64,000 bases of DNA from Tumebacillus sp. BK434 (GTDB taxonomy: Bacteria > Bacillota > Bacilli > Tumebacillales > Tumebacillaceae), in NCBI RefSeq assembly GCF_004340785.1, contig NZ_SLXS01000002.1, positions 1 through 64,000 of the forward strand, in the 5' to 3' direction. The notes under the pieces were generated by a model. That model was not told where the DNA came from. It made no database searches and saw nothing but the letters and a program-made list of their open reading frames with translations. The translations under genes were made by a program, and so were the position numbers. Shown piece by piece: positions 1-64,000 of the stretch. The number at the start of each line of letters is the position of its first letter. Position 1 is the first letter of the stretch.

Positions 1-7
1 TAAATTA

Positions 8-46
8 AGCGAGCGCTCCCCCGTTGAGTACCGGAAAGCGCTCGCT
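8..46. terminator. Inverted repeat at window edge, possible terminator of the upstream gene
   Basis: Perfect 10-bp arms (8-17 and 37-46, AGCGAGCGCT and its complement) enclose a 19-nt loop. There is no clear T run after either arm, so the terminator role is only a guess. The gene it would serve lies outside the window. Confidence 0.4.
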
Positions 47-138
47 GCATAATACGTGTCCTTTATTACTGTCTACTTGACGGGGCTACGACCATGGCGA
101 CTGCGAAGTCTTTTTCCTGCTTCCTTCATTGCGCTAAA

Positions 139-150
139 GAGTGGTATAAT
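139..150 (+). promoter_or_regulatory. Extended -10 promoter of the ATP-grasp gene
   Basis: TGGTATAAT at 142-150 is a consensus extended -10 (TGnTATAAT). It lies 30 bases before the ATG at 181, with a GGGGA ribosome site between them. No good -35 is visible, as is usual for extended -10 promoters. Confidence 0.55.
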
Positions 151-180
151 GATCGAAAAACTTGGAAAAAGGGGATTCGC

Positions 181-1122
181 ATGGCGAAAATTTATGTGAT
201 CCATGAAAATAGCGAGTGGACCGTCCACTTGACCAAACGTTTGGAAGAGCTGGGGCTGCCCTATGAAGAGTGGCACCTCGACGAAGGCTTGGTCGATCTG
301 TCGGCCGAACCGCCGCAAGGGGTGTTTTATTCGCGGATGAGCGCGTCGTCGCACACGCGCGGCCACCGCTATGCGCCGGAGTTTACCTCGGGCGTGCTGA
401 CCTGGCTGGAACAGCATGGCCGCACCGTCTTCAACGGCACCCGCGCCCTGCAGCTGGAAGTCAGCAAAGTCGCCCAATACATGGCGCTGAACGCACACGG
501 CGTCCGCACTCCGAAGACGGTCGCGGCGGTCGGCACGCAGCACATCCTCGCAGCGGCGAAGAAGTTCGAAGGCCAGCCGTTCATCACCAAGCACAACCGC
601 GCCGGCAAAGGGCTCGGCGTTCAGCTGTTCCACACAGTGGGAGCGCTCGAACAGTACCTTCACTCGCCGGACTTCGAAGTGCCGGTCGACGGCATCACGC
701 TGATTCAAGAGTACATCCAGGCGCCCGAGCCGTTCATCACCCGCTGCGAATTCGTCGGCGGCAAATTCCTCTACGCGGTGCAGGTCGATACTTCGGAAGG
801 CTTTGAGCTCTGCCCGGCGGACGCGTGCCAGATCGGCGACCTGTTCTGCCCGGTCGGCGAAGAGGTGCCGTCCAAGCCGAAGTTCCAACTGCTCGAGGAC
901 TTCCACGACCCGATCCTCGAAAAATACGCGGCGGTGCTCGCCGCCAACGGCATCAACGTCGCCGGCATCGAGTTCATCCGCAACCGCGACGGCGAGATCT
1001 TCACCTACGACATCAACACCAACACCAACTACAACTCCGACGCGGAAGCAACGGCCGGCATCTTCGGGATGAAGGCGGTCGCCGAGTTCCTCGGCGCGGA
1101 ATTGAAAAAATTGGGCAACTAA
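181..1122 (+). CDS. ATP-grasp domain protein, RimK-like
   Basis: This 313-residue protein is a probable ATP-dependent carboxylate-amine ligase of the RimK/ATP-grasp type; the substrate is unknown. The N-terminal ~90 residues look like a pre-ATP-grasp domain. The centre carries the ATP-binding Lys region (FITKHNRAGKGLG), and the C-terminal part has the acidic Mg-binding strand and Asn-rich end (EIFTYDINTNTNYNSDAE) typical of RimK-like ligases. The reading frame is open from 94, but ATG 181 is preferred because AAAAAGGGG lies just before it and the extended -10 promoter would fall inside the longer version. It stands alone, between its own promoter and terminator. The fold is secure; the reaction is not. 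Confidence 0.85.
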   Translation: MAKIYVIHENSEWTVHLTKRLEELGLPYEEWHLDEGLVDLSAEPPQGVFYSRMSASSHTRGHRYAPEFTSGVLTWLEQHGRTVFNGTRALQLEVSKVAQYMALNAHGVRTPKTVAAVGTQHILAAAKKFEGQPFITKHNRAGKGLGVQLFHTVGALEQYLHSPDFEVPVDGITLIQEYIQAPEPFITRCEFVGGKFLYAVQVDTSEGFELCPADACQIGDLFCPVGEEVPSKPKFQLLEDFHDPILEKYAAVLAANGINVAGIEFIRNRDGEIFTYDINTNTNYNSDAEATAGIFGMKAVAEFLGAELKKLGN

Positions 1123-1127
1123 GGCCG

Positions 1128-1158
1128 AGCCGGTGCATACAGCACCGGCTTTTTGTTT
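1128..1158 (+). terminator. Intrinsic terminator
   Basis: Perfect 9-bp arms (1128-1136 and 1142-1150) with a 5-nt loop are followed by TTTTGTTTTAT. It ends the ATP-grasp gene. Confidence 0.9.
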
Positions 1159-1199
1159 TATAATAGATTGTAACAAAGTAAACGAGAAAGGGTGGTCAT

Positions 1200-2414
1200 G
1201 TGCGGAGCGGAACATTTGTGAAACGGATGGCAACCGCAGTGCTCGGTGTGGGGTGTCTGCTGCTATCGATGAACATTTCAGTGGCTGAGAATAATCTGAA
1301 TCTTAAAAAATCAGGCGCAGCGACGAGCGTCAAATCGTATTGGCAATCCCCGCTCTCGTTCAGCGGGGGGCAGTTCGACGGCACGAAAGTCAGCGCTGCG
1401 GCGCTGCAAGTGGACCGTGCGAAGCTGTATGCCGGGTTCGATTCGCTGGGCCGTTACAACGGCGGGGCGTATTACTACGGCAGCTACACGACCGACGTGA
1501 TCCCGGTCGCGTTTACCGAAGCGATCCCCTCCTGGCAGGCCAACACGCCGCCGGGCACATGGACGGAGATCGAGCTGTCCGCACAGGTCGGTGGTGTGTG
1601 GACGAAATGGTACACGCTTGGCGCGTGGCTGGAAGGTGACCAGCCGTTCGCGCGCCACTCGATCGTCGGACAGAGCGACGCGCACGGCTATGTGGCGACC
1701 GACACGCTGATCCTCAGCAAATCGGCGACGGCGGTGAAAGCACGCGTCAACCTCTACACCAACGACCCGGCCCAAACGCCGTCCTTGCGTCAGTTCGGCA
1801 TCACGTTCTCAAACGGCATCGACAAGCCGGGCAAGGTGCCGGGCAACGGCTTGACCAGCGCGCTCGACGTGCCGAAGCGCTCGCAGATGGTCTTCCCGGA
1901 CGGCGGTGAAGTCTGGTGCTCGCCGACCTCGACGTCGATGGTCATGGCCTACTGGGCGAACGTCACCGGCAACAGCGCGTGGGACATCCCGGTGCCGACC
2001 GTCGTCCAAGGCGTCTGGGACTCCCGCTATGACGGGGCGGGCAACTGGCCGTTCAACACGGCGTATGCGTCGAGCCTTGGATTGGACGGCAAAGTGGTGC
2101 GCTTGAGCTCGCTCGCCGAAGTCCAGCAGTGGACGGCGGCAGGCGTCCCGGTCATCGCCTCGATCGCCTACAAAAAAGGCGCGCTCGACAACTCGCCGAT
2201 CCCGAGCACCGACGGGCACCTGCTCGTCATCCGCGGCTTCGACGCGGCCGGCAACGTCCTGACCAACGACCCGGCCGCAGCAAGCGACGCAGGCGTGACG
2301 ATCACCTATGACCGCCTGCAATTCGAAAAAGCATGGCTGAACAACTCCAACGGCACCACCTACCTGATCTACCCGCCAGGCTGGACCACTCCGGCCGGCA
2401 ACGGGCATTGGTAG
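1200..2414 (+). CDS. Secreted C39-family cysteine peptidase
   Basis: A 404-residue exported protein. The N-terminal ~30 residues form a signal peptide (basic VKRM, hydrophobic core, cut near SVA-E). A beta-rich region follows, then from about residue 225 a papain-like C39_2 domain. The likely nucleophile Cys240 lies in EVWCSPTSTSM, His340 in DGHLLVIRGFD and Asp357 in LTNDPAA. The protein probably cleaves peptides outside the cell or in the wall; the substrate is unknown. GTG 1200 sits 4 nt after AAAGGGTGG; GTG 1218 (MKRMATAV) would also give a good signal peptide but is far from a ribosome site. A decayed copy of the last ~50 codons and the following 40 bases reappears at 3876-4070. Confidence 0.85.
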   Translation: MRSGTFVKRMATAVLGVGCLLLSMNISVAENNLNLKKSGAATSVKSYWQSPLSFSGGQFDGTKVSAAALQVDRAKLYAGFDSLGRYNGGAYYYGSYTTDVIPVAFTEAIPSWQANTPPGTWTEIELSAQVGGVWTKWYTLGAWLEGDQPFARHSIVGQSDAHGYVATDTLILSKSATAVKARVNLYTNDPAQTPSLRQFGITFSNGIDKPGKVPGNGLTSALDVPKRSQMVFPDGGEVWCSPTSTSMVMAYWANVTGNSAWDIPVPTVVQGVWDSRYDGAGNWPFNTAYASSLGLDGKVVRLSSLAEVQQWTAAGVPVIASIAYKKGALDNSPIPSTDGHLLVIRGFDAAGNVLTNDPAAASDAGVTITYDRLQFEKAWLNNSNGTTYLIYPPGWTTPAGNGHW

Positions 2415-2433
2415 GAGACAGAGAAGCAGAAAA

Positions 2434-2472
2434 AACGGCTTGGCTCCGCAAGGGGTCAGGCCGTTATGTTTC
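2434..2472 (+). terminator. Possible weak terminator after the C39 peptidase
   Basis: ACGGC...GCCGT arms (2435-2439 and 2460-2464) enclose a smaller CTTG/CAAG hairpin and are followed by TATGTTTCT. The stem is short, so this is tentative. A shorter, broken version of the same sequence is found at 4049-4078. Confidence 0.35.
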
Positions 2473-2614
2473 TAAATAAAATGGGAATTCTTCCATTATC
2501 AAATTCTGTTGCAAGTCGAAGACTTATATATGATATATTTAACTGGAATGCAACAAAGATGGAATTGAAAACTCCTACTACGTACGACCAAATTTATAGA
2601 AAGGTGTTGTTTGT

Positions 2615-3337
2615 ATGACCTCAACAAAAGAAGAATATTCTAAAAATGGCCTTTATACACCTGAAAGAGAAATGCTTCATAACAAAATAATGGAAAAGTT
2701 AATAGTTGGTCCAAGTGAGCAAAATCCCGTAATAACTTTGATGTTAGGTGGTGGTTCTGCATCTGGTAAGAGCTCAGTTAGAAAGAAGATAGTGTCAGAC
2801 ATGCAGATTTTGGGGATTAATCACATAACCATTATTGATGCGGACGATATCAAAGAGGATATTCCTGATTACAAAGTTATTAAAAATCTCGACCCAGAAG
2901 ATGCTGCTAGGTACGTTCATGATGAGAGCAGCGATATTAGCGAAAAACTGATTAATCGTTGTATACAAGAAAAAAGAAGCTTCTTGTATGATGGCACAAT
3001 GAAAAATCTCAGTAAGTATTCGCAGTTGCTTGAGAGGTTGAAAGCAGCGGGCTATACTACCAACGTTTTTGTGATCGATGTTCCAATTGAAATTGCGATA
3101 AAACGTGCCGAAGATAGATTTATAATTTCTGGAAGAAAGGTACCCAGAGATGTGATTATTGAGAGCCATATTGGTGTCTCGCAGACATTTTTTAAGCTAA
3201 GGGAAGAATTCGATCAGTATGTTTTATACGACAACTCCGGGACTAAACCAGAAATAATTGCCAAAAAAATTAAAGGTGACGAAAGTATTTTAGATCTGCA
3301 CAAGGTAAAAGAGTTTAGACAAAAAGGCCTAGTATAA
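2615..3337 (+). CDS. Zeta-toxin-like P-loop kinase
   Basis: A 240-residue protein related to zeta toxin/UDP-GlcNAc kinase-type P-loop kinases. Walker A is GGGSASGKSS (residues 45-54). The acidic IDADDIKED segment (74-82) matches the zeta substrate-side Asp region. A lid-like stretch RAEDRFIISGRKVPRD follows near residues 170-185. Known zeta toxins phosphorylate peptidoglycan precursors and are neutralised by an epsilon antitoxin; no epsilon-like gene lies upstream. Two tiny paralogous genes follow downstream instead. ATG 2615 is preceded by AAAGGTG. The gene is AT-rich, unlike its neighbours, which fits transfer. It could also be a non-toxic zeta-family kinase; toxicity is inferred, not shown. 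Confidence 0.8.
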   Translation: MTSTKEEYSKNGLYTPEREMLHNKIMEKLIVGPSEQNPVITLMLGGGSASGKSSVRKKIVSDMQILGINHITIIDADDIKEDIPDYKVIKNLDPEDAARYVHDESSDISEKLINRCIQEKRSFLYDGTMKNLSKYSQLLERLKAAGYTTNVFVIDVPIEIAIKRAEDRFIISGRKVPRDVIIESHIGVSQTFFKLREEFDQYVLYDNSGTKPEIIAKKIKGDESILDLHKVKEFRQKGLV

Positions 3338-3394
3338 AAACGAAAAAAAAAAATAAAAATGGAACGGAGGTGAAAAAGCTCGGAGGTGTTCTTT

Positions 3395-3532
3395 TTGGAT
3401 AAGAAACAGGAGGAAGATGTTTTCAAACAGCTGATTGAACGATTTGAGGCGACGAAATCAGATTACTTCGAGCATCTTATCTCTGAGAACAAAAAGAAGC
3501 TCGAAGGGGCTGACCAGACCGAGGATGAGTAA
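3395..3532 (+). CDS. Small charged helical protein A, paralog of the next gene
   Basis: A 45-residue product starts at TTG 3395, 8 nt after CGGAGG (3381-3386). It is rich in Glu and Lys and predicted to be helical. The core FKQLIERFEATKSDYFEHLI... aligns without gaps over about 30 residues with the next small protein (FEKLIQNFEETKEDFFQKLI...), so the two arose by duplication. No family was recognised. Its position straight after the zeta-like kinase allows an antitoxin-like or accessory role, but nothing in the sequence proves it. Confidence 0.65.
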   Translation: MDKKQEEDVFKQLIERFEATKSDYFEHLISENKKKLEGADQTEDE

Positions 3533-3558
3533 CACCTTCCCAAAGTTACCTCTTGTGT

Positions 3559-3580
3559 GGTATAATATCGTCAGGAGGCG
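3559..3580 (+). promoter_or_regulatory. Extended -10 promoter and ribosome site of small protein B
   Basis: TGGTATAAT (3558-3566) is an extended -10 box, followed 6 bases later by the CAGGAGGCG ribosome site (3572-3580). The second mini-protein may therefore be transcribed independently of the kinase. Confidence 0.6.
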
Positions 3581-3587
3581 ATGACAA

Positions 3588-3731
3588 ATGGATTTTGAGA
3601 AACTTATTCAGAACTTCGAGGAAACCAAAGAGGACTTTTTTCAAAAGCTAATCGCCGACAACAAACGTAAGCTTGCAATTGCTGAATTTTACGAGTCACA
3701 GCGTCAGTTGGCTGCTACTAATTCAAAATAA
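3588..3731 (+). CDS. Small charged helical protein B, paralog of the previous gene
   Basis: A 47-residue product starting at ATG 3588, with CAGGAGG 8 nt upstream and its own extended -10 promoter. Residues 3-33 match the core of protein A (shared LI..FE.TK.D.F..LI..NK.KL pattern). The C-terminal tail differs (Gln/Ser/Ala-rich). No known family was recognised. The stop codon runs into a 50-bp palindrome that should end transcription. Function is unknown; pairing with a zeta-like kinase makes it a candidate partner or regulator. Confidence 0.65.
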   Translation: MDFEKLIQNFEETKEDFFQKLIADNKRKLAIAEFYESQRQLAATNSK

Positions 3732-3779
3732 TATCATAAAAAGCATTATCCGTATACGGATAATGCTTTTTATGATATT
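3730..3779. terminator. 50-bp perfect palindrome, probably a bidirectional terminator
   Basis: Every base from 3730 to 3754 pairs with 3779 back to 3755, with no loop and no mismatch. The centre is GTATAC and each arm contains a run of A then T (AAAAAGC/GCTTTTT). It can act as an intrinsic terminator on either strand. Its length and perfection are unusual next to the other terminators here and suggest recent origin or selection. Confidence 0.8.
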
Positions 3780-3849
3780 TGTTTTTGTAGTCTAATGTGT
3801 ATATGACCGAATAACTTCGTACAACACGGTTATACTCAGTATCGACGCT

Positions 3850-4070
3850 TGCCTTTTTGTCACCTTCGGATAATGTGAACAACACCGCGCTAACCAACGA
3901 GTCGGTCGCAGCGTTTGACGAAGGAGGAGAAACTGTCCGTAGATTGAAAGATATGACCGAACAACTCGAACGGCACTGCGTAGTTGACTAATCCGGCTGG
4001 ATCGAGAACCCCGGTTTCAATGGGCACGGGCAGGAGATAGAGCACCAGAAAAAACGGCTAAGGGGTCAGG
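3850..4070 (+). pseudogene. Decayed copy of the C39 peptidase 3' end
   Basis: One frame (GTG 3876 to TAA 3990) reads NTALTNESVAAFDEGG-ETV..., which lines up with the intact enzyme's NVLTNDPAAASDAGVTITY. After the stop, the same frame continues SGW...NGHG against PGW...NGHW. At the DNA level, CGAACAACTCGAACGGCACT matches GAACAACTCCAACGGCACC. The 40 bases after the gene (GGAGATAGAGCACCAGAAAAAACGGCT) match 2413-2440 almost exactly. It is a remnant of a tandem or duplicated C39 gene. The N-terminal ~350 codons are absent. Confidence 0.65.
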
Positions 4071-4094
4071 CATTTTTTGGTGGTGAGGCGAAAG

Positions 4095-4463
4095 AAGGCT
4101 GCCTGTGCTGCAGAGTTACAAGCAGTTTTTGACTTCGCGTAACGTGTTGAACTGGGCGTAGTTCTGGGGTTGGGCTCGTCGCGTGCGAACATCGTGGAAT
4201 CGCTGGCCATAGACATTCTCTGGCCGCCGGTGGCGAAGGTGGTCAATACGGCCAGGCCCCCCGGCGCTGAAACCGGACCATTTTAGGTGACGGTGGTCGA
4301 CTGTTTGCTCGACTCAATAGTCTTCTACTTGCTCATCCGCTACATGGACTGCGGCGGGGCAGGACTGCTCAGCACCGAGCTCCAGCAGGAGTGCCCGTCC
4401 TGCACGATGTAAATCTCCATCCGCGCCAAGCGCTATCCGTACTGTAAGAAAGAAATACTGTAA
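4095..4463 (+). pseudogene. mscL: Decayed mscL with zinc-ribbon tail
   Basis: A single frame, interrupted by three stop codons (4140, 4284, 4404), still reads as a large-conductance mechanosensitive channel. Recognisable parts are FDFA-stop, then ELGVVLGLG..NIVESLAIDILWPPVAKV (compare [27 protein letters not shown] in the intact MscL at 34882-35325). Next comes the second helix VVDCLLDSIVFYLLIRYM, then a CPSC...YPYCKKEI tail equal to the CPFC...CSHC zinc ribbon of the intact gene. The middle periplasmic loop is shortened. It cannot encode a working channel. It shows that the zinc-ribbon tail predates the decay. Confidence 0.75.
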
Positions 4464-4489
4464 CAATTCCAACAAAGAATTTATTGGAC

Positions 4490-4530
4490 ACACAAACAGA
4501 TGCCTGCATAATACAGGCGTCTTTTTGTGT
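4490..4530. terminator. Bidirectional terminator
   Basis: ACACAAA...TTTGTGT outer arms surround AGATGCCTG/CAGGCGTCT, followed by TTTTTGTGT on the plus strand. It separates the mscL pseudogene from the converging nuclease-like gene. Confidence 0.75.
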
Positions 4531-4535
4531 AGTTA

Positions 4536-6494
4536 CTACACATTTGCCTTTTTGTAGTCTGCGACTTCAACAAATATTTGTGGGGAGGCTGATTCCAATG
4601 TGATTACTCGATCCTCAACATAGACGTTCTCAAGGGCATCTTGAATTGGAAAAGGGAATCGTAAAAAACCAGTGATATTTGAGAGGAATTCAGCTGAGTT
4701 CTCATAATATTTTATTAGCTCCACTTGTGTTCTGGTTGTTTGACTTTCTGATATCGCAACCTTTATCTTCTTGTATTCACCAGAACCAATATAGGATTCT
4801 AATAGAAATAAATCAATAATAGGGATATTATTAATTGTTATTCCGCTAAAAATGGAAAAATTTGTTATAACTATCGGGAATACTTCCTTATTTTTGATTT
4901 CTCCTAATTCATCTATAAAACACTTCTGGTTTTCAACAATAAATTTAGCCTTTCTTGTTGCTTGGTCTGCTCCTGCTCGCAATCTTTTCAGTGAATTATG
5001 ATAATCTCGTGGCTCCATAGGATATTTTATGTTTTTAAGCTCACAGACGATTATTAAACCTTCTAAGGATATTATCATGTCAATTTCTTCATACTTACCA
5101 ATCTCGTTGTAAAACTTATCTCTAGAAGGTATTGTAAAATGAATTTTTCTCTTGTTTAAATGTTGTCTGGTGATGTTTTTTACAAACCTTTCAAATAGAA
5201 TACCTCTTGCCTCAATACCGTATCCTCCAACTTCTAACCATTCGTCTATTAGATATAAGAAGTTTGGGGCTGCGATACTCGGCATACACACATAGTATAT
5301 GTCCCTATACTTAATGAGCGGTGTTCTCCATAAGTTAATTCTTGAGTCACTACTTCCTGTTGCTCCAACAAGTGATAGAAATGCCTTGATATCTTTGTCA
5401 GAGTAGAATGTAGTTTTGGTAAAGAATTTGATCAAATCATTCTCTCTGATCTTGAATGCTAACTGCTTCAGGTGGAGTGATTTGGTGTCTAACTCTAACT
5501 CGTTAATACCAGTAACCAATTCAACCAGTAGTGAAAGTAGTACTAATAAATCACTTATAGTGAGGTTGTTTAACTTCTGTAGTTTGATGTCCTTAAAGTG
5601 AGGGTAGTATGCAGCGATAGAAGATTGTCCTTCTTTCATGTAATCATTTATCTTAAGATCACTTTTCGAGGTAGAGAGACGATATGAAATTGTCCCTTTT
5701 GTGTTAACGGAAGTGTTAATTAGGGCAACAGGCTTTTTCTTTGCCATAAAGCTATCTCTAAGCAATGTCGTACGAGAACGAATAGATATTGAACCAGTGC
5801 CTTTAAGCAACTCTTCTAATATTACTAAGTAACTAATAATATTTTGTTGTTGTCTAAACACCCCTACTTGCCTTTTGAGCGGATACTGTTTGTCCTTGTA
5901 CCTAATACTAAGAAGGTTCTCCTTAATTTCAACATAGCCATCTTCCCAAAGTGCTTCATCATAGGCATTCTTAACATTGTAGTAAATATTTGCGATTGCA
6001 TAAGTTCTCGAAACATCTAGTCTTATTTCAGATTCCTGGAAATTCAAACTCATATCTCCGTTGTTAAAGAACCGCAGATAATTAACAATAATATTGAAGG
6101 TTTCTACAGCTGTTTCAAACGATCCAAGAATATTCATTTCACCAAAATGACTAATAGGTGAAGAAATGCGCATACACGATAGTTCCTGCAGATTGTACTC
6201 ATTGGGAGCTAGCTCAACTATGGACTTTTTTAGATTCAAATAATCACTATTTACCGCACCTAAAAAGCATTTGAACATATACTCATTCGATTTGTTATAC
6301 TTTTTAACAAACTCGCCCAGTTTTGCGTACATATCCCTGTAATACATATTAAATATAGGAGTTGAAAGTGCTATTGAAGATTCTTGGTCTTCGGAGTCCA
6401 ACAATCTAGTAAGTTCCGAGAAGTCAAAAGAATCGTTGAATGGATTGAATTTTGGATTTCCTTGCAGAAGCTTCCGTATATTTTTTTTATTCAT
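4536..6494 (-). CDS. Large PD-(D/E)XK nuclease-like protein of unknown role
   Basis: A 652-residue protein, intact and AT-rich. The C-terminal third holds a PD-(D/E)XK core: Glu471-Asp472 in YEEIDMII, then Glu485-x-Lys487 in CELKN, with a following helix containing Gln511 (AGADQATRKAKF). This spacing is typical of restriction-endonuclease-fold enzymes that cut DNA or RNA. The first ~400 residues match nothing I recognise. It has no signal peptide or membrane segment. The start ATG follows GGAGG by 6 nt. It stands alone between an mscL pseudogene and a nitrilase pseudogene. A defence or mobile-element role is an inference from the fold, composition and surroundings; a partner gene is not visible. 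Confidence 0.75.
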   Translation of the reverse strand: MNKKNIRKLLQGNPKFNPFNDSFDFSELTRLLDSEDQESSIALSTPIFNMYYRDMYAKLGEFVKKYNKSNEYMFKCFLGAVNSDYLNLKKSIVELAPNEYNLQELSCMRISSPISHFGEMNILGSFETAVETFNIIVNYLRFFNNGDMSLNFQESEIRLDVSRTYAIANIYYNVKNAYDEALWEDGYVEIKENLLSIRYKDKQYPLKRQVGVFRQQQNIISYLVILEELLKGTGSISIRSRTTLLRDSFMAKKKPVALINTSVNTKGTISYRLSTSKSDLKINDYMKEGQSSIAAYYPHFKDIKLQKLNNLTISDLLVLLSLLVELVTGINELELDTKSLHLKQLAFKIRENDLIKFFTKTTFYSDKDIKAFLSLVGATGSSDSRINLWRTPLIKYRDIYYVCMPSIAAPNFLYLIDEWLEVGGYGIEARGILFERFVKNITRQHLNKRKIHFTIPSRDKFYNEIGKYEEIDMIISLEGLIIVCELKNIKYPMEPRDYHNSLKRLRAGADQATRKAKFIVENQKCFIDELGEIKNKEVFPIVITNFSIFSGITINNIPIIDLFLLESYIGSGEYKKIKVAISESQTTRTQVELIKYYENSAEFLSNITGFLRFPFPIQDALENVYVEDRVITLESASPQIFVEVADYKKANV

Positions 6495-6721
6495 GTATAT
6501 CCTCCGTATGTTAATTGTCTTGTATATATCCGTAAAAGTTAATATAACTGCAATTCAAACTGAGTTGGATGGTCAGAGAAAAATCTGTACAACCAATTAT
6601 ATCATCAAAATTATGTTCGAGAGTTTCAGTGGATAAAGTAATACCTTTTCGAAAATATCGTGGTACACTATTGCCAAATGGTACAGGGTTAAGGAATAAA
6701 TTACTAAATAGAGTAATTGTA
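6495..6721. other. AT-rich upstream region of the nuclease-like gene and island edge
   Basis: This AT-rich stretch holds the ribosome site and presumably the promoter of the minus-strand nuclease-like gene (GGAGG just before its ATG; TATAAT-like hexamers on the minus strand). The AT-rich composition stops exactly where the nitrilase remnant begins (ATG 6722). That ATG has no ribosome site, as if the insertion had removed it. Confidence 0.5.
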
Positions 6722-7493
6722 ATGAAGATTGGGTTGGTGCAAGCGAAATTTACGGCGTCGCGCAAGGAGTCGGTGGAGCAGGCGATGCGGCTGAATTTCG
6801 GAAAGCGGGCGAAGCGCGCTGTGACGTGGAGTGTTTTTCGGAAGGGGTTGTGCCGGGGATGCGCGAGGTGGGGGTTGAGAACGAACCGCACGATCAGGCG
6901 GAACAAGAAGCGGCGCTCGAACTGGTGCGGGCCGCGGCAGTAGCAGCAGGGACGGCGGTGATCCTCGGCATGGAGTGGGGGCCTAATCTGGTGGCGATGG
7001 TGATCGACGAGGCGGGGAACGTGCTCGGTTATCAGGCGAAAAACCAGATCGCCGTCAAGGAGGAAAATACTAGATTCCCGACGGGAATCGCAAGATTTTT
7101 ACGAACAAAGGCGTTCCGGTTGGCATCGCGATCTGACATGGAGCTTGGCGCTATCCGGAGACGGTACGCTGGGCGGCGAAACGCAGGGAGAAGATCGTGT
7201 TCCATTCGCAGGTGACAGGGTCGGTCGCTGCATTGGGTCCTGCCGAGCCGTTTTACGAGATGGCGATGGTCTGCCGCGCTATGGAAAACACGACCTACTT
7301 CGCCAGCATCAACCATGCGCTGGGACATCAGGAGTGGCGGACAACGCTGGTCGCACCGGACGGCAATCTTGTGGCCTCTGTGCCACTGGGGGAAGAAAAG
7401 TTGCTTGTCTCCGACTTGAATCTGGAACAGGCGACCTGGTTTTTGGCGAAACGGTACAACCCGGATTTGTATCAGGGAGAAGGGGATGTGTGA
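6722..7493 (+). pseudogene. Carbon-nitrogen hydrolase (nitrilase family), frameshifted
   Basis: Three pieces in different frames join into one nitrilase-family enzyme. They are MKIGLVQAKFTASRKES (from 6722), CDVECFSEGVVPGM...LGYQAKNQIAVKEENTRFPTG (about 6795-7085), and KIFTNKGVPVGIAI-stop-HGAWRYPE...FHSQVTGSVAALG...NPDLYQ (about 7090-7493). The family's catalytic Glu (CFSE) and Lys region survive. The TGA at 7134-7136 stands exactly where the nucleophilic Cys is expected (AICHxxWRYPE). At least two frameshifts and the stop make it non-functional. The ribosome site is missing. It overlaps the next GNAT gene by 8 nt, as in an old operon. Confidence 0.8.
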
Positions 7494-7929
7494 GTTGGTG
7501 CGACAGGCAAATGCAGCAGATCAGGCCGCCTTGCGGGAGATGATGCTCGAATACATTGTGGATTTCTATCAGCGGGAAGCGCCGCCGGCAGCAAAATTGG
7601 ACTGCCTGCAAGCGATGCTGCTCTCAGGTGATACCGGGCTACAGTTCGTGGCCGAGCAGGACGGAGCGTATCAGGGCTTTGCGACGCTTTACTTCACTTA
7701 CAGCACGCTGCGGGCAGAGCGGGTCGTGATCATGAACGACCTGTACGTGCGGGAAGCGTATCGCGGGTCGGGCGTGGCGGAAAAGCTCTTCCAAGCATGC
7801 GCGGCTTATACGAAGGAGAACGGATTCGCGTTAATGCAATGGGAAACGGCAAAAGACAATAGCCGCGCCCAGCGGTTTTATGAGAAAATGGGTGGAGAGA
7901 AAGGCGATTGGCTGAATTATTCGATTTGA
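7486..7929 (+). CDS. GNAT-family N-acetyltransferase
   Basis: A 147-residue acetyltransferase with the acetyl-CoA loop in VREAYRGSGVAEKLFQAC (R-x-x-G-x-G/A pattern) and the C-terminal AKDNSRAQRFYEKMGGEKGDW segment typical of GNAT motif B. ATG 7486 overlaps the end of the decayed nitrilase reading frame (ATGTGTGA) and has GGAGAAGGGG before it, so it was once translationally coupled to that gene. A similar nitrilase plus GNAT pair is intact at 41750-43258. The substrate is unknown. Confidence 0.85.
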   Translation: MCELVRQANAADQAALREMMLEYIVDFYQREAPPAAKLDCLQAMLLSGDTGLQFVAEQDGAYQGFATLYFTYSTLRAERVVIMNDLYVREAYRGSGVAEKLFQACAAYTKENGFALMQWETAKDNSRAQRFYEKMGGEKGDWLNYSI

Positions 7930-7966
7930 TCATACATTTCGAGGGACGAGGAGGAGGTGAGGGCTC

Positions 7967-8305
7967 GTGGAGTTTCGTTCGTATCGGGAGTTTTGGCCCT
8001 TTTATGTGCTGCAGCATTCGAAGCGGGCGACGCGCCTGTGGCACGCGGTGGGCACGAGCTGTGTGTTTCTGCTCTTGATCGCCGCCGGATTTACCGGCAA
8101 GTGGTGGCTGCTCTTGCTGATTCCGGTGATCGCCTATGGCTTGGCCTGGTTCTCACACTTCTTCATCGAAGGCAACAAGCCGGCGACGTTTGGCCATCCG
8201 CTCTGGTCGCTCTGCGGCGATTTTCAGATGTACTTCCTGACGATCTCCGGCCAGATGGGTGCCGAGGTGGCACGCGTGCAGAAGTTGTATCAACAAAAGA
8301 AGTAA
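7967..8305 (+). CDS. DUF962/Mpo1-like membrane protein
   Basis: A 112-residue protein with the DUF962 (Mpo1-like) pattern: FYVLQHSKRATRLWHAVG near the N-terminus, two hydrophobic helices (about 28-62), then HFFIEGNKPATFGHPLWSLCGDFQMY. The conserved His residues probably bind iron, by analogy with yeast Mpo1, a 2-hydroxy fatty acid dioxygenase. The bacterial role is not established. GTG 7967 follows GGAGGTGAGG. Confidence 0.85.
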   Translation: MEFRSYREFWPFYVLQHSKRATRLWHAVGTSCVFLLLIAAGFTGKWWLLLLIPVIAYGLAWFSHFFIEGNKPATFGHPLWSLCGDFQMYFLTISGQMGAEVARVQKLYQQKK

Positions 8306-8330
8306 GGCAGCCACAGGGGGCTGCCTTTTG
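8306..8330. terminator. Terminator shared by convergent genes
   Basis: GGCAGCC/GGCTGCC 7-bp arms (8306-8312 and 8319-8325) followed by TTTT. It lies between the converging DUF962 gene and the membrane-protein gene ending at 8332. Confidence 0.8.
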
Positions 8331-8331
8331 T

Positions 8332-8607
8332 CTATTGCCCTCTGGCCTTGAAGATCAGGTAGCGGACAAAGTGCCCAACGGAATACGTTGCCGTCGCCAG
8401 GAACAGGATCACGCCGATGAACGCGAAGAGCAGCGTAAATCCGCCGGAGAGGAAATGCGTGATGTACAGGATGATCGCAAGCACGATGACGATCGTGATC
8501 GCCTTGATAAACTGACGGCCTGCATAGTAACGCTCTTCCTGCCAGCGGGTGGGGAAGACGGGCGCTTGCTTAGCCGGTTTGGCTGCGGGTACGGTTTCTT
8601 GTGCCAT
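8332..8607 (-). CDS. Small two-helix membrane protein, unknown function
   Basis: A 91-residue product. Residues 1-30 are polar (Ala/Pro/Lys-rich, then TRWQEERYYAGRQF), followed by two hydrophobic helices (about 35-55 and 58-78) and a basic C-terminus. No family was recognised. It is divergent from the aldo/keto reductase gene at 8684. The GAGTGAAGAACTC stretch precedes its ATG as a weak ribosome site. Confidence 0.65.
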   Translation of the reverse strand: MAQETVPAAKPAKQAPVFPTRWQEERYYAGRQFIKAITIVIVLAIILYITHFLSGGFTLLFAFIGVILFLATATYSVGHFVRYLIFKARGQ

Positions 8608-8683
8608 GAGTTCTTCACTCCTGCTATTTTGAGAATGCTACTGCTATTGTACCAAAAACAGCAAGCGAAAGGGTGTACCAGAT

Positions 8684-9517
8684 ATGATCAAAAGCATCAG
8701 CGACGCTGCCGTACTGGCAAACGGCGTGAAAATGCCATGGCTCGGCCTCGGCGTTTTTAAGACGCAGGAAGGCGCCGAGGTGGAAAATTCGGTTCGCTAC
8801 GCGCTCGAAGCCGGCTACCGGCACATCGACACCGCCGCGATCTACCGCAACGAGGAAGGCGTCGGCCGCGCGGTGAAAGCGTCGGGTATCGCGCGCGAAG
8901 AGCTGTTTATCACCACAAAGGTCTGGAACACGGAGCAAGGGTACGAGACGACCCTGGCCGCTTTTGAAGAGAGCCGCCGGAAACTGGGGCTGGAGTATGT
9001 CGACCTGTACTTGATCCACTGGGCGGTGAAGGAGAAGTACAAAGAGACGTGGCGCGCGCTGGAGAAGCTGTACCGAGACGGGCTGGTGCGGGCGATCGGG
9101 GTGTCGAACTTCCAGGTGCACCATCTGCAAGACCTGATGGCGACGGCAACTGTGAAGCCGATGGTCAATCAGGTGGAATACCACCCCTACCTGACGCAAC
9201 AGGAGCTGCTCGCGTTCTGCCAGCAGGAAGGGATTCAGTTCGAAGCATGGAGCCCGCTGATGCGCGGGCGCATCCAGGAAGAGCCGGTCATCGTGCAGCT
9301 GGCGGAGAAATACGGCAAGACACCGGCGCAGATCGTCTTGCGCTGGGACTTGCAGCACGGCGTGGTGACGATTCCGAAATCGATCCGGCAGGAGCGCGTG
9401 ATCGAAAATGCGCAGCTGTTCGACTTTGCGCTGTCGGCGGAGGATCTGGCGACGCTGGACGGGCTGAATCGGGATCAGCGCTTCGGGTCGGACCCGGACA
9501 ATTTTAATTTTAAGTGA
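8684..9517 (+). CDS. Aldo/keto reductase
   Basis: A 277-residue NADPH-dependent oxidoreductase of the AKR superfamily. The catalytic tetrad is visible: Asp and Tyr in HIDTAAIYRNEEGVG, Lys in ITTKVWN, His in LIHWAV. The C-terminal IPKSIRQERVIENAQLF loop binds the cofactor phosphate. It is close to the B. subtilis YvgN/YtbE type that reduces aldehydes such as methylglyoxal (family knowledge). GAAAGGGTG precedes ATG 8684. A diverged paralog lies at 40874. Confidence 0.95.
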   Translation: MIKSISDAAVLANGVKMPWLGLGVFKTQEGAEVENSVRYALEAGYRHIDTAAIYRNEEGVGRAVKASGIAREELFITTKVWNTEQGYETTLAAFEESRRKLGLEYVDLYLIHWAVKEKYKETWRALEKLYRDGLVRAIGVSNFQVHHLQDLMATATVKPMVNQVEYHPYLTQQELLAFCQQEGIQFEAWSPLMRGRIQEEPVIVQLAEKYGKTPAQIVLRWDLQHGVVTIPKSIRQERVIENAQLFDFALSAEDLATLDGLNRDQRFGSDPDNFNFK

Positions 9518-9601
9518 TAGGCCAAGGGAAAGCTAAGTGACGGGTCACAGGGGAGAAGAACTCTTGGCTAGATGTGCAGCAGAATGAGGAGGAAGATATG
9601 A

Positions 9602-10693
9602 ATGGGGAAAATGGCTTTGGTCGTGATCGACGCGCAGACCGCCTTGGTGGAACAGGTGTACCAGCCGGAGCGGCTGCTGCAAAACATCGCCGGGCTGCTG
9701 GAGCGGGCGCGGGCGGCAGGCGTGCCGGTCGTGTTTGTGCAGGATGATGATGTGAGCGAACCGGGCTCGGACGGCTGGCAGGTGCACCCGGCGATCGCAC
9801 CGCTGGAGACGGAGCGCCGCGTTCGCAAGAAGGCGACCGACTCGTTTTACGGCACCGACCTGAACGCCTTTTTGACGGCGAACGGGGTGAAGACGCTCGT
9901 GGTCTGCGGCTGCAAAACCGACTATTGCGTCGACACGGCCACGCGCCGCGCCACCACGCTTGGCTATCAGGTGATCGTGGCAAAGGATGCGCATTCGACG
10001 ACAGACAACGGCGTGTTGACGGCGGAGCAGATCATCGCGCATCACAACAAGAACCTGCACGGGCTGGACAATCTGGAAAATTATTCGCAGACGATGCCGA
10101 GCAGCGAAATCGAGTTTGCAGCGGGCGGGAACGCGCCGTTCGGGGCAAAAAAAGCGGGCGAGCGCGTCTACATCCGCACGTTTGAAGTCAGCGATGCGGA
10201 GGCGATGACCGCGCTTTTGGTGAAGAACCGCGCGTTCTGGGGCCAGTTTGAAACGAGCCGCAGCGATGATGAATACACGGTAGAGTACCAGCGCCGCAAT
10301 CTGGAGCAGATGCGTGCAGAATGGGTGAAAGACCGCGGCTACTTTTTCGGGATCTTCCTGCAGGAGAATGACCGGCTGATCGGGGACATCGGGATTCACA
10401 TGATCGCGCGCGGGCCGTGCCAGAGCGCGTTTGTCGGGTATTCGCTCGATGAGGAGCACAACGGGAAGGGCTATGCGACAGAAGCGCTGCGGCTGGTGGT
10501 GGACTTCGGCTTCCACGACATCAACCTGCACCGCCTGCAAGCGGACGCCGCTCCGGAGAATCCGGCATCTTACCGGGTGCTGGAGAAGGCCGGGTTCCAG
10601 CGGGAAGGGACGGAGCGCAAGAATTTGCTGATCAACGGGAAGTGGCAGGATCATCTGCAGTACGCGATCATAAATGAGCACTGGGAAGGCTGA
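9602..10693 (+). CDS. Fusion of isochorismatase-like hydrolase and GNAT acetyltransferase
   Basis: A 363-residue two-domain protein in one uninterrupted frame. Residues 1-180 form a cysteine hydrolase of the isochorismatase family: Asp in VVIDAQTALV, Lys in RRVRKKATDSFYGTDL, and Cys in VVCGCKTDYCVDTATRRA. Residues about 190-363 are a RimJ/RimL-type GNAT domain (YIRTFEVSDAEAMTALL; GYSLDEEHNGKGYATEALRLV; NPASYRVLEKAGFQREG). ATG 9602 follows GAGGAGGAAG. The two activities are normally on separate proteins; their fusion suggests linked steps such as amide hydrolysis and acetylation of one metabolite, which is inference. The phosphoesterase gene starts 6 bases downstream. Confidence 0.9.
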   Translation: MGKMALVVIDAQTALVEQVYQPERLLQNIAGLLERARAAGVPVVFVQDDDVSEPGSDGWQVHPAIAPLETERRVRKKATDSFYGTDLNAFLTANGVKTLVVCGCKTDYCVDTATRRATTLGYQVIVAKDAHSTTDNGVLTAEQIIAHHNKNLHGLDNLENYSQTMPSSEIEFAAGGNAPFGAKKAGERVYIRTFEVSDAEAMTALLVKNRAFWGQFETSRSDDEYTVEYQRRNLEQMRAEWVKDRGYFFGIFLQENDRLIGDIGIHMIARGPCQSAFVGYSLDEEHNGKGYATEALRLVVDFGFHDINLHRLQADAAPENPASYRVLEKAGFQREGTERKNLLINGKWQDHLQYAIINEHWEG

Positions 10694-10699
10694 TCGGCG

Positions 10700-11200
10700 A
10701 TGAAGATCGCGGTGATTTCCGACACGCACATGCCGAAGATGGCCACAGGAGTGCCGCCTGCGCTGGCCGACGGGCTCCGTGATGTGGACCTGATCTTGCA
10801 TGCCGGTGACTGGCAGACGCTGGCGGCGGTGGAGCTGTTCGAGCAGTTTGCGCCGCTAGACGGTGTGGCCGGAAATGTGGACGGGGAGGAGATCGCTGCC
10901 CGGTTCGGACGGCAGAAAGTGCTGACGATCGGCGGGTACAAGATCGGCCTTGTCCATGGCGACGGCAAAGGCAAGACCACGGAACGGAGAGCGGCGGCCG
11001 CGTTTGCCGGAGAGAAGCTGGATCTGATCATCTTTGGGCACTCGCACGTTCCGTATCATGAGGTGCTGGCGGATGGGACGGTTTTGTTTAACCCGGGGTC
11101 GCCGACAGATAAGCGGCGGCAGGCTCAGTTTTCTTATGGGTTGATTGAGATTGGCGAAGGTATGCGTGTGCGGCATGAGTTTTATGCGGAGAAGAAGTGA
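10700..11200 (+). CDS. YfcE/MJ0936-family metallophosphoesterase
   Basis: A 166-residue phosphodiesterase of the calcineurin-like fold. Metal ligands are visible in order: Asp8 and His10 (ISDTHMP), Asp in HAGDWQ, Asn in GNVD, His in LVHGDG, and GHSH. The length fits the family (about 160-180). It follows the isochorismatase-GNAT fusion after only 6 nt and is probably co-transcribed. It likely cleaves small phosphodiesters; the substrate is unknown. Confidence 0.92.
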   Translation: MKIAVISDTHMPKMATGVPPALADGLRDVDLILHAGDWQTLAAVELFEQFAPLDGVAGNVDGEEIAARFGRQKVLTIGGYKIGLVHGDGKGKTTERRAAAAFAGEKLDLIIFGHSHVPYHEVLADGTVLFNPGSPTDKRRQAQFSYGLIEIGEGMRVRHEFYAEKK

Positions 11201-11212
11201 TGTGAAGTGAAG

Positions 11213-11236
11213 GGCACCCGTGCAGGGTGCCTTTTT
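11213..11236. terminator. Terminator between convergent genes
   Basis: GGCACCC/GGGTGCC arms (11213-11219 and 11225-11231) with a 5-nt loop and TTTTT. It ends the 9602-11200 pair; the minus-strand gene ends right beside it at 11240. Confidence 0.9.
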
Positions 11237-11239
11237 CTG

Positions 11240-11866
11240 TTAGTACAGCCGGTTGGTGTAGCTGTCTTGGAGGCGGGCCGTGACTTCTTGTTCATCGACG
11301 TTTGGCAGGTTGACGTGGGCGGCGATCATGCGGGCCGGGACGGGCAGGTCGGCGGAGGGGAGCCACGTTTCGGGCTGCCAGAGCCGGGATCGTTTCAGGG
11401 ATTTGGCGCAATGGACGAAGCACTCTTCGATTTCGACGCCGATGGCGAGCAGGGGCGTTTTGCCGTTGGCAGCAACGCTCTTCAGCAAGTCCTCGTCGCG
11501 CACGATGCAGGCGCGGCCGTTGATGCGCAGCGTCTCTTCAAGGCCGGGGATCAGGAAGAGCAGGCCGATCTGGCCAGTAGCCAGGATGTTGCGCAGGGAG
11601 TCGGCGCGCTTGTTGCCAGGGCGCTCGGGGATCAGCAGGCGGTGCTCATCCAGCACCGCGACGAAGCCGGGCTGGTCGCCGCGCGGTGACACGTCGCAGT
11701 GTCCCTCGACATCAGAGGTGGCGATGAGGGCAAAGGGGGACTTGGCGAGAAAGTCCCGGCAGTGCGCGTCGAGCTGGGAGATCGATTTGTTCTGCACGAG
11801 CGGGCTCGGCTGTCCGAGCAGTTCGCGCAGCTCCGCTTCGTCGGTCAGGATGTTGGGAAAGTTCAT
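11240..11866 (-). CDS. Pyridoxamine 5'-phosphate oxidase-family flavoprotein
   Basis: A 208-residue protein of the split-barrel FMN-binding fold. It resembles the MSMEG_1061 branch: SPFALIATSDVEGHCDVSPRGDQPGFV, RLLIPERPGNKRADSLRNIL, IGLLFLIPG.EETLRINGRA, and a C-terminal ECFVHCAKSLKRSRLW. It probably reduces an unknown substrate with FMN or F420-like cofactor. ATG 11866 is preferred over GTG 11875 because AAAGGAGTG lies just before it. Confidence 0.88.
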   Translation of the reverse strand: MNFPNILTDEAELRELLGQPSPLVQNKSISQLDAHCRDFLAKSPFALIATSDVEGHCDVSPRGDQPGFVAVLDEHRLLIPERPGNKRADSLRNILATGQIGLLFLIPGLEETLRINGRACIVRDEDLLKSVAANGKTPLLAIGVEIEECFVHCAKSLKRSRLWQPETWLPSADLPVPARMIAAHVNLPNVDEQEVTARLQDSYTNRLY

Positions 11867-11976
11867 GGCGATCACTCCTTTGTGTCTCCAAGATACAGCA
11901 AAGCCCGGAGAAAGACGAGGGATGATTTTCCTGCCGGCGCCTCATAGTAAGGAAAACGGCAGAAGGGGATTGGAAC

Positions 11977-13371
11977 ATGCTGAAACAGAAGAAGGCGCGC
12001 GTTTTCGCTGGGGAGCAGGAGCGGCAGCCGAAGCATTTGAAGGGGATCGGCGTATTCAGTCTGGCCGGCGTCGGGATCGGCGGCGTGGTCGGGGCCGGGT
12101 TCCTGCTCGGGTCGGGACTGGCGGTGCAGCAGGCGGGGCCGGCGGTGGTGCTGGCTTTTTTGCTGGGCGGGCTGGTGATGATGCAGGTGCTGGGGGCGAT
12201 GACGTCGGTCGCCGTCAATCGGGTGGTGCCAGGGTCGTTTCGGGTGCATACGGAGCAGATGCTCGGGCGCTACAGCGGTTTCTTGATGGGTTGGATGGCG
12301 TTTGCGTCCGGCATTTTGGGTTTGGGCTCGGAGGCGCTGGCGATGGGGATCTTTTCGCGCTATTGGCTGCCGGGGATGCCGCTTGCGATCTTGGCGACCG
12401 GGTTTATGCTGGTCGTGATCGGGCTCAATGCGTTTGGGGTGGAAAATTTCAGCAAGGTGGAAACGTGGATGACGGTGGCCAAGGTCGGGGCGTTGCTGGC
12501 GTTTGTCGTGCTCGGAGGTTTTGCGGTGCTGACGGCGGGCCACGCACTGGTCTCGCCGTCGCCGGTCGCGGGATATGGAGCGATGTTTCCCAAAGGCTGG
12601 AGCGGGATGCTGGAGTCGATGCTGATCGTCGTCTTCTGCTACTCGGGCATCGGGGCGGTGGCGATGGCCGGGACGGAGGCGCGGGACCCGCAGCGGGACA
12701 TTCCGAAGGCGACGTGGTACATGGCGCTCGCGGTGATCTTGCTGTATGTGGCGGCGATGGCGGTGTTGATCTTCGTCACGCCGTGGAGCGGTGTCGATGC
12801 GAAGGAGTCGCCGTTTGTGCAGGCGTTCGATTCACTGCGGCTCGGCTGGGCGTCGACGGGGATGAACGTGATCATCATGATCGCGGCGTTTTCGGTGATG
12901 GCGGCGACGTATTTTGCCTGCATGCAGATGCTGGTCTCGCTGGCGGAAGCGCAGGAGGCGCCGCAGTTCTGCGCGTCAAAATCCGGCCCGCACGGCCGCT
13001 ACCGCATCGCCTGGCTGATCGTCGGCGGGGCGGGGCTCTTGATCATGGGGCTGTCGTTTGTGCTGCCGCCGAAGCTGTTTCAGTATCTGGTCGCGGCGTC
13101 GTCGTATTTTTCGTTTGCGATGTGGGCGTTGAATCTGCTGACCTATCTGGTCTGGCTGAAGAAGCGGAAAACGGAAGAGACGTATCACTCGGCGCTCGTC
13201 TTCGGGCGGCTGGGAGCCTATCTGACGCTGGCGGCGATTGCGGTGCTCGCCGGGATGAGTCTTCGCGTCGCCGATTTTCGAATGGGCTTTTATGTGGCGG
13301 CCGGGCTGACGGTGCTGATCTCGGCAGCCTATGCGCTGTGGGCACGGGTACAGTCGCAGGAGGAGTGCTGA
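11977..13371 (+). CDS. APC-superfamily amino acid permease
   Basis: A 464-residue membrane protein with about 12 transmembrane helices. The first helix has the APC substrate-site signature (GVGIGGVVGAGFLLGSG). The fifth to sixth segments include FCYSGIGAVAMAGTEARDPQRDIPKA, the conserved E-A-x-x-P-x-x-x-I-P motif of amino acid/polyamine permeases. It imports or exchanges an amino acid that cannot be named from sequence. It is divergent from the flavoprotein gene and stands alone. Confidence 0.9.
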   Translation: MLKQKKARVFAGEQERQPKHLKGIGVFSLAGVGIGGVVGAGFLLGSGLAVQQAGPAVVLAFLLGGLVMMQVLGAMTSVAVNRVVPGSFRVHTEQMLGRYSGFLMGWMAFASGILGLGSEALAMGIFSRYWLPGMPLAILATGFMLVVIGLNAFGVENFSKVETWMTVAKVGALLAFVVLGGFAVLTAGHALVSPSPVAGYGAMFPKGWSGMLESMLIVVFCYSGIGAVAMAGTEARDPQRDIPKATWYMALAVILLYVAAMAVLIFVTPWSGVDAKESPFVQAFDSLRLGWASTGMNVIIMIAAFSVMAATYFACMQMLVSLAEAQEAPQFCASKSGPHGRYRIAWLIVGGAGLLIMGLSFVLPPKLFQYLVAASSYFSFAMWALNLLTYLVWLKKRKTEETYHSALVFGRLGAYLTLAAIAVLAGMSLRVADFRMGFYVAAGLTVLISAAYALWARVQSQEEC

Positions 13372-13373
13372 AA

Positions 13374-13412
13374 AGAAACACCCTCTCGTTTCGCAGTCGA
13401 GAGGGTGTTTCT
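13374..13412. terminator. Bidirectional terminator
   Basis: Perfect 15-bp arms (13374-13388 and 13398-13412) with GAAAC/GTTTC ends. It serves the permease and the converging small gene ending at 13417. Confidence 0.9.
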
Positions 13413-13416
13413 GTGC

Positions 13417-13749
13417 TTAGTACTCTTCGCCTTCGTCGCCGATCACACGGGCATCAAGACGGGCAGCGAGCTCTTTTAATTTGTCGATCACATCGTCTGA
13501 ATATCTGGTCGAAATATGGCTGTCGCGATAGATGAGATAGTAATCAAGTCCATCGAAGCGCCAGACGGCAAGACCCGGCCCGCCAGACATGGAAAGCGTG
13601 TCCCCGGACGGGGTGGTCATGGTGATTTCGGTTCGCGCTTCCAGTTCGGGATCTGCTTGGATGATCGTTTGCCACTCACTCAGGGAGATGGGATGGTTGT
13701 CCGACTCATAAAACTCAGCCGCACGGGTAATATGTACGTCGTAGCTCAT
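13417..13749 (-). CDS. Conserved hypothetical protein
   Basis: A 110-residue soluble protein starting MSYDVHITRAAEFYESDNHPISLSEWQ. ATG 13749 is chosen over GTG 13758 because AGGCGGTG precedes it. It is acidic, has no signal or membrane segment, and ends in an acidic tail. Similar short proteins with the YDVHITRA opening occur in many bacteria without known function (recollection, not a search). It is divergent from the MocR gene. Confidence 0.65.
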   Translation of the reverse strand: MSYDVHITRAAEFYESDNHPISLSEWQTIIQADPELEARTEITMTTPSGDTLSMSGGPGLAVWRFDGLDYYLIYRDSHISTRYSDDVIDKLKELAARLDARVIGDEGEEY

Positions 13750-13820
13750 CAGGTGCACCGCCTGTCATTTTTAGAAAACTATAACATGTTATGATGGAAG
13801 GCAACAGGAGTGATGACCGA

Positions 13821-15242
13821 ATGGCGGAATTGATTCCGATTTTGGATGAGCAGGCGGCAGAGTCGTTGTACGGGCAACTGTATCGGTTTTTTCGGGAGGA
13901 AATTTTGAGCGGGCGGATCGTGGCAGGGACGAAGTTGCCCTCTGTAAGGCATTTGTGCAGGTCGGCGGGCGTTAGCAAAAGCACGGTGGAAACGGCGTAT
14001 CAGCAACTGCTGGCCGAAGGGTATCTCGAGAGCCGGGCGCGGAGCGGTTTTTATGTGGTCGAGGCGGTGGATTTTGCGGGATGGGACGTATTGCCGGCCG
14101 AGGGGGAAGCGGAGGTGGTGACACCGCCCGTTGCGGCGGTGGCGCCCCGGTACAATTTTCACGGGTCGGTGATCGATCTGGCGTCGTTTCCCTTAGGGGT
14201 GTGGAAGAAGTGCATGCTGGAGGCGATGGAGCGGTATCAGGGGGACTTGGCATTTTATGGGGACAAGCTGGGGGAGTATGAGCTGCGGGCGGAGATCGCG
14301 CGGTATCTGCGGCAGGCGCGGACGGTACAGGCGGTGCCGGAGCAAGTCGTGGTCGGGACGGGGCTCTTGCAGGCGGTCGGGTCGCTGTGTCTGCTGCTCG
14401 CAGCCGATGTGAAAAAAGTGGCGATCGAGGAGCCGGGCTATGCGGATGTGCGTGAGGTGTTTGAGCAGCACGGGATGGAAGTGGTGCCGGTCCCGCTGGA
14501 GGAGGACGGGCTGTCGGTGCAGCTGTTGCGGGAGAGCGGGGCGCAGATGGTGTATGTGACGCCGGCGCACCAGTATCCGTACGGGATGATCATGCCGATC
14601 GCCAAGCGGATGCAGCTCCTGGAATGGGCGCGGAGCACGGGCGGGCTGATTTTGGAGAATGATTACGACGGGGAGTTTCGGTACAAAGTGAAGCCGGTAC
14701 CGTCGCTGCAGGGGCTGGATCAGCACGGGTCGGTGATCTATGTGAGCAATTTTTCGAAAGCGTTGTCGCCGGCGATTCGGGTGAATTACATGGTGCTGCC
14801 CCTGAAGGTGATGGAACGGTATCGGGCGTTTTATCAGCAGTATGCGAACCCGGTGTCGCGGATCGAGCAGCGCGCCTTGCAGCTCTTTCTGCAAAACGGG
14901 CACTGGGAGCGGCACATCCGCAAGATGCGCAAGGTCTACGAGCGCAAACAGGCGGCGCTGCTGCAGGCGGTGGAGGAGGAGTTCGGCGACCTCGTCAGCG
15001 TCTTGGCGCAGGCGGCGGGTCTGCATTTGATTCTGGAAGTGAAGGCGGAAAGAAGCGGCGAAGAGCTGGCAGCCATCGCCGTTGCCGCCGGGGTCAAAGT
15101 CTACCCGACCACCCGCAACTGGATCGGTGCAGCAAAGCCCGCCTGGCCCCGCCTGCTGTTGGGGTTCGGCGGGCTGTCACCCGAAGAGATCCGGGAGGGA
15201 ATCCAACTGTTGCGGCACGCTTGGTTTCCTGACGAGCGTTGA
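13821..15242 (+). CDS. MocR-type regulator: GntR DNA-binding domain fused to aminotransferase fold
   Basis: A 473-residue PLP-binding transcription regulator. The N-terminal ~75 residues are a winged-helix GntR domain (LYGQLYRFFREEILSGRIVAGTKLPSVRHLCRSAGVSKSTVETAYQ). The rest is a class I aminotransferase-like domain; the PLP Lys lies in SNFSKALSPAIRV and an Asp in ENDYDGEFRY. MocR/PdxR proteins sense PLP or amino compounds and often control a divergent neighbour. Here that is the hypothetical gene at 13417. ATG 13821 follows CAGGAG. A frame extension to 13791 is possible. Confidence 0.9.
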   Translation: MAELIPILDEQAAESLYGQLYRFFREEILSGRIVAGTKLPSVRHLCRSAGVSKSTVETAYQQLLAEGYLESRARSGFYVVEAVDFAGWDVLPAEGEAEVVTPPVAAVAPRYNFHGSVIDLASFPLGVWKKCMLEAMERYQGDLAFYGDKLGEYELRAEIARYLRQARTVQAVPEQVVVGTGLLQAVGSLCLLLAADVKKVAIEEPGYADVREVFEQHGMEVVPVPLEEDGLSVQLLRESGAQMVYVTPAHQYPYGMIMPIAKRMQLLEWARSTGGLILENDYDGEFRYKVKPVPSLQGLDQHGSVIYVSNFSKALSPAIRVNYMVLPLKVMERYRAFYQQYANPVSRIEQRALQLFLQNGHWERHIRKMRKVYERKQAALLQAVEEEFGDLVSVLAQAAGLHLILEVKAERSGEELAAIAVAAGVKVYPTTRNWIGAAKPAWPRLLLGFGGLSPEEIREGIQLLRHAWFPDER

Positions 15243-15279
15243 CGAGCAGGTTATTTCTGAACTGCGTGATGCGTGATCG

Positions 15280-15864
15280 TTACGCCGGGGAAATCGCAGG
15301 TTTCAGCGCTTCCCACTCTTCGCGCAAAATGCCCATTTTGATGGCGTCGTAGTATTTGCCGTCTACAATGCGGGCCTTGCGCACCCTCGCTTCTTCGATC
15401 ATGCCGAGCTTGGCGGCGAGGCCGAGCATTCTGAAGTTGCCAGACCAGGTGCCGATGCCGAGGCGGGGGGTGTCGAGGTGGGTGAACAGGTAGTCCATCC
15501 ACATGCGGAAGGCATCGGTGCCGTAGCCGCCCGACCAGTAGGCGGAGTCGTAAATGGCGATGCCGATCTCGAACCAGTTGGTCTTCTCCGATACCCAATA
15601 CCGCCCGACCGAGCCGATCACCTTGCCGTCCGCTTCGATGACGAGTTGGGTGCGCGGCCGGTCCGTGCCGGCAAGCGCCAGCGAATCGGCGTACTTAAAC
15701 GCGCAAAACTCCTCCAGCGTCTTCTCCTCGCGCGGCGAATACGGCGAGTTCCACTTTTGATGCTCGCGGTCTTCCGCCAGATACTCATAATAATAAATCT
15801 GCGCCACATCCGCTTCCCGCACCTCGCGGAGGATGACTTTTTCTCCCTGCAAATGAACGTGCAT
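15280..15864 (-). CDS. GNAT-family N-acetyltransferase
   Basis: A 194-residue RimJ/RimL-type acetyltransferase: VILREVREADVAQIYYY opening, IGSVGRYWVSEKTNWFEIGIAIYD, SGGYGTDAFRMWMDYLF (acetyl-CoA loop) and NFRMLGLAAKLGMIEEARVRKA. ATG 15864 is chosen because AAGGAGG lies 10 nt upstream; the open frame extends to 15891. It is convergent with the MocR gene, with no clear terminator in the 37-nt gap. Confidence 0.88.
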   Translation of the reverse strand: MHVHLQGEKVILREVREADVAQIYYYEYLAEDREHQKWNSPYSPREEKTLEEFCAFKYADSLALAGTDRPRTQLVIEADGKVIGSVGRYWVSEKTNWFEIGIAIYDSAYWSGGYGTDAFRMWMDYLFTHLDTPRLGIGTWSGNFRMLGLAAKLGMIEEARVRKARIVDGKYYDAIKMGILREEWEALKPAISPA

Positions 15865-15960
15865 GTTCGCAACGCCTCCTTTTGTCCACACTTTACGGAA
15901 AAAGTGGGTGCATCAAAAGTGTCAGTTTGGGACAATTTTATGAGGTCAGTTTCGATTTGC

Positions 15961-15990
15961 TTGACTTTCAGGCCGGGGATTGCATAAGAT
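15961..15990 (+). promoter_or_regulatory. SigA-type promoter of the T-box/glyS transcript
   Basis: TTGACT (15961-15966) and TAAGAT (15985-15990) are separated by 18 nt, immediately ahead of the T-box leader. Confidence 0.65.
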
Positions 15991-15996
15991 ACTTGG

Positions 15997-16236
15997 TAAT
16001 AGCAGCGATGAGGAATGAATAGTACCTGTCAGCCCACTGATTCAGCGATCCGGGGATGGTGCGAGCCCGGAACACGGTGCAGGGAAAAGGCGATTCGGAG
16101 CTGCCCATTCAAAAAAGAGGATGCGGAGCTGTATCTACTGTTCGCATCAACTAGGGTGGAACCGCGGGTGCATAACGCTCTCGTCCCTAGGCATGATTCC
16201 GTGCCTATGGGGACGGGAGCTTTTTCTATTTTCAGA
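15997..16236 (+). promoter_or_regulatory. Glycyl T-box riboswitch leader
   Basis: The hallmark T-box sequence AGGGTGGAACCGCG lies at 16153-16166. It is followed by a long hairpin (16177-16220: GCTCTCGTCCC...GGGGACGGGAGC) with a TTTTT run, i.e. the terminator that competes with the antiterminator. Upstream is a long stem I region with a GATGGTGCGAG-type apical segment. A candidate GGC (Gly) specifier lies at 16089-16091, inside AAAAGGCGATTC. Uncharged tRNA-Gly should pair with it and allow transcription of the downstream synthetase. Confidence 0.93.
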
Positions 16237-16260
16237 CTTTCAGAAAGAGGATGATGAACG

Positions 16261-17643
16261 ATGAGCATCACAATGGAACAAGTCGTAGCGCTGGCCAAAC
16301 ACCGCGGCTTTATCTTCCCGGGCTCCGAGATCTACGGCGGCCTGGCGAACACGTGGGACTACGGTCCGCTTGGCGTGGAGCTGAAAAACAACGTCAAGAA
16401 AGCATGGTGGAAGAAGTTCGTGCAGGAATCCCCGTTCAACGTTGGCCTCGACGCGGCGATCCTGATGAACCCGAAAACGTGGGTCGCGTCCGGCCACATC
16501 GGCAACTTCAACGACCCGATGATCGACTGCAAACAATGCAAATCGCGCCACCGCGCCGACAAGCTGATCGAAGACGCACTGCAGGAAAAAGGCATCGAGA
16601 TGATCGTCGACGGCCTGTCCTTCGACGAGATGGCAGGTCTGATCAAGGAACACAACATCGCCTGCCCGGACTGCGGCGCGCATGACTTCACCGACATTCG
16701 CCAGTTCAACCTGATGTTCAAAACGTTCCAAGGCGTCACCGAGTCGTCCGCCAATGAAATCTACCTCCGCCCGGAGACGGCGCAAGGCATTTTCGTCAAC
16801 TTCAAGAACGTCCAGCGCACGATGCGCAAAAAGCTGCCGTTCGGCATCTGCCAAGTCGGCAAATCGTTCCGCAACGAGATCACGCCGGGCAACTTCACCT
16901 TCCGCACCCGCGAGTTCGAACAGCTGGAGATGGAGTTCTTCTTCAAGCCGGGCGAAGATGACAAGTGGTTCTCCTACTGGCGCGAATACGCGCACAACTG
17001 GCTGCTCGGCCTCGGCGTGAAGGATGAAAACCTCCGCCTGCGCGACCATGAGCAGGATGAGCTGTCGCACTACTCGACGGCGACCACCGACTTCGAGTAC
17101 AAGTTCCCGTTCGGCTGGGGCGAGCTGTGGGGCATCGCGAACCGCACCAGCTTCGACCTCAAGCAGCACATGGAGCACTCCGGCGAAGACTTCCACTACC
17201 TCGATCCGGAGACGAACGAGAAGTTCATCCCGTACGTCATCGAGCCGTCTTTGGGCGCAGACCGCGTGACCTTGGCGTTCCTGATCGATGCGTTCGACGA
17301 AGAGCAGCTCGAAGGCGGCGACTCCCGCACCGTGCTGCGCTTCCACCCGGCGCTGGCGCCGTTCAAAGCGGCGATCCTCCCGCTCTCCAAGAAGCTGGCC
17401 GAGCCGGCGCAAGCGGTGTTCGGCGACCTGGCGAAGCACTTCATGGTCGACTACGACGATGCCGGCTCGATCGGCAAGCGCTACCGCCGCCACGACGAGA
17501 TCGGTACCCCGTTTTGCATCACCTACGACTTCGAATCGCAAGAGGACGGCCAAGTGACCGTTCGTCACCGCGATTCGATGGAACAGGTGCGCATGCCGAT
17601 CGCCGACCTGAAAGCGTTCATCGAGTCCAAGCTCGAGTTCTAA
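16261..17643 (+). CDS. glyS: Glycyl-tRNA synthetase, single-chain type
   Basis: A 460-residue class II synthetase of the homodimeric (alpha2) bacterial/eukaryal type. It opens with [31 protein letters not shown]. The two Cys pairs of the inserted zinc-binding region are visible (CKQCKSRH and CPDCGAHDF). Motif 2 is seen in [25 protein letters not shown], and motif 3 in [20 protein letters not shown]-terminal anticodon-binding domain follows ([13 protein letters not shown]). It charges tRNA-Gly and is controlled by the T-box directly upstream. It is monocistronic. Confidence 0.97.
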
Positions 17644-17660
17644 GCAGCAATGCAACAGCA

Positions 17661-17702
17661 AAAAAGGGGCTGTGCCGTCCTCGCGACGCACAGCCCCTTT
17701 TT
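17661..17702. terminator. Strong bidirectional terminator
   Basis: 15-bp arms AAAAAGGGGCTGTGC/GCACAGCCCCTTTTT (17661-17675 and 17688-17702). It ends glyS on the plus strand and the 53-residue gene on the minus strand. Confidence 0.93.
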
Positions 17703-17864
17703 TTATTTCTGGGAGAGGATCTCGACCTGCTTTTTCAACAGGCGCAGCACCGTTTGCTGCACGGGGCGCTGGGCGGGTGGGACTTTGTCCAACTGTTGTT
17801 CGAGCTGCTCGATCACAGCTTGGCGGCGGGCGATATAGGCCGCCATTTTTTCCTGCGGAGTCAT
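17703..17864 (-). CDS. Small helical protein, unknown function
   Basis: A 53-residue product, MTPQEKMAAYIARRQ followed by an amphipathic helical region (VIEQLEQQLDKVPPAQRP...LLKKQVEILSQK). A strong AAGGAGGTGA ribosome site lies 6 nt before the ATG, which supports real translation. It is soluble and charged, with no family recognised. Its stop codon abuts the glyS terminator. Confidence 0.7.
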   Translation of the reverse strand: MTPQEKMAAYIARRQAVIEQLEQQLDKVPPAQRPVQQTVLRLLKKQVEILSQK

Positions 17865-18171
17865 GTGACGGTCACCTCCTTGTCTCTACCAAGGTATGCC
17901 GGCTGTGACCGTTTTGTTGTTTGCCGCATGGTTTATCATGGCGGAACACCAGATGCATCGTGATTGGCCCCTAAGCTTGTTCTCGGCGGAGGACAGGATT
18001 TTTTAAATTTCAGCGAGTGGTATATACAAGCCACGCGTATTTTCAGTAACTCATCTGTTGATTAATCAAACTTTTACTGAAATTTCTTGAATATTACCTA
18101 ATAATCTAGTAGACTATTACCAAGGGAGCTAAATTGGCACCTGAAACAGAGACGAGAAAGGGAGAGATGTA
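17865..18171. other. Upstream region of the M15 peptidase with a 9-bp inverted repeat
   Basis: No gene is seen. TTTCAGTAA (18041-18049) and TTACTGAAA (18074-18082) form a perfect inverted repeat with a 24-nt spacer in an AT-rich stretch ahead of the M15 gene. They could be an operator or an RNA hairpin. The ribosome site GAAAGGGAGAG precedes ATG 18172. Confidence 0.45.
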
Positions 18172-18891
18172 ATGAAGATCATGACCAAAATTGCAGCAGC
18201 GATGCTGGCAATGGCAGTCATCGTCCCGGTGCTTGGCGCGGGCGACGCATCTGCCTACAGCTGGACCCGCACCCTGTCTGAGGGCGCATCCGGTGCAGAC
18301 GTTAAAGAACTCCAAATCCGTGTGGCCGGCTGGGCAGCGGACGGCGCTGCGCAGACCTATGTGGCAACCGATGGCGCATTTGGTCCGGGCACCAAGGCGG
18401 CAGTTATCCGCTTCCAAAAAGCGTACGGCCTGACTGCTGACGGCATCGTCGGCCCGGCTACGCAATCGAAACTGAATTCTTTGGAATCTTCCGATGGTTC
18501 GACCTTGAATTTTGACTTTAGCGAATTCTACTCCAAAGACGGCAGCGGCTTCAACAATGGCAACGTGGGTGCGGCTACCGTCAAGGAAAACGTTCGCCGC
18601 ATGATGTACAAGCTGGAAGCGGTCCGCAAGAAAGCGGGCAACAATTCGATCACCATCAACTCCGGCTTCCGCTCTCTCTCGCACAACGCAGCGGTCGGCG
18701 GCGCTTCGAACTCCCAGCACACCTACGGGATCGCATCCGACATCGTCGTCAACGGGTACTCCCCGACCGGCGTGGCGAACATCGCGAAATCTTCCGGTTT
18801 CTCCGGCGTTATAATCTACAGCACCTTTACCCATGTCGATAGCCGTGTTGAATATCCTGCTTACGGCGCAGCGTCCTACTACTGGCCGTAA
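18172..18891 (+). CDS. Secreted PG-binding/M15 peptidase-like wall hydrolase
   Basis: A 239-residue exported protein. A signal peptide (about 1-28, ending ASA-Y) is followed by a peptidoglycan-binding type 1 repeat (about 33-100: GASGADVKELQIRVAGW...DGAFGPGTKAAVIRFQKAYGLTADGIVGPAT). A D-Ala-D-Ala carboxypeptidase/M15A-like domain follows. Zinc-site motifs are visible as SGFRSLSHN, SQHTYGIASDI (SxHxxGxAxD) and FTHVD (HxD). It likely trims peptidoglycan cross-links in the wall or cortex. Confidence 0.92.
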   Translation: MKIMTKIAAAMLAMAVIVPVLGAGDASAYSWTRTLSEGASGADVKELQIRVAGWAADGAAQTYVATDGAFGPGTKAAVIRFQKAYGLTADGIVGPATQSKLNSLESSDGSTLNFDFSEFYSKDGSGFNNGNVGAATVKENVRRMMYKLEAVRKKAGNNSITINSGFRSLSHNAAVGGASNSQHTYGIASDIVVNGYSPTGVANIAKSSGFSGVIIYSTFTHVDSRVEYPAYGAASYYWP

Positions 18892-18899
18892 GATCGATG

Positions 18900-18929
18900 A
18901 AAACCCCGTCTTTCACGGCGGGGTTTTTT
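18900..18929 (+). terminator. Intrinsic terminator
   Basis: AAAACCCCGT/ACGGCGGGGTT stem followed by TTTTTT, directly after the M15 peptidase gene. Confidence 0.9.
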
Positions 18930-19032
18930 GCATTCCGGGGGGCATACGATGTATCAATGGTCTGCCTCATGTGGTAGATTAGAACGAGACATATTTTTCT
19001 AAGCACCAACAACATTGATGGGAGGATTCACA

Positions 19033-19746
19033 ATGACTGTACATATCGGGGCGAAAGAAGGACAGATCGCCGAAACGATTTTGCTGCCGGGCGATCCGCT
19101 GCGGGCGAAATACATCGCGGAAACGTTCCTCGAAGGGGCGGAGCTCTACAACGAAGTGCGCGGCATGTACGGCTTCACCGGCACGTACAAAGGCAAGCGC
19201 ATCTCCGTGCAAGGCACCGGGATGGGCATTCCGTCGATCTCGATCTACGCCCATGAGCTGATCAACGGCTACGGCGTGCAGAACCTGATCCGCGTCGGCA
19301 CTTGCGGCGCGTACCAGAAGGACATCAAAGTGCGCGACATGATTCTCGCCATGAGCGCATCGACCGACTCGGCGGTCAACAAACACCGCTTCGGCGGCCT
19401 CGAGTATGCGCCGACGGCAAGCTTCGACCTGTTGTACCGCGCGTACGAAAACGCGAAGAAAGAGAACATGCCGGTCGCGGTCGGCAACGTCTTCACGTCC
19501 GACACGTTCTACAACGACACCCGCGACGTGATCAACCTGATGGCGTCGTACAACACGCTGGCCGTTGAAATGGAGACGGCTGCCCTGTACACGCTGGCGG
19601 CGAAATTCGACCGCAAAGCGTTGGCGATCCTCACCGTTTCTGACCACCTGATCACCGGGGAAGAGACGACGTCTGAAGAGCGCCAACTGACCTTCAACCA
19701 AATGATCAAAGTCGCGCTGGACACGGCGGCAGAGGTCACCAACTAA
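19033..19746 (+). CDS. deoD: Purine-nucleoside phosphorylase, DeoD type
   Basis: A 237-residue enzyme that splits purine (deoxy)nucleosides with phosphate into base and sugar-1-phosphate. Family features are [30 protein letters not shown] at the N-terminus, [39 protein letters not shown] and the catalytic Asp of [14 protein letters not shown] 19033 follows GGGAGG; the frame extends to 19015 without a better site. It is monocistronic. Confidence 0.97.
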
Positions 19747-19760
19747 ATATCCACACAAGC

Positions 19761-19791
19761 AAAAGACCCGGTACTCGCGCCGGGTCTTTTT
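19761..19791. terminator. Bidirectional terminator
   Basis: AAAAGACCCGG/CCGGGTCTTTT 11-bp arms with an 8-nt loop between deoD and the converging GNAT gene. Confidence 0.9.
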
Positions 19792-19795
19792 CAGC

Positions 19796-20674
19796 TTAGA
19801 TCGTTTTTTCCAGAGCGCGGATGACCAGCTCTTCCTCGAAGCCGCAGCGCTCATACAGCTTGCGCGCGCCGTAGTTGGTCAGGCGGACGCAGATCTCGGC
19901 GCGGGTGTTGTGCGCCTGGGCAAAGCCCCAGTCCAGCATGGCGTCGATCAGCAGGGTGCCGTACCCTTTGCCGCGCGACGCTTCACTCACCTGCAGGAAG
20001 GCGATGTCGAACGCGGTGGCCCCTTGCAGCACCTGGCCGTAGCCTTCGAACTGGTCGCCGCTGCGCAGAATGAACAGCGGATTGCCTTGGGAGGTCAGGT
20101 TGACGATCTCCTCGGCGGTGTAATAGCCGGACGTGAAGTGCAGCGCTTGGAACGCCTCCCAGTGCTCCGGGCGGTATTGTTCAATCACGATTCCTGCGGG
20201 CAGTTGCCGGGTGGACGGAGCGTAGTCGGCGCGCTCCATCTTAAGCATCGCTTCGGCGTTGTATTCGGTGAAGCCGAGCCCGGCTTCGTAAAAGGCGACG
20301 CCTTGCGCATTTTGCTCATCGAGCGCCACGCGGGCGAGGGGGCAGCTTTCCGGCACGAGCGTCAGCAGTTCGTTCCAGAGCAGCTGCGCCACGCTGGTGT
20401 AGTCGTCATGCGTGATGTACGGGCCGAGTGGACGCACATGCCCACGCTCCGGGAAGCCGTAATAGCCGATGACGCCGACGACGCGGCCGTCTTCCACCGC
20501 TTGCAGGAAGCAGTCTTCAAACGGAATGTACGGCAATTCCTGCAATTCCTTTTCAATCTGCGCCTCGCTCATGCCCAGCCACGCTACGTAATGTTCACGC
20601 TGCGCATTCAGTGGGGCGATGTACGCGGCGACCTCCGCGATCTGTTCGCGGGTGACTTGTTTCAATTTGAGCAT
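19796..20674 (-). CDS. Tandem-GNAT acetyltransferase
   Basis: A 292-residue protein containing two GNAT-like halves. The first (about 1-145) is degenerate (GYYGFPERGHVRPLGPYITHDDY; NAQGVAFYEAGLGFTEYN). The second (about 160-292) has a full acetyl-CoA loop, LQVSEASRGKGYGTLLIDAML, and NYGARKLYERCGFEEE. Such double-GNAT proteins often have one active half. The substrate is unknown. It is divergent from the APH-like gene at 20744. Confidence 0.85.
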   Translation of the reverse strand: MLKLKQVTREQIAEVAAYIAPLNAQREHYVAWLGMSEAQIEKELQELPYIPFEDCFLQAVEDGRVVGVIGYYGFPERGHVRPLGPYITHDDYTSVAQLLWNELLTLVPESCPLARVALDEQNAQGVAFYEAGLGFTEYNAEAMLKMERADYAPSTRQLPAGIVIEQYRPEHWEAFQALHFTSGYYTAEEIVNLTSQGNPLFILRSGDQFEGYGQVLQGATAFDIAFLQVSEASRGKGYGTLLIDAMLDWGFAQAHNTRAEICVRLTNYGARKLYERCGFEEELVIRALEKTI

Positions 20675-20743
20675 TGCCGTGTCCCTCCCATGGTTTTACA
20701 ATGTTATAACATGGCAATTCGATGGAGGGAAGGGGGATTTTTG

Positions 20744-21868
20744 ATGAGTGACAAATTTGATTTTATCCGCGAGGCGTTGCAAGGCTTTGGTTTGAACCCG
20801 GAGACGATGGTGGTGCGGCGGGAATTGCCCGACAATTGGCACGGGGATCTGCATTACAAGATCGCGGCGGAAGGGCGGGCGTACGGGATTCGGTTCATGG
20901 CCGAAGTGCGGTCGCAGGAGGACGGGTCGCCTTTTGCCAATCTGGCGGACGACGTGCTGCACGAACAGATGCGTTACGTGGATCATCTGACGGCGCAGGG
21001 CATTCCGTTCATGCGCCGGGTGCGGCCGGTGAACGGGGACGCTTTTGTCACGGTGAAAGATGACAATGGCGTCGTGCGCCGCTGCGTGCTGTTCGAATGG
21101 CTGGACGGCATCCACATCACGGCGCATACGATGGAGACGGCGTTTCGGATGGGGGAGTTGGCGCGGCGCTATCATGACGCGTCGCACGGCTTCCAATCGG
21201 ACTTCTTGCCTCGCAAGATCCACACCGACAGTTACCGCGAGATGCTGAACTCCCTGCGCGCCGAACGGGCCAAGCTCACACAGCCGGAGGAGCGGGGGGC
21301 GCTGCTTGACACCTACATGTTGAGCAACATGCGCGAAGAGCAGGCGGGGCAGCCGCTGGCGCCTGAGGACGCGGCGCTGCTCGACGCCTATCTCGACACG
21401 GCGGAGCGGATGATCGACGAAGCGCACCGCGACCCGTCGGAGCGGGATCACGTGATCGTCACCTCCGACATCAACTCGATCAACATCCTCTGGGACGAGC
21501 GGACGCAACTGATCACCGGGATCATCGACTTTGAACACATCTCCTACTCCGACCGCGTGCAGGACCTCGCCTGGCTGATGAAATGGTACTCGCGCACCGA
21601 AGGCATCCAGTCCCATGAAGTGTCGGGCGATCTCGCCCAGGCGCTGATGTACGGCTACCGCGCCCATGAGCTGCTGCAGAGCGACGACTACACGCGTTTT
21701 CCGGCCCTGCTCTGGCTGTCCGGCTGCCTGAACTGGAACTTCGTGCAGAAGACGGCGGAGATCTTGCGGAACGACCACGCTCAGCTCCGCGACCACCTCG
21801 CCACTTATGAAGCGCGCGGGAAAAAGCTGACCGGGCTCGCCGACGGGCTGCAGTTCATGCAGTCCTGA
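20744..21868 (+). CDS. APH-fold phosphotransferase-family protein
   Basis: A 374-residue protein of the aminoglycoside phosphotransferase/choline kinase-like fold. The catalytic loop is HVIVTSDINSINILW, where the usual His before Asp is Ser. The metal-binding IIDFEHISYSDRVQDLAWL motif follows. The N-terminal lobe is shown by GDLHYKIAAEGRAYGIRF. It probably phosphorylates a small metabolite; homoserine kinase-like and spore-coat CotS-type homologs share this fold. ATG 20744 follows GAAGGGGGAT. There is no evidence for drug resistance. Confidence 0.82.
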   Translation: MSDKFDFIREALQGFGLNPETMVVRRELPDNWHGDLHYKIAAEGRAYGIRFMAEVRSQEDGSPFANLADDVLHEQMRYVDHLTAQGIPFMRRVRPVNGDAFVTVKDDNGVVRRCVLFEWLDGIHITAHTMETAFRMGELARRYHDASHGFQSDFLPRKIHTDSYREMLNSLRAERAKLTQPEERGALLDTYMLSNMREEQAGQPLAPEDAALLDAYLDTAERMIDEAHRDPSERDHVIVTSDINSINILWDERTQLITGIIDFEHISYSDRVQDLAWLMKWYSRTEGIQSHEVSGDLAQALMYGYRAHELLQSDDYTRFPALLWLSGCLNWNFVQKTAEILRNDHAQLRDHLATYEARGKKLTGLADGLQFMQS

Positions 21869-21881
21869 TCGTGCAGAAAAA

Positions 21882-21914
21882 CAGAACCGCCTCGGACCAA
21901 CCGAGGCGGTTCTG
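21882..21914. terminator. Terminator between convergent genes
   Basis: 14-bp perfect arms (21882-21895 and 21901-21914). On the minus strand they are followed by TTTTT, so the terminator mainly serves the TerC gene. Confidence 0.85.
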
Positions 21915-21918
21915 CATA

Positions 21919-22599
21919 TTAATGGTTAGTGACGGCAGCTTTCGCGGCGCGGTTTTTTTTGAAGTATCCTGCAGCGAGGATGCCGACGACAGAAACGGCG
22001 ATCACCGCCCATTTGATCCACGAGTTGTCGAAGAAGCCTTTCAGGAACGGCTCGTCGACGATCATCTTCGCTGCGGTGTAGGCCAGCACACCTGCACCGA
22101 CGAAGATGATCCACGGGAAGCGCTCGATCAGTTTCAAGATGACCGTCGAGCCCCAGACGACGATCGGCACGGAGATCAGCAGGCCGAGGACGACCAGCAA
22201 GAAACTGCCGTGGGCAGCGCCGGCGACGGCCAGCACGTTGTCGAGGCCCATCACCGCGTCGGCGATGATGATCGTGCGGATCGCGCCCCACAAGTTTTGG
22301 CTCGGCTTGACGTCATGCTCTTTTTCTTCGGTCAGCAGTTTGTAGGCGATCCAGAGCAGGATCAGACCGCCGCCGAGCAGCAGGCCCGGGATCTCCAGCA
22401 GCCAGACGACCAGCAGCGTGGCGACGGCGCGGATGACGATCGCGCCGACCGAGCCCCAGATGATCGTTTTCTTTTGCAGTTCTTTGGGCAGGTTGCGGGC
22501 GGCAAGGCCGATGACGATGGCGTTGTCACCTGCCAGCACCAAGTCGATGATGATGATCGACAACAGGGCAGAGAAGAATTCAATCGACAAGAATTCCAT
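21919..22599 (-). CDS. TerC-family membrane protein, probable manganese exporter
   Basis: A 226-residue membrane protein with about seven hydrophobic helices. Family motifs are IDLVLAGDNAIVIGLAARNLP in helix 2 and ADAVMGLDNVLAVAGAAHG in helix 4; the acidic residues in these are the presumed metal site. ATG 22599 follows GAGGAGTGG. TerC proteins such as B. subtilis MeeF/YceF and YkoY export Mn2+ or load it onto secreted enzymes. The Mn-sensing yybP-ykoY element directly upstream supports that role here. Confidence 0.92.
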   Translation of the reverse strand: MEFLSIEFFSALLSIIIIDLVLAGDNAIVIGLAARNLPKELQKKTIIWGSVGAIVIRAVATLLVVWLLEIPGLLLGGGLILLWIAYKLLTEEKEHDVKPSQNLWGAIRTIIIADAVMGLDNVLAVAGAAHGSFLLVVLGLLISVPIVVWGSTVILKLIERFPWIIFVGAGVLAYTAAKMIVDEPFLKGFFDNSWIKWAVIAVSVVGILAAGYFKKNRAAKAAVTNH

Positions 22600-22634
22600 A
22601 CGTGTACCACTCCTCATTCATAGGGTATCCCAAA

Positions 22635-22672
22635 TGAAAAGCGACCTTCACCGTCATGCCTTGGTAAAGGTC
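22635..22672 (-). terminator. Riboswitch expression-platform terminator
   Basis: On the minus strand GCGACCTT...AAGGTCGC forms a hairpin followed by TTTTCATTT, between the aptamer and the TerC gene. Its arm can also pair with the nearby AAAGGTC repeats, giving the antiterminated form. Confidence 0.75.
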
Positions 22673-22724
22673 GCCAGAGTCGTGGTCCTTCTACACAGAA
22701 AAGACCTTTACCAAATCATGTGAT

Positions 22725-22845
22725 GATGATGGCAAAGGTCTTGCAAACAACGTAGTTATCAAACGTTGCCAACAAAGCCGAGGACATGAGTCCCGAACTG
22801 ACGACTTTTGTTGTAACAGCTACTCCCCTTTGAGGACGCTATTCA
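22725..22845 (-). promoter_or_regulatory. yybP-ykoY manganese riboswitch
   Basis: The minus strand reads AAAGGGGAGTAGC near 22832-22819, the conserved start of the yybP-ykoY aptamer. The conserved distal GCAAGACCTTTGCC segment lies near 22744-22731, with GTCGTCAGTTCGGGACTCATG between them. This class binds Mn2+ and turns on exporters of the TerC and MntP types. It lies about 130 bases ahead of a TerC gene, with a terminator hairpin in between. Confidence 0.92.
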
Positions 22846-22951
22846 TTTGTTCCTTACACAGCTAGTATATGCAAGTTGACGAGGAAATGTCAAGGCAACT
22901 ATACTTTATCTAACTAAAGAATTTTGAAATCGAAAAGGTAGGGGACAGACT

Positions 22952-24442
22952 GTGAACAACCCGAGACTGCAACAGCTCAGTGAAACCTGGCTGATCGAAG
23001 CAACGATTGACGACATGCAGCAAAGGATGGCAGATGGAACGGTCACCGCGCATGAGCTCGTGCTGATGTACCTCTGGCGCATCGCCGCGTATGACCAGCA
23101 GGGCCCGCAGCTAAAATCGGTGCTGGAGATCAACCCGGACGCGCTGCAGATCGCCGCAGCGCTCGATGCGGAGCGTAAGCGATCAGGTCCGCGCGGCCCG
23201 ATGCACGGCATTCCGGTGATCTTGAAAGACAACATCGACACCGCCGACAAAATGCACACGTCGGCCGGATCGCGGGCGCTGGCCGCTTCGATCGCGCCGG
23301 AGGATGCGTTTGTCGTCAAACAGCTTCGCGCCGCGGGCGCCGTGCTGCTCGGCAAAGCGAACATGACCGAGTGGGCGAACTTCATGGCGCACAACATGCC
23401 GACCGGCTACTCTTCGCGCGGCGGCCAGTCGCTCAACCCGTACGGCGCCACGTTCATGACCGGCGGTTCTTCGGCAGGCTCCGGCATCACGGTCGGCGCG
23501 AACTTGACGGCGGTGGCGGTCGGCACCGAGACGTCCGGCTCGATCTTGTCTCCGGCCAGCCAGAACTCGATCGTCGGCTTGAAACCGACCGTAGGCCTGA
23601 TCTCCCGCAGCGGCATCATCCCGCTCGCGCACAGCCAGGATACGGCCGGTCCGATGGCGCGCACCGTGCGCGACGCGGCGATCCTGCTCAACGCGCTGAC
23701 CGGCGTCGATGCGAACGACCCGATCACCGCCACGTCGGCCGAAGCGGCTCAGCACGACTACACCGCGTTTCTGAAAGCGGGCAGCCTGCAAGGTATCCGC
23801 TTGGGCGTGGCAACGCACATCATGACGCAATACGAATTGCCCGCCGAGAAAAAAGCGCTGATCGACGCGGCGCTGGATGTGTTGCGCGAGCTAGGAGCCG
23901 AAGTGTGCGAAGTCGAACTGCCCCACTTCGATCAGGACTGGAGCAGCTCGAAGACGTTTGTCCACGAGTTCAAGTCGGATCTTAACGCCTACCTGCACCG
24001 CTTGGGCCCGGCCGCGCCGATTCGCTCGCTGCAAGAGCTGATCGCCTTCAACGACGCCGATCCGGAGCGGATGCTGAAATACGGACAAGCCCATTTGATA
24101 GCGGCGGAAGCGACGAGCGGAACGCTGGTCGAGCCGGACTACATCCTCTCCCGGGAGCGCGACCTCTACTGGGCGAAAGAGGCCGGGCTCGATGCGATGA
24201 TGGCCGAGCACCGGCTCCATGCCTGGATCGCCCCGAACAACTGGGGGGCGATGTACCCGGCCATTGCCGGCTACCCGTCGATCACCGTCCCGGCCGGCTA
24301 TGTGCCGAGCGGCGAACCGGTCGGCGTCACCTTCTCCGCCGGTGCGTACAGCGAGCCGCTGCTGTTCCAACTCGCCTATGCGTACGAGCAGGCGACACAG
24401 CACCGCAAGGCGCCTGTGTTGGCCAAAGGGATAACAGAATAA
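22952..24442 (+). CDS. Amidase (amidase-signature family)
   Basis: A 496-residue amide hydrolase of the GatA/AS family. The catalytic triad is visible: Lys in PVILKDNIDTADKMHTSAGS, the cis-Ser and nucleophile Ser in TGGSSAGSG and VAVGTETSGSILSPAS. The Gly/Ser-rich block and the following GLKPTVGLISRSGIIPLAHSQDTAGPMARTV are typical. No gatB or gatC is adjacent, so it is a stand-alone amidase rather than the tRNA amidotransferase subunit. No signal peptide is seen. The substrate is unknown. Confidence 0.95.
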   Translation: MNNPRLQQLSETWLIEATIDDMQQRMADGTVTAHELVLMYLWRIAAYDQQGPQLKSVLEINPDALQIAAALDAERKRSGPRGPMHGIPVILKDNIDTADKMHTSAGSRALAASIAPEDAFVVKQLRAAGAVLLGKANMTEWANFMAHNMPTGYSSRGGQSLNPYGATFMTGGSSAGSGITVGANLTAVAVGTETSGSILSPASQNSIVGLKPTVGLISRSGIIPLAHSQDTAGPMARTVRDAAILLNALTGVDANDPITATSAEAAQHDYTAFLKAGSLQGIRLGVATHIMTQYELPAEKKALIDAALDVLRELGAEVCEVELPHFDQDWSSSKTFVHEFKSDLNAYLHRLGPAAPIRSLQELIAFNDADPERMLKYGQAHLIAAEATSGTLVEPDYILSRERDLYWAKEAGLDAMMAEHRLHAWIAPNNWGAMYPAIAGYPSITVPAGYVPSGEPVGVTFSAGAYSEPLLFQLAYAYEQATQHRKAPVLAKGITE

Positions 24443-24453
24443 GGGAATGACTG

Positions 24454-24494
24454 ACAAAAAGTCTCAATTGGACCGAGCAGTTGGGGCTTTTTTG
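24454..24494 (+). terminator. Intrinsic terminator
   Basis: AAAAAGTCTCAATTG pairs (with G-U pairs) with CAGTTGGGGCTTTTTT just after the amidase gene. Confidence 0.75.
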
Positions 24495-24555
24495 TCGCTA
24501 ATGTGCTATTATTTAAGTATGGTTTATCATTCATAATGAAAACTGGGTGAATTGA

Positions 24556-25788
24556 ATGTTGAAGTTCAATATCCTGTCGAAGATCATACTGATTGTACTT
24601 CCTTTTCTGTTGTTGTTTATGATCCTCTACGGCTATCTGCAGCATTCCCCGCCGTTGATGCTGGGGGCCGGGGTGCTGGCGATCCTGCTGGGGTTTCTGA
24701 CCTCGATCTTATATTCGCGGGCGCTGCGGGCGGAAGAACAGTCGCGCACGGCGAAAGAATATCTGGAATCTTTTATCAACCACACCACCGACGCGATCGG
24801 TGTTTTTGATCTGGACGGCAATCTTGTCCACGTCAACAAGGCCTCGGAAGTTATCTTCGGCTATTCGATCGAAGAGCAGTTGAACAAGAAAGTGCAGACC
24901 TTGCCCAGTGACGACTACCTCGAAGAGGTGCAGGCGATGCACCGCCATGTGCGGCGCGGCGGGGACATCTCTTCGTTCGAAACGGTGCGCAAACGCAAAG
25001 ACGGGCGGCTGCTCGACGTGTCGATCTCCTATTCGCCGATCCGCGACAAGGACGGCAACGTCGTCGCCTATGCCAACATCCTGCGCGACATCAGCGAGCG
25101 CAAGAAGACGGAAGAGCTCCTGCGCAACACGGAGAAGCTCTCCCTGATCGGGGAACTGGCCGCCGGTGTCGCGCACGAGATCAGAAACCCATTGGCATCG
25201 CTGCGCGGCTTCGTCCAGCTGATGAACGAGGACAAGGCGGCCAAGCACAGCCTCTACTACGGCATCATGCTGGAGGAGCTCGACCGGATCAATTTTATCG
25301 TCACCGAGCTGCTGATGCTCGGCAAGCCGCAAGCGGATCATTACCGGCTGAAACAGCCGCAGACGCTGGTCGAAGATGTGATGGCGCTGTTCAGCCCGGA
25401 AGCGTTGCTACACAATGTTCAAATTTTTGCGGAGTTCGAAGATAACCTTCCTATGGTAAAATGCGAAGAGACGCAGATCAAGCAAGTCTTTCTCAACCTG
25501 ATGAAAAATGCGGTCGAGGCGATGCAAGGCGGCGGGAAGGTGCTCATCAAGGTGTTCCGGCAAGATCAACATCGACTTGTCTTTCGTTTTATCGACGAGG
25601 GCAAAGGCATACCGGGCGAGATGCTGGAGCGTCTTGGCGAGCCGTTTTACACCACGAAAGACAAAGGCACCGGTCTCGGGCTGCTGGTGTCGTTTAAGAT
25701 CATCAAATACCACCAGGGCGCCGTCAGAATCGACAGCGTGGTGGACAAAGGCACGACGATCGATGTGATATTGCCGATTTCATTTTGA
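24556..25788 (+). CDS. Membrane sensor histidine kinase with PAS domain (orphan)
   Basis: A 410-residue kinase. Two hydrophobic helices (about 12-30 and 33-55) are followed by a PAS/PAC domain (about 70-190: YLESFINHTTDAIGVFDLDGNLVHVNKASEVIFGYS). Next is HisKA with phospho-acceptor His207 (GVAHEIRNPLASLRGF), then the HATPase domain with N (LMNMKNAVEAM-like LMKNAVEAM), G1 (DEGKGIPGEML) and G2 (KGTGLGLLVS) boxes. No response regulator is adjacent. This layout matches sporulation kinases (KinB/KinE types) that feed Spo0F, so a sporulation role is plausible but inferred. Confidence 0.92.
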   Translation: MLKFNILSKIILIVLPFLLLFMILYGYLQHSPPLMLGAGVLAILLGFLTSILYSRALRAEEQSRTAKEYLESFINHTTDAIGVFDLDGNLVHVNKASEVIFGYSIEEQLNKKVQTLPSDDYLEEVQAMHRHVRRGGDISSFETVRKRKDGRLLDVSISYSPIRDKDGNVVAYANILRDISERKKTEELLRNTEKLSLIGELAAGVAHEIRNPLASLRGFVQLMNEDKAAKHSLYYGIMLEELDRINFIVTELLMLGKPQADHYRLKQPQTLVEDVMALFSPEALLHNVQIFAEFEDNLPMVKCEETQIKQVFLNLMKNAVEAMQGGGKVLIKVFRQDQHRLVFRFIDEGKGIPGEMLERLGEPFYTTKDKGTGLGLLVSFKIIKYHQGAVRIDSVVDKGTTIDVILPISF

Positions 25789-25858
25789 TTCTCCGTCCAA
25801 AAAGGTGTAAGATATCGGGTTAGAGATCACACTATTTTGGAGATAGGAGGAACAGCTG

Positions 25859-26839
25859 ATGACCGAACAACAAGCACAACAACCTTATCGAGTCCTGCTC
25901 TTTTATAAATACGTCCATATCGACAACCCGGAGGAGTTCGCAGCTGAACACCTCGCCTGGTGCAAAGAGAACGGATTGCGCGGCCGCGTGCTGATCGCGA
26001 AGGAAGGCATCAACGGCACGGTGTCCGGCACCGTGGCGCAAGCGGAAGCCTATATGAAACAACTGACCAGCGACCCGCGCCTTGCGGATGTCGAGTTCAA
26101 GATCGACCCGGCCGAGCATCATGTGTTCCGCAAGATGTTTGTGCGCGCCCGCAAGGAGATCGTGACCTGGCGCCTCGAGGATGACGTCGATCCGAGTCAG
26201 GTGACCGGACGCCACTTGAAACCGCAGGAATGGCGCGAGGCGCTGCAGCAGGACGATGTGATCATCATCGACGGCCGCAACGACTACGAGTATGACATCG
26301 GCCATTTCAAAGGCGCGCTGCGCCCGGAAGTGAAGACGACCAAGGAGTTCCCGGAGTGGGTGCGCCAGAACCTGTCGGAGCACAAGGACAAGAAGATCCT
26401 GATGTACTGCACCGGCGGCATCCGCTGCGAGAAATTCTCCGGCTTCATGCTGCAGGAAGGCTTCCAAGACGTCAACCAGCTCGAAGGCGGGATCATCAAA
26501 TACTCCAAAGATCCGGAAGTTCAAGGCGACCTCTTTGATGGCAAATGCTATGTGTTTGACGAGCGCATCTCCGTGCCGATCAACCAGAAAGAAGACAAAG
26601 TGATCGCTACCTGCCACCACTGCGGCAAACCGGAAGACCGCTATGTGAACTGCGCCAACCCGTTCTGCCACCTCCAGCACGTCTGCTGCGAGGAGTGCGA
26701 GACGAAATTCCGCCGCTCCTGCTCCGACGAATGCCGCGAGCATCCGGCGAACCGCTATGACCTCGACAATGAGATTCTCAAACAGCGCGAAGAAGAGTAT
26801 CGCCTGGAGAAAGAGCAGGCGCTGCAAAACAATCGATAA
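25859..26839 (+). CDS. trhO: tRNA U34 hydroxylase TrhO (rhodanese family)
   Basis: A 326-residue protein of the YceA/YbfQ family that makes 5-hydroxyuridine at tRNA position 34 using O2. It has an N-terminal domain (VLLFYKYVHIDNPEEFAAEH; KEGINGTVSGT), then a rhodanese domain with Cys184 in YCTGGIRCEKFSGFML. A C-terminal Cys-rich region follows (CHHCGKPEDRYVNCANPFCHLQHVCCEECE). The length matches the family. ATG 25859 follows ATAGGAGGAACAGCTG. Confidence 0.95.
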   Translation: MTEQQAQQPYRVLLFYKYVHIDNPEEFAAEHLAWCKENGLRGRVLIAKEGINGTVSGTVAQAEAYMKQLTSDPRLADVEFKIDPAEHHVFRKMFVRARKEIVTWRLEDDVDPSQVTGRHLKPQEWREALQQDDVIIIDGRNDYEYDIGHFKGALRPEVKTTKEFPEWVRQNLSEHKDKKILMYCTGGIRCEKFSGFMLQEGFQDVNQLEGGIIKYSKDPEVQGDLFDGKCYVFDERISVPINQKEDKVIATCHHCGKPEDRYVNCANPFCHLQHVCCEECETKFRRSCSDECREHPANRYDLDNEILKQREEEYRLEKEQALQNNR

Positions 26840-26844
26840 CGAAG

Positions 26845-26876
26845 AAAAGGGAAGCGAGCGATCGCTTCCCTTTTTT
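26845..26876. terminator. Bidirectional terminator
   Basis: 13-bp arms AAAAGGGAAGCGA/TCGCTTCCCTTTT with a 4-nt loop and further T run. It lies between trhO and the convergent MFS gene. Confidence 0.93.
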
Positions 26877-28108
26877 CATGCGGAGAGGCCGAAGTTGTTT
26901 GGCTTGGGACGGCGCGTTTTCTTGTGCAGGGTGAAGCAGAGCACCGCGACGCCGCAAAGGGCGGTCATCGAGAGCAGCAGTCCGCCGGGCGCCAACTGCT
27001 CGTAGAGAAACGCGCCGAGCAGCGGCCCGATCATCCGGCCGATCGACTGGCCGCTCATCGCGATGCCTTGGAACAGCCCTTCCCGCCCGCGCACAGCGAG
27101 CTCGCTGGCCAGGGACGGGACGCCCGGCCAGACCAGCATTTCGCCGACCGTCAGGATCATCATGCCGACGACCAGCGCGCCGTAGGAGACGGAGCAGGTG
27201 ACGAGCAGCATCGCCAGCACGAACCACAAGGCGCCGATGACGATCTGCGCGTGCAGGCTCAACGCGAACCGCTTGATCGCCCAGGCCAGCACCGGCTGCA
27301 TCGCAACGATCACAAAGCCGTTGACCGTCCACAAAAAACTGTAAGCCGGCATCGAGAAACCTAAGAGCTGGATGTACGCAGGAATCGTGGTCTGCCATTG
27401 AATGTAAGCGACGACGAGAATGGTCAGGCCGAGGACGAGCATGCCAAGCGTCACCCAGACCTGCACCGGTACCCGCTCCGGACCGGCTTGTACCGGGTCG
27501 GCCGCTGTGTCCTTGCGCGGCTGTTGTGCCTGCTGCAGGTGGTGACTCTTCACGACCGCCATGAACAGGAACAGGAAGCAGACATAGGTCAAAGCGTTGC
27601 CCCAGAAGGCGTAGGAGAACGAAAGCGATGCTAAAAGTCCGCCGGACGCCGCTCCGACTGCAACCCCGAGGTTGTTTGCCACGTATATAAGATTGACGGC
27701 ACGGCGTCCGCCCTCCGGCCAGACGGCCAAGGCGACGGCACGCTGGATCGGCCAGTAGATGCCGTTGCAGAAGCCCAGGAGAGTCTGCAGCGCCATGTAC
27801 AGATAAAAGTTGGTCGTCGAGCCCATCAGGATCAGCAGCACGATGGACGCGACCACGGCGAGGATCATCGTCTTGCGCCCGCTCCAGCGGTCGAACAGCA
27901 TGCCGCCGGCCAGATTCCCAACCAGGCAAGCCGTATATTGAAGCAACAGCACGACGCCGGCCATCGCCAGCGTCTGTCCGAGCGCCTGATGCACGTACGT
28001 CGTCGTCAAAGGCCAGAAGAACGATTCCCCGACCGACGACACGACCACGCCAAACGACATCAGCCAGATGATGCGCGGGTAAGCCCGCAAAGCAGCGAAC
28101 ATCTTCAT
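26876..28108 (-). CDS. MFS transporter
   Basis: A 410-residue protein with 12 predicted helices. The loop 2-3 motif A is GNLAGGMLFDRWSGRKTMI. It belongs to the DHA-type major facilitator exporters; the closest general type is the YttB/MdfA-like group (uncertain). The basic C-terminus is KKTRRPKPN. The substrate is unknown. ATG 28108 follows AGGAGGATG. Confidence 0.9.
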   Translation of the reverse strand: MKMFAALRAYPRIIWLMSFGVVVSSVGESFFWPLTTTYVHQALGQTLAMAGVVLLLQYTACLVGNLAGGMLFDRWSGRKTMILAVVASIVLLILMGSTTNFYLYMALQTLLGFCNGIYWPIQRAVALAVWPEGGRRAVNLIYVANNLGVAVGAASGGLLASLSFSYAFWGNALTYVCFLFLFMAVVKSHHLQQAQQPRKDTAADPVQAGPERVPVQVWVTLGMLVLGLTILVVAYIQWQTTIPAYIQLLGFSMPAYSFLWTVNGFVIVAMQPVLAWAIKRFALSLHAQIVIGALWFVLAMLLVTCSVSYGALVVGMMILTVGEMLVWPGVPSLASELAVRGREGLFQGIAMSGQSIGRMIGPLLGAFLYEQLAPGGLLLSMTALCGVAVLCFTLHKKTRRPKPNNFGLSA

Positions 28109-28219
28109 CCTCCTTCTACTCTTGCAGCAGTCCGCAAGCTGTTCCCATTATCGCAAATTTTCATGAACTCTGGTAGCGAGCTGTGCGGAGATGGGAGAAG
28201 ATGGGAGAAGAAGAACCGG

Positions 28220-28309
28220 ATGAAGCTGAAACAAGACATCATCATCGACAACTCGGACGCCAAGAGAAAGAAGAAGCGACGCTACCTGCAGGCAAGACGC
28301 ACAATCTGA
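28220..28309 (+). CDS. Possible 29-residue basic peptide
   Basis: ATG 28220 to TGA 28307 encodes MKLKQDIIIDN followed by a Lys/Arg-rich tail (RKKKRRYLQARR). Only a loose GGGAGAAG lies upstream. It directly precedes the 62-residue basic repeat protein, so the two might form a tiny operon. The evidence is weak. Confidence 0.3.
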   Translation: MKLKQDIIIDNSDAKRKKKRRYLQARRTI

Positions 28310-28325
28310 GAGGGGACTTCCATCC

Positions 28326-28514
28326 ATGGGTTTGTTTAAAGCGATCATCCGTTCCTTGCTGGGTTCTAAGCATCACCGTCACTACAGCTCTTCCGATTAC
28401 AAGCGCAGGCACGGCTACAAAAAGTACAGCTCGTCCGACTACAAAAAGCACGGCGGCTACGGCCACAAGCACTACAAGAAGAAATTCACCTCGATCGGCT
28501 TCTTCAGCTCGTAA
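28326..28514 (+). CDS. Small Lys/His/Tyr-rich repeat protein
   Basis: A 62-residue protein. A short hydrophobic opening (MGLFKAIIRSLLG) is followed by imperfect repeats of YSSSDYKxxHGYKK (twice) and GYGHKHYKKKF. GAGAGGGGAC lies before ATG 28326, and a clear terminator follows. The composition resembles small spore-coat or matrix-type proteins of spore formers, which is an inference. No known family was recognised. Confidence 0.65.
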   Translation: MGLFKAIIRSLLGSKHHRHYSSSDYKRRHGYKKYSSSDYKKHGGYGHKHYKKKFTSIGFFSS

Positions 28515-28520
28515 GCTCGC

Positions 28521-28561
28521 AAAAGAAAACAAGGTGCCATTACGGCGCCTTGTTTTCTTTT
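28521..28561. terminator. Bidirectional terminator
   Basis: AAAAGAAAACAAGG...CCTTGTTTTCTTTT arms with an inner GTGCC/GGCGC stem, between the repeat protein and the DUF3231 gene. Confidence 0.9.
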
Positions 28562-28577
28562 GCGTGGAGCGGCAACT

Positions 28578-29126
28578 TTAGTCCTGCGGGCGACCGGGCG
28601 GATTGTAGGCGGGCGGCACTTTCAGCCAGCCGCGCTGTTTCATCACGGCGCGCAGGGTGGTGCCGTAGACGATCTTTTGCCCGAGAAACTGGGTGAACAT
28701 GATGCCGAAGTCGACGCGCACCGCTTCGGAGATCGCTTTGGCACAGGCGATGATCGAGAAGGCGATCTTCAGCGACAAGGCGTTGGCGATCTCATAGTCG
28801 GTCTGTTTGACGCCGGGCGGGATGTCTTCCTGGCGGCACTTCGGCACTTGTTCCAGCATCGGAGGCAGCGGAATACCTTCGTCGATCATAAAGGCTTGCA
28901 GTTTGCTTTTCTGGATCTCGACCAGTTCCAGCTCTTCATGGATCGCGCTGCTGAGGTCTTCGTCACTCGTCATATTTAACGCCTGCTGCGAGACGCTGAG
29001 CGCATCGCCGAGATAGGCCAGATAGGCCCAGCAATTGCCGACTTCCAGCACGTGCAAGGGCGGTTTGGGGTCGTCATCGATCAGGGCTTTCAGCGCATTT
29101 GCGACAGCTTCCATGATGTCAGCCAT
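28578..29126 (-). CDS. DUF3231 family protein
   Basis: A 182-residue, mostly helical protein. Supporting features are a helical N-terminal half, LQAFMIDEGIPLPP in the middle, and ISEAVRVDFGIMFTQFLGQKI with GTTLRAVMKQRGWLKVPPAYNPPG at the C-terminus. This tail is typical of the DUF3231/coat protein F-like group in Bacillales. Usual members carry two such units; this one has a single unit. A spore-coat link is plausible but unproven. Confidence 0.75.
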   Translation of the reverse strand: MADIMEAVANALKALIDDDPKPPLHVLEVGNCWAYLAYLGDALSVSQQALNMTSDEDLSSAIHEELELVEIQKSKLQAFMIDEGIPLPPMLEQVPKCRQEDIPPGVKQTDYEIANALSLKIAFSIIACAKAISEAVRVDFGIMFTQFLGQKIVYGTTLRAVMKQRGWLKVPPAYNPPGRPQD

Positions 29127-29174
29127 GTGTGAGCCTCCAAGAAAAATAGGTTGTTGCCTTTAGAATGAACGAAA

Positions 29175-29198
29175 AAGCGACCTCTTATGAGGTCGCTT
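29175..29198 (-). terminator. Terminator overlapping the CNNM-type gene stop
   Basis: AAGCGACCTC/GAGGTCGCTT 10-bp arms with a 4-nt loop, followed by TTTTTC on the minus strand. The gene's stop codon lies within the loop side. Confidence 0.85.
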
Positions 29199-30528
29199 CC
29201 TGAATTGGACAGATTTTCACACGCACGATGCGGTGCGATTCCATCTTTTCAATTTTGAACTCGAAGCCTTCGTACTGCACGGTGTCGCCGACTTTCGGCT
29301 CTTTGCCGAGCAGGGTGTAGATCAGGCCGCTCAGCGTGTCGACTTCTTCGTGCTCGATCTTCGTGCCGAGCAGGTCCTGGACTTCTTCGAGGATCAGGCG
29401 CCCTTCGACGGAGTAGCCTTGCTCCGGCAGGTAGACGATCGGCGGCTGCTCGTTGTCGTACTCATCCTGAATCTCGCCGACCAGCTCTTCGATGATGTCT
29501 TCCATCGTGATCATCCCGGCCGTGCCGCCGTATTCGTCGACGACGATGGCGAGCTGCGATCTGTTCTTCTGCATCTGCTTCATCACGCTTGAGATCTCCG
29601 TCGATTCGGAGATGAAGGTGACTTTGCGCAGCATGCGGCGCAGCTCGAACTGCTCGCCGCGCTTGAATTTGATGAACAGGTCTTTCAGGTTGAGGAAGCC
29701 GATGATGTTGTCCTTGTCCCCGTCGATGACCGGGTAGCGGGTCAACTGTTCCTCTTCGACCTTCGCCAAGATCTCTTCCAGCGTGTCATCGACGCTGACC
29801 GCCACGATGTCGATGCGCGGCACCATGATGTCGCGGGCGATGCGCGAGGCGAAGTCGAACACGTTTTCAAACAGGACTTTCTCCGTCTGGTCGATCAAGC
29901 CGCTGCGGTGGGACTGCGAGACGAGAATGCGGATCTCATCTTCCGTATGCGCCGCTTCCGCCTCCGAAGCCGGTTCGAGGCCGATCAGCTTGAGCAGCCA
30001 GTTGGCCGTCCCGTTCAGCACCCAGATGAACGGGTACATGATCTTATGAAACCAGATCAGCGGTGTCGCAATATTTAAAACCGTTCCTTCCGATTTCTGA
30101 ATCGCAATAGATTTTGGCGCGAGCTCCCCGAGCACGATGTGCAGGAAGGTGATGATCGCAAACGCGATGATAAACGCGACGGTGTGAATGGCGATCGCCG
30201 GTACCCCGATCTGCGACAACGGTCCTTCGATCAGGTGCGCGATCGCCGGCTCCCCGATCCAGCCGAGACCCAGCGAGGCCAGCGTGATCCCGAGTTGGCA
30301 GGCGGACAGATAGGCATCGAGATTCGATACCAGCTTCTGCGCCACCAGCGCGCGCTTGTTGCCTTCCATCACCAACTGCTGGATCCGGCTCTCCCGGATT
30401 TTGACCATCGCAAACTCAGCAGCTACGAAAAATCCATTGAGAAACACAAGAAACACTACAAGAAACAGATTAAAGGTCGTGTCTAAGACTGTACTGTCCA
30501 ACGAATCGTCCCGATAACGGGACTCCAC
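29185..30528 (-). CDS. CNNM/HlyC-CorC family membrane protein
   Basis: A 447-residue protein. An N-terminal DUF21/CNNM membrane domain has four helices (about 15-200; FLNGFFVAAEFAMVKIRESRIQQL near the start). A CBS pair follows (VPRIDIVAVSVDDTLEEIL; FISESTEISSVMKQMQ), then a CorC_HlyC domain (EDIIEELVGEIQDEYD; GYSVEGRLILEEVQDLL). Relatives are Mg2+ transporters such as B. subtilis MpfA (YhdP), which exports Mg2+. GTG 30528 overlaps AGGAGG, so the true start may lie slightly downstream. Confidence 0.9.
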   Translation of the reverse strand: MESRYRDDSLDSTVLDTTFNLFLVVFLVFLNGFFVAAEFAMVKIRESRIQQLVMEGNKRALVAQKLVSNLDAYLSACQLGITLASLGLGWIGEPAIAHLIEGPLSQIGVPAIAIHTVAFIIAFAIITFLHIVLGELAPKSIAIQKSEGTVLNIATPLIWFHKIMYPFIWVLNGTANWLLKLIGLEPASEAEAAHTEDEIRILVSQSHRSGLIDQTEKVLFENVFDFASRIARDIMVPRIDIVAVSVDDTLEEILAKVEEEQLTRYPVIDGDKDNIIGFLNLKDLFIKFKRGEQFELRRMLRKVTFISESTEISSVMKQMQKNRSQLAIVVDEYGGTAGMITMEDIIEELVGEIQDEYDNEQPPIVYLPEQGYSVEGRLILEEVQDLLGTKIEHEEVDTLSGLIYTLLGKEPKVGDTVQYEGFEFKIEKMESHRIVRVKICPIQEATS

Positions 30529-30539
30529 CTCCTAAGAAT

Positions 30540-31418
30540 TCAGATAGTTTTATTATATCGTATTTTGCTATCTGAATTGTGAACTTTAGATGACAGGGAG
30601 CGGGCAGCTTGCAAATCGCTGCGCAGCTCCGCGCTGTTTTCATAAGGTGGATCGATTTGAATCAGGCGCCGAATCAGCCGTTGCGTCGCCGGGTGCAAGT
30701 CGAGCTCCTCTTCCCACGTCGCTTGCTCATCCGCTTGTTCGGAGGCGGTAAACGTCGTGTAGAGCAGGAACAGCAAAAAGTGTCCGAGGCCCCAATAGTC
30801 GCTTTTGAACGCCACTTCGCGCTTGACTTGTTTTTCCCATACATACGCGCCGAGATCTTCTTCGATGTAGGTGGCCGGGTCGCCGAGATAGCGGGCGAGG
30901 CCGAAGTCGATCAGATGCAGGCGGCCGTTTTGCAAGATGACATTCGGAATCCGGATGTCGCGGTGCACCAGTCGCTTTCGGTGCAGATAGTCGACGATGT
31001 CGAGCAGCTCCAGGATCACCTGCAGCGCCTCCGGCTCGCACATCGTGCGCCCTTCGTCAAAGATCAGGTCTTCCAGATTGCGTCCGCTCACATGTTCCAT
31101 CGCGAAAAAAAGCTGCCGTTCGTGTGTGAAGCGGTCGAGCAGCTTGGGGATCTGCGGGTGGTCGAGCGCTTGCAGCACCTTGATCTCATAGTCGTACAGA
31201 GGCTGCCCCTTGTTGCTGCCGAGCTTGCTTGGGCGCACCTGTTTCAGCACGCAGCGTCTGTTCGCCTCGGCATCCCGGCAGAGATAGGTGATGCCGTAGC
31301 TGCCCATGCCGAGCACCGCTTCGATCGTATAGCGCCCGTGAATCACCGTGCCCGCCGCATACGGGCGGTCGACCAGCCGCGCATAGACGCCTTGCCACCA
31401 TGCTTTCAGTCTTCGCAT
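30540..31418 (-). CDS. Serine/threonine protein kinase (soluble)
   Basis: A 292-residue Hanks-type kinase: Gly loop VLGMGSYGITYL, Lys in RRCVLKQVRP, catalytic loop LVHRDIRIPNVIL, DFG in LIDFGLARYLG, and the F-helix Asp in SDYWGLGHFLL. It lacks PASTA repeats and a membrane helix, so it is not the PrkC type; it is closest to the small YrzF-like kinases. ATG 31418 follows AGAGGTGAAG (GTG 31427 is an alternative). It sits 11 bases upstream of the CNNM-type gene start region on the same strand and may be co-transcribed with it. Confidence 0.9.
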   Translation of the reverse strand: MRRLKAWWQGVYARLVDRPYAAGTVIHGRYTIEAVLGMGSYGITYLCRDAEANRRCVLKQVRPSKLGSNKGQPLYDYEIKVLQALDHPQIPKLLDRFTHERQLFFAMEHVSGRNLEDLIFDEGRTMCEPEALQVILELLDIVDYLHRKRLVHRDIRIPNVILQNGRLHLIDFGLARYLGDPATYIEEDLGAYVWEKQVKREVAFKSDYWGLGHFLLFLLYTTFTASEQADEQATWEEELDLHPATQRLIRRLIQIDPPYENSAELRSDLQAARSLSSKVHNSDSKIRYNKTI

Positions 31419-31530
31419 CCGCTTCACCTCTAGTCTTTCTAGTTATCTCTTATTGTATCACGGTACAAGCCGTGCCTGTCCCTCTCAATCCTGCGTATGA
31501 TGCTAGAAAGAGAAAGGAAGGTGAACCCAG

Positions 31531-31701
31531 ATGGTGATCAGGATCAAGACGATCTCCGGCGGCAACGTGATCTTCGGCAATGTCGGCAGCATCAACTCGA
31601 ATTCGGCCGAGACGACGGCGTCCGGTTCGGGCGGCGGTGTGACGGGGGACGGGGCGGCTACGTACAATGGGACGAGCAGTACGAAGATGACGAAAACGTA
31701 A
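31531..31701 (+). CDS. Small protein resembling GerP-type spore proteins
   Basis: A 56-residue product, MVIRIKTISGGNVIFGNVGSI then Ser/Asn/Thr/Gly-rich sequence (NSNSAETTASGSGGG). The V.FGNVG...NS.S.T..G.G pattern resembles the short GerPA/GerPF proteins of the inner spore coat. The match is by eye and low in information. GGAAGGTG precedes ATG 31531, and a strong terminator follows. Confidence 0.6.
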   Translation: MVIRIKTISGGNVIFGNVGSINSNSAETTASGSGGGVTGDGAATYNGTSSTKMTKT

Positions 31702-31705
31702 AAAT

Positions 31706-31734
31706 GGCCCTTCCTCTCTCGCAAAGGAAGGGCC
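31706..31734. terminator. Intrinsic terminator
   Basis: 10-bp arms GGCCCTTCCT/AGGAAGGGCC follow the small GerP-like gene. On the minus strand the 3' arm is followed by ATTTTTACG. Confidence 0.85.
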
Positions 31735-31824
31735 CAACATTGGGGAGGGATGCATCTATATTGTTAATGAGACGCATGGCCTCAGTAACAAACCTGATCA
31801 AACGTACATCGAACAAATCAAGAA

Positions 31825-31880
31825 AGCCCGGAGGGACAGGTCAACTTGTACGCTACAAGTGAAATCTGTCCCTCCGGGCT
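31825..31880 (-). terminator. Long hairpin after the guanine aptamer (expression platform)
   Basis: Perfect 15-bp arms (31825-31839 and 31866-31880) surround a second stem ACTTGTA/TACAAGT. On the minus strand it is followed by TTTCTTGATTTGTT. It should terminate the riboswitch transcript. Confidence 0.8.
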
Positions 31881-31920
31881 GGTTGCATGTGTAAACAGCC
31901 TGAAGCGGGATCTGCTCTCA

Positions 31921-31985
31921 CTCGTAGTCGGATGATTCCGGTCATCCGGTAGAAACTTGTGGGCCGATTCCCACGATTATACGAG
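31921..31985 (-). promoter_or_regulatory. Guanine (purine) riboswitch aptamer, no evident target gene
   Basis: On the minus strand the P1 arms are CTCGTA/TACGAG. Conserved TATAATC is followed by P2 with GTGGG/CCCAC and loop AATCGG. The invariant AAGTTTCTACC joins P3 (GGATG/CATCC, loop with CCGGAA), then CGACTACGAG. The C in GACTA (position 74 of the class) points to guanine rather than adenine. The next minus-strand gene is the kinase at 31418, beyond a terminator and an opposing small gene, so the target is missing or unrecognised. Confidence 0.95.
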
Positions 31986-32022
31986 GTGTTTGTGATTGTC
32001 ATACGTTGTCTTTGCTCTTACA

Positions 32023-32051
32023 ATTTAACACAGATGTGCAAGCGTTGACAA
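32023..32051 (-). promoter_or_regulatory. SigA-type promoter of the guanine riboswitch
   Basis: Minus-strand TTGTCA (32051-32046), a 17-nt spacer, then TTAAAT (32028-32023). Transcription would start about 30 bases before the aptamer. Confidence 0.7.
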
Positions 32052-32176
32052 GCGGAAAGTGAACAAATGGGGATGCTGGCTTCTGTAATGTTCGTGTTTT
32101 GTTGGTGTGTATTGCTGTGCATCCTTTTTACCGTTCGCACGTATATGAGGGGGAGATACAAGGAGGGGAACGAAGG

Positions 32177-32641
32177 ATGGCGAAACTGGAGTATCGGCTG
32201 TTCGATGAAGCGCAGGGGTTTCCCGTGCTTTACTCATATGATGCGGTGGAAAAGCGCGAGATTTTGATGCGCTTTGCCTGCGATTATTTTGTCAAGGAAC
32301 GCACGATTTACATCAAGACTTCGACAGCGGTGGAAGCGGATGTGCATGTGATCTATGTGGACGAGGCGGACGATGAGCAGGTGATCGATTCGACCTTGCA
32401 CCCGTTGGCCCAGCAGGCAGGCATACGTCTGGAGCTTCGAGAATATAAGGAAGGTACTGTCATTTATCCTTTGGTTCATACGTATGAGTTCAAATCGGAA
32501 GAAGATGTGCTCTTGTACCTGCAGGCGAACTATCTGTATCTCGGCGGGCGCGAATGGGAGCGTTCCTCCACGGAAGTGGATGAAGACCGCAAAGTGTACG
32601 TGTTTTACGGAACTCCGACGGAGTGGAAGGAGGAACGATAA
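32177..32641 (+). CDS. Conserved hypothetical protein, first gene of the YgiC-like operon
   Basis: A 154-residue soluble protein starting MAKLEYRLFDEAQGFPVLYSY. Acidic and aromatic residues alternate (DYFVKERTIYIKT; LLYLQANYLYLGGREWE), suggesting an alpha/beta fold. No family was recognised. AGGAGGGGAACG precedes ATG 32177. Its stop overlaps the next start (TAATG), so it is translationally coupled to the lipoprotein gene and belongs to the same operon as the glutathionylspermidine-synthase-like gene. Confidence 0.7.
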   Translation: MAKLEYRLFDEAQGFPVLYSYDAVEKREILMRFACDYFVKERTIYIKTSTAVEADVHVIYVDEADDEQVIDSTLHPLAQQAGIRLELREYKEGTVIYPLVHTYEFKSEEDVLLYLQANYLYLGGREWERSSTEVDEDRKVYVFYGTPTEWKEER

Positions 32642-33129
32642 TGGAGAAAACGACCAAGCTGGTCAGTTTGTTTACAGCGACGGTATTGGTCGCGGGCACG
32701 CTCGCCGGGTGCGGCGACGACGACACGGTCGCGCAGCAGTCGCAGAAGCCGCCGCTTGAGGAAGGCGTCTGCTACGACGATGACGACAACGGCTACTGCG
32801 ATGACAGCGACCGGGAGATCGACCACTCGTACGGATTTATCTATATCGGCAGCCACAAGCGCTATTACCAGAAAGGCTACTACCCGGGCACTGACGGCAA
32901 AGTGTACCGCAAGCCGGGCACCAGCACCAGCACCGGCAGCACAAGCACCGGCACGGGCAAAAACGCCGCCACAACGAAACCGAACGCCAATACGCCGACG
33001 CCGCCGAAGTCGAGCTCCGGGACGGGAACGGTCGTGTCGCCGGGCAAATCGTCGTCCGGCGTGAAGACGGGGGTCTCCTCCGGGTCGAAAGGCGGCATCG
33101 GGTCGTCTTCGAAGTCGAGCTCGTCGTAA
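32641..33129 (+). CDS. Lipoprotein, Ser/Thr/Gly-rich tail
   Basis: A 162-residue product. The N-terminal signal ends in the lipobox LAGC (about residues 18-21). An acidic segment follows (DDDDNGYCDDSDREIDHSYGF), then SHKRYYQKGYYPGTDGK, and a long low-complexity Ser/Thr/Gly/Lys tail. AAGGAGGAACG precedes ATG 32641. It may play the part of the YgiB/YjfM-type lipoproteins that accompany YgiC/YjfC enzymes in enterobacteria; this is inferred from position. Confidence 0.75.
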   Translation: MEKTTKLVSLFTATVLVAGTLAGCGDDDTVAQQSQKPPLEEGVCYDDDDNGYCDDSDREIDHSYGFIYIGSHKRYYQKGYYPGTDGKVYRKPGTSTSTGSTSTGTGKNAATTKPNANTPTPPKSSSGTGTVVSPGKSSSGVKTGVSSGSKGGIGSSSKSSSS

Positions 33130-33141
33130 GCGGTGACGGTG

Positions 33142-34377
33142 ATGGACTACGAAGCACACCGCAAGCAGATCTATCAGCCTTTACAAGCGGAAGGCGTGTT
33201 TACCTGGGACTGGATGTACGGCGAAGAATACGCGCTGGCCGGCCTGCACCTGATCTCCGCCGAACTGCGGCAGGAGCTGGCGGAGGCGACGGAGCGGCTC
33301 GGGGCGATTTTTACGAAAATGGTCGGCGTGATTCAGCAAGGCGGCGATGAGCTGCTGCTGGAGCTGGGCATTCCGCCGGAAACGTTCGATGCGGTGCGGG
33401 TGACGATGCCGGTGCCCCATGCGACGGTGGTCGGGCGGTTTGATTTTGCGCCGACGAAAGACGGACTGAAGATGCTGGAGCTGAACGCTGACACGCCGAC
33501 GGGGATCGTCGAAGCGTTTCACGTCAACGGGCGGGTCTGTGCCCATTACGGGGCGCAAGATCCGAATGCAGGCGCGGCGGAACAGTTCGCTGCAGCGTTT
33601 GGCGAGGTGATGGCGGCGTATGCACGGGAAGGGCGGCCGACGGAGCGAATCTGGTTTGCGGCGCTGGACTGGCATGAGGAAGACGCCGGGACGACGAAGT
33701 ATTTGTTAGAAAAGTCTGGCCTGGCAGGAAAATTTGTCGCGCTGGCCGATCTGCGCGTGCTGGATGACGTCTTGTACGTTTTGGAAGGCGAGGAGATGGT
33801 GCCGGTCGATGTTTGGTATCGCTTGCATGCGCTGGAGAAGCTGGTCGAGGATCGCGATGAAGACGGCTACCCGACGGGGGAGCATGTGCTGCGGCTGATC
33901 GCGGAGGGGCGCGTGGCAATTATCAATCCGCCGTCCGGGTTTCTCGCGCAGACCAAGGCGCTGCAGGCGCTGATCTGGAACCTGCATGAGCAGGGGCAGT
34001 TTTTCACCGCCGAAGAGCATGCGGCGATTGCGAAGTATATGTTGCCTACGTATCTGGAGAATCGCTTTCTGGGCCAAAAGGCGTTTGTCGCCAAGCCGAT
34101 CTTCGGTCGCGAAGGCGGCGCGGTGTCGCTGTTTGCTGCCGACGGGCAGCCGATTGAACAAGATGGGGAAGAGTTCTATTGGGAGCAGCCGATGATCTAT
34201 CAGGAGCTGGTCGAGATGGAGACGGTCGAAGTCGAGACGCTGAAAGGCCCGTATCGGGGGCATCTGCTCTGGGGTTCATTTTGGATCGGCGGGCGGGCGT
34301 CGGCGATCAATGCAAGAATCGGCGGGCGAATCACAGGGAATTTATCGTACTTTTTGCCCGTAGGCATAAAAGAGTAG
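33142..34377 (+). CDS. Glutathionylspermidine synthase-like ATP-grasp ligase (YgiC/YjfC family)
   Basis: A 411-residue enzyme of the C-terminal half of glutathionylspermidine synthetase. Recognisable features are RFDFAPTKDGLKMLELNADTPTGIVEA, the ligase core AFVAKPIFGREGGAVSLF, the metal-binding end of that domain and a final NARIGGRITGNLSYFLPVGI. The amidase half found in E. coli Gsp is absent. It probably joins an amine to a peptide or protein carboxylate. The DUF350 gene follows after 25 nt, as in the yjfLMC-type clusters of other bacteria. ATG 33142 follows GCGGTGACGG. Confidence 0.9.
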   Translation: MDYEAHRKQIYQPLQAEGVFTWDWMYGEEYALAGLHLISAELRQELAEATERLGAIFTKMVGVIQQGGDELLLELGIPPETFDAVRVTMPVPHATVVGRFDFAPTKDGLKMLELNADTPTGIVEAFHVNGRVCAHYGAQDPNAGAAEQFAAAFGEVMAAYAREGRPTERIWFAALDWHEEDAGTTKYLLEKSGLAGKFVALADLRVLDDVLYVLEGEEMVPVDVWYRLHALEKLVEDRDEDGYPTGEHVLRLIAEGRVAIINPPSGFLAQTKALQALIWNLHEQGQFFTAEEHAAIAKYMLPTYLENRFLGQKAFVAKPIFGREGGAVSLFAADGQPIEQDGEEFYWEQPMIYQELVEMETVEVETLKGPYRGHLLWGSFWIGGRASAINARIGGRITGNLSYFLPVGIKE

Positions 34378-34402
34378 GAAGTGGCGAAAGGAGGACATTC
34401 AG

Positions 34403-34837
34403 ATGTCGCAGTGGGAAGGCATTTTGAACTTTTTGATCTATTTGGCGGTGGCGTTGCCGATTCTGGGCTTTGGATTGTTCGTGTTTATGATCACGACGCC
34501 GTACAAGGAATCCAAGCTGATTGCGGAGGGGGCCGATGCGGATGAACCGCGCAAGGTGAACGCAGCGAAAGCGGCGGCGCACGATCTGGGCGGCAAGGTG
34601 ATCGGTCTGGCGATCGTGCTGGCTTCGGCCGTCTTCCATTCGCTCTCGCTGGTCGATCTGGTGATCTGGGGGGTGCTGGGCACGGTGTTCCAGGTGGCGG
34701 TGTTCTACCTGTTTGAGCTGGTGACGCCGTTTAAAGTGGTCGCGGAGATTCCGAAGGGCAACGTGTCGGTCGGGATCTTTACGTCCCGGTTGAGCATTGC
34801 GTCGGGGATTTTGATGGCGGCGCTGATTTCGTATTAA
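34403..34837 (+). CDS. DUF350 membrane protein (YjfL-like)
   Basis: A 144-residue protein with four hydrophobic helices (about 8-30, 62-82, 86-108 and 120-142). It shows the DUF350 pattern with a polar DADEPRKVNAAKAAAHDLGGKVIGLA stretch between helices. It is the last gene of the 32177-34837 operon. AAGGAGGAC precedes ATG 34403. The function of the family is unknown; its recurring pairing with YgiC-like ligases is known. Confidence 0.85.
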   Translation: MSQWEGILNFLIYLAVALPILGFGLFVFMITTPYKESKLIAEGADADEPRKVNAAKAAAHDLGGKVIGLAIVLASAVFHSLSLVDLVIWGVLGTVFQVAVFYLFELVTPFKVVAEIPKGNVSVGIFTSRLSIASGILMAALISY

Positions 34838-34848
34838 GGGAAGAGAAG

Positions 34849-34883
34849 AGCGCGGAGCCAGGTGACTGGCTCCGCGCTTTTTT
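34849..34883. terminator. Bidirectional terminator
   Basis: AGCGCGGAGCCA/TGGCTCCGCGCT 12-bp arms with a 6-nt loop and TTTTT, between the DUF350 gene and mscL. Confidence 0.93.
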
Positions 34884-35325
34884 ACGCTTCGAGCTGGGAG
34901 GTGCAGTGGCTGCAGCGGGTGGCTTTGAGCGGGATGTTCTCGAGGCAGAACGGGCAGTCTTTGGTCGTCGGGTCGGCTGCCGGGGCGTCCTTTTTGCGCT
35001 TGAGCTTGTTGATCTGGCGGACGACGAGGAAGATCGCGAAGGCGATGATCAGGAAGTCGAGCACGTTGTTGATGAACAGCCCGTAGTTGATCGTCGGCGC
35101 GCCCGCTTTTTGCGCCTCGGCGAGGGAGGCGTAGTCGGTCGACGACAGGTTGATGTACAGGTTGGAAAAGTCGACTTTGCCGAGCAGCAGCCCGATCGGC
35201 GGCATGAGGATGTCGTTGGTGAACGAGGTGACGATCTTGCCGAATGCAGCCCCGATCACCACACCGATGGCCAGGTCGAAAATGTTGCCTCTGGTGGCGA
35301 ACTCGCGGAATTCTTTGAGGAAAAT
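34882..35325 (-). CDS. mscL: Large-conductance mechanosensitive channel with zinc-ribbon tail, apparent ATT start
   Basis: A 147-residue MscL. It opens [30 protein letters not shown] (amphipathic helix and TM1), then [13 protein letters not shown], a periplasmic loop, and TM2 ([25 protein letters not shown]). The tail adds CPFC...CSHC, a zinc ribbon not found in E. coli MscL. It releases solutes on osmotic downshock. The only in-frame ATG (35379) lies before the ribosome site. AAAGGAG (35341-35335) sits 9 nt ahead of an ATT codon at 35325, exactly where homologs start, so ATT initiation is likely. A decayed sister copy is at 4095-4463. Confidence 0.9.
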
Positions 35326-35492
35326 GGGAATCGGCTCCTTTCGTAGCTGGAAATGAGTGCATTTGTAAGTTCTTTTCATTGTAACAGAGTTCGGGACTTG
35401 CTATGCAGGTGGGACGGTCAGATGGTAAGATTTTCTGCAAACAGGTGCGGTGAGCGGCTTCGGATGCGGAGAGGTTGGAAAGGAGGGGTTGT

Positions 35493-36212
35493 GTGGAACG
35501 GGAGATCAGGTATGCGTATGAACTCTATCCGCTCGGCGATACAGCAATAGTTGTGAAGCTGGGCGCTGAGATCGACAGGAGGACGCATGAGCGGGTGCAG
35601 GTGCTGACGCGGGCGCTTGAGGCGCAGGCGTTTCCGTGGCTGGTGGAAGTGGTGCCGTCGTTTGTGGCGGTGACGGTGTATTATGATGCGCTGTGCGTTG
35701 CGGGGACGGGTGGCGTGTATGAGCAGGTGTGCGGTGAGGTAGAACGGGTCTTGGCATCGCTGTCTGGAAGCGGGGCTTTTCTGCCCAAAGTGGTCGAGGT
35801 TCCCGTCTGCTATGGCGGAGCGATGGGGCCGGATCTGGCGTTTGTGGCGGCTGTGAACGGGCTGACAGAAGAGGAGGTGGTGCGGATGCACACGGGGGGC
35901 GAGTATTTGGTGCATATGATCGGGTTCGCGCCGGGGTTTCCTTATCTGGGCGGGATGCCCAAGGAGATCGGGGCACCGCGGCGCGAGGTGCCGAGGCTGG
36001 TGATTCCGGCCGGCAGCGTGGGGATCGCCGGCGAGCAGACGGGCGTGTATCCGCTGGCGACGCCGGGCGGCTGGCAGCTGATCGGGCGGACGCCGCTACA
36101 GCTGTTTCAGCCGGAGCGGGAGATCCCGAGCTTGCTGCAGGCCGGGGATGCGGTGCGCTTTCGGGCGATCACAGAAGCGGAGTTTGCTGCCTGGGAGGTG
36201 GAGGGCCGGTGA
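35493..36212 (+). CDS. pxpB: 5-oxoprolinase subunit PxpB
   Basis: A 239-residue protein of the KipI/allophanate hydrolase subunit 1 family. Features are YPLGDTAIVVKLG near the start, VPVCYGGAMGPDLAFVA, HTGGEYLVHMIGFAPGFPYLGGMP, and GSVGIAGEQTGVYPLATPGGWQLIGRTP. With PxpA and PxpC it hydrolyses 5-oxoproline (pyroglutamate) to glutamate using ATP. GTG 35493 follows AGGAGGGG. Its end overlaps pxpC by 4 nt (GTGA). Confidence 0.95.
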   Translation: MEREIRYAYELYPLGDTAIVVKLGAEIDRRTHERVQVLTRALEAQAFPWLVEVVPSFVAVTVYYDALCVAGTGGVYEQVCGEVERVLASLSGSGAFLPKVVEVPVCYGGAMGPDLAFVAAVNGLTEEEVVRMHTGGEYLVHMIGFAPGFPYLGGMPKEIGAPRREVPRLVIPAGSVGIAGEQTGVYPLATPGGWQLIGRTPLQLFQPEREIPSLLQAGDAVRFRAITEAEFAAWEVEGR

Positions 36213-37222
36213 GTTTGGAGGTGCAGAAAGCCGGACTTTTGACGACGGTGCAAGACTTGGGGCGGCATGGGTATCAAAAGCAGGGCGTGGCGGTCGGCGG
36301 CGCGATGGATGCGTTTGCGCTGCGGGTGGCGAACCTGCTGGTCGGCAACGCGGAAGGGGTCGCCGGGCTGGAGGTGACGCTGGCCGGGCCGAGGCTCGTG
36401 TTTCAGCAGGATGTGTTGGTCGCGGTATGCGGAGGTGAGTTTGCCCCCAAGGTGGACGGCGTGGACATACCGTCTTGGCAGCCGGTCTGGGTGCAGGCGG
36501 GTTGCGTCTTGGAGCTCCAACGCGCCGTGGCCGGGTGCCGGGCGTATCTGGCCGTCGCAGGCGGCGTGGATGTGCCGGAAGTGATGGGCAGCCGGAGCAC
36601 TTTTTTGCGGGCCGGTCTGGGCGGTACTGCCGGACGGGCGCTGCGGGAAGGGGATGTGCTGGCAGTGGGCGAGGTTAGCCTGCAGCAGAAGGCGCGGATG
36701 GCAAAGCTGCGGGCTCGTGCAGACGGGGCGGCGTTTGCGGCCGAGCCGATTTTTCCGTCGCCGGGGCTGTTGCCTGCCTACGCGGAGCACCCGGTGGTGC
36801 GCGTGCTGCGGGGACGGGAGTATGAGTGGTTTGACGCGGCGAGCCGGGAGCGGTTGTGGCAGGCGGAGTTTGCCGTTTCGCCGCAGTCGGACCGCATGGG
36901 CTACCGCTTGCAGGGAGAGGCATTAACGCTGTCTCAGGCGCACGAGATGATCTCTGAAGCGGTGACGATGGGCACCGTGCAGGTGCCTGCTGATGGTCAG
37001 CCGATCGTGCTGATGGCCGACCGCCAGACCACAGGCGGCTATCCGCGCATCGCGCAGGTGATCACGGTGGATCTGCCCGTATTGGCCCAAGTGAAGCCGG
37101 GTGCGAAAGTGCGGTTCCAGGAAGTGACGCTGGAGGAGGCGCATGGTGCCCTTTTGCGTCGTGAGCGGGAATTGGTGCAGTTTCGAACTGCAGTTGAACT
37201 GCGCGATTCAAACAGCTCTTAA
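36209..37222 (+). CDS. pxpC: 5-oxoprolinase subunit PxpC
   Basis: A 337-residue protein of the KipA/biotin-dependent carboxyltransferase-like family. Supporting segments are LEVQKAGLLTTVQDLGRHGYQKQGVAVGGAMD, FAVSPQSDRMGYRLQGEAL and IVLMADRQTTGGYPRIAQVI. GTG 36209 overlaps the pxpB stop, indicating translational coupling. It acts with PxpB and PxpA in 5-oxoproline cleavage. Confidence 0.95.
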   Translation: MSLEVQKAGLLTTVQDLGRHGYQKQGVAVGGAMDAFALRVANLLVGNAEGVAGLEVTLAGPRLVFQQDVLVAVCGGEFAPKVDGVDIPSWQPVWVQAGCVLELQRAVAGCRAYLAVAGGVDVPEVMGSRSTFLRAGLGGTAGRALREGDVLAVGEVSLQQKARMAKLRARADGAAFAAEPIFPSPGLLPAYAEHPVVRVLRGREYEWFDAASRERLWQAEFAVSPQSDRMGYRLQGEALTLSQAHEMISEAVTMGTVQVPADGQPIVLMADRQTTGGYPRIAQVITVDLPVLAQVKPGAKVRFQEVTLEEAHGALLRRERELVQFRTAVELRDSNSS

Positions 37223-37243
37223 GTAGGAATGGGGAGGAGATTA

Positions 37244-37350
37244 GCATGAGCAAAACACACACCAAACAACGTACAGCCGTCCTTTTTTCACTGCTGGCAG
37301 TAGGTGCCGTCGTGTTCTTCATGATCATGGTGCCGGTACTGCTTCGTTAA
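37244..37350 (+). pseudogene. Out-of-frame small membrane protein with an (AC)5 tract
   Basis: GGGAGGAGAT precedes ATG 37244, which begins MSKTH then goes out of frame after a (AC)5 tract (37250-37261 region) and stops at a TAG after 19 codons. If one AC unit were absent, the frame would read MSKTHTKQRTAV followed by one hydrophobic helix (LFSLLAVGAVVFFMIMVPVLL) and stop at 37350, a typical 34-residue single-helix protein. It lies between pxpC and pxpA. It is either a pseudogene, a sequencing error or a slippage-switched gene. Confidence 0.5.
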
Positions 37351-37373
37351 ATTCGGGATAGGAGGTTGAGGGC

Positions 37374-38117
37374 ATGTTGAGTTTGCGAGTGGATTTGAAC
37401 TGTGACATGGGCGAGAGTTTTGGGGCTTACGAACTGGGGCGTGATGAGGAGATTTTGGCGTATGTGACATCGGCGAATATCGCCTGCGGATTCCATGCCG
37501 GCGACCCGTCGGTGATGCGCAAAACGGTGCAGATGGCGCTGGAGAAGGGCGTCGCGATCGGCGCACACCCCGGCCTGCCCGACCTGGTCGGCTTCGGGCG
37601 GCGCAACATGGCGATCTCGCCGCAGGAGGCGTACGACCTGACCGTGTACCAGATCGGAGCGTTGCAAGCGTTTGTGCAGGCGGCAGGCGGTACCCTGCAG
37701 CATGTAAAACCGCACGGTGCTTTGTACAACATGGCGGCACAGGACGCCGGGCTCTCCTTGGCCATCGCCGAAGCGGTGTATCGCGTGGACCCGGCACTGA
37801 TCCTGTACGGTCTCTCCGGCAGCCAGCTCGTGCTGGCGGGCGAGCAGATCGGCCTGCGCACCGCCCACGAAATCTTCGCCGACCGCACCTACCAGCCGGA
37901 CGGCACCCTGACCCCGCGCACCGCCCCCGGCGCCCTGATCGACGACCCGGCCACCGCGGCCGCCCAAGTCATCCGCATGGTGCGCGACGGCACAGTCCGT
38001 GCCGACACCGTCTGCATCCACGGCGACGGGCATCATGCGCTGGCGTTCGCAGGGGAGATTCGGAAACAGCTTCAAGAGCAAAACATTGTGGTCACGGCAG
38101 CAGGGAAAGCATTGTAA
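37374..38117 (+). CDS. pxpA: 5-oxoprolinase subunit PxpA (LamB/YcsF family)
   Basis: A 247-residue protein beginning [25 protein letters not shown]. It continues with [51 protein letters not shown] and a final [13 protein letters not shown]; the conserved His/Asp residues form the metal site. It completes the PxpBCA set. ATG 37374 follows GGAGGTTGAG. Confidence 0.96.
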
Positions 38118-38253
38118 GGAGCGAAAAGAACATACAAAACTAAATAGCGAAACGAAAGGTGCGGTCAACATGAACCTGAATGTCTGGGAATCTGTGCAAC
38201 ATGTGCATCATAAACGTAACACAAGACTCTATGTTACGGATGGTGAGCCGCTC

Positions 38254-38457
38254 ATGGCCAAATATCAGGTGATCGTCACGCAAGATGAAGACGGGATGTA
38301 TGTCGTGGAATGTCCTACGATTCCGGGATGTGTCTCAGAAGGGAAAACGGTTGAAGCCGCGCTGGCCAACATCAAGGAGGCGATCCAGGCCTGCCTCGAG
38401 ACCCGCCGCGAGCTCGGTATGCCCTTGACCGTGGATGTGTATGAAGTGGAGGTATAA
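38254..38457 (+). CDS. hicB: HicB-family antitoxin
   Basis: A 67-residue protein with the partial RNase H-like HicB fold: YQVIVTQDEDGMYVVECPTIPGCVSEGKTVEAALANIKEAIQACLE. GGTGAG precedes ATG 38254. The frame is open from ATG 38170, which has a better AAAGGTG site; that form would add 28 residues with no HicB match, so the start is uncertain. It neutralises HicA, encoded 2 bases downstream, and likely represses the operon. Confidence 0.88.
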   Translation: MAKYQVIVTQDEDGMYVVECPTIPGCVSEGKTVEAALANIKEAIQACLETRRELGMPLTVDVYEVEV

Positions 38458-38459
38458 CT

Positions 38460-38696
38460 GTGCCTCCCATTCCACGCATCCCTGCATCGCTTGCTGTTAA
38501 AGCCTTTCAAAAAGCGGGCTGGGTTGTCGCCCGCATCAAAGGATCGCACCACATTCTGATCAAACCGGGCAGCCCTCTTACTTTATCCATCCCGGACCAC
38601 GGGAAGGAAACGGTTGGTCTGGGTCTGCTCAAAAGGCAGATCAGCAATGCCGGTTTGACAGTTGAGGAGTTCATCGCGCTGCTCGATGAGCTGTAA
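38460..38696 (+). CDS. hicA: HicA-family mRNA interferase toxin
   Basis: A 78-residue protein with the dsRBD-like HicA fold: AVKAFQKAGWVVARIKGSHHILIKPGSPLTLSIPDHGKETVGLGLLKRQISNAGLTVEEF. The catalytic His lies in GSHH. It starts with GTG 38460, immediately after hicB. It cleaves mRNA when free of HicB. The antitoxin-first order is the reverse of the E. coli hicAB order but common in other lineages. Confidence 0.92.
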   Translation: MPPIPRIPASLAVKAFQKAGWVVARIKGSHHILIKPGSPLTLSIPDHGKETVGLGLLKRQISNAGLTVEEFIALLDEL

Positions 38697-38700
38697 TCGA

Positions 38701-38735
38701 AAAGACCTTCTGCAAACTAGCAGAAGGTCTTTGTT
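38701..38735. terminator. Bidirectional terminator
   Basis: AAAGACCTTCTG/CAGAAGGTCTTT 12-bp arms with an 8-nt loop, between hicA and the convergent MFS gene. Confidence 0.92.
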
Positions 38736-39929
38736 TTATGCCTTTTCCACCTTGCGTTCTCTCAGCATATACACCACATACGCCAGCACATAGCCTACGA
38801 CCAGCAGCACCGACAGGCGGTACATCAGCGCGTACGAGGTCACTTTCGCGACCGCACCGAGCAGCATGGCACCTGCGCCGATGCCGAGGTCGAAGGCGGA
38901 GAAGTAGGTGCCGTTGGCTGCACCCCGGCGGTGGGGCGGGACGCGGTTGATCGTCCAGGCTTGGAGCGAGGGCTGAATCGCGCCGAAGCCGATCCCGTAG
39001 CAGACCGCAGCTGCGATCAGCATCGCGACGCTGTGGGTGTAGGAGAGCAAGAGCAGCCCGGCCGCGGTGAACACCGCGCCCGGCAACAGCACCCACTGGT
39101 GCCCTTTGCGGTCAAACAGCACCCCGGAGAAGGGCCGCACCAGCATCACCATCGCCGCATTGGCGAGGAAGAACCACCCGACATTCGCAATCCCCGCTTC
39201 CTGTGCGAACAGCGTGATGAAGCTGACGATCCCGCCATAGGAAATCGCCAGAAACAGCACGAGAAACGACGGGAAAAACGCCTTCCGCTCAAACAGCCCT
39301 TCCTTCTTCGCCGGAGCCTTTCCTGCCGCCTCGCGCTTCACCGGCGGCGCGATCGTGATCAGCTGCGTCAACAAGAGCGCCAACACGGCGAGCCCTGTCG
39401 AGATCCCGAACACCCAGCCGAATCCATACTCCTCCATCACCCAGATCCCCAAGAGCGGTGCCAGCGCCATCGCTAAATTGCCCGACAGCCCGTAATAGCC
39501 CATGCCTTCCCCGCGCCGCTTCGGCGGGATGATGTCGGCGACGATCGTGCCGTACGATGTGGTCGTCATGCCCCAGCCGAGCCCGTGCACGACCCGCAGC
39601 AGGAGCACCAGCGTCACCGCTGCTGCGAACGCATAGCCGATGACCGACAAGATGTAGATCAAGAGACCGGCGAGCAAGATCTTGCGCCGGCCCATCGTGT
39701 CCAGCCATTGGCCGGCAAACGGGCGGATCAGCAGGGCGGAGATCGTGAAGATCCCGATCACCAGCCCGATCTGCGTCTCATCTCCGCCCATGCTGCTGAC
39801 ATAGACGGGCAAGGTCGGGATCAGCATCTGAAACCCTAAGAATAAAAACAAGTTCGACACCGCTGTGGCGAAAAAGTCTTTCGTCCACAGCGGCGGATTG
39901 TGCTCGACGGCACGTTCCTGCTCACTCAA
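38736..39929 (-). CDS. MFS transporter
   Basis: A 397-residue protein with 12 predicted helices. Motif A in loop 2-3 reads FAGQWLDTMGRRKILL, and the repeated version in loop 8-9 reads FSGVLFDRKGHQWVLL. GMTTTSYGTIVADIIPPKRRGEGMGYYGL is typical of drug-efflux-like MFS proteins of Bacillales. Its ATG overlaps the stop of the upstream DsbA-like gene by 4 nt, so the two are co-expressed. Confidence 0.9.
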   Translation of the reverse strand: MSEQERAVEHNPPLWTKDFFATAVSNLFLFLGFQMLIPTLPVYVSSMGGDETQIGLVIGIFTISALLIRPFAGQWLDTMGRRKILLAGLLIYILSVIGYAFAAAVTLVLLLRVVHGLGWGMTTTSYGTIVADIIPPKRRGEGMGYYGLSGNLAMALAPLLGIWVMEEYGFGWVFGISTGLAVLALLLTQLITIAPPVKREAAGKAPAKKEGLFERKAFFPSFLVLFLAISYGGIVSFITLFAQEAGIANVGWFFLANAAMVMLVRPFSGVLFDRKGHQWVLLPGAVFTAAGLLLLSYTHSVAMLIAAAVCYGIGFGAIQPSLQAWTINRVPPHRRGAANGTYFSAFDLGIGAGAMLLGAVAKVTSYALMYRLSVLLVVGYVLAYVVYMLRERKVEKA

Positions 39930-40537
39930 TCCGTCTCTTCCTCCTCGATGCGCTTCAGCACACTGCGGAACGACTCCAAAGACTGAGCGCCGACGACCCG
40001 GTACTTGTTGTTGACGATAAAGGTCGGCGTCCCGGACACCCCGTACTGATAAGCCTGCTCCTGCGCCGCTTCCAAGCTCGCCGCATAGCGCCCTTCCTCC
40101 AGCGCCCGCTGCAGCTCTTCCGCATCCAGCCCCGCCTGGCGCGCCAGTTCCAGCAGCACGCTGACCGCGCCAATGTCCCGGGCCTCGGTGAAATACGCAT
40201 GAAGCACCAGATCATGAAACTCTTCGAACTTCCCGTGCTCCCGCGCATATTCGCTCGCTTCGATCGCCTGGCGCGAATTGGCCAGCTTGTCGACCTGCCC
40301 AAACGCAATCCCATACAGGGCACCTGCCCGGCGCACCCCGGCAAACAGCTGCTCCGTGGTCATCCCGGGGAACTTTTCGGTCAGCAAGACCCCTTCTTGC
40401 GGCGTGTCGGGATGGATTTCGATGTTGATCCACTCGTCACGAATCGTAAACTCTTCTTTCAACCGACCAACCAGACCTTTGCCGACATAGCAAAACGGAC
40501 AGATGTAGTCGGAGAAAATCTTGATGTCAAAAATCAT
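39926..40537 (-). CDS. DsbA-family (FrnE-like) thiol oxidoreductase
   Basis: A 203-residue cytoplasmic thioredoxin-fold protein. The CPFC active site lies at residues about 11-14 (FSDYICPFCYVGKGL), followed by a helical insertion and the cis-Pro segment GVSGTPTFIVNNKYRVVGAQ. FrnE-type enzymes exchange disulfides or isomerise small molecules. ATG 40537 follows AAAGGAGGCG; the frame extends to 40579. It overlaps the MFS gene by 4 nt. Confidence 0.92.
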   Translation of the reverse strand: MIFDIKIFSDYICPFCYVGKGLVGRLKEEFTIRDEWINIEIHPDTPQEGVLLTEKFPGMTTEQLFAGVRRAGALYGIAFGQVDKLANSRQAIEASEYAREHGKFEEFHDLVLHAYFTEARDIGAVSVLLELARQAGLDAEELQRALEEGRYAASLEAAQEQAYQYGVSGTPTFIVNNKYRVVGAQSLESFRSVLKRIEEEETD

Positions 40538-40639
40538 GGTGCAAACGCCTCCTTTTCTAGTAGCGTACCCTGCCTGCACATTCGTTTGCAGTAAGCGGAC
40601 TTACGCGCGACATGTTCCGTTAGCTGACAAATGGTAAAC

Positions 40640-40877
40640 TGTTGATGGGCGATGGAATCACCGCTTCAAAACGGCCGGTCCGATCGCAGTGTTCCTGATG
40701 GGGCTGCTCGCAGAAAAAGATGTGCCATCCGCGGTCGCTGTCGCTTCGGCGCTGAACATCGCGGCTTTCAAGATCGGCATCGCCATCGGCTCCCTCCTCG
40801 GAGGCGCCGTCGTCAACTTCACCTGGCTGTCGGCCAGAACCACACCTGCAACCACCACAGAGGAGGCGCTCAGATGA
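40640..40877 (+). pseudogene. C-terminal remnant of a DHA1-type MFS transporter
   Basis: The frame ending at TGA 40877 reads DVPSAVAVASALNIAAFKIGIAIGSLLGGAVVNFTWLSA. This is the conserved helix 11 region of AraJ/YdhP-like transporters (usual form ASALNIAAFNIGIALGSLLGG). The rest of the ~400-residue protein is missing, and the next helix is cut off. It runs into the following aldo/keto reductase start, which suggests a deletion joined the two. Confidence 0.7.
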
Positions 40878-41716
40878 ACAACCTGCACAGCACAGTCCAG
40901 CTCAACCACGGCAACAAACCATTCCCCTGGCTCGGCCTCGGGGTCTGGCGCGTCGAAGAAGGGGAGACGGTGATCCAGTCGGTCGAAGAAGCGATCGTCC
41001 AAGGATACCGCCACATCGACACCGCCGCGATCTACCAAAACGAAGAAGGTGTCGGCGAAGGCATCCGCCGCGGCCTGGCCCGCACGGGACTGACCCGTGA
41101 CGACCTGTTTATCACCTCAAAGCTGTGGAACGACGATTCCCGCGCCGGCCGCGAAGTCGAAGCGTATGAAGAGAGCCTGCAGCGCCTCGGCTTGGAAAAA
41201 CTCGACCTGTACTTGATCCACTGGCCGGTCGAAGGCAAATACCTCGACAGCTGGAAAGCGCTCGAAGGGCTGTATCAGGCCGGCCGCGTCGGCGCGATCG
41301 GCGTCAGCAACTTCCACGTGCACCATCTGGAAAAACTGCTGGCGGCGGCGACCGTCAAACCGGCGATCGACCAGCTGGAGCGCCACCCGCGCCTCGTGCA
41401 GGCGGAATTGAAGTCTTTCCTCGACCAGCACGGCATCCTGCCGGTGGCGTGGTCGCCGCTGGCCCAAGGCAAGATCCTCGACGAACCGGTGCTGCAGGCG
41501 ATCGCCGAGCGCCACAGCAAGACGACGGCGCAAGTCGTCCTGCGCTGGCAGCTTCAGACCGGCTGGGCGACGATCCCGAAATCGATCCGCCCGGCGCGCA
41601 TCCAGTCCAACGCCGACCTCTACGACTTCACTCTGACCGACGAAGAGATCGGCACGATCAACAGCCTCGACCAGCATCAGCGCGTCGGCCCGGACCCGGA
41701 CAGCTTCAATTTCTAA
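40874..41716 (+). CDS. Aldo/keto reductase
   Basis: A 280-residue AKR with Asp/Tyr in HIDTAAIYQNEEGVG, Lys in ITSKLWN, His in LIHWPV and the C-terminal IPKSIRPARIQSNADLYDF loop. It is paralogous to the protein at 8684, with the same motifs and a similar end (VGPDPDSFNF against GSDPDNFNF). AGAGGAGGCG precedes ATG 40874. It probably reduces aldehydes with NADPH. Confidence 0.95.
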   Translation: MNNLHSTVQLNHGNKPFPWLGLGVWRVEEGETVIQSVEEAIVQGYRHIDTAAIYQNEEGVGEGIRRGLARTGLTRDDLFITSKLWNDDSRAGREVEAYEESLQRLGLEKLDLYLIHWPVEGKYLDSWKALEGLYQAGRVGAIGVSNFHVHHLEKLLAAATVKPAIDQLERHPRLVQAELKSFLDQHGILPVAWSPLAQGKILDEPVLQAIAERHSKTTAQVVLRWQLQTGWATIPKSIRPARIQSNADLYDFTLTDEEIGTINSLDQHQRVGPDPDSFNF

Positions 41717-41735
41717 GTTCATGCCGCCACAACAA

Positions 41736-41767
41736 AAAAGCCTGCCCTCTTAGAGAGGCAGGCTTTT
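41736..41767. terminator. Bidirectional terminator
   Basis: AAAAGCCTGCC/GGCAGGCTTTT 11-bp arms between the aldo/keto reductase and the convergent nitrilase gene; the latter's stop lies in the loop. Confidence 0.9.
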
Positions 41768-42625
41768 GCTTTGCTTGGCGTAAACTTCCGGTTTGCGGTC
41801 AAAATAAGGGGAGACGTTGCCCATCGTGCGGTTCTCCTGCAGGCGGTCGAGGTCGATCGGCGCCGTGGTGACCATGCTGGCGTTGAGCACGCCTTCGGAG
41901 AGGATGCCGTCCGGAGGGAACGGGTAGTCGCACGGCGCAAACACCGCGCCTTGGGAGTAGGCCATGTCGATCTGCTCGACGCCCGGGACGGAACCGACCA
42001 GGCCGCTCATCACGACCAGCAGCTGGTTCTCCACCGCCCGCGCCTGCGCGCAGTAGCGGACGCGGTAGAAGCCGGCCGGCGCATCGGTGTAGGACGGGCA
42101 GAGGATGATCTCCGCTCCCATGTCGGCGACGATGCGCGCCGTCTCCGGGAACTCGATGTCGTAGCACGTCAGAATGGCCACTTTGCCGATCTCCGTGTCA
42201 AATACGGCAAAATCTTCGCCCGGCTTCAGGTGCCAGACCTTGCGCTCTTCCGGCGTGGTGTGGACTTTGTTTTGCGTTTCGATGCGGCCGTCCGGGTAAA
42301 ACAGATAAGCTTTGTTCACATAGCCGTCGCCTTCCTTGACGATATGCGTGCCGCCGAGGATAGTCAGCTCATTCTCCTGAGCCAGCTGCGAGAAACGCGT
42401 CTCATACTCCTCGGTATATCCGTCCAGATACGCCACCGCTTCCGCATGCGTCATCGACGGCTGAAGCGAAAGCAACTGCGCGGTCTGATACTCCGGGAAC
42501 ACCAAAAGTCTTACATTTTGACGCTGTGCCGACTGCACATGCATCTGCACCGTCTGCCAGTATTCCTCATACGACTGCAGCGGCTTGAGTTCGTACGTCA
42601 CCGTACCTATGAGCGGAGTTGTCAT
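41750..42625 (-). CDS. Carbon-nitrogen hydrolase (nitrilase family)
   Basis: A 291-residue enzyme with the Glu-Lys-Cys triad: Glu in LLVFPEYQTAQ, Lys in RIETQNKVHTTPEE, Cys in VAILTCYDIEFPETARI. It probably hydrolyses amides. ATG 42625 follows GGGAGGTGCAG. The GNAT gene lies 6 bases upstream in the same operon. Nitrilase and GNAT domains also occur fused in the B. subtilis YhcX type, so the pair likely acts on one substrate. Confidence 0.93.
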   Translation of the reverse strand: MTTPLIGTVTYELKPLQSYEEYWQTVQMHVQSAQRQNVRLLVFPEYQTAQLLSLQPSMTHAEAVAYLDGYTEEYETRFSQLAQENELTILGGTHIVKEGDGYVNKAYLFYPDGRIETQNKVHTTPEERKVWHLKPGEDFAVFDTEIGKVAILTCYDIEFPETARIVADMGAEIILCPSYTDAPAGFYRVRYCAQARAVENQLLVVMSGLVGSVPGVEQIDMAYSQGAVFAPCDYPFPPDGILSEGVLNASMVTTAPIDLDRLQENRTMGNVSPYFDRKPEVYAKQSKSLPL

Positions 42626-42640
42626 CTCCTGCACCTCCCT

Positions 42641-43258
42641 TTAGAAGTTCGGGTTCGGCCATTCGACCAGAACCGCTTTGTGTAACGACTCTTCATCATC
42701 CAGATAGTCATCGAGCACCTGCAAAGGCCGCAGCCCCTGCTTGAGCATAAACGACAGCACGAGATCATAGATCTCGCCGCTCACGACGCGCTGCACATAC
42801 TCGTCTGCGCTCATCCGGGCGGCATGCTCATGAAAGTTTGGAATCCGGCATCCGGCCAAAAAGCGCTTCAGCCCAAGCTCGACGACCAGCTTCTGCCGGG
42901 CCTGATACAGAGCCCCGGCCACGCCCTGGCCGCGAAACGACGGGCGCACACAGACGTCGATGCCGTACAAGCTGTCGCCGTCCGGCCGATGGCTGCGTTG
43001 AATCCAGCCGTTGTCCGACACTTGCGCCCACGTGTGCGGCTTGCCGTCATACTTGATCAGAAGCGACGTCGCCGATCCGGCGATCACGCCGTCCACCTCT
43101 GCGCACATCGCGCCTCGGGGGAAGGTGTTCACATGCGCTGCGATCTGCTCTTTCTGCCACCATAATTCTTCCGGAAAAGGAGGCGGAAACGCTTCTCGCT
43201 GCACCTCAAGCAATCCTTCATAATCTGCGAGCGAATAGGGACGAACTTGTACGGTCAC
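42641..43258 (-). CDS. GNAT-family N-acetyltransferase
   Basis: A 205-residue acetyltransferase with the acetyl-CoA loop IDVCVRPSFRGQGVAGALYQARQKL. The C-terminal half (LAGCRIPNFHEHAARMSADEYVQRVVSG) resembles the GNAT part of YhcX-type GNAT/nitrilase proteins. It lies in an operon with the nitrilase that follows. The substrate is unknown. Confidence 0.9.
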   Translation of the reverse strand: MTVQVRPYSLADYEGLLEVQREAFPPPFPEELWWQKEQIAAHVNTFPRGAMCAEVDGVIAGSATSLLIKYDGKPHTWAQVSDNGWIQRSHRPDGDSLYGIDVCVRPSFRGQGVAGALYQARQKLVVELGLKRFLAGCRIPNFHEHAARMSADEYVQRVVSGEIYDLVLSFMLKQGLRPLQVLDDYLDDEESLHKAVLVEWPNPNF

Positions 43259-43326
43259 GAGAAGATCCTCCTCCTATCTCAAAGTTACAATTCAAGATTG
43301 TAGCACAGATCGGCCAATAAGAAAAA

Positions 43327-43349
43327 GTTGTAAAAACAACCTTTACAAC
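43327..43349. promoter_or_regulatory. Inverted repeat over the -35 box, candidate operator
   Basis: GTTGTAAA (43327-43334), 7 bases, TTTACAAC (43342-43349). The right arm contains the -35 hexamer TTTACA, so a bound repressor would block the promoter of the leader/ABC operon. Confidence 0.6.
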
Positions 43350-43371
43350 CAATCGGTCCGCACGGTATACT
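43342..43371 (+). promoter_or_regulatory. SigA-type promoter of the leader/ABC exporter operon
   Basis: TTTACA (43342-43347), 18-nt spacer, TATACT (43366-43371), 39 bases before the leader-peptide ATG. Confidence 0.75.
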
Positions 43372-43409
43372 CTATACATTCAAAAAATTCCGAAGGGAGG
43401 TTTCGTGAT

Positions 43410-43508
43410 ATGCAAACGATCATCTTGGTCACCAAAGCAAGCAAACCAGCACCTCAACAATTGCATAGTTACGCGGAACTGACTGTTCGGAGAGCACAGG
43501 TACAGTAA
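43410..43508 (+). CDS. BmrB-like leader peptide
   Basis: A 32-residue open frame starts at ATG 43410 behind a strong GAAGGGAGG site. It reads MQTIILVTKASKPAPQQ then a polar end. It lies between a good promoter and two terminator hairpins ahead of an ABC exporter pair. This is the layout of B. subtilis bmrB-bmrCD, where ribosome stalling on the leader under antibiotic stress lets transcription pass the terminator. The length and sequence differ from BmrB, so the parallel rests on layout. Confidence 0.7.
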   Translation: MQTIILVTKASKPAPQQLHSYAELTVRRAQVQ

Positions 43509-43565
43509 GCGATACGTTTTGATCTTGTTGTTCGATCGTACGCTTGCCTTCATTCGTGAGACTCA

Positions 43566-43604
43566 CCACAGGAGCATTCTGCGCGCCTGTGGTTTTCTAT
43601 TTTT
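43566..43604 (+). terminator. Attenuator terminator 1
   Basis: CCACAGG/CCTGTGG arms (43566-43572 and 43586-43592) followed by TTTTCTATTTTT, 58 bases after the leader-peptide stop. Confidence 0.8.
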
Positions 43605-43613
43605 GTAAGACCC

Positions 43614-43653
43614 AAAGAGTCACAGGCATCTCTCAATGCCGGTGACTCTTTTT
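43614..43653 (+). terminator. Attenuator terminator 2
   Basis: AAAGAGTCAC/GTGACTCTTT 10-bp arms with inner GCAT/ATGC pairs, followed by TTTG. It lies 31 bases ahead of the first ABC gene. Confidence 0.8.
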
Positions 43654-43683
43654 GTTTGGAAAGAGGGGAGTGGGAAAGCAATC

Positions 43684-45483
43684 ATGAGCATTTTTCGAGA
43701 TTTGATGTGGTATTTCAAGATGGAGAAGAAAGCGTACGCCACAGGAGTGATCATCCTCCTGTTCGTCGCCGCCCTCAACTTGATCCCGCCGTATGTGATC
43801 GGCGTGGTCGTCGATGACATCAACGGGGGGACGCTGACCGGGGCGGAGCTGGCCAAGTGGCTGGTCCTGCTGTTTGTGATCGGCGTGGGGATCTATGTGC
43901 TGCGCTATATCTGGCGGATCTACATCTTCGGAGCGGCCTTCCGCATGAGCCGGCTGCTGCGCAACCGTCTGTACAAACATTTCACCAACCTGTCGCCGCA
44001 GTTCTACCACAAGCGCCGCACCGGAGACTTGATGGCGCACGCGACCAACGACATTTCGGCGATCGAGTTGACCGCAGGTGACGGCGTGCTGACGCTGGTC
44101 GACTCGGTGGCGATGGGCGGCGCCGTGATCATCGCCATGGCGGCGACGATCTCCTGGGAGCTGACCCTGATCACCTTGCTGCCGATGCCGATCATGGTCT
44201 ATGCCGAAGCCAAATACGGCAACCTGCTCCACGAGCGCTTTCACAAAGCGCAGGAGGCTTTCTCCACGTTGAATGACAAAGTGCAGGAGAACATCGCCGG
44301 CGTGCGCGTCGTCAAAGCGTTCGGACAGGAAGACGCCGAGAAAAAAGAGTTTGAGAACCTGACCCGCGACACCGCGCAGAAAAACATCCAAGTCGCCAAG
44401 ATCGACTCGCTGTTCGACCCGACGATCTCGCTGGTCGTCGGACTCGCCTTTTTCCTTGCCGTCTCGTTTGGCGGCTGGTTCGTCGTCCAGGGGAAGCTGA
44501 CCCTCGGCCAGCTCACCCAGTTCACGATGCTGCTCGGCCATCTGATCTGGCCGATGCTGGCGTTCGGCTGGCTGTTCAACATCGTCGAGCGCGGCCGCGC
44601 GTCGTATGACCGCGTCGATGCCCTGCTCAACATCAAGTCGGAAGTCTGGAACAAGGAAGACGCTGCGAAGGAAGTCCCGAGCGGCGACATCAGCTACGAC
44701 ATCGACAGCTTCGCCTATCCGGAAAAAGAGACCCCGGCCCTGCAGGACATCCGCGTCGAGCTGAAACAAGGCCAGACGCTGGGCATCGTCGGCAAGACGG
44801 GCGCAGGCAAGTCGACGCTTTTGCGCCTGCTCCTGCGCGAGTTTGACGTGACCGAAGGGGACATTGGGATCGGCAAAACGTCGATCTACGACTACAAACT
44901 GCGCTGGCTGCGCGCGGCGATCGGCTATGTGCCGCAGGATCATTTCCTGTTCTCGGCCACAGTCGCGGAAAACATCGCATTCGGCAAGCCGGACGCGACG
45001 ATGGACGACGTGATCATGGCGGCGAAGATCGCCTGTATTCACGACGACATCCTGCGCTTTGAAGACGGCTACAAAACGGTCGTCGGCGAGCGCGGCGTGA
45101 CGCTGTCCGGCGGGCAGAAGCAGCGCATTTCCATCGCGCGCGCGCTGCTGATGAACCCGGAAGTGCTGATCCTCGACGACTCGTTGTCGGCGGTGGACGC
45201 CAAGACGGAAAAAGCGATCCTCGACGCGCTGAAAGAGTATCGCCAGAACAAAACCACGCTGATCTCCGCGCATCGCCTCTCAGCGATCGAACATGCTGAA
45301 AGGATCATCGTGCTCGAAGACGGCAAGATCGCCGAGCGGGGCATGCATGACGAGCTGATGGAGGCGGACGGCTGGTATGCGATGATGTATCGCAACCAGC
45401 AGCTGGAGTCGCTGGTGGAACAAGGAGGTGGAACCGGCCATGGTCATGCGAAGACTGATGCGCTACCTGATTCCGCATCGTAA
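43684..45483 (+). CDS. ABC exporter half-transporter, BmrC-like (degenerate ATPase site)
   Basis: A 599-residue half-transporter with a six-helix membrane domain (about 20-320) and an ATPase domain. Walker A is GKTGAGKST, signature LSGGQKQR, Walker B VLILDDSLSAVD. The catalytic Glu after Walker B is Asp, as in BmrC, so this half supplies the signature of the working site but not its catalytic Glu. It should pair with the next protein as a multidrug exporter. GAGTGGGAAAG precedes ATG 43684. Coding overlaps the partner gene by 44 nt. Confidence 0.93.
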   Translation: MSIFRDLMWYFKMEKKAYATGVIILLFVAALNLIPPYVIGVVVDDINGGTLTGAELAKWLVLLFVIGVGIYVLRYIWRIYIFGAAFRMSRLLRNRLYKHFTNLSPQFYHKRRTGDLMAHATNDISAIELTAGDGVLTLVDSVAMGGAVIIAMAATISWELTLITLLPMPIMVYAEAKYGNLLHERFHKAQEAFSTLNDKVQENIAGVRVVKAFGQEDAEKKEFENLTRDTAQKNIQVAKIDSLFDPTISLVVGLAFFLAVSFGGWFVVQGKLTLGQLTQFTMLLGHLIWPMLAFGWLFNIVERGRASYDRVDALLNIKSEVWNKEDAAKEVPSGDISYDIDSFAYPEKETPALQDIRVELKQGQTLGIVGKTGAGKSTLLRLLLREFDVTEGDIGIGKTSIYDYKLRWLRAAIGYVPQDHFLFSATVAENIAFGKPDATMDDVIMAAKIACIHDDILRFEDGYKTVVGERGVTLSGGQKQRISIARALLMNPEVLILDDSLSAVDAKTEKAILDALKEYRQNKTTLISAHRLSAIEHAERIIVLEDGKIAERGMHDELMEADGWYAMMYRNQQLESLVEQGGGTGHGHAKTDALPDSAS

Positions 45484-47185
45484 GACGCTCCTCATCGCCT
45501 TTGGGATGCTGGCGCTGGCGACGGCTGCCGATGTGGCAGGGCCGCAGCTGGTGCGGATTTTTATCGACGACTACCTCACGCCGCGGCAGTTTGACCGCGA
45601 GATGCTGATCCTGCTTGGGGCAGGCTATCTCATCCTGCACATCGCAGGCGTGACGATCAACTATTTTCAACTGTTATCCTTCCATAAGATCGCACACTGG
45701 ATCGTCCGCCAACTGCGGATGGACGTGTTCAGCAAAGTGCAGCATTTAGGGCTGGAATTTTTCGACCGCACGCCGGGCGGGTCGCTCGTCTCCCGGATCA
45801 CCAACGACACGGAAGCGGTCAAGGAGCTTTTTGTCTCCGTGCTCTCCGCGTTTGTGCAGAGCATCGTCTTGATGGTCGGCATTCTGATCGGCCTGTTCAT
45901 CCTCGATCCGCGTCTGGCCGCCCTGTTCCTGGTCGTGGCACCGCTGGTCGTCGGCCTGATGTGGTTCTACCGCAAGATCAGTTCGAAAGTGTTTCACCTC
46001 TCCCGTGAGAAGCTGAGCCAGCTCAACGCGCGGTTAAATGAATCGATCCAAGGCATGACGATCATCCAGGCGTTCCATCAGGAGAAGCGGATGCGTGAAG
46101 AGTTTGGCCAGACCAACGAAGAGCATTACCAGGCGAACATGAAGCGGCTGAAGATCAACGGCCTGCTGCTGCGTCCGATGGTCGACCTGCTCTACATGTT
46201 TGCGCTGATCATGATCCTCGGCTACTTCGGTTACAACTCGCTGACCACCGCCATTTCGATCGGCGTGATCTACGCCTTCCTGAACTACCTCGACCGCTTC
46301 TTCGAGCCGGTCAACCAGATGATGTTCCGTCTGGCCCAGCTGCAGGAAGCGCTGGTCGCAGCGGAGCGCGTGTTCCAACTGCTCGACCAAGACCGCTATG
46401 CACCGCAGCAGGAAGGCGGCGACAACCCGACCGTTCAGGACGGGCTGATCGAGTTCAAAAACGTGACCTTCTCCTACGACGGAGTCAACCCGGTGCTGAA
46501 AAACATCTCCTTCACCGCCAAGCCGGGCCAGACGGTCGCTTTGGTCGGGCATACGGGAAGCGGGAAGAGCACGATCATCAACCTGTTGATGCGCTTTTAC
46601 AACATCACCGAAGGGGAGGTCACCATCGACGGTGCGCCGCTGCGGTCGTTCTCCGACGCGGAGCTGCGCAAGAAGCTGGGCCTCGTGCTGCAGGATCCGT
46701 TCCTGTTCGTCGGCGATGTGAAACAGAACATCCGCCTGCACAACATGGAGATCAGCGATGAAGAGATCCTCGAAGCGGCGAAGTTTGTGCAAGCCGACCC
46801 GTTCATCCAGAAGCTCCCGCACGGCTATGACGAGCCGGTCGGCGAGCGCGGAGCGACCTTCTCCAGCGGTCAGAGACAGCTGCTCAGCTTCGCCCGCACG
46901 GTGGCCTTGAACCCGAAGATCCTCGTGCTGGACGAAGCGACGGCGAGCGTGGACACGGAGACGGAAGAGATGATCCAAAGTGCGCTCGAAAAGATGCGCC
47001 GCGGCCGCACGACGATCGCGATCGCGCACCGCCTCTCGACGATCCAGGACGCCGACCTGATCCTCGTCCTGCACCAAGGCGTCGTCGTCGAGCGCGGCAC
47101 GCACCAGGAACTGCTCGCCGAGCAGGGCCTCTACCACAAGATGTACCTCCTTCAGCAAGGCGCGGTGGAGACCGCGGCGGTTTAG
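45440..47185 (+). CDS. ABC exporter half-transporter, BmrD-like
   Basis: A 581-residue half-transporter: membrane domain (about 15-310), Walker A GHTGSGKST, signature FSSGQRQ (deviating from LSGGQ), Walker B ILVLDEATASVD with catalytic Glu. The deviations complement those of the upstream partner, leaving one complete and one degenerate ATP site, as expected for a BmrC/BmrD-type heterodimer. ATG 45440 follows AAGGAGGTGG and lies inside the end of the partner gene. Confidence 0.93.
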   Translation: MVMRRLMRYLIPHRKTLLIAFGMLALATAADVAGPQLVRIFIDDYLTPRQFDREMLILLGAGYLILHIAGVTINYFQLLSFHKIAHWIVRQLRMDVFSKVQHLGLEFFDRTPGGSLVSRITNDTEAVKELFVSVLSAFVQSIVLMVGILIGLFILDPRLAALFLVVAPLVVGLMWFYRKISSKVFHLSREKLSQLNARLNESIQGMTIIQAFHQEKRMREEFGQTNEEHYQANMKRLKINGLLLRPMVDLLYMFALIMILGYFGYNSLTTAISIGVIYAFLNYLDRFFEPVNQMMFRLAQLQEALVAAERVFQLLDQDRYAPQQEGGDNPTVQDGLIEFKNVTFSYDGVNPVLKNISFTAKPGQTVALVGHTGSGKSTIINLLMRFYNITEGEVTIDGAPLRSFSDAELRKKLGLVLQDPFLFVGDVKQNIRLHNMEISDEEILEAAKFVQADPFIQKLPHGYDEPVGERGATFSSGQRQLLSFARTVALNPKILVLDEATASVDTETEEMIQSALEKMRRGRTTIAIAHRLSTIQDADLILVLHQGVVVERGTHQELLAEQGLYHKMYLLQQGAVETAAV

Positions 47186-47209
47186 ATTTCTCTTTAAATA
47201 ATGTGGCGC

Positions 47210-47246
47210 TAAAACCCCCGGCATTTGCTAACGGCTGGGGGTTTTA
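47210..47246 (+). terminator. Intrinsic terminator
   Basis: TAAAACCCCC/GGGGGTTTTA 10-bp arms after the BmrD-like gene. Confidence 0.9.
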
Positions 47247-47309
47247 TGATGTTAAGAATTATGCGAAAATAGAAGAAAGAAAATGACCAGTAAAAGGGGT
47301 TAATCAGAT

Positions 47310-48131
47310 ATGGCTTCCATTACACCGAAGGGCAGCGCCTGGGAGTGGGGCAAGTCGCTGTGGATGATCTGGACTTTGCCGTTTGGGATGTTGACGTGGA
47401 TTTCGTTTTGGTACATCGCGTTTCGGACGAAACAGAAGAAGTGGGCGTTCTGGGGCGTGGTGTATTTTGCGGCCACCGTGTTTTTCTTTGCGTATGCCGA
47501 CGCCAAGAACGAAGGTTCGCTGCTCGGGGAACTGGCAGTTCCGGTGATCCTGCTGACCTGGGTGGTCGGCATCTTCCACGCGCGGCTGGCGCGCAAGGAA
47601 TACCTGTTGCGCATCGTCGCCTTGTCGCAGTTGAAAGGCCGCAACATCGAAGAGCTGAAAAATCAGATCGAACTGGAATACGACGTTGACATCGACGCGG
47701 TCAACCAGTCGAAAAAGCTGATCAAAGCGGTGGAATCAAAGGACGGGGCGCAGCGGCTCGTCAAAGACACACCGGAGGAGCCGGCCCGGGCAGTCGCCGC
47801 GCAGACGGCGGCGAGCGCTGCGCCTGCAGCGCCGGGTGCGGAGCTGGAGGATTTTTCGGAGGAGGATCTGGCCGAAGCGACCAAGTCGTCAATCGCGCCG
47901 CCGGTGACGGCAGAGCGCGGGCCGGAGGGACCGGTCGACATCAACAACGATCCGAAGGAGCGCATCGCGTCGCTGCCGAAAGTCGGCATCGTGCTGGCGA
48001 TGAAGGCGGTGTCGATCCGCGAGACGCAAGGCGCGTTCCGATCGGTCGAGCACTTTGTGGAAGCGGTCGGCTTGAAGCCGCACGTCGCGGAGCAGCTGCG
48101 CGACCACATCGTCATCGGTCCAAAGAAATAA
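47310..48131 (+). CDS. Membrane protein with C-terminal helix-hairpin-helix domain
   Basis: A 273-residue protein. Three hydrophobic helices (about 18-38, 45-62 and 72-90) are followed by a charged helical segment, an Ala/Pro/Glu-rich linker (about 150-205) and a C-terminal helix-hairpin-helix unit. That unit (VDINNDPKERIASLPKVGIVLAMKAVSIRETQGAFRSVEHFVEAVGL) is of the ComEA/DNA-binding type. The combination suggests a membrane-anchored DNA-contacting protein, but no role is known. It stands alone with its own terminator. Confidence 0.75.
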   Translation: MASITPKGSAWEWGKSLWMIWTLPFGMLTWISFWYIAFRTKQKKWAFWGVVYFAATVFFFAYADAKNEGSLLGELAVPVILLTWVVGIFHARLARKEYLLRIVALSQLKGRNIEELKNQIELEYDVDIDAVNQSKKLIKAVESKDGAQRLVKDTPEEPARAVAAQTAASAAPAAPGAELEDFSEEDLAEATKSSIAPPVTAERGPEGPVDINNDPKERIASLPKVGIVLAMKAVSIRETQGAFRSVEHFVEAVGLKPHVAEQLRDHIVIGPKK

Positions 48132-48159
48132 GTTCCGAATCTCGCAACAGTTCACGAAG

Positions 48160-48186
48160 CCACCCGCCTTGCGGGTGGTTTTTGCG
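48160..48186 (+). terminator. Intrinsic terminator
   Basis: CCACCCGC/GCGGGTGG 8-bp arms with a 3-nt loop and TTTTTG. Confidence 0.88.
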
Positions 48187-48233
48187 TATGCGACAATGGG
48201 TGTAAGAATGAATCAAGAGGATGTGAATGCAAA

Positions 48234-49079
48234 ATGGCTTCCAATTTGGTAAGCATGGACTGGCTGCTGGCGCATCTGCACGATCCGGAGGTGCGCGTGG
48301 TGGACTGCCGCTTTGTGTTGGGGCAGCCGGACGCAGGGGTGAGCGCGTATCAGCAAGGTCACCTGCCGGGTGCGGTCTATTTTGATCTGGAACGCGATCT
48401 GTCCGCACCGAAGGCGGAGCACGGCGGGCGCCACCCGCTGCCCGATGCAATGCTGCTCGCCGCGAAGCTCGGCGCACAAGGCATCGGCAACGGGCACCAC
48501 ATCGTCGCTTATGACGATCAGGGCGGGGCGATGGCGTCGCGCTTCTGGTGGCTGCTCAAATACCTTGGGCATGAGCGGGTCTCGGTGCTGAACGGCTCCT
48601 ACACGGCCTGGAAGGCGGCCGGGCATCCGGTGACGGCAGAGGCGGCGCCCGTTTCCAAGACGGAGTTTATCGCGCACAGCCAAACGGACTTTTTGGTGCA
48701 TATGAATGAGGTAAGAACGAAGCTTGGCGATCCGGGGACGGTGTTGATCGACTCGCGGGAAGCGGTGCGCTACCAAGGGCTGCAGGAGCCGATCGATCCG
48801 GTGGCCGGCCACATTCCGGGTGCGGTGAACCACTTCTGGAAGGATTCGCTGCAAGAAGACGGCACGTGGAAGACGGCGGACGAGCAGCGGGAGCGTTTTG
48901 CAGACATCGATCCGGACAAGGAAGTGATCGTGTACTGCGGCTCCGGCGTCACGGCGACGCCGAACATTTTGGCGCTGCAGGAGGCGGGGCATCGCAAGGT
49001 GCGGTTGTACCTCGGCTCGTGGAGCGACTGGTGCTCGTATCCGGAGAACCCGATCGCCACTTCGAAGGAAGAAGGGTAG
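48234..49079 (+). CDS. Sulfurtransferase with two rhodanese domains
   Basis: A 281-residue thiosulfate/3-mercaptopyruvate sulfurtransferase. The inactive first domain (about 1-125: MDWLLAHLHDPEVRVVDCRF; GAVYFDLERDLSAP) is followed by the active domain with the loop YCGSGVTATPNIL, whose Cys carries the persulfide. CGSGVT matches the mercaptopyruvate type more than the thiosulfate type (CRxGxT). The Toprim gene follows after 6 nt. Confidence 0.94.
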   Translation: MASNLVSMDWLLAHLHDPEVRVVDCRFVLGQPDAGVSAYQQGHLPGAVYFDLERDLSAPKAEHGGRHPLPDAMLLAAKLGAQGIGNGHHIVAYDDQGGAMASRFWWLLKYLGHERVSVLNGSYTAWKAAGHPVTAEAAPVSKTEFIAHSQTDFLVHMNEVRTKLGDPGTVLIDSREAVRYQGLQEPIDPVAGHIPGAVNHFWKDSLQEDGTWKTADEQRERFADIDPDKEVIVYCGSGVTATPNILALQEAGHRKVRLYLGSWSDWCSYPENPIATSKEEG

Positions 49080-49085
49080 AGCCTG

Positions 49086-49433
49086 ATGTATGTTGCCCGT
49101 AAAGTGATCATCGTCGAAGGGAAAACGGACAAACGGCGGCTCTTGGAGCTGCTCGCGGAACCTGTGGAAGTCATCTGCACCTACGGCACGTTGTCGGAAG
49201 AGAAGATCGAAGACATGATCGTGCCGCTGCAAGCGGAGGAAGACGTCTATATTCTGGTCGACGCGGATGACGCCGGCAACAAGATGCGCTCGCAGTTAAA
49301 ACGGGAACTGCCCAACGCCCGCCATCTGTACACGCGGCGGATGTATCGGGAAGTGGCGACGACGCCGATCGATTATCTGATCGAGGTGTTGGTGAAGGCA
49401 CACTTTGAGATCAAAACGGACTATATGCTCTAA
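49086..49433 (+). CDS. Small Toprim-domain protein (YusF-like)
   Basis: A 115-residue single Toprim fold: KVIIVEGKTDKRRL (Glu of the first motif) and VYILVDADDAGNKMRSQLKREL (DxD motif). Relatives include RNase M5 and the B. subtilis YusF protein. It may be a nuclease or nucleic-acid-binding enzyme; its substrate is unknown. It overlaps the same operon as the sulfurtransferase (6-nt gap). Confidence 0.88.
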   Translation: MYVARKVIIVEGKTDKRRLLELLAEPVEVICTYGTLSEEKIEDMIVPLQAEEDVYILVDADDAGNKMRSQLKRELPNARHLYTRRMYREVATTPIDYLIEVLVKAHFEIKTDYML

Positions 49434-49459
49434 CAGACACAGAAACGAGGGAAGTGCCC

Positions 49460-49840
49460 ATGTTGTCGACTTTTGTACGGATCGGTGCGATCAACCTGCT
49501 GCTCGCGGTGGCGCTGGGCGCGTTTGGCGCGCACGGGCTGGAGGGGAAGATCACCGATCATTATTTAGAGATCTGGAAGACGGGCGTGCAGTACCACATG
49601 CTGCATGGCACGGCGATTTTGCTGGTGGCGCTGCTGTCGCAGTATTTGGGCGGCGCGCCGAAAGCGGTCAAGGCGGCAGGGTACCTGTTCCAAGCGGGGA
49701 TCGTGCTGTTTGCCGGCAGCCTGTACGTGCTGGCCGTGACCGGCATCGGCGTGCTCGGCGCGATCACGCCGCTTGGCGGGGTCTGCTTCTTGAGCGGCTG
49801 GGCGCTGTTGGCGTATGCAGCAGGCAAGCGAACGAAATAG
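49460..49840 (+). CDS. DUF423 membrane protein (YwdK-like)
   Basis: A 126-residue protein with four hydrophobic helices. The DUF423 signature is seen in LAVALGAFGAHGLEG and WKTGVQYHMLHGTAIL. ATG 49460 is chosen over GTG 49454 because GAGGGAAG precedes it. The function of the family is unknown. Confidence 0.9.
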   Translation: MLSTFVRIGAINLLLAVALGAFGAHGLEGKITDHYLEIWKTGVQYHMLHGTAILLVALLSQYLGGAPKAVKAAGYLFQAGIVLFAGSLYVLAVTGIGVLGAITPLGGVCFLSGWALLAYAAGKRTK

Positions 49841-49853
49841 TGGAGAGACCATC

Positions 49854-49886
49854 TACCGCTCCCGGTGTAAGGGGGCGGTATTTTTA
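49854..49886 (+). terminator. Intrinsic terminator
   Basis: ACCGCTCCC/GGGGGCGGT stem followed by ATTTTTATG after the DUF423 gene. Confidence 0.8.
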
Positions 49887-49949
49887 TGCCCTTTTCACGC
49901 ATACTAAATTTGCCACAGCAAGCAGTAAAAGGAGGAGGAGGTGCGGTCG

Positions 49950-52070
49950 ATGATCCGCCGTGGGAAGAAACTCTCTAAAAGCAAGCGGTCGGAAGAGCTG
50001 GAAGGACACCGGAACAAACACAAAGCCCCGGCCTCGGAAGAAGAACAAAAAGACCAGAAACAGCAACACCAAGACCCCGACCAGACCGACCGGCCCTCCC
50101 AGCCGAAAAAGTATAGAAAGCAAAAACGCCCCGCCCGCCCTCGCCCGTCAGACAACAGCGAAGCGCAGAGCGGAGAGCAAGAGCAGAGTCAGAGCAAAGA
50201 GCAGGGTCAGAGCAAAGAGCACAACCAAAGCAAAGTGCAAGGCCAAGATGCAGAGCTGAGCCAAAACGAAGAAGCAAGCCAAAACAAAGACCCGGACAAG
50301 AACCAAACGCAGACCAAGTCAGGCAAGCGGGCAGCCAAACGAAAACGGGCTGCCAAAGAGAAGCGAGGCGCGCGCGGCGAGCAAACGGCTCAAAGTGAGC
50401 AAGCGGTTCAAGATGAGCAAGCTGAGCAGGAGAAAGATCAGGAGAAAGATCAGGAGAAAGATCAGGAGAAAGATCAGGAGAAAGATCAGGAGAAAGATCA
50501 GGAGTCTCCGCAAGGCGGGTCTGCTGATGAAGAAGAGGAGCAATCCGCTCCGATCCATCGGAAGCTGCGGGAGAACCAGAAGTTTCTGGAAGAGCTGTTC
50601 GCAGACAGCTCCGATTTTGTCATTCGGGCGTTTGAGATTGAGAAGTCGCGGAAGGCGATCTGCATCTTCGTCGACGGCCTTGTCGACACCGCACAGGTCA
50701 ACCTGATGCTGAAAGCGCTGATGATCGACGAAGGCCAGGCCGGCACCGCCAAGCGAATCTCCTTGGCTGCGCTGCCCTCTTCGCAGATCACCGAAGTCGG
50801 GGACTTCCGCGACCTCGTCCGCTCGGTCCTCGCCGGGGACACCGGCATCCTGATCGACGGCAACGATACGGGCCTCGTTCTCGGCCTGCGCGGCGGGGAG
50901 CTGCGCTCCGTCAACGAGCCGGAGACAGAAAAGGTCGTCCGCGGCCCCCGCGAAGGCTTTGTCGAGAATCTGCGCACCAACACCGCCCTCCTGCGCCGCA
51001 AACTGCGCACGCCTAATCTGAAGATGAAACCGCTGGTCGCCGGTACCGAAAGCAACACCAACCTCGTCGTCTCCTACCTCGAGGGCATCGCCGACCCGAA
51101 AGTCGTCGACGAAGTGGTCGGCCGTCTGCAGAAGATCGAGATCGATGCCATCCTCGAATCGGGCTATGTCGAAGAACTGATCCAGGACAGCACCAACTCG
51201 CCCTTCCCGCAGGTCCAGTACACCGAGCGGCCCGACTCTGTCGCCGCCGCCCTGCTCGAAGGGCGGGTCGCCATCTTCATCGACGGCACTCCGTTCGTCC
51301 TGATTGTGCCGACGACGTTCTGGCAGCTGATGCAGGCCAGCGAGGACTACTACGAACGCTACCAGATCGCCACACTGGTCCGCTGGCTGCGCTATGCGTT
51401 TCTGCTCATCTCGCTGTTTACACCGTCCTTATACATCGCCGTCACCACCTTCCACCAAGCGATGCTGCCGACGCCGCTTTTGCTCAGCATCGCGGCGGCC
51501 CGGGAAGCGATCCCTTTCCCGGCGGTCGTCGAGGCGTTCATCATGGAGATCGCCTTCGAAGCGCTGCGCGAAGCCGGCATCCGGCTCCCGAAGATGGTCG
51601 GACAGGCCGTCTCCATCCTCGGCGCCCTCGTCGTCGGCCAAGCGGCTGTTGAAGCGGGGATCGTTTCCGCCCCGATGGTAATCATCGTCTCCGTCACCGG
51701 GATCGCCTCATTTACCATCCCGCGCTATAACGCGTCGATCGCCTTTCGGATGCTGCGCTTTCCGTTGATGATCGCGGCGGCGCTCTTTGGCATCTACGGC
51801 ATCATCATCGGAGGCCTGTTTATCCTCGGGCACCTTGCCAATCTGCGCTCGTTCGGCATTCCCTATCTCTCCCCGACCGGCCCGCTTTCGGTCGGCGACC
51901 TCAAGGACGTGGTGATCCGCGCGCCTTGGTACGCGATGAAAAAGCGCCCCGAGTTCCTCTCCACCGCCAACCCGGATCGCTTAGGGAAAGACATGCAAGA
52001 AGAGATCGAGCGGCAGGACGGGCAAAAAGGTAAATGGATTGAGCATGGAAGCGGGGAGGGGAAAGCATGA
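49950..52070 (+). CDS. Spore germinant receptor A subunit with long charged N-terminus
   Basis: A 706-residue GerA-family protein. Residues about 205-700 are the normal subunit: RENQKFLEELFADSSDFVIRAFEI, FVDGLVDTAQVNLMLKAL, VVSYLEGIADPKVVDEV, PTTFWQLMQASEDYYERYQIATLVRWLRY, then about five membrane helices. The first ~200 residues are an unusual Gln/Lys/Glu/Ser-rich extension with EKDQ repeated six times. It forms the inner-membrane germinant receptor with the C, D and B subunits encoded next. ATG 49950 follows AGGAGGAGGAGGTG. It overlaps gerC by 4 nt. Confidence 0.93.
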   Translation: MIRRGKKLSKSKRSEELEGHRNKHKAPASEEEQKDQKQQHQDPDQTDRPSQPKKYRKQKRPARPRPSDNSEAQSGEQEQSQSKEQGQSKEHNQSKVQGQDAELSQNEEASQNKDPDKNQTQTKSGKRAAKRKRAAKEKRGARGEQTAQSEQAVQDEQAEQEKDQEKDQEKDQEKDQEKDQEKDQESPQGGSADEEEEQSAPIHRKLRENQKFLEELFADSSDFVIRAFEIEKSRKAICIFVDGLVDTAQVNLMLKALMIDEGQAGTAKRISLAALPSSQITEVGDFRDLVRSVLAGDTGILIDGNDTGLVLGLRGGELRSVNEPETEKVVRGPREGFVENLRTNTALLRRKLRTPNLKMKPLVAGTESNTNLVVSYLEGIADPKVVDEVVGRLQKIEIDAILESGYVEELIQDSTNSPFPQVQYTERPDSVAAALLEGRVAIFIDGTPFVLIVPTTFWQLMQASEDYYERYQIATLVRWLRYAFLLISLFTPSLYIAVTTFHQAMLPTPLLLSIAAAREAIPFPAVVEAFIMEIAFEALREAGIRLPKMVGQAVSILGALVVGQAAVEAGIVSAPMVIIVSVTGIASFTIPRYNASIAFRMLRFPLMIAAALFGIYGIIIGGLFILGHLANLRSFGIPYLSPTGPLSVGDLKDVVIRAPWYAMKKRPEFLSTANPDRLGKDMQEEIERQDGQKGKWIEHGSGEGKA
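50430..50501 (+). repeat. Six 12-bp tandem repeats in the gerA N-terminal region
   Basis: GAGAAAGATCAG is repeated six times without change, encoding (EKDQ)6. Multiples of 12 keep the frame, so copy-number change would alter the length of the charged cytoplasmic stalk without breaking the gene. Confidence 0.95.
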
Positions 52071-53242
52071 GAAACAAGCGAGTTCTGCTCGTGGCGATCA
52101 CGCTGTTGCTGGCGCTGACCCAGACCGGCTGTTGGGACCGCACCGAAGTCAACGACATTGCGATCGTGCTGGCCACCGCCTACGATCTCGAAGAGGACGG
52201 CAAGTTCCGCGTCTCCGTACAGTTGCCGCTGCCCGGCCAGCTCGGAGGCAACACGGGCGGCGGAGGCGGCACCTCCGGCTCGACCAGCTTTTATGTCGAT
52301 TCGGAGACCGGCGTGTCCATTCGCGACGCTTCCGAGCGGCTACAGCAGCGGATGCCCCGCCAGCTGTTCTACGCGCACCGCCGGGTGATGGTGATCGGCC
52401 AAGAGTTTGCGCGGGCGGGGATTCGTCCCGTGTTCGACGCCGCGGCGCGGATCCCGGAGAATCGCCTCACCGCCTCCATCGTCATCGCCGGCGGCAAAGG
52501 TTATGAGCTGCTGAACCGGCAGCCGCGCTTCGAACGCTTTTCCAGCGAAGGGATTCGCGAGATCGTCAACGCCGAATCGGTCTTCAACGCCACGATCAAA
52601 GACGTCGCGCAAAATTTGAGCCTGACGGGCATCGATGCGCTGATCCCGATCGTCGTCTCTCACGCCAGCGAAGGCACCGAGCAGAAAAACAAAGAGGTGC
52701 AATTTGGCAACTACGCCGCGTTCCATGACGACAAGATGACCGGTACGCTCAAAGGTGAGGGGATCGAGGGGATACGCTGGCTGAAAGAGCGGATCAAGCC
52801 CTATTCGGTTACGCTGTACATGGACGGCGACAAGACCGTGCTGGTCAACGTGTACAAAGGCAATTCCAGTGTCAAGCCCGTTCGCAGGAAGGATCACTTT
52901 CATTATCAGGTCAAAGTCAACGCCACCGCCTACGTACTGGAAAACCTAGACGGGATCGACCTGAGCTCCCCGGACAGCATTCAGACATTGAATCGCGCCA
53001 TGGAAGCGCGCATCCGCGAGTCGGTCTTGGCAGCGGCCAAAGACATGCAGAGGATGAATTCAGACTTCTGCGGGCTGGGACTGGTCATCGCGCGCAAGTA
53101 TCCTCAGGAATGGCGGAACACGTACCACAAGCAGTGGGGTGATGAACTGCAGAAAGCCACGTTTGACGTGCAGGCGAAAGTCAACATCTCGCGCATCGGC
53201 CTGACCTCGGAAAACCTCGCCAAGAAGGGGGAGAAAGAATGA
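52067..53242 (+). CDS. Germinant receptor C subunit lipoprotein, Ger(x)C
   Basis: A 391-residue lipoprotein. The lipobox lies at about residue 22 (LTQTGCWDRTEVNDIAIVLATAYD); CWDR.E is the hallmark of the family. A Gly/Ser-rich insertion (GGNTGGGGGTSGS) and TSFYVDSETGVSIRDASERLQQRMPRQLFYAHRRVMVIG follow. It overlaps the A subunit gene by 4 nt and the D-type gene by 4 nt. It sits on the outer face of the spore inner membrane. Confidence 0.95.
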   Translation: MRNKRVLLVAITLLLALTQTGCWDRTEVNDIAIVLATAYDLEEDGKFRVSVQLPLPGQLGGNTGGGGGTSGSTSFYVDSETGVSIRDASERLQQRMPRQLFYAHRRVMVIGQEFARAGIRPVFDAAARIPENRLTASIVIAGGKGYELLNRQPRFERFSSEGIREIVNAESVFNATIKDVAQNLSLTGIDALIPIVVSHASEGTEQKNKEVQFGNYAAFHDDKMTGTLKGEGIEGIRWLKERIKPYSVTLYMDGDKTVLVNVYKGNSSVKPVRRKDHFHYQVKVNATAYVLENLDGIDLSSPDSIQTLNRAMEARIRESVLAAAKDMQRMNSDFCGLGLVIARKYPQEWRNTYHKQWGDELQKATFDVQAKVNISRIGLTSENLAKKGEKE

Positions 53243-53469
53243 GCAGCATTTTTCTGATCATATTTCTCCTCTTCTATCTGGCAACTTGGGGATGGGACAT
53301 GCCGAAACTGAAGCAGGCGACTGGGATTGAAAAAGGGATCTATTACACGCTCGCCGTCTCCGTCCTCGGGCTGTATGTGGCGCGTCTGTTTCAATTTGAG
53401 CTGGAACTGCCGACCCATTGGGTAGTGTACACCTGGTCTGACTGGCTGCACGAGATCTTACAACAGTAG
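53239..53469 (+). CDS. Germinant receptor D-type small subunit
   Basis: A 76-residue protein with two hydrophobic helices (about 3-20 and 32-50). It is embedded between the C and B genes with a 4-nt overlap upstream and 14 nt downstream. Small two-helix D subunits that tune receptor activity are encoded in many ger operons (e.g. gerKD). The assignment rests on size, topology and position. Confidence 0.75.
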   Translation: MSSIFLIIFLLFYLATWGWDMPKLKQATGIEKGIYYTLAVSVLGLYVARLFQFELELPTHWVVYTWSDWLHEILQQ

Positions 53470-53483
53470 AGAGGAGGGGGAAA

Positions 53484-54881
53484 ATGGAGACCAAGATCAA
53501 GATCAACCACCGCCAGATGGCCTGGATGGTGACGGTGATACTCACGGCGGGCGGCTTTCTGACGACGCCCAAAACGCTGGTCGCACTCTCCAAAGCGGAC
53601 GCCTGGCTGACCCAGATCGCCGGGATGGTCTACGCGCTGTTCATCGCGGCGCTGCTCTATTATCTCGCCCGGCGCTTTCCCGGCAAAAGCCTGTTCGAGA
53701 TCACGTTTGAGCTGCTGGGAAAATGGGGCGGCGGCCTGTGCAATTTCCTGTTCTTGCTGCACATCTTCACCATCCTGATCCGCGATATGGGTGTGTTCAG
53801 CGACTTTATGAACACCACGCTGCTGATTCGCACCCCGGGCGAGATCATCGTGCTGTTGATGATTCTCTTGGTCGTCTACTTCGCGAGCAGCAGCGTCGAA
53901 GTGGCGGTGCGGGTCAACGACCTGATCTTTCCGCTGTTTCTCGGCATGCTGCTGGCCGTCCCGCTGCTGCTTGGCAACGAGTTCGATTTGCGACGCATTG
54001 AACCGATCTTCGGACAAGGCTATCACCCGGTGCTGGGGGGAAATCTGATCGCCTGGGGCTGGTATGACGAGATCCTGATCGTCGGCGCGTTTATGGGGAT
54101 GCTGGGGAGCAGCAAAAAGCTGTACGCCGCGCTGCGCCACGGCGTGATGAGCACCGCGCTGCTGATGACGATGGTGCTGTTTTTCACCGTCGCCGTGCTC
54201 GGCATCGAGGTCGCCGCCCGGCTGATGTATCCCAACTACTCGCTGGTCGAGCAGATTCATATCACCGATTACCTGGACCGGATCGAACTCTTTATGTTTT
54301 CGGTCTGGCTGCCGATCTTCTTGCTGAAGATCGCCTTCAAATTCCTCGCCATCCTGCACATTTTCAGCGCTTTCGCCGGGCGGATGAATTTGTCGCTGTA
54401 CGGGAAACAGGCCGGATGGCTCCTCCTGCTCTTGTGGTCGTTCGCCTTTAAAAGCGTCACCGAGGTCTTCAATTTTGCCAACTACGGCACCGTGTTGATC
54501 TCCGCTCCCGATATCCTGATCTGCTTGCTGCTGTATCTGGCCGGGCGCAGGCGCAAGGTGGTCGACGAAGAGGGCGTCGCAGCGGACGACAGACCCCAGC
54601 CGCAAAAAAAGCAGAAGGGCGGCATCTGGCAGTGGGCGATCCAACAACCGGAAAGGAGGTGGCAGCGGATCACCAACTATGCGGCAACGTCCGCCGTGCT
54701 GATCTTCCTGTTGGCCGCTTACTTCGGGCAATTCTCACCGGCGGCAGGAGCGATCGGCGGGGGCGGCATTCTGCTGGCGCTGATCATCGGGTATACTTCG
54801 TCCTATCTGGAGATGCGACAGGCCAATTACGCCAGCGTGCGCCGGCAGCAAAAAGCCAAACAGCGCAGGCGGGCCGGATAA
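53484..54881 (+). CDS. Germinant receptor B subunit with C-terminal extension
   Basis: A 465-residue membrane protein. Residues 1-365 form the GerB/spore permease fold (APC-like; INHRQMAWMVTVILTAGGFLTTPKTLV at helix 1, about ten helices). The extra ~100 residues (Lys/Gln-rich linker, then two more hydrophobic helices about 405-445 and a basic end) are not part of the usual ~365-residue family. It likely binds the germinant. AGAGGAGGGG precedes ATG 53484. Confidence 0.92.
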   Translation: METKIKINHRQMAWMVTVILTAGGFLTTPKTLVALSKADAWLTQIAGMVYALFIAALLYYLARRFPGKSLFEITFELLGKWGGGLCNFLFLLHIFTILIRDMGVFSDFMNTTLLIRTPGEIIVLLMILLVVYFASSSVEVAVRVNDLIFPLFLGMLLAVPLLLGNEFDLRRIEPIFGQGYHPVLGGNLIAWGWYDEILIVGAFMGMLGSSKKLYAALRHGVMSTALLMTMVLFFTVAVLGIEVAARLMYPNYSLVEQIHITDYLDRIELFMFSVWLPIFLLKIAFKFLAILHIFSAFAGRMNLSLYGKQAGWLLLLLWSFAFKSVTEVFNFANYGTVLISAPDILICLLLYLAGRRRKVVDEEGVAADDRPQPQKKQKGGIWQWAIQQPERRWQRITNYAATSAVLIFLLAAYFGQFSPAAGAIGGGGILLALIIGYTSSYLEMRQANYASVRRQQKAKQRRRAG

Positions 54882-54910
54882 GCGCGAAGGTTGCAGGCAG
54901 AAAACGGGCA

Positions 54911-54951
54911 GAAAAAAGGGACGTTCTCAGCGAACGCCCCTCTTTTTGTTG
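54911..54951. terminator. Bidirectional terminator
   Basis: GGGACGTTC/GAACGCCCC stem with AAAAAA before and TTTTTG after, between gerB and the convergent small membrane-protein gene. Confidence 0.8.
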
Positions 54952-55130
54952 TTGCGCACATACGCTTTCAACAGCACGAACACGGCCGCATACGTCCCGG
55001 TGGCCAGCACCGTCGCGATCAGCCAGTTGTCGGTGCCGAGCGTCAGGTAGAGCACGAGGTGGAACACGAAGATCACGGCGAGCCACAGCAACAGGTTCAT
55101 GCGCTCGACAAAGGACAGGATACCATTCAT
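54927..55130 (-). CDS. Small two-helix membrane protein
   Basis: A 67-residue product with two hydrophobic helices (about 12-32 and 38-58) and a basic end (VRNNKKRGVR). ATG 55130 lies 10 nt after AAGGAGG; the frame extends to GTG 55142. No family was recognised. It is convergent with the ger operon. Confidence 0.7.
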   Translation of the reverse strand: MNGILSFVERMNLLLWLAVIFVFHLVLYLTLGTDNWLIATVLATGTYAAVFVLLKAYVRNNKKRGVR

Positions 55131-55282
55131 CGCCTGCCACACCTCCTTGTTTCCATAGCGTCTCCAAGCGGATCGTTTCCATCCTTTATCGAACGTAATT
55201 TGGGCGCATTCCCCCGTGTCCGCTCGCGTGAAATAACCATAGTATGATAGTGATTCGAGGAGAGAACGGAGGGAGAAGAAAC

Positions 55283-55681
55283 GTGCCCAAAAAAGGGAAG
55301 AAAACGCGCAATGACGGTCAAAAGACTGCCGCCAGCCAGCCGCAAAAGACGACTCCGAGTCTCGGCGACCAACTGAAAGATAAACTCAAGACGGTGAACA
55401 AAGGCGGCTTGCTCGGCATGCTCAACGAGGTGCAGAAAACGACACCGGATCAATGGCAGAACCCGGACAACGTCAAAAACATGGCGAAAAAGTTTGCGGA
55501 GCAGCTGAAGATCCCAGTCAACGAAGATCGCCTGAACCAGTTCATGAAGGCCTACAAAGACGCGACCAAAGGCGGCAAACCGAACGCCAACGTCGAAGAT
55601 CTTGTCAAAAAATACGGCAACGGCAAAATTGACGATGCGACCGTCAAAGAAATGAAGAAATTTATCAAGCCAAAAGAATAA
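55283..55681 (+). CDS. Basic helical protein, perhaps SpoVIF-like
   Basis: A 132-residue Lys-rich protein. A basic disordered head (PKKGKKTRNDGQKTAASQPQ) is followed by helical repeats: NPDNVKNMAKKFAEQLKIPVNEDRLNQFMKAYKD and VKKYGNGKIDDATVKEMKKFI. The helical part reminds me of stage VI sporulation protein F, a short protein of similar helical pattern; this is a weak resemblance. GTG 55283 follows CGGAGGGAG. It lies near the ger operon. Confidence 0.65.
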   Translation: MPKKGKKTRNDGQKTAASQPQKTTPSLGDQLKDKLKTVNKGGLLGMLNEVQKTTPDQWQNPDNVKNMAKKFAEQLKIPVNEDRLNQFMKAYKDATKGGKPNANVEDLVKKYGNGKIDDATVKEMKKFIKPKE

Positions 55682-55693
55682 GCGACGCATGCA

Positions 55694-55725
55694 GGGACTG
55701 CCTCTCACGGGCAGTTCCTTTTTTG
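55694..55725 (+). terminator. Intrinsic terminator
   Basis: GGGACTGCC/GGCAGTTCC stem followed by TTTTTTG, just after the basic helical protein gene. Confidence 0.88.
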
Positions 55726-55767
55726 TATCCAAGCAGCCAAAAAGCAGCAAAAACAGGCATAAAAAAC

Positions 55768-55793
55768 GGGGAGGCTATTTCGCTTCCCCGTCT
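55768..55793 (-). terminator. Terminator overlapping the end of the 55775 gene
   Basis: On the minus strand ACGGGGAAGCG.../...GCCTCCCCGT forms a stem followed by TTTTTTATG. Confidence 0.8.
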
Positions 55794-56365
55794 GCCGCTT
55801 GCTGCTCCCCTTCCCCGCCGCCTCCCCCGCTTCCGCCGCCGCCAAGCAGGGCGCCGGAAAGCGGCGAGTTGAGCAGGGCCATCAACAGCGCCGCCCATTC
55901 GCCGGTGGTGAGCTCTTTGACATTGCCTTGCATCAGCTTGGGCAGCACGCCGGCCGAATTCAACTGCGAGCCGACGCCGTGCAGCCCGTCGAAGATCTGG
56001 TCGGCGCGCTGCATATAGCCCATACATTGTTTGCAAAAGTTGCGCAGCTGGCCGATCGATTTGATCGAGTCCTCGACAAACGTCGGGCTCTTCGGACTCG
56101 GCAGTTGAAAGCTGGGGAAGGAGGCCCCGCCGGGCAGTGGAATTTTGCGACCGCCCGGGGACGCCGCGTTGCTGGCTTTGGCGCTCCGTCCGCTTTTTTT
56201 GTTGTGCCTGGTCTTCAACTCCGCTTTGATGAGCCGGATCTCTTTCTCCAGCAGCTGTTTTTTATGTGTATACGAGGGATGGCCGGCTTGCAAGGCAGTC
56301 AGTTCTGCTTCGAGTTTCCGCACGTGCTTTTTGAGAGCGCTGTGTTTTTTTGATTTGACAGCCAC
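55775..56365 (-). CDS. Hypothetical coiled-coil protein, Gly-rich end
   Basis: A 196-residue product starting at GTG 56365, 8 nt after AACGGAGGTG. The first ~60 residues form a basic coiled coil (SALKKHVRKLEAELTALQ; LLEKEIRLIKAELKTRHNKK). Next come a Pro/Ser linker, a helical region with CKQCMGYMQRADQIFDGL, and a Gly/Glu-rich tail. The open frame runs to 56494, but that start lacks a ribosome site. No family was recognised; a spore or coat role is possible from its surroundings only. Confidence 0.65.
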   Translation of the reverse strand: MAVKSKKHSALKKHVRKLEAELTALQAGHPSYTHKKQLLEKEIRLIKAELKTRHNKKSGRSAKASNAASPGGRKIPLPGGASFPSFQLPSPKSPTFVEDSIKSIGQLRNFCKQCMGYMQRADQIFDGLHGVGSQLNSAGVLPKLMQGNVKELTTGEWAALLMALLNSPLSGALLGGGGSGGGGGEGEQQAADGEAK

Positions 56366-56487
56366 GATCGACACCTCCGTTTTCCATATCAACATATGGA
56401 AAAGCTGATCGTATCGTGTGGGCGGATATGGAGAATGGGCGGAAGAGATACTAAGCCTGACCTTAGACTTTGGGGAGGGATTCGAGC

Positions 56488-56733
56488 GTGGCACAGACCA
56501 ACAGCCAGGACCGTTACGCCCGCCACGGCGGGGTGCATTTTACCCAGAAAGCGTCGCCCGAAGAGATCAACAACTTCGTGAGAAACCTGCCGGAATCACG
56601 CCGTGAAAGCCTGTTCGAAGTCCTCGACGAGTTGAACAGCGCCGGCATGATCCAGATTCAAAATGACGGCGTCTTCTCCGACCCTTACGGCAACCTCCAC
56701 GGCACCGAAGGCTGCTACGACGGCGAGGAGTAA
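56488..56733 (+). CDS. Hypothetical acidic protein
   Basis: An 81-residue soluble product from GTG 56488, preceded by GGGGAGGG. It reads VAQTNSQDRYARHGGVHFTQKASPEEINNFVRNLP, then SLFEVLDELNSAGMIQIQNDGVFSDPYGNL. No family was recognised. It is divergent from the coiled-coil gene, with a terminator downstream. Confidence 0.7.
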   Translation: MAQTNSQDRYARHGGVHFTQKASPEEINNFVRNLPESRRESLFEVLDELNSAGMIQIQNDGVFSDPYGNLHGTEGCYDGEE

Positions 56734-56736
56734 AAG

Positions 56737-56767
56737 AAAAACCTCCACAGGCGCTGTGGAGGTTTTT
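56737..56767. terminator. Bidirectional terminator
   Basis: AAAAACCTCCACAG/CTGTGGAGGTTTTT 14-bp arms with a 3-nt loop, between the acidic protein gene and the convergent aspartate aminotransferase. Confidence 0.95.
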
Positions 56768-56769
56768 TG

Positions 56770-57957
56770 CTACTGCACGTCGTTCAAGAACGCTTCCAGG
56801 CGGTCCATCGCCTTGGCGAGGTTGTCGCGCGAGGTGGCGTAGGAGATGCGGAAGTTGTTCGGAGCGGCGAAGGCGGAGCCGGGCACGAGGGCGATCTTCG
56901 CCTGCTCGAGCAAGAGCGTGGCGAAATCGTCCGAGTTGTGGATCACATGCCCCTTGTAGCTCTTGCCATAGGTCGCCGCGCAGTTCGGGAACACATAGAA
57001 CGCCCCGCTCGGGGTGTCGCAGGTCAGGTGCGGCATCTTGCGGATGCGGTCGAGCACATAGTCGCGGCGCCAGCGGAATTCCGGCACCATCTCCTCGTCG
57101 TGGTGATCGAGCGCGGCAAGTGCGGCCCGCTGCGAGATCGAGGCAGGGTTGGCCGTGGTGTGGCTCTGGAAGGACGTCATCGCTTTGATCAGGCTCTTCT
57201 CCCCTGCCATGTACCCGACCCGCCAGCCGGTCATCGAGTACGCTTTGGAGAAGCCGTTGATCAACAGGGTGCGAGCTTTCAGCTCTTCGCCAAACGAGGC
57301 GATCGAGACCTGTTCGACATCATAGACCAGTTGGTCGTAGATTTCGTCGGAGATCACGAAGAACTCATGCTGCTTGATCACTTCGGCAAGGGCTTGCAGC
57401 TCTTCTTTCGTGTAGACGGCGCCGGTCGGGTTGCTCGGAGAGTTGAGCAGGAGCACCTTGGTCTTCGGCGTGACGGCACGCTCGAGCTGCTCGGGCGTGA
57501 TTTTGAAACCGGTCGATTCATCGGTCGGGATCACCACCGGCTCTGCTTGGGCCAGGCGGATCATCTCCGGGTAGGACACCCAATACGGAGCGGGCAAAAT
57601 CACTTCGTCGCCCGGGTTGCAAAGCGCCATGAATGCGTTGTACAGGGAGTGTTTCGCGCCCGACGAGACGAGGATGTCGTCCGCCGTGTAGTGAAGTCCC
57701 GCGTGATCCTTTAAGAAGGCCGCGATCTTCTTGCGCAGTTCCACGATGCCCGGTACGGCCGTATACTTGGTAAATTGCTCATCGATTGCAACCTTGCCAG
57801 CCGAACAAGCCACATCCGGCGTCCCGAAGTCAGGTTCTCCTACGCTCAGGTTGATCACGTCGATTCCGTCGGCGATCATCTGTTTGGTCTTCGCGTCGAT
57901 CGAAAGCGTCGGCGAAGGCGCGATGTTTTTGACTCGGTCAGAAAGTCCCCATGCCAT
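56770..57957 (-). CDS. aspC: Aspartate aminotransferase, class I
   Basis: A 395-residue PLP enzyme of the I-gamma (AspB) group: LSVGEPDFGTPDVA, PAPYWVSYPEM, LLLNSPSNPTGAVYTKEEL, ISDEIYDQLVYD, and the PLP Lys in LINGFSKAYSMTGWRVGYMAG. The final NNFRISYATSRDNLAKAMDRL carries the substrate Arg. It interconverts aspartate and oxaloacetate with glutamate/2-oxoglutarate. Related members also act on other amino acids, so the exact specificity is inferred. Confidence 0.93.
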   Translation of the reverse strand: MAWGLSDRVKNIAPSPTLSIDAKTKQMIADGIDVINLSVGEPDFGTPDVACSAGKVAIDEQFTKYTAVPGIVELRKKIAAFLKDHAGLHYTADDILVSSGAKHSLYNAFMALCNPGDEVILPAPYWVSYPEMIRLAQAEPVVIPTDESTGFKITPEQLERAVTPKTKVLLLNSPSNPTGAVYTKEELQALAEVIKQHEFFVISDEIYDQLVYDVEQVSIASFGEELKARTLLINGFSKAYSMTGWRVGYMAGEKSLIKAMTSFQSHTTANPASISQRAALAALDHHDEEMVPEFRWRRDYVLDRIRKMPHLTCDTPSGAFYVFPNCAATYGKSYKGHVIHNSDDFATLLLEQAKIALVPGSAFAAPNNFRISYATSRDNLAKAMDRLEAFLNDVQ

Positions 57958-58035
57958 GATTGAACAGTCCCTCCATTACCTTGATAGTTCCTACAATACA
58001 GGCAATTTTCGCCTACCGTCAAGCATGGCAAGCAA

Positions 58036-58063
58036 ATGACGGGCCGCACGTTTCGACCCGTCA
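58036..58063 (-). terminator. Possible terminator after PBP1A
   Basis: ATGACGGG/CCCGTCAT arms; on the minus strand a weak TTTGCTT follows. Confidence 0.5.
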
Positions 58064-58079
58064 TCATCCTCTCTTTACC

Positions 58080-60188
58080 CTATTCGCCTTTTCCGCGTCC
58101 GGTGAGCCACTCCCAGAACGTGCGACCGCCAGTCTCTGCGTCCTTTTGCAGCTTGTCGACCGGGTTTTTCTTCATCGAAGGATGCTCCTCACACCAGTCG
58201 GTCGGCTCGGTGCCGACGAGGTAATATTCGCGGCGCTTGACCGGGCAATTTTCGGTGGCCAGCTGCCCGGTCGTCGGGTCGATGAACGACTCGATGACGT
58301 TGGACGGCACGGCGAACTGTTTCTCCGGCAGGCTCTTGTGCGCTTCGTTCATAAAATCGGCCCAGATCGGCGCGGCCAGATGCGACTCGGTCGCCGAGAG
58401 CAGGCGGTCTTTGTCATAGCCGATCCAGACGGCGGTGAGCAGTTGCGGCGTGTACCCGATCATCCAGGCGTCGGTGTCGGTCGTGCCGGTCTTCCCTGCC
58501 GCCGGGCGCCGGAAGCTGTCATGGATGCGGTAGCCGGTGCCGTACGGATCGGTCAGCACCGATTTCATCATATCGGTCAGGATGAAGGCAGCGCCGGGAT
58601 CGATCACCTGCTCCCGATGCGGCCGGAACGTCTTGACCTGTTCCTTGTAGGTGTCTTCGATCGAGCGGATCGCGTACGGCTCGATCTTTTGTCCGCCGTT
58701 GGCGAGCGGCGCATAGGCGCGCACCAGCTCCAGCGGCGACGCGGGGAACACGCCGAGCGCCAGCGACGGGTACGGCTTCATCGGCGAGGAGATGCCGAGC
58801 GCCTTGGCGGTGGTGATCACTTTCTCCGGGCCGACATCCATGTTCGTCGTCACGGCAAACACATTGTCGGAGCGGGCGATCGCATCGCGGAACGGCAGAT
58901 AGTCTTCCGCGTAGATGTTGTTGAAGTTGTGTACCTCATATTCTTTCGGTACGCCTTTGTCGTCATCGTAGGTGAACGTCGTCTGCTCCGACTTGATGCG
59001 CGTCGACGGCGTGTAGGAGTTGTTCAGGGCGGTCAGGTAGACGAACGGCTTGAACGCCGAGCCGGGCTGACGTTTGGCGAGCGTGCGGTTGTAAGAGCTC
59101 TCCGCGTAGTTCTGTCCGCCGACCATCGCTTTGATCTCGCCGCTGTTCGGGTCGATCGCGATTAGCGAGACCTGAAGGTCCGGGTGGTTCTGCAGATGGG
59201 CTGTGACCGCGTCCTCGGCCGCTTTTTGCATCGCGGGGTCCAAGGTGGTCTGGATCTTCAAGCCGCCCCGGTAGAGGTCTTCCTCGGCGACGCCGTAGAC
59301 CTGCTTGAGCTGGTAGCTGACATAGTCGGTGAAGTACGGCGCCCGCCCTTTCGGCGTTTTCAGCGCGGCGAACTTCAGCTCTTCGTGGAACGCCAGGTCT
59401 GCCTCCTGCTCGGTGATCTTGCCTTCGTGCGCCATCAGGTTCAACACGATGCGCTGGCGTTCTTTGGCGGCGTCGAGGTGGAAGAACGGATTGTAGATGT
59501 TCGGGCCTTTCGGGATGCCGGCGAGCAGCGCCGCTTCGGCGAGCGTCAGGTCTTTGCTCGGCTTGTCAAAATAGGTCTGGGCGGCCATCTCGATGCCGTA
59601 GGCACCTTGCCCGTAATAGATGACGTTCAGGTACTGCTCGAGAATTTCTTCCTTTGAATAATTCATTTCGAGTTGCAAGGTGTGCAGCGCTTCCTGCAGT
59701 TTGCGCTTGATCGTCTTGTCCTGGGTCAGGTAGAGGTTCTTGGCGAGCTGCTGGGTGATCGTCGAGCCGCCTTCGAGCGCCTGACCGGACTTGAGATCCA
59801 CCCATAAGGCGCGGGCGATCCCGGCCGGGTTGAAGCCGCCGTGGCTGTAGAACTGCTGGTCTTCCACGGCGATCGTCGCGTCGATCACCGCCTGGGGGAT
59901 GTCATGCAGTGAGACTTTCAGCCGGTTCTCTCCCCCGTCGAGGAGATCGGTGAGCACCGTATTGTCAGCTGCCACCAGCTTCGACGTGTTGGCAATGTCA
60001 TTGGGCGGCAGGTCGGCATAGCGCAGATAGAGATAGAAAAAGGCGCCAAAGGCGAACGTGGACATCAGGAAGACCGCAGCGGCTTTCCAGAGCCATAGCC
60101 CCTTGTTCTTCTGTTTTTCCTTCGGTCTGCGGGCCGGAATCAGCTCCGGTTCCTGATCCGTCCCCGGTTCAAAATGGGATGATTTCAT
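58080..60188 (-). CDS. Class A penicillin-binding protein (PBP1A type)
   Basis: A 702-residue bifunctional wall synthase. It has a basic cytoplasmic head (about 1-30), one membrane anchor (about 31-52), and a glycosyltransferase domain (about 70-245: [20 protein letters not shown] with the catalytic Glu; [28 protein letters not shown]). The transpeptidase domain has SxxK in QPGSAFKPF, SxN in ARSDNVFA and KTG in [10 protein letters not shown] short tail contains two Cys ([20 protein letters not shown]). It polymerises and cross-links peptidoglycan. It is divergent from speE. Confidence 0.96.
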
Positions 60189-60281
60189 GGGAATCCCTCA
60201 CTTTGCAGTGATTGTACTTGACCATTATGAACCTTGCAAAGAAAAAACATACAGAAAAACAGTTTATTTTTCCAGCAGGTT

Positions 60282-60290
60282 TGGTATAAT
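60282..60290 (+). promoter_or_regulatory. Extended -10 promoter of speE
   Basis: TGGTATAAT at 60282-60290, about 68 bases before ATG 60358; a weak TTTATT lies 16 nt upstream. Confidence 0.6.
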
Positions 60291-60357
60291 ACCTAGCGTT
60301 ATGCATTTGAATGAGCAAGAGCGTTTTCTTACATATATGAAGGAGGTTTCTGGAGAA

Positions 60358-61188
60358 ATGGAACTCTGGTACACCGAAAAACAAACCGAAAACTACGGCA
60401 TCACCGCGAAGATCAGCAAGACTCTGCACACCGAGCAGACCGAATTTCAAGACCTGGCGATGATCGAAACTGAACAGTGGGGCAAAATGCTCGTGCTCGA
60501 CGGTATGGTCATGACCACCGACAAGGACGAATTCGTCTACCATGAGATGATCACCCACCTGGCGATGAACACTCACCCGAACCCGAAGCGCGCGCTGGTC
60601 GTCGGCGGCGGCGACGGCGGTGCGATCCGCGAGATCCTCAAGTACCCGTCGATCGAAACGGCAGTGCTGGCTGAAATCGACGGCCGCGTCATCGAAGTCT
60701 CCAAAGAGTACCTGCCGGAGATCGCTGGCAAGCTGTCCGACCCGCGCGTAGACGTGCAAGTGGTCGACGGCATCCAGTACATTCACGACAACAAGAATTC
60801 GTTTGACGTCATCCTCGTCGATTCCACCGAACCGGTCGGTCCGGCGGTTGGCCTGTTCGCGAAGAGCTTCTACGAAGGCATCTACGACGCGCTGAAAGAA
60901 GACGGCATCATGGTCGCGCAAACGGAATCCCCGTTCTTCAACGCCGACCTGATCAGCCGCGTCTACAAGGACATCTCTTCCCTGTTCCCGGTGACCCGCT
61001 ACTACACCGCAGCGATCCCGACCTATCCGTCCGGCCTGTGGTCCTTCACCATGGGTTCCAAGAAGCACGATCCGCTGGAAGTTGACGACAGCAAGCTGAT
61101 CGAGCCGGAAGGTACCAAGTACTACCACAAAGGCCTGCACAAGTCGGTCTTCAACGTGCCGAAGTTCGTGATGGAGCTGTTGAAATAA
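60358..61188 (+). CDS. speE: Spermidine synthase
   Basis: A 276-residue aminopropyltransferase: [51 protein letters not shown] (decarboxylated-SAM site), [14 protein letters not shown] with the catalytic Asp, and AQTESPFFN. It converts putrescine to spermidine. GAAGGAGGTTTC lies before ATG 60358. The speB start overlaps its stop (TAATG). Confidence 0.97.
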
Positions 61189-62081
61189 TGGAAAACCATC
61201 GCATGAAAAACGACCCGGCGTACTCCGGACGCGAGTTTATCGGCGCGACGCAGAACTATGACGAAGCGACCGCGGTCATCTACGGCATGCCGATGGACTG
61301 GACGGTCTCCTTCCGCGCCGGCACCCGCCTCGGGCCGCAGCGCGTGCGTGAAGTCTCGATCCTCTTGGAAGAGTACTCCCCGTATCTGGACAAGCATCTG
61401 GAAGAAGTGAACTACTTCGACGGCGGCGACGTGCCGCTGGCGTTCGGCAACCCGCAGCGCTCCGTGGAGCAGCTGTATGAATACGTGAAGCAACTGGTCG
61501 CGGACGGCAAGTTCCCGATCGGTCTCGGCGGCGAGCATCTCGTCTCCTGGGGCCCGATCCGCGCTGTCAAAGAAAAGTATGACGATCTGGTCGTTGTGCA
61601 GTTTGACGCGCATGCCGACCTGCGTGAAGACTATGAAGGCGAACCGTACTCCCACGCGACCGTGCTGCGCAAAGCGTGCGACGTGGTCGGCCCGCAAAAC
61701 GTCTACCAGTTCGGCATCCGCTCCGGCACCCGCGAAGAGTTCAAGTATGGCCGTGCAAACACCAACTTCTACCCGTTCGACGTGCTGGAACCGCTGCAAG
61801 GCGTGATCGACGAGCTGAAAGGCCGTCCGATCTACCTGACGATCGACATCGACGTCGTCGACCCGGCGGAAGCGCCGGGCACCGGCACGCTCGATGCGGG
61901 CGGCATCACGGCCAGAGAGCTGTTCAAAGCTCTGTACTTGATGCGCGACGCCGGTCTGAACATCGTGGCGTTCGACCTCGTGGAGATCGCACCGGTCTAC
62001 GATCCGTCCGAAAAGACACAAATTCTGGCTTCGAAGATTGTCCGCGAAGTCTTGCTCGGCTTGGTTCCGAATACAAAATAA
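61188..62081 (+). CDS. speB: Agmatinase
   Basis: A 297-residue ureohydrolase. The Mn-binding motifs are visible: LGGEHLVSWGPIRA, VQFDAHADLREDY, and LTIDIDVVDPAEAPGTGTLDAGGIT. It makes putrescine and urea from agmatine, feeding SpeE. It is translationally coupled to speE by a TAATG overlap; a terminator follows. Confidence 0.97.
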   Translation: MENHRMKNDPAYSGREFIGATQNYDEATAVIYGMPMDWTVSFRAGTRLGPQRVREVSILLEEYSPYLDKHLEEVNYFDGGDVPLAFGNPQRSVEQLYEYVKQLVADGKFPIGLGGEHLVSWGPIRAVKEKYDDLVVVQFDAHADLREDYEGEPYSHATVLRKACDVVGPQNVYQFGIRSGTREEFKYGRANTNFYPFDVLEPLQGVIDELKGRPIYLTIDIDVVDPAEAPGTGTLDAGGITARELFKALYLMRDAGLNIVAFDLVEIAPVYDPSEKTQILASKIVREVLLGLVPNTK

Positions 62082-62092
62082 AGGTTCAGGGG

Positions 62093-62124
62093 AAAGCAAC
62101 TCCATGCGTGAGCGGAGTTGCTTT
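62093..62124 (+). terminator. Intrinsic terminator
   Basis: AAAGCAACTCC/GGAGTTGCTTTT 11-bp arms after speB. Confidence 0.9.
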
Positions 62125-62151
62125 TGTCCACCTTTAAGGAGAGATGGGTAG

Positions 62152-62580
62152 ATGGAAGGGACGGTTCGCGTCAACGTCTGGTCCCGGCAGCGGCAGCAGA
62201 ACGGAGAGCGGCAAACGTTTCAAACGGAGGCGGAAGGCAAGCTGGTGGTCAAAGGTGAGGCGATCTACATCGCCTACCGGGAAAGCGATGAGTCCGGGCT
62301 GGGCTCAACTTTGACCACGATCCGCCTGCAGGGGCAGGAGCTGACCCTGATCCGCCAAGGCGAGACCAACATGCGCCAAGTGCTGGTCAAAGGCAAAGAG
62401 CAGCGCGGCTCCTACAACACGCCCTACGGACCGTTCGAACTGGTCACTCGCACCTCCATGCTGATGCTGAACGTAAACGAAAGTGGCGGCCGGATCGAAG
62501 CCGTCTACAACCTCCGACTCGCCGGAGAGAAATGCCGCATGGAGCTGGTCGTCGAGATTGCCCCGCTCGTGACGGCCTGA
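62152..62580 (+). CDS. DUF1934 protein (YwiB-like)
   Basis: A 142-residue beta-barrel protein of the calycin-like DUF1934 group: VRVNVWSRQRQQNGERQTFQTEAEGKL, AIYIAYRESDESGLGSTLTTIRL, NMRQVLVKGKEQRGSYNTPYGPFELVTRT. Family members resemble B. subtilis YwiB, often encoded near argS, rpoE or pyrG; the function is unknown. AAGGAGAGATGG precedes ATG 62152. Confidence 0.9.
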   Translation: MEGTVRVNVWSRQRQQNGERQTFQTEAEGKLVVKGEAIYIAYRESDESGLGSTLTTIRLQGQELTLIRQGETNMRQVLVKGKEQRGSYNTPYGPFELVTRTSMLMLNVNESGGRIEAVYNLRLAGEKCRMELVVEIAPLVTA

Positions 62581-62624
62581 TGCCGTTTGGCATAGGGAAC
62601 ATTGGGAAAGGATGTGTCCATCGG

Positions 62625-62786
62625 ATGGACCTGAAAGTATTGATTCTCTCGCTCATCACCGGGATCGTCGTCGGCGTGCTCTTCACGCTGATGCGCCTCC
62701 CCCTCCCTGCCCCGCCCGTCCTGTCGGGGATTCTCGGCATCGTCGGGATCTGGCTGGGAGCCAAGATCGTAGAGTTTTTCCGATAA
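62625..62786 (+). CDS. XapX domain protein
   Basis: A 53-residue protein with two hydrophobic helices and the short XapX pattern (TGIVVGVLFTLMRLPLPAPPVLSGILGIVGIWLGAKI). GGGAAAGG lies upstream of ATG 62625 at a longish distance. The family has no known function and is often found near transporters. Confidence 0.85.
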   Translation: MDLKVLILSLITGIVVGVLFTLMRLPLPAPPVLSGILGIVGIWLGAKIVEFFR

Positions 62787-62801
62787 CAGCGTCAGCATGA
62801 G

Positions 62802-62842
62802 AACGACGTTCCTGCCTGGGGAGGCAAGAACGTCGTTTTCGT
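62802..62842 (+). terminator. Intrinsic terminator
   Basis: AACGACGTTCCTGCCT/AGGCAAGAACGTCGTT stem, nearly perfect over 16 bp, followed by TTCGTCGTTT. Confidence 0.85.
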
Positions 62843-62918
62843 CGTTTAAGCAGGAGTAAAGTGATCGATGCCGAAAAATGATATTGAATAAAATAAATGG
62901 TTAAAGTGGAGGTAGAAA

Positions 62919-64000
62919 TTGGTAAACGCGATTCGGTTCAAACTCTCTACAAAACTTGCCCTTACGTATTTGCTGATTATTGTGCTGTTCGCTTTCTCCG
63001 GATTCATCAGTTATGGTGCGCTGACATCTGTTTTGCAAAAAAGCGATGCGATTGTGCTTGATGCAATTCCGATTGGCGATGCGGCTCTCAACATGTTGAC
63101 CGACTTAGTCAATCAAGATACTGCCGTGCGCGGCTATCTGTTGACCGGAGATGATAGCTATCTGGCTCCTTATCGTCTTGGCAAGGAACAGTTGGATAAA
63201 AATCTGGCCATGATCCGCGAACTGGAAGCCGGACATCCGATCATGAAGGATCTGGTGGAAAATCAGGCCAATCCTGAGATTGTGAAGCTGCGGGACTATT
63301 TTGAAAGTCAAATCAAGCTGGTGCAAGCGGGCAAGATCGCAGAGGCCCGTCTCAACGTTGGCAAAGGAAAAGAAGCGATGGACGCGTTTCGCGCGGTGAA
63401 CGTGAAGATCCAAGCGGATGTCGACAAACTGACGAACGATGCTTGGCAGGCGGCGAAAAAGGAAGAAGATAATGCGAAGCTGGCGATCATTGGCTTTGGT
63501 ACCGTGTCGCTGCTTGTCGCCGTGTTTTCGGCCGTCTATTTGGCGCGGACGATTGTGCGCCCGATTCGTCAGATCAACCTGCAAATGCGTGAGATTGCAG
63601 AAGGCGAAGGGGATCTGACCCAAGAGCTGAAGATAAAGTCGAAGGATGAGATCGGCGACCTCTCCAAGACGTTTAATGCGATGCTGCATAATTTGCGGTC
63701 GATGATCCAACAAGTGGGACTGAGTGCTGATCAAGTGGCAGCATCTTCGGAGCAGTTGACCGCGAGCGCGCAACAGGCAGGCTCCGGCACCGATCAGATC
63801 GCTGCGACGATGCAGGAAGTGGCCATCGGTTCGGAACGACAGATGCAAAGTGTAGTGGAAGTTGTGCAGGCATCGAACGATATGTCCCAAGGCGTTGCCA
63901 CCATCGCTGCGAGTGCCCGGCAGGTGTCCGGAACTGCAGGTCTCGCATCGGAGGCAGCGAGTCAGGGGGCGGGCGCGATTCAAACGGCTGTCGAGCAAAT
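62919..64000 (+). CDS. Methyl-accepting chemotaxis protein, 5' part (cut by window end)
   Basis: At least 360 residues from TTG 62919, 6 nt after GTGGAGG. First membrane helix about 14-36 (ALTYLLIIVLFAFSGFISYG). A helical sensor domain of the CHASE3/4HB type follows (DAALNMLTDLVNQDTAVRGYLLTGDDSYLAPYRLG). Second helix about 190-208, then a HAMP domain (RTIVRPIRQINLQMREIAEGEGDLTQELKIKSKDEIGDLSKTFNAML). The start of the signalling coiled coil is seen (AASSEQLTASAQQAGSGTDQIAATMQEVA). The conserved CheA/CheW tip lies beyond the window. Confidence 0.95.
   Translation, partial: MVNAIRFKLSTKLALTYLLIIVLFAFSGFISYGALTSVLQKSDAIVLDAIPIGDAALNMLTDLVNQDTAVRGYLLTGDDSYLAPYRLGKEQLDKNLAMIRELEAGHPIMKDLVENQANPEIVKLRDYFESQIKLVQAGKIAEARLNVGKGKEAMDAFRAVNVKIQADVDKLTNDAWQAAKKEEDNAKLAIIGFGTVSLLVAVFSAVYLARTIVRPIRQINLQMREIAEGEGDLTQELKIKSKDEIGDLSKTFNAMLHNLRSMIQQVGLSADQVAASSEQLTASAQQAGSGTDQIAATMQEVAIGSERQMQSVVEVVQASNDMSQGVATIAASARQVSGTAGLASEAASQGAGAIQTAVEQ

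Follow-up and report, generated by a model that had tools for sequence, protein, structure and literature searches.

Mrr, a restriction endonuclease, cuts DNA according to the chemical state of that DNA, and the Mokosh type I and Nhi-like systems carry helicases. The NERD domain occurs in both of the latter (PMC10952713), and the nuclease-helicase of Hachiman, once triggered, is described as destroying all DNA of the cell (PMC12278908). A further system, Upx, is listed among anti-phage systems (PMC12629846); judging from its title, the PDB entry 9wuf, 'Cryo-EM structure of Upx', represents this same anti-phage protein. No published mechanism of Upx was found in the literature searched. Defense genes are well described as cargo of prophages and satellites (PMC9122126), and intact prophages are credited with 12 of 21 systems in one account (PMC9519451). 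According to one screen, PD-(D/E)XK domains are present in 13 of 31 further validated systems, but of 24 units chosen through remote homology to defense proteins, six of them with PD-(D/E)XK domains, one conferred protection (PMC13092281). On the figures given there, genomic context weighs more than the domain, and a nuclease domain by itself is weak evidence for a role in defense.

An AT-Rich Insert with an Intact Predicted Nuclease Gene

The window, by which we mean the whole stretch of 64,000 nucleotides of Tumebacillus sp. BK434 DNA analyzed here, carries a gene that had been predicted from the sequence to be intact and to encode a stand-alone PD-(D/E)XK protein (Table 1). The ORF of 652 codons is indeed uninterrupted and is preceded by a Shine-Dalgarno sequence. 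The original prediction had given no strand; the gene lies on the minus strand, running from 6494 to 4536, and the plus-strand frame over these positions is riddled with stop codons. The predicted foreign, AT-rich composition was borne out as well, with a GC content of 34.5% in the gene and 38.0% in the insert around it versus 58.6% in the window outside the insert, where the lowest value among 224 overlapping 1-kb windows from position 7001 on is 49.2%. In a genome of the same genus (G001), a spacer of 386 bp separates the C39 peptidase gene from an open nitrilase gene, and its alignment with the window breaks off at 2417 and picks up again at 6722, the start of the nitrilase gene. The absence of the insert rests on this one comparison, the other genome of the genus (G002) having no C39 match. 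By these computations the insert is foreign, and the nuclease gene in it was probably acquired horizontally.

The insert is composite and consists, in this order, of a zeta-toxin gene with small ORFs, decayed DNA, and the nuclease gene. The genes on both sides of the latter had been described as ruined, which applies to the stretch 3741–4497, with its ORFs of at most 62 aa and a decayed partial copy of the C39 gene tail, and to the frame-broken nitrilase gene, but not to the zeta-toxin gene or to the C39 peptidase gene before the insert, both of which are intact. Short degenerate copies of the 3′ end of the C39 gene and of the hairpin after it are located at approximately 3953–4071 (a match of 42 bp at 83%, E 2.7e-6, and one of 24 bp at 88%, E 0.006), and they suggest that this site had undergone a duplication before.

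The zeta gene and the nuclease gene are probably separate acquisitions. A role of the nuclease as partner of the zeta protein was rejected, as the two genes lie on opposite strands with decayed DNA between them and a tblastn search with the zeta protein gave no match in the 17 homolog locus records. Apart from its own genome, the zeta gene has relatives, all of them weak, in five of the 60 related genomes. It is preceded by a 45-aa ORF, the end of which overlaps the zeta ATG (together 2481–3337, plus strand) and which could encode an antitoxin. Two small plus-strand ORFs of 45 and 47 aa (3395–3532 and 3588–3731), visibly alike in sequence (FE-TK-D-F--LI--NK-KL), follow the zeta gene and are bordered on their far side by a long, perfect palindrome at 3731–3778.

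Table 1. Positions in the window of the nuclease gene, its parts, and the features around it.
Feature	Position	Strand	Basis
AT-rich insert, 4.3 kb	2418..6721	none	GC content and alignment with same-genus G001
Zeta-toxin-family gene, intact	2615..3337	plus	PF06414, E 1.2e-34
Terminator-like hairpin immediately past the nuclease-gene stop codon	4498..4522	none	Consensus scan
Gene for compact Upx-like/NERD-like PD-(D/E)XK protein (predicted folds), 652 aa, intact	4536..6494	minus	ORF list
C-terminal tail, residues 546–652, partly low-confidence	4539..4859	minus	AF2 model
Predicted PD-(D/E)XK core, residues 427–545 (E435, D472, E485, K487, Q511, R514, K515)	4860..5216	minus	Model, solved folds, conservation
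Mostly helical region, residues 29–424, predicted fold of Upx 752–1107	5223..6410	minus	N-terminal model alone
Shine-Dalgarno GGAGG, 6 nt 5′ of the nuclease-gene ATG	6501..6505	minus	
Decayed nitrilase gene, frame-broken, flanking the insert	6722..7493	plus	Copy open (256 aa) in G001

The Predicted Nuclease Core

Residues ~427–545 are predicted to form a PD-(D/E)XK fold. The best of five whole-protein AF2 models, built from nine sequences, reached a pLDDT of 75 and a pTM of 0.79 (mean pLDDT across the five from 75 to 57.5), and contains the alpha-beta-beta-beta-alpha-beta core of this fold (helix 427–448, strands 468–470, 473–477, and 480–487, helix 495–521, strand 537–544). The active-site pattern D472-x12-E485-x-K487 with Q511 lies where it had been proposed, is completed by E435, and is conserved in 11 or 12 of the 12 aligned sequences: E435, E469, E470, D472, E485, Q511, R514, and K515 are invariant, and position 487 is a lysine in all but the E. 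coli/Klebsiella protein, which has an arginine. Residues 427–545 account for 11 of the 18 invariant columns in the 12-sequence alignment, versus 3.3 expected from the length of this segment. The model also resembles solved PD-(D/E)XK enzymes. When the full model was compared by VIA-align 2, 16 of 928 chains gave a Z of at least 8, among them Can2 (Z 9.7, rmsd 2.6, 113 residues aligned) and a chain of McrBC (Z 8.8, 126 aligned); EndoMS and MGME1 are further solved relatives of the fold.

The likeness to the CRISPR ancillary nucleases of the Can2/Card1 type covers the nuclease and the residues immediately ahead of it, but Pfam matched no CARF domain in the family; the Klebsiella/E. coli relative scores weakly against a CARF-PDDEXK model of PADLOC (E 0.0034). 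The nearest Pfam family is NERD (PF08378), which weakly matches residues 431–542 of the window protein at 13.7 bits, under the Pfam cut-off of 22.1. With an E limit of 1, NERD weakly matches the core in all nine members of the alignment A3, the best E being 5.7e-6. No helicase domain was matched in the family. PADLOC v2.0.0 gave nothing for the window protein and, for seven relatives, matches in two of them, all at E 0.003–0.008; the best PHROGs match for the family had an E of 0.036, and a PDB search with the window protein sequence alone gave no match. With no PADLOC match and a Pfam score under the cut-off, the window protein would be missed by surveys that use PADLOC 2.0.0 or Pfam models.

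The N-Terminal Region and Its Probable Structural Kinship with Upx

The ~400 residues in front of the nuclease had been thought to resemble nothing recognizable. In the structural comparisons this view did not hold, since the predicted fold corresponds to a part of Upx. Folded separately, residues 1–424 gave a model with a pLDDT of 72.7 and a pTM of 0.75 (mean pLDDT across five models from 72.7 to 56.3), which aligns with Upx over 260 residues (29–424 vs. 752–1107) at Z 11.0 and rmsd 5.7. Among 611 re-aligned PDB chains Upx was the single one with a Z of at least 5, the next-best value being 4.8. Upx is likewise the best match of the full model (PDB 9wuf; Z 10.6, rmsd 7.1, 377 residues, 47–562 vs. 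769–1266), although under the rule of the alignment tool it counts as tied with Can2, and the tool cautions that a Z below ~13 can come from an arrangement common in helical proteins. The two models that agree on Upx overlap in sequence and in alignment, and their registers are much alike. Foldseek alone yielded no match within an E limit of 0.001, nor did it place Upx among its best 50 matches, so the Upx match stems from lower-ranked Foldseek candidates that were re-aligned. Sequence searches of the PDB did not retrieve Upx with four single sequences at E up to 10, with a 12-row profile at E up to 10 (ten matches at chance level, E 1.5–1.9), or with a 9-row profile at E up to 1. Since these searches revealed no similarity to Upx in sequence, the kinship rests on models of moderate confidence with an rmsd of 5.7–7.1. 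With these cautions kept, we take the structural kinship of the N-terminal region with Upx as real, because two models indicate it with closely similar registers and because no other structure competes for this region.

Residues 752–1266 of Upx are matched by the leading region and the nuclease in the same order, and the two together would thus make a compact protein that folds like the C-terminal half of Upx. Upx itself has ~1,260 residues, whereas the window protein lacks a counterpart of its first ~750; across the nine rows of A3 the family measures 642–702 aa, well short of full-length Upx. The window protein, which as modeled is akin in structure to the C-terminal half of Upx, probably works like Upx. 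It is not filed as Upx here, since it lacks the N-terminal ~750 residues and the sequence searches gave no sign of kinship.

Neighborhoods of the Relatives

If the gene serves defense, homologs might be expected in defense islands. Several are indeed located in such islands or in mobile elements, whereas the surroundings of some others are uninformative. In all three E. coli strains the homolog lies between the HsdR and CbtA genes of the fimB-nan island, which also holds HsdM (annotated as frameshifted in two strains), HsdS, AbiEii, and SIR2 genes and, in two of the three, a gene named NACHT. The flanks shared with other strains stop at 14741 and resume at 17256 of the E. coli locus L008. Three other E. 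coli strains, inspected out of 267 further genomes with a match on the CbtA side, have an Mrr_cat endonuclease gene in the same slot, with flanks 94.6–97.3% identical and with HsdR ahead of the slot in two. Klebsiella has 3.4 kb of the compared L008 stretch in common at 99.9%, with a SIR2 gene further along. The Klebsiella record (NZ_CP129856.1; L006/L011) is a linear 'plasmid' of 550 kb that may be a mislabelled chromosomal piece, given that bamA and xylA lie near the island.

The exchange with an Mrr_cat gene at this one E. coli site would suit a restriction endonuclease that depends on DNA modification (type IV-like) or works with a partner methylase, and that reads the chemical state of DNA and not infection, as would the DNA methylases near the homologs of L014 (0.3 kb away), L015 (3 kb), and L018 (two genes), and the Mom gene in the prophage of L017. 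This is a possible but somewhat doubtful reading: at most loci no methylase was recognized, and the leading region resembles Upx and no known modification reader. Membership in the Mrr family itself was rejected, as none of nine members matched Mrr_cat at E up to 1; the proteins occupying the slot also differ in length (335 aa for Mrr vs. 677 aa) and in their leading regions.

In the Gastranaerophilales locus L018, PADLOC identified HamA (E 1.9e-72) and HamB (E 1.5e-216) directly ahead of the homolog, on the same strand and with a gap of 49 bp. This arrangement would be expected if the family supplied an effector module to multi-gene systems, for instance as an add-on to Hachiman, instead of standing alone. 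We consider this unlikely, because a near relative of this homolog (L019, 82% identical) has neither HamA nor HamB beside it, and tblastn with the L018 HamA and HamB at E up to 1e-3 found no relative in the 16 other locus records, a search that a distant Ham pair could escape. An obligatory Hachiman component was rejected, the company of HamA and HamB having been found at this one locus among the records searched.

Two loci, L012 and L017, are letter-identical to stretches of IMG/VR prophage contigs (L020 and L021). The homolog of L012 has portal and terminase genes on either side, and that of L017 is found near DnaB-like helicase, Mom, and ParB-like genes. Several neighbors in L012 (7900–16459) resemble by eye membrane-anchored coiled-coil proteins, two of which gave nothing firm in Pfam; they are possibly further accessory genes. 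L013, with sliding-clamp, SSB, and primase-like genes nearby, is probably an integrated element. L007 and L010 are plasmids, and in the former an AbiEii gene lies 452 bp further along. By the tests run, L014, L015, L016, L019, and L041 show no clear defense or phage neighbor; in L016 the gene preceding the homolog weakly matches DruC (E 2e-5). No constant partner gene was recognized across the homolog loci, and a stand-alone unit is therefore most likely.

The two prophage and two plasmid locations might also point to a nuclease for prophage or plasmid maintenance, or to one belonging to a selfish element and acting in replication, packaging, or homing. There is little probability in this. In both IMG/VR prophages the gene is transcribed against the adjacent phage genes, none of 50,697 phage records contains a match, and in the E. 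coli chromosomal island the gene takes the place of a restriction gene. The original prediction had left the choice between a defense and a selfish-element nuclease open; the former reading is supported and the latter less so. Of the two observations named beforehand as refuting the prediction, homologs that are housekeeping genes at a conserved locus and a predicted structure devoid of a nuclease fold, neither was made.

Distribution

The family is patchily distributed. Among 101 relatives searched, the window protein stands alone; in the class, 3 of 398 genomes contain a member, counting the window itself and one broken copy, and when 398 genomes from the phylum were searched with a profile, the window itself and no other was returned. 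One Paenibacillus genus has it in 2 of 75 genomes. A pattern scan of genome contigs yielded eight loci, six from Paenibacillus and two from Gastranaerophilales; distant members are under-sampled, since this single contig scan used two short patterns derived from three sequences. In 72,556 plasmid records there were two matches with the window protein as query and four with P0001, itself included. Near-identical DNA of the Klebsiella gene, to which this count is restricted, occurs in 3 of 5,426 E. coli genomes. No match was confirmed in IMG/VR scans that took as query the window protein by itself, P0001, P0002, or the pair from Gastranaerophilales, and a scan with the Paenibacillus set gave two contigs, those of L020 and L021.

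The member in L041 (G195; 8913–13223) is broken into three pieces by two inserts, which on inspection by eye resemble transposase genes of IS elements. The Paenibacillus genome of L042 (G826) encodes a second protein of 702 aa (L043:9775–11883), which has the nuclease half alone in common (hhalign 96.4% over 214 columns); its gene adjoins one with a sub-threshold DUF4365 match.

EndoMS and MGME1 among the solved fold relatives could suggest a housekeeping nuclease of DNA repair. With a gene of foreign composition that was not found in nearly all relatives searched, this is highly improbable; a housekeeping gene is contradicted by the patchy occurrence in the 101 relatives, the class, and the Paenibacillus genus, and no conserved housekeeping locus was seen among the homologs.

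Proposed Function

The window gene probably encodes a stand-alone, horizontally acquired nuclease directed against phages or other mobile DNA, as a system of one single gene. A small, so far uncatalogued phage-defense nuclease is probable in view of the predicted Upx-like shape together with the occurrence of relatives in viruses, on plasmids, and in defense islands. In such a system the C-terminal NERD-like PD-(D/E)XK domain would cut DNA. The mostly helical leading region of ~400 residues, which the models equate with the unit in front of the Upx nuclease, might recognize or gate, sensing infection or foreign DNA. The output could be either phage restriction or abortive infection, and by analogy a triggered nuclease comparable to that of Hachiman is one possible model.

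Significance

There is, in our judgment, about an even chance that the family represents a free-standing minimal Upx, in which a recognition region and a NERD-like nuclease suffice for immunity. Full Upx would then have gained ~750 residues in front, or the family would have lost them, and the family would constitute an uncatalogued single-gene defense system that extends from Bacillota to Gastranaerophilales and Proteobacteria. A so far unplaced protein would thereby become a testable minimal version of a large defense protein. A single gene for 650 residues would be easier than Upx to purify, mutate, and solve, and a comparison of the window protein with Upx would show the role of the extra ~750 residues.
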